Shown piece by piece: positions 1 through 25,054 of a stretch of DNA of 25,054 bases. Position numbers and translations under genes: made by a program. The notes under the pieces are model-generated. The model had not been told where the DNA came from. It was given only the letters and a program-made list of their open reading frames with translations, and did not search any database. Source of the DNA: a virus; the IMG/VR virus record IMGVR_UViG_3300045303_000023, positions 1-25,054 of that record. One strand, written 5' to 3'. Each line of letters begins with the position of its first letter. Position 1 is the first letter of the stretch.

Positions 1-2
1 AA

Positions 3-74
3 TCCATGCGCACCAAAGATTGGGAGTATGCAGCCTTAGCTCTGGCGCATCGTTTTTTTATACCAGAGATATAG
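3..74 (+). CDS. Tail assembly chaperone, zero-frame C-terminal end (5' truncated)
   Basis: This frame is open from the left edge and stops at TAG 72-74. It contains an ATG at 6 (MRTKDWEYAALALAH) but probably began upstream of the window. It lies directly before the tape-measure-like genes, where tailed phages keep a pair of tail assembly chaperones (the G/GT pair of lambda), the longer one made by -1 frameshifting. A slippery heptamer lies at 53-59 in this frame, and the -1 frame stays open to 229. The family call is inferred from position and the frameshift signal; too little protein is visible for a sequence-based assignment. Confidence 0.5.
   Translation, partial: SMRTKDWEYAALALAHRFFIPEI
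53..59 (+). promoter_or_regulatory. Programmed -1 ribosomal frameshift site, T TTT TTT
   Basis: Seven T residues sit in the canonical X XXY YYZ phase relative to the upstream frame (CGT|TTT|TTT|ATA). Zero-frame translation ends five codons later at TAG 72-74, while the -1 frame runs on to 229. No strong stem-loop was picked out by eye just downstream. The position before the tape-measure gene is where most tailed phages carry such a site. Confidence 0.6.
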
Positions 75-229
75 ACGATGGCGTTGTGCTTGACTGCTAT
101 CGTCTAGCAAAATATTACGGCCGCAATCCACGTGAATTTTTGGAGATGCCTTTCTCCGAGGTAATGCGTCATATTGAGTGGACAGGGAAGCTTGAGCGAA
201 AGCTGAGGCCAGCGGACGATGCCGACTAA
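53..229 (+). CDS. Tail assembly chaperone, -1 frameshift extension
   Basis: The -1 frame is open from the window edge to TAA 227-229. A TTG at 20 is a possible independent start, but no ribosome binding site is visible there. The likelier route is slippage at 53-59: the two Phe codons re-pair one base back and the next codon read is TAT at 59. The extension is acidic at its end and contains YYGRNPREFLEMP and a Trp/Leu-rich helix (VMRHIEWTGKLERKL), which is typical of the short GT-type extensions that bind the tape measure. It overlaps the tape-measure start by 11 bases. The role is inferred from gene order and the slippery site. Confidence 0.5.
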   Translation, partial: FFYTRDIDDGVVLDCYRLAKYYGRNPREFLEMPFSEVMRHIEWTGKLERKLRPADDAD

Positions 230-2222
230 TTTTGACAGCGATGCCATGCTCAGCTTCGTATCGGAGCTGACAAAACGGTTTGCTGATCTAAAAAAGGAAA
301 TGGCGAATACAGCTGAGCAATCCGGAGCGGGATTGCATAAGACAACGGATGAGACTGAGAGGTTTGGTAAGACCGTAGAGAAGCATACTAAAAATATTGC
401 AGGAATGAGGGCTGAGACATCTAGTCTCGTTGATTTGTTAAGAGGACCAGTTGGGATCGCTTCCCTTTTTACTGGCGCTGCGTTGGCTGTAAATAAGTTT
501 GTCCAAGGCGAATTGCAACTGCGCAACTTCTCTACGGATGTTGGTCTGTCTGCAGCGGCTGTTGCTAAATTGCGAACGCAATTATCTGCAGCCGGGATTG
601 ATAGCAAGACGGCCGATCAGCAGATCAGCGCCCTTACATCGAAGCTCGATAGCATCAAGACGTTGACAACCGCGTCTCCGGTTTACAAGGACATCGCTGC
701 CAACGATCCGATCCTAGCGAAGCAGCTCCTTGATTCCGAGAAGGTTGGCAATCGTTTGGAATCAATTCGATTGATAACGGAAAAGCTCAACAGGACCGGT
801 GAGCCGCGATCAACTCAATACACTCTTGAACATCTTGGCCTCAACGCATCGACGGGGAAGGCGTTGGGGAAGGATACCAAGGATTTGGTCATGCCTTGGA
901 TTTATTCTGAGGCTGAGTTAGAGGAGTACAATAAGAACTGGACAAATTTGACTACCACAATGACGAATGTTTGGGGTGCTGCTATGATGGGGATGACAGC
1001 AACTTCAAATAAGTTGATGGAAGATGCAAACAATAATGCGAAGCAAATTCGGGAGACGTATCAAAAACTGAGAGATGATTTTGAAGGCAAGGGAAAGTCT
1101 GACAGTTCAATTTTTGGATCAAAGGGTTTCTTACCGAGCAAGAAAGAAATTGAGAGCTTGTTTGGCGGTGGCGAAAAGCCATCAACATTCTCTGATAGGT
1201 TTGGTCAATGGGGTGATGATGAGGGAGAGGATGGTGCTAACCTTCCTAAGCATGCGAAGCCTCGATCATTCTCCCCAGATAGCGTGAAGGACGAATTGGA
1301 GCTTGAGAAGGACCAGAACAAAACTCTCCAAGACATTCGTGATGCGTTGACTGATAAGATGGGAGGAGGAGCTGGTGCTGGAGCCAGCGCACCGTCCAGT
1401 GGTTCGACTGCGAGTGGCAATACTCCCGGCACGCCCAATCGGGTAGCGACGGGAGCTGATGGGCACGTCCCTGAGACAACAAGCGATCCGGCCTATGGTG
1501 GTACTCCCGGTGCGCCTACAGGATTAAACCGCGACAAATTCCGTAAGGAGCTAGAGGCGAAGCCTTGGCTGAAAGAAAAGATTTTGGGGATTGCGTCCGG
1601 TGAGAATAAGGACCCAACTGCTAACCTAGCCGTCATTGAGAGTATGATGAACCGCGCACAAGATCGCGGGACAAGTCTTGAGCAAGCCGCGAAGCTCGTG
1701 CGCGAAGGCAAGGGTGGTTATTACGCTGGCTATGATCCCGGTGGGTTACGCAATGCTAAGACGCGAGCAATGATTGAAGCCAATCTTGAGAAGGCTCTTG
1801 GTGGCTCGAATGTTAGCGACTATGCAACTGACAATGCGTCTGGAGGTTTAGCACAGAGAGATAAATACAAACCTGAATTTCAATTCACAAAGGAAATTGC
1901 CAAGGAAAGTTTTTTCAGAGGGAGAAACAATACAGCCGCTCACAGAGCTTGGCTTGCGAGCATAGAGGAGGAGAAAAAGAAGCAAGCTTCAGAAAAGAAT
2001 AAAGAGAACACAGCAGCAATTGATAAGTCTCTTGTTGCTTCCCGCGATCTAGGTGGGGCAAAGATCAAGGTTGATTTCACAGGTGCTGTGAAGGATGGCA
2101 AGTCGAGTGATGCAAATGTCCTCGATGAAGGTCCATTTAAGAAATTAAAAATTCATCGGTCACCGCAAGCGCCAGCAGCGGGTGGTGGCGTAGCAGACTT
2201 CAACCGCTTCGCTTTCGAGTAG
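219..2222 (+). CDS. Tape-measure-like tail protein 1 with a lysozyme-like C-terminal domain
   Basis: This 667-residue protein begins with a heptad-rich, probably coiled-coil region (about 5-70) and a short hydrophobic stretch (GPVGIASLFTGAALAV, about 77-92). A conserved helical block follows (LQLRNFSTDVGLSAAAVAKL onward to about 270), as in rhizobial-type tape-measure N-termini. A Gly/Ser/Thr/Pro-rich linker spans about 380-435. Residues 440-600 look like a cell-wall hydrolase: IASGENKDPTANLAVIESMM puts a candidate catalytic Glu at 462, before a GGYYAGYDPGGL loop. A tail-borne enzyme that opens peptidoglycan during DNA injection fits. The next gene is a paralogue over the first 300 residues with a different enzyme domain. 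The start ATG overlaps the chaperone extension. The exact hydrolase family is uncertain. Confidence 0.7.
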   Translation: MPTNFDSDAMLSFVSELTKRFADLKKEMANTAEQSGAGLHKTTDETERFGKTVEKHTKNIAGMRAETSSLVDLLRGPVGIASLFTGAALAVNKFVQGELQLRNFSTDVGLSAAAVAKLRTQLSAAGIDSKTADQQISALTSKLDSIKTLTTASPVYKDIAANDPILAKQLLDSEKVGNRLESIRLITEKLNRTGEPRSTQYTLEHLGLNASTGKALGKDTKDLVMPWIYSEAELEEYNKNWTNLTTTMTNVWGAAMMGMTATSNKLMEDANNNAKQIRETYQKLRDDFEGKGKSDSSIFGSKGFLPSKKEIESLFGGGEKPSTFSDRFGQWGDDEGEDGANLPKHAKPRSFSPDSVKDELELEKDQNKTLQDIRDALTDKMGGGAGAGASAPSSGSTASGNTPGTPNRVATGADGHVPETTSDPAYGGTPGAPTGLNRDKFRKELEAKPWLKEKILGIASGENKDPTANLAVIESMMNRAQDRGTSLEQAAKLVREGKGGYYAGYDPGGLRNAKTRAMIEANLEKALGGSNVSDYATDNASGGLAQRDKYKPEFQFTKEIAKESFFRGRNNTAAHRAWLASIEEEKKKQASEKNKENTAAIDKSLVASRDLGGAKIKVDFTGAVKDGKSSDANVLDEGPFKKLKIHRSPQAPAAGGGVADFNRFAFE

Positions 2223-2226
2223 GGCA

Positions 2227-4203
2227 ATGGCAACTGCTGATTTTGATAAAGATGCCTTACTGACTTTCGTCAACGAGTTGACAACTCGTGTTGATGAATT
2301 GAAGAAGGAGCTTGTGTCGCTAGGCGATCAGTCTGGCACCGGTCTAAAGAAAGTATCAACAGAGCTGGATAAGATTAAGCAGTCTGTTGATGTTGATACA
2401 AAATCAATCATTGCAATTAAAGATCAGAGCAGCGGTTGGGTTAATGTTCTGAGAGGATCAGTTGGCTTAGGAGTTGCCTTTTATTCTGCCGGCAGGGCAA
2501 TGGAGAATTTTGCTCAAGGTCAATTACAACTACGAAATTTTGCGACGGATGTTGGATTGACGACGACAGCGATTGGCGGTTTAAGAACGCAGATGTCTGC
2601 GGCCGGGATTGATACCCAGACGGCTAATCAACAACTCAGCGCTCTCGCGTCGAAGCTGGATAGCATAAAGGTCTATCAAACTGCTTCCCCGGTTTACAAG
2701 GCGATTGCGGCGAATGATCCGGCCTTGGCCAAGCAGCTCCTCGATGCGGAGAAAATTGGTAACCGGATGAAGTCAATTGACGCGATCCGTGAGCGATGGA
2801 ACCAACCGAATAATCCGCGATCACGATTGTATCTTGGCCAAGAGCTAGGTGTCAATCAATCGACCATGGAGGCTCTTAATCGAAATCGAACAGGCTTGGT
2901 CCAGCCTTGGGAATACAGTCAAGAGGAGACGGACAAATATAATAAAGATTGGACCAACGCGATGAACACCCTGCAAAACTATTGGGGTGCGACTTTGATG
3001 ACGATGGTTGGGCAGACGAATCAGTTCATTGAGAATACAAAAAGTGAATTTGGCGGCCTCACTAATTTCTTTGGTAAATTGAAAGCTGACTTTGAAGGAC
3101 ACGGTGAAGAAGGAAAACAAATTTTTGGACCAAAGGGAATTCTACCAAACAAGGAGGAGCTTGGTGGCTTGTTTGGATCAAAAGGCTTCTTGCCAGATAC
3201 GAAAGAAATGAAGGATGCGTGGGAGAGCCTGAAGAAAAATATGTCCATGGAGGCGCATGCTTCGGTCCCGACTGGTGGTGAGACTTTACTTGAGGGTGAT
3301 GCTTCCTTCTCTCAACGGTTTGGTGGTTGGGGTAAGGAGAAACTAGACACGAAGAAAGATTCAAATGAGTTGCTGATTGAAATTCGTGATTTGATGAAAG
3401 GCAATGCGGGACCGGCTGGTGTTGCGGGAGCTGGGTATGGAGGCAGCGGAGGAGACGGTTCAGGATCAGGCACGAGCAGTCCCGGTGGCCCTGCGCAGCT
3501 GAGTGATGAGTCCGGGAAGGCGATTGATGCGGAGACAATGAAGCAAGCTGAAGCTTTAGGCAACAAAGGCGATGTTGCTGGCTTGCAGAAATTGTTTGCG
3601 CAAAAGGGATACCGGATGAGTGGCGCGGCTTGCGGCATCGTTGCTAGCAAGTATGTCCGCTCTGCTGGCTTCCAACCTCCGAAGGCTGGTGCCATCGCTA
3701 CGTCTTGGCACAACTGGGGTGAGAAGCTTAATCCGAATGACATCAACGCTCCCGGTCATCCCTTTGGTAGTATGGTCGGAACGTACTGGCATCGACGTTA
3801 TGGCGGAAATCAAAATGAGGTTCTGAGTCCCGGTCAAACTGGCGGTCACGTTATGACGCTTGTTCCGGGAACGTATGATCCAAAAACGAATACGGTTGAT
3901 ACAGTCGATCAATATGGTTACAGCCATGGTCGCCGTAAGCTTGGTGATTTGGATTTGCGGTATGCTGGCAAGTCGGCTGTTGAGCAAGCAGAGGCGAGAA
4001 GGAAAGGTGGCCAGCCAGATCAGCAAGATGCTCGTGACAAGATTGATAGCTCCTTCCCCGGTATGCGAAAGGACAAGGCTAAGGTCGATGTTGAATTCAA
4101 TGGCGTGCCAAAAGGCGTAAAGACAGAAGCGGCTCTGATGGAGCAAGGAGTATTTAGCACGCTGAACATTAAGAAGTCACAGCAGCAAGCAACGCCGAAT
4201 TGA
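2227..4203 (+). CDS. Tape-measure-like tail protein 2 with an NlpC/P60-like C-terminal domain
   Basis: This 658-residue protein is a paralogue of the preceding one. Shared blocks include LQLRNFATDVGLTTTAI, SAAGID, SALASKLDSIK, TASPVYKAIAANDP, LAKQLLDAEKIGNR and YNKDWTN. After a Gly/Ser-rich linker (about 395-425) the C-terminus differs. SGAACGIVASKYVRSAGF supplies a candidate catalytic Cys near 469, and GGHVMTLVPG a candidate His near 541, resembling NlpC/P60 or CHAP-type cysteine peptidases. It would be a virion-associated endopeptidase complementing the lysozyme-like partner. Its ATG is five bases after the upstream stop and it ends two bases before the hub gene. Whether both proteins line the tail tube, or only one does, cannot be told from sequence. 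Confidence 0.68.
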   Translation: MATADFDKDALLTFVNELTTRVDELKKELVSLGDQSGTGLKKVSTELDKIKQSVDVDTKSIIAIKDQSSGWVNVLRGSVGLGVAFYSAGRAMENFAQGQLQLRNFATDVGLTTTAIGGLRTQMSAAGIDTQTANQQLSALASKLDSIKVYQTASPVYKAIAANDPALAKQLLDAEKIGNRMKSIDAIRERWNQPNNPRSRLYLGQELGVNQSTMEALNRNRTGLVQPWEYSQEETDKYNKDWTNAMNTLQNYWGATLMTMVGQTNQFIENTKSEFGGLTNFFGKLKADFEGHGEEGKQIFGPKGILPNKEELGGLFGSKGFLPDTKEMKDAWESLKKNMSMEAHASVPTGGETLLEGDASFSQRFGGWGKEKLDTKKDSNELLIEIRDLMKGNAGPAGVAGAGYGGSGGDGSGSGTSSPGGPAQLSDESGKAIDAETMKQAEALGNKGDVAGLQKLFAQKGYRMSGAACGIVASKYVRSAGFQPPKAGAIATSWHNWGEKLNPNDINAPGHPFGSMVGTYWHRRYGGNQNEVLSPGQTGGHVMTLVPGTYDPKTNTVDTVDQYGYSHGRRKLGDLDLRYAGKSAVEQAEARRKGGQPDQQDARDKIDSSFPGMRKDKAKVDVEFNGVPKGVKTEAALMEQGVFSTLNIKKSQQQATPN

Positions 4204-4204
4204 T

Positions 4205-5317
4205 ATGCCAAAGGTAACAGAGATTGCAAAGCTAACCGTTGATGGCCGGGATTATGTTGACTGGGAGACGGTTAGTGTCAAGCAAGAGCTTCGTGGTAAC
4301 CCTCCGCAGTCTGCCCGTTTCACTTGTAGCGAAGGCGCACCACTCGTAAAGAATTGGACAAGCCAGCAGATCATGCCGGGACAGGCATGTCAAATTTTTC
4401 TCGCTGGGCAACTCGCATTTGATGGGAAGGTTATTTCAAGGCAAGTCTTTGTGGATGCGCGACGGCATCATATTGAAATTCAATGCGCTAATCTTTTGGA
4501 GCTTTCAACAGCGAGTGTGATCAGCAAGACGGGAGAATTCAAGAACCAAGAGCCTGAGCAAGTTATCCGTTCTGTCTTGAAGGGTGTTGGTAAGAACCTT
4601 GTTGTGCTCGGTGGACAGCTTCCAAAGATTAAGATACCGCGTCTGTCGGTTACTCCCGGTGAATCAATTATCGACTTCATTGATACGCTGACGCGGCACC
4701 TAAGCCAAGAGAGCAATATTACAATCTCTCACTCTGCTACTCCGCAAGGCGAATTTGCTATTGTTGTTGGCAAGACCGGAGGGAGCGATGAGATTGTTGA
4801 AGGTAAGAATATGCTAGAAGGCCGGGAGATGATCTACATCCCCATGGTGGCCGCTCCTCCTGCGGGAGATGGAGCTGGTGATTCAAAGGCCAGCCAAGCA
4901 ACGCTAGGCCAAAGGCCGGGAGACGATCAGACGTGGGGCGCAAAAGCTGCGCATATTCCCTTCCTTTCAAAGACGTTTGAAATGATGGGAAACAAAATTG
5001 TTCCAAGTGCTATCGTTGCTGAAATTCCTCTCTGGGATAAGGGCATCACGGAAGGTCGTGCGACATCAGAGAAGGGATGGATGAATGAAGATTATGTTAC
5101 GGTGTATGGAACGCTACAAGGATGGCTGCGGCCGTCTGGTGGCCTTTGGATCCCCGGACAAGATGTGGTTGTAACGTCTCCTATGCTTGTGATGAAAGGC
5201 GAGACGTTGACGCTCAAGAGCGTGACATACAGTCAGGATAACCAGTCAGGGACGCGAGCTGTTCTTGAATGTTGTAATGCGAATGCAATGGGCGGTGCCC
5301 CGAAGGCAGGACAATGA
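4205..5317 (+). CDS. Baseplate hub protein, Mu gp44 (gpP)/gpD-like
   Basis: The 370-residue product has the layout of the phage Mu P / late-control-D family, which forms the central baseplate hub (T4 gp27 fold) on which the spike sits. It begins with a beta-rich domain (KLTVDGRDYVDWETVSVKQE) and continues with QIFLAGQLAFDGKV, the dual-function segment EIQCANLLELSTASV, and the helical/beta region LSVTPGESIIDFIDTL. The C-terminal segment has WLRPSGGLWIPGQDVVVTSP, a motif of this family. It is followed immediately by the gp45-like spike through an ATGA overlap, the same order as in Mu. The ATG start lies one base after the upstream stop. Confidence 0.82.
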   Translation: MPKVTEIAKLTVDGRDYVDWETVSVKQELRGNPPQSARFTCSEGAPLVKNWTSQQIMPGQACQIFLAGQLAFDGKVISRQVFVDARRHHIEIQCANLLELSTASVISKTGEFKNQEPEQVIRSVLKGVGKNLVVLGGQLPKIKIPRLSVTPGESIIDFIDTLTRHLSQESNITISHSATPQGEFAIVVGKTGGSDEIVEGKNMLEGREMIYIPMVAAPPAGDGAGDSKASQATLGQRPGDDQTWGAKAAHIPFLSKTFEMMGNKIVPSAIVAEIPLWDKGITEGRATSEKGWMNEDYVTVYGTLQGWLRPSGGLWIPGQDVVVTSPMLVMKGETLTLKSVTYSQDNQSGTRAVLECCNANAMGGAPKAGQ

Positions 5318-6213
5318 GAAGCACGCTAGCAGATGCAGCGCGGAAGGCGCGAATGGGGACAGCGCGTGCAACAATACGCGAGTTTGATGATGATCATTTG
5401 ATGCAGCAAGTTAAGTCTGCGGATGTTCACCATAGTGAAACTCCGACTGACTTTGAGCGGTGGCAGCCGGTTGGAATGACTGCCTTCCCGATTAAGCAAC
5501 AAGAGGACCCAGACCAGAAGAAATCGCAGCAAGCGTCTCCGGATGAGACGGGAGACTGGAACCATGATCAACCCACTGGACCTGCTGCGGAAGCTGTTAT
5601 GTTATATATCGGTGGCCATCGTTCTCATCCTGTTGCTATGGTTGATGATCGACGAGTGCGCCCTTATGGCATGAGCGAAGGCGAAGGAGCGCATTATGCT
5701 CCGGACGGTTCTGAGCAAATGGTTCTGTTCAAGGAGAATGGAACCTACATTGTTGGGCTAGACGGGAAATCAGTCAAGGACCCAAAAGGCAATACGACAC
5801 GCATGGTCAGTCTACGTCATGTTAGCAAGAAGATGCAGACGCACAAGATTGATAAGCAGCAAGACCAATCATCCTCCGGAGGAGGAAGCTCTGGACCTTC
5901 AGCGCAGCAGCTCGATGCGAGTGGCGGATCATCGAGCGGCGGGCAGCAGCAGCAAAAATATAAGCACGAAGGCGACAGCGTCAACACCGAGGTTCGCAAT
6001 TCAAAGGACAAGATTGAATTCTATGCTCCCGGTGATAAGATGGTCGGGAGTTATGACAAGGCAAAGAAGCGTTGGTTCTTGGATGTTGATGGTGCGGGGA
6101 GTTGTACGTTTGAAATGCTGTCTGATAAGATCACTCTGAAGATGGGTGGATCGAGTATTGAAATAACAAGCGGCAATATCAAGCTTACATCGTCTAGGAT
6201 TGATCACAACTAA
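5314..6213 (+). CDS. Baseplate spike protein, Mu gp45-like (gpV family)
   Basis: The 299-residue product matches the Mu gp45 family, the trimeric central spike that punctures the outer membrane. Seen directly are FERWQPVGMTAFPI and GGHRSHPVAMVDDRR, the family's OB-fold hallmark (about 47-130). A C-terminal repetitive beta segment (KIEFYAPGDKMVGSYD to KLTSSRIDHN) should form the triple-stranded helix. Between them, at about 178-216, lies a low-complexity Ser/Gly/Gln stretch that looks like a flexible linker and is longer than expected for this family. Start and hub stop share ATGA. A separate PAAR tip gene follows, which fits a spike whose end is capped by another protein. Confidence 0.85.
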   Translation: MRSTLADAARKARMGTARATIREFDDDHLMQQVKSADVHHSETPTDFERWQPVGMTAFPIKQQEDPDQKKSQQASPDETGDWNHDQPTGPAAEAVMLYIGGHRSHPVAMVDDRRVRPYGMSEGEGAHYAPDGSEQMVLFKENGTYIVGLDGKSVKDPKGNTTRMVSLRHVSKKMQTHKIDKQQDQSSSGGGSSGPSAQQLDASGGSSSGGQQQQKYKHEGDSVNTEVRNSKDKIEFYAPGDKMVGSYDKAKKRWFLDVDGAGSCTFEMLSDKITLKMGGSSIEITSGNIKLTSSRIDHN

Positions 6214-6506
6214 TGCCTCCTGCTCATCGCCATAGTGATTTGCGCGTATGTGGAGCGACTACAATTGTGGTCGGACAATCGACTACATATGTTGACGGAA
6301 AGTTGTGGGCGGTGAAAGACGATATCAATACGGACGGCGATGGCCAACTCATTCCAACTGGCACGTCCGTATTCATTCAAGGCAAGCCGGTCATCGTCAA
6401 TACTCCGGATCACGCGCAGCAAGACGATTTGTGCATTCCGATTGGTGAGCCGCATTGCGATCCCAAGACTGCCGCTGGTAGCGGCGCAACCTTTGCGTAT
6501 GGCTAA
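6213..6506 (+). CDS. PAAR-like spike tip protein
   Basis: This 97-residue protein starts with MPPAHRHSDLRVCGATT and continues through repeated Gly/Pro-turn beta segments (VVGQSTTYVDGKLWAV, GTSVFIQGKPVIV) to GEPHCDPKTAAGSGATFAYG. PAAR proteins form a metal-bound cone that sharpens phage and type VI secretion spikes. Cys13 and the His/Cys residues near the C-terminus (PHCD) are candidate zinc ligands. The start overlaps the spike stop as TAATG, supporting joint translation with its probable partner. PAAR repeats are short and variable, so the call rests on composition, size and position as much as on motif. Confidence 0.72.
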   Translation: MPPAHRHSDLRVCGATTIVVGQSTTYVDGKLWAVKDDINTDGDGQLIPTGTSVFIQGKPVIVNTPDHAQQDDLCIPIGEPHCDPKTAAGSGATFAYG

Positions 6507-7036
6507 TGGCAACAATTCAAGAGATTGCTCCCGCGCCTTGGCGGATGAGATTGCTCCCGGCTTCTTTTGCTGGAGCGCAATTTCATGTCGAGCATCAAGG
6601 ACGTTCCGGTGGCCGTCGCATAGTGTTGCATGAATATCCTAAGCGTAGCACTCCTTATGCTGAGGATATGGGCAGAGCCGCGTTCCGTTATCAGATGACG
6701 GGATATATCGTTGGTCCTTCCTACTACGCTGGCAAGATTGCCTTGATGGATGCGCTAGACAATAGTGAAGGTGGAACGCTAGTTGATCCATACATTGGAG
6801 CTAAAAAATGCATATGCGAACGGTACAGCGTCTCTGAAAGTCGTGATCGTGGTGGCTATTGCCAATTTGAAATGTCATTTGTTGAAATGGGCTCTCCGGG
6901 AAATACACCAGAGCAAGTTAATAGTCAGCAGCAACTACAAGGCCAGGCAGGTAGTACGGGAGAACAGGCAGCGGCAAACGTCGATACTCCTAATGTAGTG
7001 GCTCCTCCGGGTGCCGCTGGTATAGGCCACGCATGA
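6506..7036 (+). CDS. DNA circularisation protein, N-terminal half (Mu gpN-like)
   Basis: The 176-residue protein carries the conserved N-terminal domain of the Mu gpN / DNA_circ_N family: WRMRLLPASFAGAQFHVEHQ, GGRRIVLHEYPKR, MGRAAFRYQMTGYIVG and GGTLVDPYIG. In Mu the gpN protein is a baseplate component that also has this domain; the DNA circularisation name is historical. Family members are usually roughly 400-500 residues. Here the domain ends near residue 133 and a Gln/Ala-rich tail leads to a stop. The remaining half appears as the next gene, overlapping through ATGA. This is a gene split rather than decay, since both parts are intact and coupled. It sits between PAAR and gp46, not before gp44 as in Mu. 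Confidence 0.78.
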   Translation: MATIQEIAPAPWRMRLLPASFAGAQFHVEHQGRSGGRRIVLHEYPKRSTPYAEDMGRAAFRYQMTGYIVGPSYYAGKIALMDALDNSEGGTLVDPYIGAKKCICERYSVSESRDRGGYCQFEMSFVEMGSPGNTPEQVNSQQQLQGQAGSTGEQAAANVDTPNVVAPPGAAGIGHA

Positions 7037-7704
7037 TTACGAAATCTGAAAGAGGCGAAGCCTTGATGATATCCAAGAGGCTGATGGATGTCTTGGTAAA
7101 TTTTCCAATTGATACCGGCCAAGCTGGCGCAGATTTTAGATCAGCCTCTGGAAAATTTATGATCAATTTTTATGACAATGTTGATGGTCATTTGATTGGT
7201 GCAGAATTATATGATTGTTTTGAAAAGGCGCGTGTCGCTGGTGCTACATTTAATTCTATGGATGCTGTTCGCTTGGCGATGTTTGAAGAAGCTCCCTTGT
7301 TCTCTTTGGGAACGGCCATTGTGAATGCAGCAATCATCTTTTCTTTTGTTGAGCAGTCGCAAATTATTTCTACAATGATTTTTGAAAGCCGGATAGAGGT
7401 TGATCAATTGATGGATCAAGTAAGTGCTCTTATAGAACAAATAAAATTAAACAAGGCTGACTCGTTTGTTCCGAGTGATTATCAAAATTTCGGGTTCTTG
7501 TCTGCTCTCTTGATCCAGCATCTATCATCGACTGAACGGCAGCTCCCGAGAGTTGTCAAGTATTCTATGCCAGTCAACTATCCAGCATTGGCTTTGTCTA
7601 ATCGTATCTATGGAGATGGATCGCGGAGCGATGAGCTAGTCGCTGAAAATCAAACCGTCCATCCTGCTTTCATGCAGCGTGATATCGTAGCGTTAAGCAT
7701 ATGA
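7033..7704 (+). CDS. DNA circularisation protein, C-terminal half (Mu gpN-like)
   Basis: The 223-residue product ends with PVNYPALALSNRIYGD and RSDELVAENQTVHPAF, closely resembling the C-terminal end of gpN-family proteins, where an Ala/Leu-Tyr-D-Asp-Ala-x-Arg-x-x-Glu-Leu pattern precedes an N-x-x-x-HP-x-F motif. The middle (DAVRLAMFEEAPLFSLGTAI, then an Ile/Phe-rich helix) also fits the helical middle part of the family. Start and previous stop share ATGA, so both halves would be made together and probably assemble as a two-chain version of one baseplate protein. The N-terminal 20 residues are polar and give no domain signal. Confidence 0.68.
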   Translation: MITKSERGEALMISKRLMDVLVNFPIDTGQAGADFRSASGKFMINFYDNVDGHLIGAELYDCFEKARVAGATFNSMDAVRLAMFEEAPLFSLGTAIVNAAIIFSFVEQSQIISTMIFESRIEVDQLMDQVSALIEQIKLNKADSFVPSDYQNFGFLSALLIQHLSSTERQLPRVVKYSMPVNYPALALSNRIYGDGSRSDELVAENQTVHPAFMQRDIVALSI

Positions 7705-8198
7705 GTGATATCCGCGTCATCAATGTTACGAATTTGGCCGGCATCTGGGCAGATTGGTTGCTCAATCCGGACGGCTCACTTGATGAGACGCAAGAGCTTG
7801 TCAACATCGTAAAGGTCGCCTTGCTGACTTGGTCATTGGCTGATGATGATGACCTTCTTCCTGATCCTGATAGCACAGACCGTTGCGGATGGTGGGGCGA
7901 TCTAGATGCGGAGACGATCTGGGATGGGTGGCCTATTGGCGCTAAGATTTGGCTACTAAGCCGTTCAAAGATAACTCCTGCGGAAGCGCAGCAAGGATCA
8001 ACGTTGATGCTTGCGGAACAATATTGCCGTGTTGCGTTGCAGCCTATGATTGATAAAAATCTTTGCAGCCATATTGATGTAGAGGTTACAAAGGGAAGCA
8101 TAGAGAGAATTAATGTTGCGATAAAAGTCTATCGTGGACCGCAGCTTCAAATCGACTTGCGTTTCCAAAATCTATGGGATGAAATTAGGAAAACATAA
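7701..8198 (+). CDS. Baseplate protein, Mu gp46-like
   Basis: The 165-residue protein fits the Mu gp46 family (structurally related to T4 gp25), a wedge component that initiates sheath assembly. The family signature is an acidic start (ADWLLNPDGSLDETQELV) followed by DRCGWWGD at about 60-67, then WPIGAKIWLLSR and AEQYCRVALQPMID. Length and order before the gp47-like gene agree with Mu. The start overlaps the gpN C-terminal stop as ATGA and the stop abuts the next ATG directly. Confidence 0.85.
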   Translation: MSDIRVINVTNLAGIWADWLLNPDGSLDETQELVNIVKVALLTWSLADDDDLLPDPDSTDRCGWWGDLDAETIWDGWPIGAKIWLLSRSKITPAEAQQGSTLMLAEQYCRVALQPMIDKNLCSHIDVEVTKGSIERINVAIKVYRGPQLQIDLRFQNLWDEIRKT

Positions 8199-9287
8199 AT
8201 GCCATGGACAACGCCAACATTGCGGACTGTACGTGAAACCGTTCGCGGTGAAATAACCACAAGCCTAGGCCGGGCATCGTTTACTGGTAACAGCGTCTTG
8301 CGCGTTATAGCAGATGCGACTGCCGCGCTTTGCCATCTCACATTACGCTATATTGACTGGCTCGCATTACAGTTCTTGCCGGATACGGCAGAGCATGAAT
8401 GGCTAGATCGTCATGGTGATATTTGGCTTGTCAATTCGGATGGAACTGTTGGCCGTAAAGGTGCAACATTATCTTCAGGTTCAGCGACAATGACTGGGAC
8501 TATTGGAATTCCCGTTCCTACAGGAACACAATTGACTGATGGTACAACGACCTTTGAAACAACAGAGGATATTTTTATTGGGAGCGAAGCAACTCCAGTT
8601 GCCATTCGGGCAATTGGCCCTCCCGGTTCTTCCAGTAATCTTGAGTCGGGCACTACGTTGAGTTTCATATCTGGGATCGCAGGAGTTGATGGCTCTGTTA
8701 TCGTTGTCGAGCTACTAGGTGGAACGGACGCGGAGACGGACGATGAGTTGCGAGCGAGGGTGCTGCGTCGCATCCAGCAGCCGCCAATGGGCGGTGCGGC
8801 CTATGATTATGAGGCTTGGGCATTAGCCGTACCGGGAGTTACAAGAGCTTGGACAGATAGTGAGATGGGGATTGGAACGGTAACAACTCGATTTATGATG
8901 GATGATTTGCGAGCGGATGTTGGCGGCTTTCCGCTTGATAGTGATATTGCGATGGTCGATGCATACATTGATACCAAGAAGCCAGTTTCTGTGAAGGACA
9001 GTTTTGTTCTTTCACCAATTCCATATCCGATAGATTTTAATATTGTTGGTTTGAATCCGGATACTCCTTCTGTACAGGCAGCCATCGAGGAAAATATTCA
9101 GCAGATGTTATTCCTTTATGCTTCGCCCGGACAGACGATATTTTCAGCTTGGAAATATTCAGCTGTCATGGCGGCAGCTGGCGTCATATCATTCAATATG
9201 ACGGATAACCTAGATGATGTAATGCCTAGTCCCGGTCACATGGCTGTGCTTGGTGATATTTATTATACGGTTGCGATGGTGGAATGA
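8199..9287 (+). CDS. Baseplate wedge protein J, Mu gp47-like
   Basis: The 362-residue protein has the signature of baseplate protein J / Mu gp47 (T4 gp6-like wedge). N-terminal helices are followed by EHEWLDRHGDIW, a beta domain with GTIGIPVPTGTQL, and GGTDAETDDELRARVLRRIQ at about 175-194, with GGAAYDYEAWALAVPGV just after. Length matches the family. It forms the wedge ring joining hub to periphery. Its ATG follows the gp46 TAA with no gap, and its stop overlaps the next gene by ATGATGA. Confidence 0.88.
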   Translation: MPWTTPTLRTVRETVRGEITTSLGRASFTGNSVLRVIADATAALCHLTLRYIDWLALQFLPDTAEHEWLDRHGDIWLVNSDGTVGRKGATLSSGSATMTGTIGIPVPTGTQLTDGTTTFETTEDIFIGSEATPVAIRAIGPPGSSSNLESGTTLSFISGIAGVDGSVIVVELLGGTDAETDDELRARVLRRIQQPPMGGAAYDYEAWALAVPGVTRAWTDSEMGIGTVTTRFMMDDLRADVGGFPLDSDIAMVDAYIDTKKPVSVKDSFVLSPIPYPIDFNIVGLNPDTPSVQAAIEENIQQMLFLYASPGQTIFSAWKYSAVMAAAGVISFNMTDNLDDVMPSPGHMAVLGDIYYTVAMVE

Positions 9288-9973
9288 TGCCAATTGATCG
9301 CCATGTTAGAAGGAGCGGGAAGGATTATGCTCAGGCACTTCTTGCTCTGCTTCCACAAGGACAAGCTTGGACGCGGGATGTTGGAAGCGTATTAGTAAAA
9401 GCCTGTAATGGATTTGCAGAGTATTGGGGATTTGTTGACAGCCGCGCAGCGGACCTTCTTGAGATAGAGACGGACCCACGCTACACGCAAGAGATGCTAG
9501 TTGATTGGGAGCGCAACTTTGGCCTTCCTGATCCTTGCTTCCATAGCGGGCAAAGTATTGCAGAGCGGCAAGCCTTCCTTGTATTCTGGATGACGCTGCT
9601 AGGCGGGCAATCGAAAGAGTGGTTTGAATATATTGCCGGCCTTCTCGGTTACACAATCACCATCACGGAATATTCACCTTGGATGTTTGGCGTCTCCGAG
9701 GTTGGGTTGACTGATGATGGCACCGGTTACTGGCGATGGGAAATTGGTCCGCCAGAGATGCGGTTCTACTGGACGGTGACCATCCCTGCTACGTCTCTCA
9801 AATGGTGGCAATTCAATGTAGCTGAATTTGGCGTTGATCCGCATCTTCGTATCGGATCAGCTTCCGATCTAGAGTGCTTGTTCAATCGTTACAAGCCAGC
9901 TCATACGGAAGTCATATTCAACTATACAGAACCCACTTATATGCAACCAATGGCTCTTGGAGCACAACAATGA
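9284..9973 (+). CDS. Baseplate protein, Mu gp48-like (YmfQ/DUF2313 family)
   Basis: The 229-residue protein shows DYAQALLALLPQGQAWTRD, then ETDPRYTQEMLVDWERNFGL and ERQAFLVFWMTLLGGQS, the N-terminal layout of the Mu gp48/YmfQ family (T4 gp53-related wedge component), which links the baseplate to the fibres. A C-terminal region rich in aromatic residues ends with a Cys-Leu-Phe-Asn-Arg-Tyr-Lys-Pro-Ala-His-Thr motif (CLFNRYKPAHTEVIFNY), also typical of this family. Two adjacent ATGs (9284, 9287) are possible starts. It is the last conserved baseplate gene before the fibre block. Confidence 0.85.
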   Translation: MMPIDRHVRRSGKDYAQALLALLPQGQAWTRDVGSVLVKACNGFAEYWGFVDSRAADLLEIETDPRYTQEMLVDWERNFGLPDPCFHSGQSIAERQAFLVFWMTLLGGQSKEWFEYIAGLLGYTITITEYSPWMFGVSEVGLTDDGTGYWRWEIGPPEMRFYWTVTIPATSLKWWQFNVAEFGVDPHLRIGSASDLECLFNRYKPAHTEVIFNYTEPTYMQPMALGAQQ

Positions 9974-11478
9974 AATACTGGGGACCGATAAATTCACCTG
10001 GTGGAATCAACGGTAACGATGGTTACATCAATGGCAATCCGGCGACTGGAACGGAAGGATCAATTCCAACATTCCAATCGTTTGAACAAACTCTCCGGGA
10101 GCTGCAAAACTTTGTAATTGATAGTGGCAAGGTTCCAAGCGCAGTCCTCGATGGTCATCAGATAGGGCAAGCTGTTCAGAGCGGCAAGGTTGTCTATGGT
10201 CTTGACAGCGGCAGTACAAATACTCTGCTTGTTACATTAACTCCTCCGCCAGATGCGTTGAGCGTCGGAATGGTTGTGCGTGTGAAGCTCGCGCATGGCA
10301 TTACTGGTCCAGCAGTTATAACGGTTAATCCGTTTCCAACGCATCCGATCAAGAAGAACCTAAATGTTGATCTGGAGAATGGGGATTATATCTCTGGCCA
10401 GATTATCACAATGGTCTTTGACGGTACCAATTGGCAGATGCAAACGTGGCCGCAGAACCTTAGCGGTGGTACGGGCGGTGGTCCGCCACCAGATATGAGT
10501 ACAGTCTTTGTTACGAATGCGGTTGGATCGTTCATCAATAAATTCCGTAATGCCACCTGCGTAATTACTGGACGTGGTATAGGACCGATCAATGTGGTTC
10601 CCGGTACGCCAACGTACACGCTCGATGGGCACATTATTTTAGCGACGGGTGCGGCTGTGGCGGTACAGCAGGCTTTACAGGTGGCGGGTGTCCGTGCTCC
10701 TGCTGGTCTTCAATTATCCGGACAAGCTGGTACATCTGGTTGCCGATATTATCATTTGTTTGAGGCACTCGATGTTGCGGTCATTGCTAATAAGCGATGC
10801 ACGCTGCAGTTCAAATTGCGCAATCTTTCCGGAGCGTCGATAACTCCAACTCTGACGTTGAAATATTCCGGAACAAAAGACAACTGGGGAACATCGTCGG
10901 CTTTTATCTCAGCGCTAGCTTTACAACCGTGTCCAGATGCAACAACGACGCAAGTGTCTTGGAACGGGGTTATGGATCCAGGGATTGTCAATGGTCTTTC
11001 TCTCTGCATTGATTTCGGGAACGGCTTGAATGGAAATAAAATCATCTCACTTTGGGATTTCGACTTACGTGAGCAGGATGCTGGCAGCATACCGATCCCC
11101 GAGTTGCGCCCTCCCTTTATAGAGCTGCTGCAATGTCAACGGCAATTGCCGAAGGTCCAGCCATACAGCAATTCCGCAATCGCATGCGGAGCGATGCAAG
11201 ACGCGGCACAATGCGACGTTCCAATTATCTATAGTACATTGTCACGAGTTTCACCGACTGGTTTGTATGTGAGCGGTACTTATTACCTGACACACAACGG
11301 TGGAAACTACGCCTGTACATCGGTCGCTTGGAATAATGGCGGGCAGTATGGAGCGAACGTCACCATGGCTGATTACGCGCATGCGTTCTGGGCGATTGAC
11401 AGCGCCTCAGAAGTTAGCTCAGTCGGTAATGCTGTGCTGTTGTTTACAGGATGTGAATTGATGGGAGGTGCGATATGA
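9970..11478 (+). CDS. Tail fibre protein 1
   Basis: An ATG at 9970 overlaps the upstream TGA (ATGA), giving 502 residues; a longer frame reaches upstream but lacks a good start. The N-terminus (MKYWGPINSPGGINGNDGY, then NPATGTEGSIPTF) resembles baseplate-binding ends of proteobacterial phage fibres. The middle is Gly/Val/Thr-rich beta structure, including a repeat-poor carbohydrate-binding-like stretch. The C-terminal region has ELLQCQRQLPK near 385-395, a Cys-Gln-Arg motif that recurs in the collagen-like fibre ([11 protein letters not shown]) and marks a common fibre tip module. It would attach to host surface glycans; the receptor cannot be predicted. Confidence 0.75.
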   Translation: MKYWGPINSPGGINGNDGYINGNPATGTEGSIPTFQSFEQTLRELQNFVIDSGKVPSAVLDGHQIGQAVQSGKVVYGLDSGSTNTLLVTLTPPPDALSVGMVVRVKLAHGITGPAVITVNPFPTHPIKKNLNVDLENGDYISGQIITMVFDGTNWQMQTWPQNLSGGTGGGPPPDMSTVFVTNAVGSFINKFRNATCVITGRGIGPINVVPGTPTYTLDGHIILATGAAVAVQQALQVAGVRAPAGLQLSGQAGTSGCRYYHLFEALDVAVIANKRCTLQFKLRNLSGASITPTLTLKYSGTKDNWGTSSAFISALALQPCPDATTTQVSWNGVMDPGIVNGLSLCIDFGNGLNGNKIISLWDFDLREQDAGSIPIPELRPPFIELLQCQRQLPKVQPYSNSAIACGAMQDAAQCDVPIIYSTLSRVSPTGLYVSGTYYLTHNGGNYACTSVAWNNGGQYGANVTMADYAHAFWAIDSASEVSSVGNAVLLFTGCELMGGAI

Positions 11479-11935
11479 CTGATTTTACAATTCCCGCGAA
11501 GGGTGTGCGCTGGGTCAATGAACGCCAGCGTAATAAAGTCATCACATGGTTTGATGAAGACGGCGGACAGCATAGCCGGAGTTGTGAGGACCCAGAGGCA
11601 TTCGAGTGGCTGCGTGCGGGGAATAAACCAGATGAGCCGATCCCGTTGCCACCACCGGTTACGATTGCGCGTTGGCAGCTCTTCCAGCAACTCGCTGAAG
11701 ACGGCATTGTGCCGAATGAGGAAGCCTTGGACGCTGTTAAGAGCGGAGAGATACCAAAAGCCTTTCACAAGGCCATCGACGGGATGCCGTCTAAGACACG
11801 GTTCACAATTGAAATGTGGCTTTGCGGAGTTCAGACAATTGACCGTACGCATCCAATGATGATGGCGCTAGCGAAGGGCATGGGATGGTCGGATGAAGAT
11901 TTGCTAAACCTCTGGCGGAATGCGGCAGAGAAAAA

Positions 11936-11939
<4 letters not shown>
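11475..11939 (+). CDS. Hypothetical protein in the fibre block, possible fibre chaperone
   Basis: The product is 154 residues and soluble, with no signal peptide. The first half is beta-rich and polar (VRWVNERQRNKVITWFDEDG, PEAFEWLRAG) and ends in a Pro-rich hinge (EPIPLPPPV). The second half is helical: IARWQLFQQLAEDGIV, EEALDAV, KTRFTIEMWL and MGWSDEDLLNLWRNAAEKK. The helical half resembles small phage proteins found beside fibre genes. The gene is coupled by ATGA at both ends to a fibre gene and to the BppU-like gene, so a role in fibre folding or attachment is plausible but unproven. Confidence 0.6.
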
Positions 11940-14363
<2,424 letters not shown>

Positions 14364-14364
<1 letters not shown>

Positions 14365-14528
14365 TGGCTGACTACCAACTCACAGAGACTGATATTGTTT
14401 TGCGTACAGCGGATGGTGCGTTCATCCCGAATGATCCGGCTAACCGTGACCGCATCGAATACGAAGAATGGCTAGCGGCTGGTGGCGTGCCTGACCCTTA
14501 CGTGCCACCTGCGCGTACAAAGGACTAA
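14364..14528 (+). CDS. Small conserved fibre-associated protein (54 aa)
   Basis: The frame runs from the ATG at 14364, sharing its A with the TAA of fibre 2, to TAA 14526-14528. The product is MADYQLTETDIVLRT followed by ADGAFIPNDPANRDR and a C-terminal WLAAGGVPDPYVPPARTKD. The composition (acidic start, PNDPANRD, Trp-Leu-Ala-Ala-Gly-Gly) resembles a short protein that recurs next to fibre genes in proteobacterial phages. The function is unknown; the position suggests fibre assembly or attachment. It is easy to miss because of its length. It is two bases from the next gene. Confidence 0.72.
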
Positions 14529-14530
14529 TC

Positions 14531-15289
14531 ATGGGAATTGATTTTCCAAATACTCCCTCTGTCGGTGCGCAGTGGCCTTCACCACCCGTTGTTGGTATTC
14601 CAACGTACACGTGGGACGGCGAAAAGTGGACAACGGTTGGCGGTGCGATCTCAACGGGAGGTTCGCCAGCGACGGCTTTGCCGTTGATGGATGCTACTCC
14701 TGCGCTAGTCGGCACGACGATAAAATATGCGCGAGAGGATCACGTCCACCCGACAGATACAACGCGTGCTGCGCTCGTCTCTCCAATCTTCACTGGCGAC
14801 CCACAAGCGCCAACGCCCGTTGCGACGGACAATGATACCAGTATTGCCACAACAGCCTTCGTCAAAGGTGCAATCGCGGCGCTGCCAGCACCTCCGGTTG
14901 CCGCGACGGCTGCGGAATATATTTCCAACCTCGCACCCACCAAGATGCTCACTCCGGGAGCGGTATGGACAGCGGCACAAGTTCTTGGACTGACTGACGC
15001 TGCGACTGTCACGCCAGATTTTAGTCAAGGGTTAGACTTTCTCTGGAACCTTGGCGCTGCTGGTCGTGGCCTCGCAAATCCAGCAAATCCGAAGAAAGGT
15101 CAAAAGGGCTGCATACTGTTGGTTCAGAACGTAGCGAACAGCACGATCACGTCTTGGGGGAGCACATGGAAATTTCCCGGTGGAACTAAGCCAACATTGT
15201 CCACGGCCGCAGGAGCCGTCGATTGTGTTTCCTTCTGGGTCTATGATCCAACCTTTATTGTTTGTTCGTTCCAGCAAGGTCTTGCCTGA
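14531..15289 (+). CDS. Tail fibre protein 3 (short)
   Basis: The 252-residue product opens with MGIDFPNTPSVGAQWPSP and VGIPTYTWDGEKWTTVGG, a common N-terminal phage virion motif that reads like a Tyr/Trp-rich attachment module. REDHVHPTDTTRAAL comes next, then at about 81-115 the same cassette as in fibre 2 (SPIFTGDPQAPTPVATDNDT, IATTAFVKGAI). The C-terminal 120 residues are beta-rich with aromatic residues, possibly a small receptor-binding domain. Its stop overlaps the next ATG by one base. It could be a second fibre, or the proximal part of a fibre completed by the following glycine-rich protein. Confidence 0.72.
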   Translation: MGIDFPNTPSVGAQWPSPPVVGIPTYTWDGEKWTTVGGAISTGGSPATALPLMDATPALVGTTIKYAREDHVHPTDTTRAALVSPIFTGDPQAPTPVATDNDTSIATTAFVKGAIAALPAPPVAATAAEYISNLAPTKMLTPGAVWTAAQVLGLTDAATVTPDFSQGLDFLWNLGAAGRGLANPANPKKGQKGCILLVQNVANSTITSWGSTWKFPGGTKPTLSTAAGAVDCVSFWVYDPTFIVCSFQQGLA

Positions 15290-16092
15290 TGCTGCCGGGC
15301 ATTACTCCCGCGCTGCTGGGTGGCGCTCCTCCTCCGCTAATTGTTGAAGCACTTCTCGTTGCTGGTGGTGGCGGTGGCGGAGGCAGACCCAACTCCGGTG
15401 GGACCGGAACGGGAGCTGGCGGTGGCGGAGGTGGTGGCGTTCTAAACTCCACAGGACCGTTACCGAAGAAAGCATACAGCGTTGTTATCGGTCCCGGAGG
15501 AAACGGCGCAACGGCTGGCGTTGCCGCGACTAATGGCGGCAATACAACGGTCACGGATTTCTCTGCGGCCATTGGTGGTGGACGTGGTGGCTTCTATGAT
15601 GTCTCGCTTGCCTATGTTGATGCGGCTAGTGGTGGGTCCGGTGGCGGTGGTCGTGGCCTCGGTGCGGGAGGAGCTGGCACCGCAGGACAGGGCAACGCGG
15701 GAGGCAATGCGACGGGTGCCCCTGCGTCGGCTTATCCCGGTGGCGGTGGCGGTGGTGCGGGAGGAGCTGGCACCGCTGGAGCGGGATCGACAGGCGGCAA
15801 TGGCGGCATCGGTCTATCATTTTCAACCTCTGGCGCGGCAGTCATATACGCAACGGGTGGCATAGGTAACGTTGTTGCTGGCGCGGGTGGAACGGTTCCA
15901 CCGGGATATGGCGGACCTGGCAGCGGTGGTCATGCGAGAGAGACTGGCGCAAACGGCAATCCCGGCCTCGCTGGAATAGTGATCTTCCAATACGCAGGGA
16001 CGGTTGCGAAGGCAACAGGCGGGACGATTACAACGGTTGGCGGAAAGACGCAACACACCTTCACAACAAGCGGAACATTCACGGTACTGTAA
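15289..16092 (+). CDS. Glycine-rich adhesin-like fibre tip protein
   Basis: The preferred start is the ATG at 15289, which shares its A with the previous TGA, giving 267 residues. The sequence is dominated by Gly runs (LLVAGGGGGGG, GAGGGGGGGVLN, GGGGGGAGGAGTAGAG) between short beta segments, as in glycine-rich domains of phage fibre tips and the polyglycine-II adhesins of T-even phages such as S16 gp38. It ends with a beta domain (GIVIFQYAGTVAKATGG, TFTTSGTFTVL). It is probably the variable receptor-binding tip working with fibre 3. No homology to a specific gp38 was established, and Gly-rich composition alone is not proof. Confidence 0.62.
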   Translation: MLPGITPALLGGAPPPLIVEALLVAGGGGGGGRPNSGGTGTGAGGGGGGGVLNSTGPLPKKAYSVVIGPGGNGATAGVAATNGGNTTVTDFSAAIGGGRGGFYDVSLAYVDAASGGSGGGGRGLGAGGAGTAGQGNAGGNATGAPASAYPGGGGGGAGGAGTAGAGSTGGNGGIGLSFSTSGAAVIYATGGIGNVVAGAGGTVPPGYGGPGSGGHARETGANGNPGLAGIVIFQYAGTVAKATGGTITTVGGKTQHTFTTSGTFTVL

Positions 16093-16400
16093 TGGAAATA
16101 AAAACAATCACCGCAGTTTGTTTCGTAGTGGTGCTGCTTAGTGCTGCGATGGTCTATTCAAAAGGCGAGGAGCCATTACGTCCTGTTTGCGTTACCGATG
16201 AAGACCGAGTTCATATCCGGGCACAGGTTCTTGCGGCCGTCGATGAAGCCTTTAGAGACAACATGAAGCATCTTTTTACAAGCTGGCTTAAGGACGCTCG
16301 TGATCAACCTAATCGTGCGTCTGCCGGACTGCAGAATTCAATCGTTGCCTATCAACGTGCCAGAGCCGATGCGTTGAAATGGTCACCAGCGAGTTGCTAA
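16092..16400 (+). CDS. Small membrane-anchored or secreted protein of the lysis region
   Basis: The 102-residue product has an N-terminal hydrophobic segment (ITAVCFVVVLLSAAMVYS, about 5-22) that could be a signal peptide or a single membrane anchor. A soluble helical domain with two Cys residues (VCVTDED and the C-terminal PASC) and amphipathic helix VHIRAQVLAAVDEAF follows. N-in/C-out topology with a helical periplasmic part would suit an i-spanin, but it is short and shows no lipoprotein partner. Start and fibre-tip stop share TAATG. Function unknown. Confidence 0.6.
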   Translation: MEIKTITAVCFVVVLLSAAMVYSKGEEPLRPVCVTDEDRVHIRAQVLAAVDEAFRDNMKHLFTSWLKDARDQPNRASAGLQNSIVAYQRARADALKWSPASC

Positions 16401-16401
16401 C

Positions 16402-16407
16402 AGGAGG
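16402..16407 (+). promoter_or_regulatory. Strong ribosome binding site AGGAGG
   Basis: AGGAGG lies six bases upstream of the ATG at 16414. Most other plus-strand genes rely on stop/start overlap and weak sites, so this is the clearest independent initiation signal in the operon. It supports the 16414 start. Confidence 0.75.
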
Positions 16408-16413
16408 ATTCAA

Positions 16414-16713
16414 ATGAAACGGATGATCCTTGGAATTGTTGTTCTGTCGTTTCTTGTTCCGGCTTCAGCCGAAGCGCGACGCACTCACGTGCGCATCTAT
16501 AAGGAAGCTCCCGCGCAGGAGCCAGCACGTGCGGTCCCGCTCGCTGTTATTCCGCCTCTTGCCATGGCCATGGACTTGATCCGTAGAACGTCTTGCGATC
16601 CTACCATCGCGGTAGCGACTGGCCCGGACGATCCCGGCTTCACCTCCCATCCAGTCGGCAACTACCTCATCCCCGCGATCTATCGCAGCGAGTGCGGAGC
16701 CAAGCCAAAATGA
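16414..16713 (+). CDS. Secreted hypothetical protein (99 aa)
   Basis: An N-terminal signal peptide is clear: MKRMILGIVVLSFLVPASAE with likely signal peptidase I cleavage after an ASA motif near residues 17-19. The mature part is short, Pro-rich in the middle (APAQEPARAVPLAVIPPLAM) and has two Cys residues (TSCDP, SECGAK) that could form a disulfide. A full AGGAGG site precedes it. Its stop overlaps the ATG of the double-psi-barrel gene. It probably acts in the periplasm during lysis or adsorption; no catalytic motif is visible. Confidence 0.65.
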   Translation: MKRMILGIVVLSFLVPASAEARRTHVRIYKEAPAQEPARAVPLAVIPPLAMAMDLIRRTSCDPTIAVATGPDDPGFTSHPVGNYLIPAIYRSECGAKPK

Positions 16714-17144
16714 CATTACGTCTCAAAGGTAAAGTCTCATGGTTCGGTGGCCCCAATGATATGGGTGTGAAGCCAGATGAAGGACTGGCGTTCATCTATG
16801 AAATCGAAATGGCGCCGCATTTGTTCTTGCCAACGCAGCCGCCCAACACAACTGGCTTGGCAAGACGTTTAAATCCTTATGTGCATTTCATCGCATGCCG
16901 TTGGGACTATGATTTGTATCCCAAGGAACAACTCCTAAAAGAAATTGCAATCATTCGTGCCGTAAAGACGCAAGTTGTCTTGACCGCTTTTCCAGCTGAC
17001 TGGGGACCGCATAGCGACACAAATAGAGTTGCGGACATAAGTGAAGGCTTGATGTTCGATCTAGGTATCACGACGGATGATGAGGTGGAGGTTGCTCTGC
17101 TGAGCGAGTTGCGGCCAGCTGTAATCAAAGGGCCACTGGTTTGA
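16710..17144 (+). CDS. RlpA-like double-psi beta-barrel protein, candidate lysis or peptidoglycan-active factor
   Basis: The ATG at 16710, overlapping the previous stop as ATGA, gives 144 residues; the longer upstream frame is a shadow. GKVSWFGGPND at about 7-17 resembles the Gly-x-Ala-Ser-Trp-Tyr-Gly start of RlpA-like double-psi barrels, and PADWGPHSDTNRVADIS at about 94-111 resembles their second hallmark (Asp-x-Gly-Pro...Arg-x-x-Asp-Leu-Ser). DDEVEVALLSE closes the fold. Such barrels include lytic transglycosylases and expansin-like wall-loosening proteins. No signal peptide is visible, so if it is an endolysin it would need a holin. Catalytic activity is inferred from fold resemblance and position at the end of the late operon. 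Confidence 0.6.
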   Translation: MTLRLKGKVSWFGGPNDMGVKPDEGLAFIYEIEMAPHLFLPTQPPNTTGLARRLNPYVHFIACRWDYDLYPKEQLLKEIAIIRAVKTQVVLTAFPADWGPHSDTNRVADISEGLMFDLGITTDDEVEVALLSELRPAVIKGPLV

Positions 17145-17230
17145 GAAATCAAATTGTAATCATAATCATTTTGGTGGCAATCGTCGTATGGCTTGGAGTT
17201 CATTATTCAGGCATAGGCAATTGCTGCTAA
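17141..17230 (+). CDS. Tiny single-span membrane peptide (29 aa)
   Basis: A TTG at 17141 overlaps the previous stop (TTGA) and opens a frame to TAA 17228-17230. The product, MRNQIVIIIILVAIVVWLGV followed by nine residues ending NCC, is one hydrophobic helix with a positively charged start and two terminal Cys residues. Position directly after the barrel protein and before the terminator fits a lysis accessory such as a small holin-like peptide. No homologue is recognised; size and start codon keep confidence modest. Confidence 0.42.
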   Translation: MRNQIVIIIILVAIVVWLGVHYSGIGNCC

Positions 17231-17235
17231 CCGGA

Positions 17236-17251
17236 GTCAGCACCCGCTGAC
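17236..17251 (+). other. Small hairpin ahead of the terminator
   Basis: GTCAGC (17236-17241) and GCTGAC (17246-17251) form a perfect 6-bp stem with an ACCC loop. No T tract follows. It lies just after the last late gene and may protect the transcript end or assist the stronger terminator downstream. Confidence 0.5.
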
Positions 17252-17279
17252 AGACTACTCCTCCTTGTTGAGACCAACT

Positions 17280-17316
17280 GGCCGCTGCGCTCCCTCCGGG
17301 TGCAGCGGCCTTTTTT
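17280..17316 (+). terminator. Rho-independent terminator of the late operon
   Basis: GGCCGCTGC (17280-17288) pairs perfectly with GCAGCGGCC (17302-17310) across a 13-base loop, followed immediately by six T residues (17311-17316). The T tract overlaps the TAA stop of the last minus-strand gene, so the two converging units meet here. Read from the minus strand the hairpin is not followed by T residues, so it should work only for the plus strand. Confidence 0.88.
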
Positions 17317-17554
17317 ATTTGCGGTTGAAGAGACGTTCTTCAGCGAGAATGTCCTGCTGAAGAATGTGCCGGCCAAAGCGATCCACACATCCAAACTCTC
17401 CCGGCTTTCTTATAAACCCACTCTTGTAGCCGCGTGGAATGCAGAATTCTTTGGTCTTGTACCAATCTGTTTGCAGATCGAAATAAAAAAAGACACCACC
17501 CGCCGCGATCAGAGTGAACATGACCGCAATGCTGATGGTGTCTGCTTTTGTCAT
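17315..17554 (-). CDS. Small membrane protein with periplasmic-type Cys pair (79 aa)
   Basis: The ATG at 17554 overlaps the upstream TGA as ATGA and is preferred to the TTG at 17578. The protein has an N-terminal membrane segment (ISIAVMFTLIAAGGVFFYFD) followed by a basic domain with two Cys residues (TKEFCIPRGYKSGF, FGCVDRFGRHIL). It is the last gene of the minus-strand unit. No family is recognised. It belongs to a run of small membrane or secreted proteins (17315-19603). Confidence 0.6.
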   Translation of the reverse strand: MTKADTISIAVMFTLIAAGGVFFYFDLQTDWYKTKEFCIPRGYKSGFIRKPGEFGCVDRFGRHILQQDILAEERLFNRK

Positions 17555-17664
17555 AGCCGTTCCGAAAAGTTTGGACAAGGTAGCGTTTCTTTCTTGACTG
17601 GCTTCCTTGGTCCGCGTCTGCGGATTTGAACGCGGGATTTCTTACTGCGTTTGCGCTTCTTCAT
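17551..17664 (-). CDS. Very basic 37-residue peptide
   Basis: An ATG at 17664 has GGAG five bases upstream (GGAGCTGAAATG) and overlaps the upstream stop (ATGA); its own stop overlaps the next start in the same way. The product is MKKRKRSKKSRVQIRRRGPR followed by KPVKKETLPCPNF and four more residues. More than a third of residues are Lys or Arg, suggesting nucleic-acid or membrane-surface binding. No family is recognised. Double coupling and a good ribosome binding site argue that it is real in spite of its size. Confidence 0.55.
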   Translation of the reverse strand: MKKRKRSKKSRVQIRRRGPRKPVKKETLPCPNFSERL

Positions 17665-18128
17665 TTCAGCTCCAATGCGATCCGTTTCTGCCATGGGATA
17701 AAGGCCGGTGGGTCCGTATCGAAATCCGCGATGAGAGGCCATAGCGTCATGGCCTCGCCCCGTAACATAGTGTCGTCCGTCCCTCCTCCTCCCATAAGGG
17801 AGGGATAGGCCACGGATGGGCCGATATAATCCGTTTGCAGCGGGGTTCTACCATGGTGCGGAGCGTTCCCGTTGGCGTCTGGGGTAGGAGGAGGTGCCCG
17901 GACGGCCGCACGCCTACCCGGACGGTTATCCCAGCAATGGCCTACCCCATGCCAATAGAGCCATTGGCGCGGGTATCGCGTCTGAGCTTGGGCCTTGGTC
18001 AGACATCCTCCGTCAACGTCCGCTCCGAAGGCGAATTCTGCGCCTAGCCAAACGCCAACGATAGTCATGATAGAAATGACGATGATAGTTATGATGACCC
18101 AAAATGGTATGCGCATGCGATCCCCCAT
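17661..18128 (-). CDS. Membrane-anchored hypothetical protein with Cys/Trp/His motif
   Basis: The ATG at 18128 gives 155 residues; a TTG one codon upstream and an ATG at MRIPFW are alternatives. A strong membrane segment (IPFWVIITIIVISIMTIVGV) is followed by CLTKAQAQTRYPRQWLYWHG and GHCWDNR, a compact motif with two Cys, several aromatic residues and His. The motif looks like small extracytoplasmic proteins common in rhizobial genomes, but no function is known. The C-terminal half is Pro/Gly-rich and probably disordered. The stop overlaps the basic peptide's start. An inverted repeat and a short leader frame lie just upstream. Confidence 0.6.
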   Translation of the reverse strand: MGDRMRIPFWVIITIIVISIMTIVGVWLGAEFAFGADVDGGCLTKAQAQTRYPRQWLYWHGVGHCWDNRPGRRAAVRAPPPTPDANGNAPHHGRTPLQTDYIGPSVAYPSLMGGGGTDDTMLRGEAMTLWPLIADFDTDPPAFIPWQKRIALELK

Positions 18129-18189
18129 CAAAAGAAAAGAACCCGCACGGAGGTTGTGGCGCTTTGTGTGGGAGTGTTTGGGCTTCCAT
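18013..18189 (-). CDS. Possible leader ORF with strong ribosome binding site (doubtful)
   Basis: On the minus strand GGAGG lies eight bases before an ATG at 18189 and opens 58 codons (MEAQTLPHKAPQPPCGFFSF...). The last two thirds overlap the membrane-protein gene in another frame and become His/Arg-rich, as expected of a shadow frame. The start region, however, lies outside that gene and has a better ribosome binding site than the gene itself. It may be a leader peptide controlling the downstream gene, or chance. The ribosome binding site is inside the arm of the inverted repeat described separately. Confidence 0.25.
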   Translation of the reverse strand: MEAQTLPHKAPQPPCGFFSFDGGSHAHTILGHHNYHRHFYHDYRWRLARRRIRLRSGR

Positions 18190-18209
18190 ACTTAGCTCCT
18201 CCGTGCGGG
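18142..18209 (-). promoter_or_regulatory. 12-bp inverted repeat: attenuator or terminator in the envelope cassette
   Basis: CCCGCACGGAGG (18142-18153) and CCTCCGTGCGGG (18198-18209) are perfect inverted copies 44 bases apart. On the minus strand the hairpin is followed by TTCTTTTCTTTT, an imperfect T tract, directly before the ATG at 18128. The 5' arm on that strand contains the GGAGG of the leader ORF. Termination, sequestration of the ribosome binding site, or both are possible. The loop is long for a standard intrinsic terminator. Confidence 0.55.
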
Positions 18210-18235
18210 CCACAGCGGGTTACATCTCCCCGCTA

Positions 18236-18331
18236 TCAGAAGCCTCCTCCAGCGATGAGCCAAATCATGATGGCGAACGCAACAAAAATAATTGCGCCAT
18301 CACGTAGCTCGACTGAAGTTGGCTTACGCAC
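18236..18331 (-). CDS. Small membrane peptide (31 aa)
   Basis: A GTG at 18331 inside the end of the upstream gene opens a 31-codon frame: MRKPTSVELRDG followed by AIIFVAFAIMIWLIAGGGF and TGA at 18238-18236. The charged start plus one hydrophobic helix and Gly-rich end is characteristic of single-span peptides. No good ribosome binding site is visible, so expression would depend on coupling to the upstream gene. It fills the otherwise empty stretch between 18209 and 18324. A 6-bp hairpin (AGCGGG/CCCGCT, 18214-18234) follows its stop. Confidence 0.35.
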   Translation of the reverse strand: MRKPTSVELRDGAIIFVAFAIMIWLIAGGGF

Positions 18332-18911
18332 GCGCCATGTCCCAAGCAGATTTCTGCTTGCGACGACGACGCATCATCAACGCAGCTCCACCGAGTGCGC
18401 TGCCGAATAGCCACACCGCTCCGGGGAGCGGTGTTTCAGCACTTGTACTTAGGTTGCCGCCATAGCCAGCATCGACGCCAGCGTTGCCGGTGATGAGCAA
18501 GTAATAGCTCCCACCGCTTAGTACCGCTGAACCGCCAAACACTTGGCAGTTCGGGATACCAACGCATGCCGATGCTAGCTCCGGACCTAGCACCACAAAG
18601 TCGTCACCACCACCGGGCACGCCATTGGGTCCGTCATTCACTACCGATCCTTGAAAGTTGGTAATGAATTGCGGATTGCCTGACGCAAACGTATTGGTGG
18701 CAAACGCAATGGTCAGGACCTGCGCACCGACTAGATCGAAAGTGTAGATGTCAGCGAACAAACCTGAACCTCCTCCTCCAGTACCGGGATTGGTATTGGA
18801 GAAGGCACCGGCACCAGATGTGGGGTTGGTCCCCAGACTGGATACGGTGTCTGCCATCGCACCCGCCGACATGGCGAGCACGGTGGCAGCAGCAAGAAGA
18901 AGTTTCTTCAT
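18324..18911 (-). CDS. Secreted protein with VPLPA/PEP-CTERM-type sorting signal (A)
   Basis: The ATG at 18911, with GGAG six bases upstream, gives 195 residues. Residues 1-20 (MKKLLLAAATVLAMSAGAMA) are a signal peptide. The mature part is Gly/Asn/Thr-rich beta structure with one Cys pair (SACVGIPNC). The C-terminus at 160-185 is a three-part sorting signal: TPLPG, a hydrophobic helix (AVWLFGSALGGAALMM), then RRRRK, and a ten-residue tail. This matches the VPLPA variant of PEP-CTERM signals, which host exosortases process to release or anchor proteins, usually together with exopolysaccharide. A phage copy would depend on the host exosortase. Neighbour B carries the same signal. The function of the mature part is unknown. 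Confidence 0.75.
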   Translation of the reverse strand: MKKLLLAAATVLAMSAGAMADTVSSLGTNPTSGAGAFSNTNPGTGGGGSGLFADIYTFDLVGAQVLTIAFATNTFASGNPQFITNFQGSVVNDGPNGVPGGGDDFVVLGPELASACVGIPNCQVFGGSAVLSGGSYYLLITGNAGVDAGYGGNLSTSAETPLPGAVWLFGSALGGAALMMRRRRKQKSAWDMARA

Positions 18912-18937
18912 AGGCACTCCTTGCAAGATTGCCTCAA

Positions 18938-19603
18938 TTAAGCCGCAGCGATTGCTGCAGCTTTCTTACGGCGACGACGGGCCAAGAGAGATAGCCCACC
19001 GATGCCGCTTCCAAAGAGCCAGACAGCTCCCGGAATTGGTGTCTCACCCGGAGGGTTGCTGAACGGTGTTCCGTTCGGTCCGAGTGGGATAGTCTCCGAA
19101 ACAAGACTGAAGTTGTTCTGATTACCGGCCCAGTCGATCTTGAATGCGGGATCCCATGCTAGGAAATTTCCCGAAGCCAAGTTCAACGTGAAGTCGATGT
19201 CGATCACTGTGCCGGAAGCGAGTGCTGGTGTACTTGCGGCACCAGTGTTTCCGAAACAGAAGAACCCGCCACCATTGCTACAGCCGTTAGAGTTCAATCC
19301 AGTACTTTGAAAGGTAGCACCAACAAGCGTGGTGCTTCCTGACGAAATAGTAGGAAGGTTCGGAGTGCTGAAAGCAAAGGCATTGATGCCGCTGCGGCCA
19401 AGTCTTGTATCGGTGCCGACAACATTGATGCCGGTGATTTCGACTTGGAAGGTCGCAGAGGTTGAGTTGAGGGCACCACCGATGATTGAGAAATTATAGG
19501 TGAGCCCTTCGGTAGCAAGGTCAGGTCCAAGCGTCGCAGCTTGTGCCGTCCCCACTCCCACTGACAGCGAGATTGCTGCCAGCATTCCAACAAGCTTCTT
19601 CAT
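18938..19603 (-). CDS. Secreted protein with VPLPA/PEP-CTERM-type sorting signal (B)
   Basis: The ATG at 19603, preceded by AAGGAAAC, gives 221 residues. Residues 1-22 (MKKLVGMLAAISLSVGVGTA plus QA) are a signal peptide. The mature region is beta-rich (YNFSIIGGALNSTSATFQVE, VIDIDFTLNLASGNFLAW) with a Cys pair in a Gly-rich loop (GCSNGGGFFCFG). The C-terminus has TPIPG at about 188-192, AVWLFGSGIGGLSLLA, RRRRKK, then an Ala-rich tail. Apart from the sorting signal and signal peptide there is little similarity to protein A, so the two look like different cargo for the same pathway. A three-hairpin leader precedes it and protein A follows 26 bases downstream. Confidence 0.75.
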   Translation of the reverse strand: MKKLVGMLAAISLSVGVGTAQAATLGPDLATEGLTYNFSIIGGALNSTSATFQVEITGINVVGTDTRLGRSGINAFAFSTPNLPTISSGSTTLVGATFQSTGLNSNGCSNGGGFFCFGNTGAASTPALASGTVIDIDFTLNLASGNFLAWDPAFKIDWAGNQNNFSLVSETIPLGPNGTPFSNPPGETPIPGAVWLFGSGIGGLSLLARRRRKKAAAIAAA

Positions 19604-19621
19604 TTCAGTTTCCTTGTGTGT

Positions 19622-19687
19622 TTGGATCGCCACAGATCCAAGGTGCCTAGCTAGTGCACCGGGAGACGGCTGCTCTGACTAGCCGTC
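19622..19687 (-). promoter_or_regulatory. Three consecutive hairpins in the leader of the CTERM pair
   Basis: Three perfect stems are packed in 66 bases: TTGGATC/GATCCAA (19622-19628 and 19635-19641), GGTGC/GCACC (19642-19646 and 19656-19660) and GACGGCT/AGCCGTC (19665-19671 and 19681-19687). The sequence lies between the stop of the ParB-like gene (19693) and the start of CTERM protein B (19603), with the innermost hairpin 18 bases upstream of that ATG. No T tract follows on the minus strand. It may be an mRNA-stabilising or processing leader; no known riboswitch was recognised. Confidence 0.55.
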
Positions 19688-19692
19688 CTGCG

Positions 19693-20226
19693 CTACACTG
19701 TTGATGACCGGCCTTCGCAGTAGAGAGTATAAGGCCGGATGTCATCGAAGGCGATGGCCGCGTATCGAAAGAAACGCAGCCCATGGCGCCATCGGGCGAT
19801 AAGCCGGTGGTTGCCGTCGATGAGAAGGCTGTTCCCATCGGCCCACAGTACCATGAGGCCGGGACGATTGAGGGACCGCACGAGTGGTATGCGCTCCTCC
19901 TCTACGCCACCATGCCGGAGGATTAGGCTTTGCCATTTCTCCGTGATGGTGGCGCGGAACATTTTGAAGGCAATCTCATTCGCAACAATCGCGTCCTTGA
20001 TTGCTCTTACATTGAAGCGATAGGTCACATTGCGAGAGTCATAGTAGAAATCAAAAGTTTCAGATGTGATGAAAGTCTTTCTGAGATACAGACCTTCTGA
20101 AAGTTTCTCCTCTGATATGATCTCCCGTCCCTCGATTGCGGCCAAGGCACGAAATGATTCAAGGTCCTTGCGTCGCAACCGGTCAGGCTGGGTGGGTGCG
20201 ATGTCTTCATAGTCGCTATCCGGCAT
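19693..20226 (-). CDS. ParB/sulfiredoxin-fold-like protein
   Basis: The 177-residue product has SLLIDGNHRLIARWRHGLRF at about 133-152. The Asp-Gly-Asn-His-Arg core followed by Ala-Arg and a Gly resembles the nucleotide-binding loop of ParB/Srx-type domains (Asp-Gly-x-His-Arg). The preceding region is helical and charged, with RNVTYRFNVRAIKDAI. Phage ParB-like proteins can be nucleases, kinases or regulators; none of these can be chosen here. No DNA-binding HTH is visible, so plasmid-type partition is unlikely. The start overlaps the coiled-coil gene by 11 bases. Confidence 0.5.
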   Translation of the reverse strand: MPDSDYEDIAPTQPDRLRRKDLESFRALAAIEGREIISEEKLSEGLYLRKTFITSETFDFYYDSRNVTYRFNVRAIKDAIVANEIAFKMFRATITEKWQSLILRHGGVEEERIPLVRSLNRPGLMVLWADGNSLLIDGNHRLIARWRHGLRFFRYAAIAFDDIRPYTLYCEGRSSTV

Positions 20227-20575
20227 TTGGCTTTACAACCTCCCGCATAAGAGGCGCGTGCTCGATGCCGAAGGTCCGCAGCAATCCTAGCATCGAGGTG
20301 TACAGCGTTTGATAGACGGCCAAGTTGGCCACCGCATCGTCCCGCTCATGCTGATAGGACGCAACACGGCTAACCGTCGCGGCATTGTCTGCCCGCAGCC
20401 CTTCAATTTCAATCTTGGCGACGGTCAGCATTTGTTCTTGCTTATTCACAACACGCTGCAATTCGTCCCGCTCGCTACACACGCGCTGATAACTGGCGAC
20501 GTGATGCTGGACCGCTGATGCCACGGCGATCTCCTCCGGAGACTGTCCGCCATTATTCGCTAGTTGTTTCGCCAT
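20216..20575 (-). CDS. Coiled-coil hypothetical protein (119 aa)
   Basis: The ATG at 20575 has GGAG seven bases upstream inside the end of the previous gene. Residues 25-85 form a long heptad-like helix (ERDELQRVVNKQEQMLTV, KIEIEGLRADNAATVSRV), and the C-terminus is a short hydrophobic helix (LYTSMLGLLRTFGIEHAP). There is no signal peptide and no catalytic motif. The protein would dimerise or act as a scaffold. It overlaps both neighbours, placing it in the same operon as the helicase and regulators. Confidence 0.6.
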   Translation of the reverse strand: MAKQLANNGGQSPEEIAVASAVQHHVASYQRVCSERDELQRVVNKQEQMLTVAKIEIEGLRADNAATVSRVASYQHERDDAVANLAVYQTLYTSMLGLLRTFGIEHAPLMREVVKPNAG

Positions 20576-20846
20576 CTTTATTCTCCATCCTGTTGCTGTG
20601 ATATTGTTGTAACCGCTTTAGGAGTTTGTCGTCATCCTTGATGCGGTATGGGGACTCATCACAAGTCTCCTTGTGTACGCTACGCCTACCAAGAGCCAGT
20701 GTTACACCCAGCTCCTCTGCCCGTCTGAACAAAGTCTCCCGGCTAGTTCTCAATCTTATTTCCATCGTGTTGATTGAGATTTGCAATTCACCCTTTGATT
20801 GCTGGACGATCATCTCATCTTCTTCACGCGTGAAATGTCTTTTCAT
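20553..20846 (-). CDS. GcrA/Myb-type helix-turn-helix protein
   Basis: The ATG at 20846 overlaps the preceding TGA (ATGA) and gives 97 residues. FTREEDEMIVQQSKGELQIS, then TMEIRLRTSRETLFRRAEEL and GV, follow the Phe/Trp-x-x-Glu-Asp ... Arg-x-x-x-Leu-Gly pattern of GcrA N-terminal and Myb/SANT-like DNA-binding motifs. The GcrA C-terminal zinc-like region is absent. The rest is charged and probably flexible. It sits immediately downstream of the GcrA-like gene, so the two may have arisen by partial duplication or may compete for the same sites. Confidence 0.5.
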   Translation of the reverse strand: MKRHFTREEDEMIVQQSKGELQISINTMEIRLRTSRETLFRRAEELGVTLALGRRSVHKETCDESPYRIKDDDKLLKRLQQYHSNRMENKDGETTSE

Positions 20847-21253
20847 CAAGGTCCAGTCCTCGCTCGCTTGTAGTGGTATTCACAATAGGATGAATTCTCC
20901 ATGTGCGGCTTTCCACAGAACCAATAATCGCGGTCACCGAAAGGCCAGCGGCAATGGTGTGGCTCTAGATCGAAGAAGCTAATGCCATCCTCTCTCGCAA
21001 TATGAATTGGAGGATCGTATTTGCTCCCGACTAAAGGCGCAACCACAACCAACTGTGGTTGTGGTTTAATCTTTGGTGGGGTTGGCTTCAGCTCTACCTT
21101 CCGCCTTGGACCTTTGTACAGACCTAGCCGGTGCAGCTTTCCTATCACTGAATTCTTTTTACGTTTTAATTTCTTGATGATGTATGATAGTCTCTCACCG
21201 CTCTTGTAAAGCTGCTTCAGCATGGCAATCTCCTTATCGCTCCACTCGCTCAT
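20846..21253 (-). CDS. gcrA: GcrA-family transcriptional regulator
   Basis: The ATG at 21253 overlaps the helicase stop as ATGA and gives 135 residues starting MSEWSDKEIAMLKQLYKSGE, the GcrA-like start (Trp-Thr/Ser-Asp-Glu...Leu). NSVIGKLHRLGL at about 35-46 is the GcrA recognition helix region. The C-terminus has CRWPFGDRDYWFCGKP and SYCEYHYKRAR, the conserved Cys-x-Trp-Pro-x-Gly-Asp...Phe-Cys-Gly...Tyr-Cys-x-x-His segment. In Caulobacter GcrA binds sigma-70 and activates promoters methylated by CcrM at GANTC. A phage copy could redirect host transcription. A Pro/Lys-rich linker joins the domains. GGAGG lies 11 bases upstream. Confidence 0.85.
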   Translation of the reverse strand: MSEWSDKEIAMLKQLYKSGERLSYIIKKLKRKKNSVIGKLHRLGLYKGPRRKVELKPTPPKIKPQPQLVVVAPLVGSKYDPPIHIAREDGISFFDLEPHHCRWPFGDRDYWFCGKPHMENSSYCEYHYKRARTGP

Positions 21254-22668
21254 ATGATCCATTCCCTCCAAGTATCTCCATTGATGACGCCAGCCATATT
21301 GATCTTGTTGCGGAGAGCTTCCAAGAATTTCATCTCCACAGTATTGGGGACGATGAGATCAACGTAGTCAACTGGACGCTTCTTATCGACGCCTTGAACA
21401 CGCTGCTCAGATTGATCACGATGCTCTAGATTATTCTTGGAGGAGTAGTACACCACTAGGTCCGCCATGTCCCATGTGCGGCCTCGCCCACCCGCGTCCG
21501 GAGTTGCGACGATGTAGGGTGTATCATCCCGCGTCTTGAAGTTTCTTTCTTCCTGCTCCCGCGTATTCAGATTGCCACCCCAGAAGCGAGAGACTTTGCA
21601 CTCAAAATGTTTTGCGAGAGCTTCGGAGACTTTCCGAATGTCTGTGTCGTAGCTGCACCAGATCACAGCCTTGCCTTGGTACTCCTCTAGCAAGTCGATT
21701 AGCTCCTCAGTCCTGTGCTCTTTGATCTCATGCTCAGCTCCCATCTCATCCTTCACGTGACCGCAAAGGATTTGATGGAGACGTAACATCTGCGATATGA
21801 CGATGGTCGCGGTGACATGTTGACCATTCGCCAGCTGCGTGGTCGCAAACTCCTTCACCTCCTTGTAAGCCTTCTCCTGCTCTGCGGAGAGCCTCACATC
21901 ACGGATCGAATAGGTGGAAGGAATGTTGGGCCGGAACGGGACGCGGAAGGAGTGCGGTTCAATCAGCGCATGTAGCTCCTCCACATCGCGGTATCCGGTC
22001 ACAATCATAACGCGCCTTCCGCCAAAGAACTCATTGCGCATAATCGCGTAACGTGCACGGAAGGCATAGTAGGACCGGAAGCCCAAGATGTTTGGATCGA
22101 GGAATTCAAATTGGGAGAATAGGTCCAACGGTGAGCGAGGCGTCGCAAGCCCACTCAGTATTCTCCGGAAGGAGGAGAGCGGCTTTAGCCATTCATTGAT
22201 GAACTTGGTCCGCTTCGCTTGCGGGTTCTTAATGACCGTTGATTCATCGACGATGATCATTGCCTTGTTAGTCTTTACAAACTCAATCGCAATCTTTCGT
22301 GCGTCTCCCGGACGCGAGAGAGCTTCCACATTCATAAGGAGAACACGCGGACGTTTAGAAGCAGCCATGAAGCCTATGGCTGCTTTAACCTTCCCGGCTT
22401 GCCAGACGTGGATGAGAAGCCTCGATTGTAAGTCGAGGCTCACATGCTCGCGGATCGCCTCCACCCACGTTTTGTAAACGCCAGCGGGTGCGATCACGAG
22501 AAGGTCTGAAACTGTTCCTTCCTGTTCCAATGAACCAAAGTCGTCAAGCGCGACTTTTGTTTTGCCAGTCCGCATTGCCATGAGAAGAGCGAAAGCCTCC
22601 CGGCCTTTCATCAGCCGGTTGGCTTTCGTTTGATAGTCACGCGGCGGCATCAGCGTTTGATATTTCAT
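21250..22668 (-). CDS. SNF2/DEAD-type superfamily 2 helicase
   Basis: The ATG at 22668 has GGAGG four bases upstream and overlaps the previous stop (ATGA), giving 472 residues. The motifs are in order: Gln-like motif PPRDYQTKA (8-16), Walker A AMRTGKT (31-37), motif Ia LLVIAPAGVYKTW, Walker B IIVDEST (138-144, with DEST in place of DEAH), motif III LSGLATPRSP, and the C-terminal RecA domain with AVIWCSYDTDIRKV, TPDAGGRGRTWDMADLVVYY and motif VI EQRVQGVDKKRPVDY near 421. This fits phage SNF2-like replication or recombination helicases. Length is normal and all motifs are present. Confidence 0.9.
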   Translation of the reverse strand: MKYQTLMPPRDYQTKANRLMKGREAFALLMAMRTGKTKVALDDFGSLEQEGTVSDLLVIAPAGVYKTWVEAIREHVSLDLQSRLLIHVWQAGKVKAAIGFMAASKRPRVLLMNVEALSRPGDARKIAIEFVKTNKAMIIVDESTVIKNPQAKRTKFINEWLKPLSSFRRILSGLATPRSPLDLFSQFEFLDPNILGFRSYYAFRARYAIMRNEFFGGRRVMIVTGYRDVEELHALIEPHSFRVPFRPNIPSTYSIRDVRLSAEQEKAYKEVKEFATTQLANGQHVTATIVISQMLRLHQILCGHVKDEMGAEHEIKEHRTEELIDLLEEYQGKAVIWCSYDTDIRKVSEALAKHFECKVSRFWGGNLNTREQEERNFKTRDDTPYIVATPDAGGRGRTWDMADLVVYYSSKNNLEHRDQSEQRVQGVDKKRPVDYVDLIVPNTVEMKFLEALRNKINMAGVINGDTWREWII

Positions 22669-22952
22669 TTTGCCTCCAGCCATACGCTGATAGGGTGTGG
22701 GCCGCTCCTCTCCTCTCTACGGATACGGAACGGCTCACGGTTCACACGCGCCTTGTACATGAGGCTATTCAGAGCGCCAACAATACGGACGCGGCCATGT
22801 CTTGCCTTCCCATGGATACGAGACGCAAGGTCACTGGTGGTGACCTTGCTCCCGTTCTTTGGAAGATGACTAAACAAGAGCATTTCCGCTCTTGAATAGT
22901 ACAGCTTGCTTTCATTTAGGGCAAAGGGCAAATGTAATTTCCTTCTGCGCAT
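22665..22952 (-). CDS. Small winged-helix-like protein
   Basis: The frame has an ATG at 22952 preceded by AGAG, which gives 95 residues but overlaps the upstream gene by 41 bases; an internal ATG (MLLFSHLPKNG) is an alternative. The segment LYYSRAEMLLFSHLPKNGSK, TSDLASRIHG, RVRIVGALNSLMYKARVNRE and FRIRREERSGPHPISVW has the helix-helix-helix-hairpin rhythm of a winged helix, similar in layout to the wing end of the two paralogous proteins at 22912 and 24448. It is coupled to the helicase start by ATGA. A DNA-binding regulatory or replication accessory role is inferred. Confidence 0.55.
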   Translation of the reverse strand: MRRRKLHLPFALNESKLYYSRAEMLLFSHLPKNGSKVTTSDLASRIHGKARHGRVRIVGALNSLMYKARVNREPFRIRREERSGPHPISVWLEAK

Positions 22953-23352
22953 TTTTCTCTTTCACGATCTTGTAAGGAAGCTTGCCCTTGGTGATCATGA
23001 CATTGAGTCCCTTCATGACCATCTGGACAGCGCCCTTGTTGTCTTCCGATGCGGACCCATAGACCGATTTCAAAAGGTCACGCTTCGTCATCGGCTTCTT
23101 GTAGCTCCCGTAGAGAGCTTCAAGCAGCTTCTCACGATTGGTCCCGTTGCGGACGTTGAACTCAACGCCGATCTTGGACCGCTTGTCTTCCTTCGGAGCT
23201 TTCTTGGAACCTGAAGGAGCCTTCAACGACGCAATCCGTTTGAGTGCGGCTTTACGAGTAGCAAACCGCTTCACCGGTTTGGCGCCATTTGCTGAGGCAC
23301 GACGATTGAACTCAGCAACCAGTTGACTTCCATTCATCTCAGATACTTTCAT
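22912..23352 (-). CDS. Winged-helix-like DNA-binding protein (paralogue 1)
   Basis: The 146-residue protein has an N-terminal helical motif (MNGSQLVAEFNRRASANG, KPVKRFATRKAALKRIASL) followed by a Lys/Ser/Pro-rich linker. From about residue 73 it has a compact domain: GTNREKLLEALYGSYKKPMT, KRDLLKSVYG, VQMVMKGLNVMITKGKLPYK and IVKEKNAQKEITFALCPK. The domain reappears in the right-edge gene. The layout suggests a winged helix with a basic wing. AGAGAGG stands just upstream of the ATG. The N-terminal FATRKAA-type motif is common in phage proteins of unknown role. DNA binding is inferred from fold and charge. Confidence 0.6.
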   Translation of the reverse strand: MKVSEMNGSQLVAEFNRRASANGAKPVKRFATRKAALKRIASLKAPSGSKKAPKEDKRSKIGVEFNVRNGTNREKLLEALYGSYKKPMTKRDLLKSVYGSASEDNKGAVQMVMKGLNVMITKGKLPYKIVKEKNAQKEITFALCPK

Positions 23353-23379
23353 AACATCCTCTCTTGTTGTTTCAGTTGG

Positions 23380-23562
23380 TTAAGATATTGCAGCCCATTT
23401 CACTTTCTCAGGCGTCTCGAATTTTATCCACTTGCCATGCCACTCCTTTATGGAACGGGCATCGCAAGCCTTATCGAATGCCGCCTGATAGTCATCACCC
23501 GCATAGAGTTTGTGGATGACGTCTCCTTCCATCGCATCGGTTATTGATACGATGTATTTCAT
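23380..23562 (-). CDS. Small conserved-looking hypothetical protein (60 aa)
   Basis: The ATG at 23562 is coupled to the previous stop by ATGA and has GAAGG four bases upstream, so it is preferred to the longer upstream frame. The product (MKYIVSITDAMEGDVIHKLY, then AGDDYQAAFDKACDARSIKE) has a beta-strand start followed by an amphipathic helix and a C-terminal Trp/Lys-rich strand (WHGKWIKFETPEKVKW). It is compact and soluble, with no known motif, and sits 27 bases upstream of the winged-helix gene. Confidence 0.5.
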   Translation of the reverse strand: MKYIVSITDAMEGDVIHKLYAGDDYQAAFDKACDARSIKEWHGKWIKFETPEKVKWAAIS

Positions 23563-23855
23563 GCAACCTTCGCAAAGCGCGGGAGGAAGCAATCCATCAT
23601 TTGGAGGCTCTCACGATTGAGATGCTTCCGGATACCGAATACATCGTGGGCAAAATTAGAAGGATCAGCCACGAGCATCCGGTACAAGTCGAGCGGACAC
23701 GCGACAAGATGGCAAGCCGCGATGTCCATAACAATCTCTTGCTTCTTGATACGGACGTTCGCATCATTGGCGATGTCGAGCGCACGCGTTGCGATCTCAT
23801 CGATGATGTCCAGCTCCTCTCGCTTGAGCCGGTTGAATGGTATTTGCGTTCTCAC
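23559..23855 (-). CDS. DUF6874-like phage protein
   Basis: The 98-residue product reads REELDIIDEIATRALDIAND, then KQEIVMDIAACHLVACPLDL and SNFAHDVFGIRKHLNRE, ending DCFLPRFAKVA. This pattern (Met-Asp-Ile-x-Ala-x-His-x-x-x-x-Pro-Leu-Asp-Leu ... Phe-x-His-Asp-Val-Phe-Gly-Ile) recurs in a family of short phage proteins that I recall as DUF6874; the family number is from memory. The His/Asp/Cys residues look like possible metal ligands but no activity is known. Both ends overlap neighbours as ATGA. Confidence 0.6.
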   Translation of the reverse strand: MRTQIPFNRLKREELDIIDEIATRALDIANDANVRIKKQEIVMDIAACHLVACPLDLYRMLVADPSNFAHDVFGIRKHLNRESLQMMDCFLPRFAKVA

Positions 23856-24127
23856 TTTACTCTCCCTTCAATCGACGGCTTCAGATACGCGCACCACTCT
23901 GCGACTGCTGCGCCTCGGATATCACTTTGAACCTCTTTCATCTTCGCAGAAATTTCTACGGGATTAGCCCACGCATACTCTCTCGCAATGCGCAGGTATT
24001 TTTCCGGGACGCCATCGCCACAGTTTGTATCGTACATAAGGACAATGGCATACGCCTTCTCGATGTCGGTGGCCTTGGCCGGCAGGACGCTCGCTGCGAG
24101 AGCCAAGGCGATAAGGAGACGCTTCAT
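23852..24127 (-). CDS. Secreted small protein (91 aa)
   Basis: A signal peptide (MKRLLIALALAASVLPAKAT, cleavage near PAKA) precedes a 72-residue soluble domain that is mostly helical (DIEKAYAIVLMYDTNCGD, EKYLRIAREYAWANPVEISA) with two Cys residues (TNCGD, EWCAYL), suggesting a periplasmic disulfide. No family is recognised. It is coupled by ATGA to the neighbours on both sides, so a periplasmic protein is co-translated with cytoplasmic DNA-binding proteins. Confidence 0.65.
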   Translation of the reverse strand: MKRLLIALALAASVLPAKATDIEKAYAIVLMYDTNCGDGVPEKYLRIAREYAWANPVEISAKMKEVQSDIRGAAVAEWCAYLKPSIEGRVK

Positions 24128-24363
24128 CGTGACACCGTCCCGGTCCTGCGACCTGCGGCATCATAAATGACCGTCGTGCCTCCGCTCAGAGGCTGGGTTC
24201 TACCAACTACAGCACCGCTGGTGCCGTAGTAAGTTGTCTGGCCGCTGCTACTCGTGGTCGATTGTCCGACCACGTTCCCATTTGGTCCGTAGTACGTTCT
24301 GTTCTGATATTGTGCCATCGCTGTCGTGGTGGACAACAACAATAGTAAGATTGTAAGTTTCAT
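24124..24363 (-). CDS. Secreted repeat protein with YYG-x-x-G-x-VVG repeats
   Basis: Two ATGs are possible; the second (24363) has GAGG at six-base spacing and is chosen, giving 79 residues. A signal peptide (MKLTILLLLLSTTTAMA) is followed by tandem repeats of about 22 residues: TYYGPNGNVVGQSTTSS, TYYGTSGAVVGRTQPLSGG and a degenerate VIYDAAGRRTGTV. The Tyr/Gly-turn repeats look like short beta hairpins, distantly like YD repeats. It probably faces the periplasm or outside. It overlaps the upstream membrane-protein gene by 116 bases. Confidence 0.6.
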   Translation of the reverse strand: MKLTILLLLLSTTTAMAQYQNRTYYGPNGNVVGQSTTSSSGQTTYYGTSGAVVGRTQPLSGGTTVIYDAAGRRTGTVSR

Positions 24364-24448
24364 TTTCATCCTCTCTTTCGATTATGATTGTGTCTTGCCT
24401 TCGTGGAATCAAAATGTAGATGATTAGAAGAATGATGATCCACTCCAT
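24248..24448 (-). CDS. Small N-terminally anchored membrane protein overlapping its neighbour
   Basis: The ATG at 24448 shares its A with the upstream TGA (TGATG) and has GGTGGAG just before. The 66-residue product starts MEWIIILLIIYILIPRR, a membrane helix with positive stop-transfer residues, then a charged soluble part (QDTIIIEREDENETYNLTIV). The last 116 bases run in another frame of the secreted repeat protein. The membrane part lies outside the overlap and looks real; the tail may be only what the overlap permits. A spanin-like nested arrangement was considered and rejected. Confidence 0.5.
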   Translation of the reverse strand: MEWIIILLIIYILIPRRQDTIIIEREDENETYNLTIVVVHHDSDGTISEQNVLRTKWERGRTIDHE

Positions 24449-25054
24449 CACTCCACCTCAAAAAGTCCATAGGCGATCTGGCCCTTGGAATTTTTATCCT
24501 TGATGATTTCAAACTTGAGCTTTCGTTTCTTCAGGTCAAGAATGAAACCATTCATTACACGGTCGCATGCGCTGGCATTCTCCTTTCCATAGACAGCCTT
24601 CGACCATTCGGCCAAGCTGACCATTTCGCCCATCCGCTTCGCCATGGCCTTCGCCAGCTTGTCGCGGTTAGTCCCTTCCGGGATGCCGAAGCCGCTAGCC
24701 GGGACGCCTTTACGGGGTGCGGATTTGGGCTTCGCATGGGCCGTAGGAGCCTTGGCTGGGGCGGGAGCTGGGCGAGTATCCTCCACCCACCGGCCACGCC
24801 TCTGGTCCCACCGCTTCCCGGTTATATCAACCTTCGGGACGGGAGGAGCCTTGGCCTTTTTCGCGGCTTCTCGCTCCTCCTCCCGTCTGCGCTCCTCCTC
24901 CTTGCGTTCGGCTTTCCGCGTCTCCCATTCCTCATCGCTCATGGAGGCTGGCTTACGGGAGTCATACACAACAGAGATGTTATGTATTTTCTTCGGCTTG
25001 AATTTCTCCCAAGCCTTCTTTCGTTCCTTGGCAGAGACGCGAAGGAAGTCAGGA
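24448..25054 (-). CDS. Winged-helix-like DNA-binding protein (paralogue 2, 5' truncated by window)
   Basis: The frame is open to the right edge, so a GTG at 24969 or an ATG at SMSDEEWETR need not be the start; 28 further codons (including ERKKAWEKFKPKKIHN) are visible upstream. The N-terminal part is a highly charged helix (RKAERKEEERRREEERE), then comes a Pro/Ala/Lys linker (RPAPAPAKAPTAHAKP). The C-terminal domain matches paralogue 1 at 22912: GTNRDKLAKAM, WSKAVYG, CDRVMNGFILDLKKRKLKFE and IIKDKNSKGQIAYGLFEVE. The domain is probably a winged helix. The stop is coupled to the membrane-protein gene. Confidence 0.62.
   Translation of the reverse strand, partial: PDFLRVSAKERKKAWEKFKPKKIHNISVVYDSRKPASMSDEEWETRKAERKEEERRREEEREAAKKAKAPPVPKVDITGKRWDQRRGRWVEDTRPAPAPAKAPTAHAKPKSAPRKGVPASGFGIPEGTNRDKLAKAMAKRMGEMVSLAEWSKAVYGKENASACDRVMNGFILDLKKRKLKFEIIKDKNSKGQIAYGLFEVE

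Follow-up and report, generated by a model that had tools for sequence, protein, structure and literature searches.

The known exosortase substrates are encoded in the chromosomes of bacteria that form biofilms and exopolysaccharide. In both the VPLPA-CTERM proteins (TIGR03370) and the PEP-CTERM/EpsH exosortase system (Haft 2006, PMC1569441), a signal peptide is combined with a short proline motif, a hydrophobic helix and a C-terminal basic cluster, and the same elements are found in the two phage proteins described here. Where exosortase/PEP-CTERM genes are dealt with in PMC12642866 they are treated as chromosomal, and at the level of the titles and abstracts listed, no description of phage-borne exosortase/PEP-CTERM substrates was found in the open literature (5.39 million papers). 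In this work, we analyzed a virus record of IMG/VR, 25,054 bases long (hereafter, the window), which encodes two adjoining proteins, A and B, with such C-termini. We consider it probable that A and B are phage-borne cargo using the exosortase route of the host, with sorting tails that are exchangeable and probably host-matched.

The two genes adjoin on the minus strand, B first, with a spacing of ~26 bases. Gene B (18938..19603) encodes a protein of 221 aa constituted by a signal peptide, a ~166-aa body of unknown fold and a VPLPA-like C-terminal tail; it starts at the ATG at 19603 (MKKLVGMLAAISLSVGVGTAQA...), with AAGGAAA a few bases 5' of this codon, and its C-terminus is ...TPIPGAVWLFGSGIGGLSLLARRRRKKAAAIAAA. 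Gene A (18324..18911) encodes 195 aa, with a signal peptide, a predicted FxDxF/PPC-like beta-sandwich body and a VPLPA-like tail; its start codon is the ATG at 18911 (MKKLLLAAATVLAMSAGAMA...), preceded by AGGAG, and it ends in ...TPLPGAVWLFGSALGGAALMMRRRRKQKSAWDMARA. Both proteins begin with MKK and both starts have a Shine-Dalgarno-like sequence. Signal peptides, called by simple rules (heuristic plus hydropathy), are predicted at 19538..19603 for B (site AQA/A) and at 18852..18911 for A, the latter coinciding with a helix at residues 7-13 of the structural model; a hydrophobic N-terminus after MKK and an AxA site are present in A and B, with a best 17-mer of 1.99 and 1.90 on the Kyte-Doolittle scale, respectively, and a second hydrophobic stretch (1.5) lies in the tail of each. 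Both proteins share the ending TP[LI]PGAVWLFGS-hydrophobic-RRRRK. The tail of B (18941..19039) consists of PIPGAVWLF, a hydrophobic segment and RRRRKK, and that of A (18327..18431) of PLPGAVWLF, a hydrophobic segment and RRRRK followed by a KSAWD extension. The degenerate DNA pattern P[LI]P[GA]A[VI]WLF matched the window twice, exactly at these C-termini (19013-19039 and 18405-18431, minus strand; 0 expected), and never in 100 shuffles, and a chance origin of the motif was rejected on this basis.

The initial annotation, made from the sequence, had described two ORFs here with a signal peptide, a beta-rich mature part, a proline motif, a helix and an arginine cluster, and had proposed differing cargo under the same signal. 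The ORFs, the pattern test and the hydropathy agree with this description, the beta-sandwich comes from the model of A, and the exosortase-type tripartite C-terminus (proline motif, hydrophobic helix, basic cluster) is present in both proteins, as seen in the sequences, in the pattern test and in a helix at residues 165-194 of that model. Beyond the arginine cluster, an AW[DPS] element (KSAWD, AWPKY, GAWDD) is conserved in many tails of A and B alike (window 18327-18365; L002, L007, L012, L024, L026). Separately, several homologues in the B position bear a lipobox-like LVSC or MLSC in the signal peptide (L023, 3406-4062; L013, 7440-8132; L019, 2912-3673), where B of the window has LSVGVG; some of these homologues may be lipoproteins as well as tail-bearing.

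The tails had been assigned to the PEP-CTERM/VPLPA type, and of this the VPLPA part is retained, as VPLPA-like. By their residues, TPLPG and TPIPG are variants of VPLPA and not of PEP, and homologues from sister phages pass the cut-offs of TIGR03370 and NF038126, whereas the window proteins miss the thresholds of TIGR03370 and TIGR02595/PF07589. The proposed check of the C-termini with the NCBIfam model TIGR03370 gave 15.8 bits for A and 20.5 for B, below the curated cut-off of 25.35; therefore, both are called VPLPA-like here and not formal members. Protein A reached 29.5 bits over its full length with NF038126 (FxDxF PEP-CTERM), below the cut-off of 50. With PF07589, the Pfam PEP-CTERM model, there was no significant match (7.2 bits for A against a cut-off of 20.7; B unmatched), and TIGR02595 was listed for neither protein in the profile search; A and B thus fall outside PEP-CTERM sensu stricto. 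Among phage homologues, L211 exceeds both cut-offs (32.8 with TIGR03370, 63.7 with NF038126), L198 exceeds that of TIGR03370 (25.6) and L016 that of NF038126 (51.6), and NF038126 matches 19/19 A homologues with E below 1. LPXTG, MYXO-CTERM and similar signals were also considered for these tails and set aside, as their HMMs gave weak matches only.

The gene content identifies the window as a fragment of a contractile-tailed phage, in line with the earlier claim that both proteins are phage-encoded. On its plus strand lie the genes of a contractile-tail module (baseplate wedge, hub, Mu gp48-like), in which the baseplate J-like wedge protein (8199..9287; phrog_6, E 5.5e-61) marks the contig as that of such a phage. 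Upstream of A and B, in the same minus-strand operon, lie a GcrA-family regulator (20846..21271; PF07750, E 2.8e-18, 67.2 bits, cut-off 26.9) and a phage SNF2-type DNA helicase (21250..22683; phrog_62, E 4.9e-90; PF00176). GcrA serves as a marker of host class: it was present in 7/8 alphaproteobacterial genomes and in 0/18 of the gamma/Nitrospira-type genomes tested, so that the host is most likely alphaproteobacterial. GcrA homologues have been reported from Caulobacter phiCbK-like phages (PMC9437464). Naming the host by comparing gpJ, TerL and GcrA with named phages was abandoned, since the matches were distant and pointed to many hosts; likewise, gpJ reached at most 41% identity in 289 alphaproteobacterial genomes. 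Promoter and terminator scans gave counts similar to those of shuffles, the exception being a strong hairpin at 17280-17310, and are no guide to when the genes are expressed.

Around the pair, the convergent small late genes (16092..17144, plus strand) also flank the cassette in sister phages, being 86-92% identical at the amino acid level in L002 by tblastn synteny. One of their products (16593-17144, GKVSWFGGPNDMGV...) remains the neighbour of A/B in phages with a rearranged cassette as well, is 44-89% identical in sister phages and has no Pfam match. A small transmembrane protein, h2 (17661-18131), is located downstream of A in the window and upstream of B in sister phages (L002, 7529); A and B thus change position together with respect to the surrounding genes. 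Elsewhere in the window, two tandem paralogous long proteins (219-4203; 667 and 658 aa), alike in their N-terminal halves and different in their C-terminal parts, adjoin the baseplate hub, and a probable tail-fibre protein with collagen-like GPxG repeats is encoded at 12322-14364.

In viral contigs, 28 loci related to B were identified, and among the more distant of these most match mainly or only at the tail; for A, 8 loci were found in the first search and 32 using an alignment. By tblastn synteny, related soil phages carry the pair at an equivalent site, flanked by the minus-strand operon on one side and the convergent tail/late genes on the other. The pair further extends to unrelated phages, as in G302, whose terminase, portal and large virion proteins differ from those of the window, and in a serine-integrase phage (G312) a homologue of A (L254) lies between the tail sheath and tail tube genes. 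In the latter phage (36380-38309), the two ORFs that follow the A homologue resemble, by eye, glycosyltransferase-type proteins. A sister phage (G293) encodes a terminase, portal, sheath, DNA polymerase I, primase and thymidylate synthase. For G302 and G312, genes were identified by reading the listed ORFs, apart from those assigned with PHROGs or by comparison with named phages. A search of 84,980 bacterial and archaeal genomes returned no close relative, and the full-length chromosomal relatives of A in this set show ~31% identity. Neither protein was matched in INPHARED (50,697 named phage records), nor was a cargo with a PGP-type tail, and an artificial query, made of a phage body fused to a PGP-type tail, found no match in a plasmid search, a result on which no conclusion is based. 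In the bacterial and archaeal genomes searched, the phage-borne FxDxF-type bodies form a group without close chromosomal relatives.

Bodies and tails have diverged very differently, and a larger point than those of the initial annotation emerges: from one phage to another, an equivalent body may bear a swapped tail type. The body of B is 96-99% identical at the amino acid level to those of L002 and L005-L008 (dN/dS 0.02-0.03), and B bodies across relatives retain 96-100% identity at synonymous divergences of up to 1.1 (dN/dS 0.01-0.05); for A bodies, dN/dS is 0.06-0.11. The tails on these conserved proteins are mostly 50-75% identical, and nucleotide identity falls abruptly within the tail to 40-60%, as between L023 and L029, where it drops from mostly 87-100% to 40-47%. 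Conversely, different bodies may carry closely similar tails, those of L013-B2 and L023-B3 being 87% identical in nucleotides. The body of A was found with three tail types, namely PLPxAVWLF, PGPxxGAGLPG and VPEISTWAM. These alignments indicate that tails are exchanged as a module between phages, on conserved bodies.

A census of tails by DNA-pattern scan of IMG/VR found PLPxAVWLF on 80 viral contigs (93 hits) and PGPxxGAGLPG on at least about 80 (at least 86 hits). Among the matches listed, the tail was in frame and C-terminal in 179/179 ORFs (93 PLPxAVWLF and 86 PGPxxGAGLPG), with a basic cluster in 177/179 and, by a simple rule, a signal peptide in 159/179. After removal of the signal peptides, the 129 distinct bodies among the matches listed formed 19 clusters, five of which bear both unrelated tail classes, with body identity reaching 79% across 192 residues. 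Furthermore, in 12/12 independent two-cargo phage groups among the matches listed, one tail class was present on both cargoes (p ~2.5e-4 under independence). This concordance, together with the bodies that bear both classes, implies that the tail goes with the phage whereas the body is independent of it, which is the pattern expected if the host reads the tail. The C-terminus formed by PGPxxGAGLPG, a helix and an arginine cluster (L342-L420), present on at least ~80 soil viral contigs in the same cargo families as PLPxAVWLF, may be an unrecognised sorting signal, and would by analogy be read by an exosortase; the pattern was found in 0/289 alphaproteobacterial genomes, where allowing one mismatch gave control-level matches only.

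The association of the tail with exosortases was evaluated in bacterial genomes. PF09721 exosortases were found in 42/50 genomes encoding the tail and in 35/289 sampled Alphaproteobacteria (Fisher p 2e-24, overstated since the groups differ in taxonomy); the 50 genomes are mostly Gammaproteobacteria and Nitrospira and the background is alphaproteobacterial, so that the contrast is partly taxonomic. Three tail-bearing genomes were alphaproteobacterial, of which one has two exosortases (G002), another has one (G484) and in the third, a fragmented MAG, none was detected (G001); the P[LI]PxAVWLF-type motif is rare in the sampled alphaproteobacterial chromosomes (1/289). No exosortase was found on the 24 related phage records searched, and processing would therefore depend on a host enzyme. 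The exosortase search that the initial annotation had called for gave a negative answer in these phage records and a positive one in most of the bacterial genomes that bear the tail. Its central proposal, that the phage uses the sorting route of the host, appears likely.

Two other accounts of these proteins were weighed against this reading. It is improbable, in our assessment, that the tails are ordinary C-terminal transmembrane anchors that would keep A and B in the inner membrane on its periplasmic side, where they could for instance block DNA injection by other phages, with no sortase involved. The subthreshold HMM scores of the window proteins are consistent with such anchors, in which a hydrophobic helix with a basic cluster looks alike, and the host comparisons linked this phage to no exosortase-bearing bacterium; low scores combined with ordinary anchors were also what the initial annotation had set against its own reading, a combination that does not apply here, since the tail motif is conserved, occurs also in bacteria that have exosortases and is exchanged as a module. 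However, a plain anchor has no need for the conserved PxPxAVWLF motif, yet this is C-terminal in all 93 census hits and is conserved with bacteria strongly enriched for exosortase, and whole motif classes are exchanged, not hydrophobic residues alone. That these contigs derive from a bacterial chromosome or a decayed prophage, with A and B as host PEP-CTERM genes, is hardly credible: IMG/VR contigs are predictions and A has the distant chromosomal relatives mentioned above, but the window bears a contractile tail module, a baseplate and a phage helicase, the sister contigs encode terminase, portal, sheath, DNA polymerase and primase, many related phages carry the pair at the equivalent syntenic site, and a close relative is missing among the 84,980 bacterial and archaeal genomes. 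Misassigned bacterial DNA was accordingly excluded on the window phage genes, the synteny in relatives and the gene content of sister phages.

If A and B are indeed sorted by the host, they would be exported by Sec and retained in the inner membrane by the C-terminal helix; a host exosortase, on reading the P[LI]P[GA]AVWLF-helix-Arg tail, would then cut near the motif, and the body would be transferred to the surface of the cell or to its exopolysaccharide. The tail would act as an exchangeable address tag, so that phages moving to hosts of other sorting specificity could keep the body and gain a new tail by recombination. Once displayed, the body would alter the infected-cell surface, the likeliest effects being a block on the adsorption of competing phages or the binding and remodelling of exopolysaccharide. 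As to the body, the AlphaFold2 model of A (mean pLDDT 71, ~80 in the body) predicts a beta-sandwich at residues 21-158, followed by the C-terminal helix. Its best solved matches are the collagen-binding/PPC domains of collagenase (3jqw_A, Z 11.2, rmsd 2.9, 106 residues aligned), with other beta-sandwiches close behind (Z 9-10); the top Foldseek match has an E of 9.6e-5. The model of B (pLDDT 40) is unusable, and PDB sequence searches with the cargo proteins gave no meaningful match. The body of A is probably not an enzyme but a binding module.

Regarding function, we tentatively entertain superinfection exclusion, in which A and B would mask or bind a phage receptor at the cell surface, as T5 Llp-type lipoproteins do. 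Their position at the end of an operon with GcrA and helicase genes, the binding-type beta-sandwich predicted for A and their presence on phages with differing structural genes are consistent with this role, whereas the very strong purifying selection on the bodies departs from the diversification that receptor-linked proteins are often expected to show, and the location of the A homologue of G312 among tail genes suggests that expression may be late. Alternatively, and we regard this as rather doubtful, the sorted proteins may bind exopolysaccharide and lead infected or lysogenic cells to aggregate or change their capsule, like floc PEP-CTERM proteins. An exopolysaccharide role is plausible since floc formation in some bacteria requires PEP-CTERM proteins (PMC9850573, PMC9012009), and A resembles the FxDxF type of these proteins, its modelled fold matching carbohydrate-binding modules as well as collagen-binding domains. 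On the other side, fold similarity shows no function, and G293 encodes replication genes of its own, with no integrase recognised in the examined ORFs, aggregation being less obviously useful to a purely lytic phage.

Taken together, the differing tags on the same phage protein suggest that the tag is matched to the sorting enzyme of the host, and that the route is used to alter the infected-cell surface. On a broader reading we are evenly divided: unrelated types of soil phage would share a small, shuffled set of secreted bodies with grafted, host-matched tails, the tail class (PLPxAVWLF, PGPxxGAGLPG or PExSTWA) would mark the sorting specificity of the host, and PGPxxGAGLPG would be an unrecognised signal whose enzyme is yet to be found. 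Phages that keep a cargo while exchanging only its tail constitute a natural experiment on the residues read by each exosortase and on the worth of a surface position to the phage; the reshuffling also supplies concrete test pairs of one body with different tails, and the tail class could link uncultured soil phages to their hosts.

Compared with the described systems, the tail of A and B resembles those of VPLPA-CTERM/EpsH systems in that tail-bearing genomes are exosortase-enriched, and differs in being phage-carried, with no exosortase on the related phage records. Relative to VPLPA-CTERM, the motif is TPLPG or TPIPG plus AVWLF, several tails add AW[DPS] beyond the arginine cluster, and the window proteins score below the cut-off. 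A matches the FxDxF family (NF038126) over its full length and two phage homologues exceed the cut-off, but A of the window reaches 29.5 of 50, and the phage members bear three tail types and lack close chromosomal relatives. Surface-exclusion lipoproteins of the T5 Llp type are small, encoded by the phage and fixed to the host envelope through an N-terminal lipid; A and B are also small, phage-encoded, putative envelope proteins, but with a C-terminal sorting tail, a likeness of description in which no sequence relation is claimed. Phage-encoded LPXTG proteins of Gram-positive hosts are phage cargo that uses the host sortase. The proposed use of a host enzyme by A and B would be parallel to that of the LPXTG proteins, with the difference that the hosts are Gram-negative and the tail classes are swapped, sortase and exosortase being unrelated enzymes (PMC1569441).
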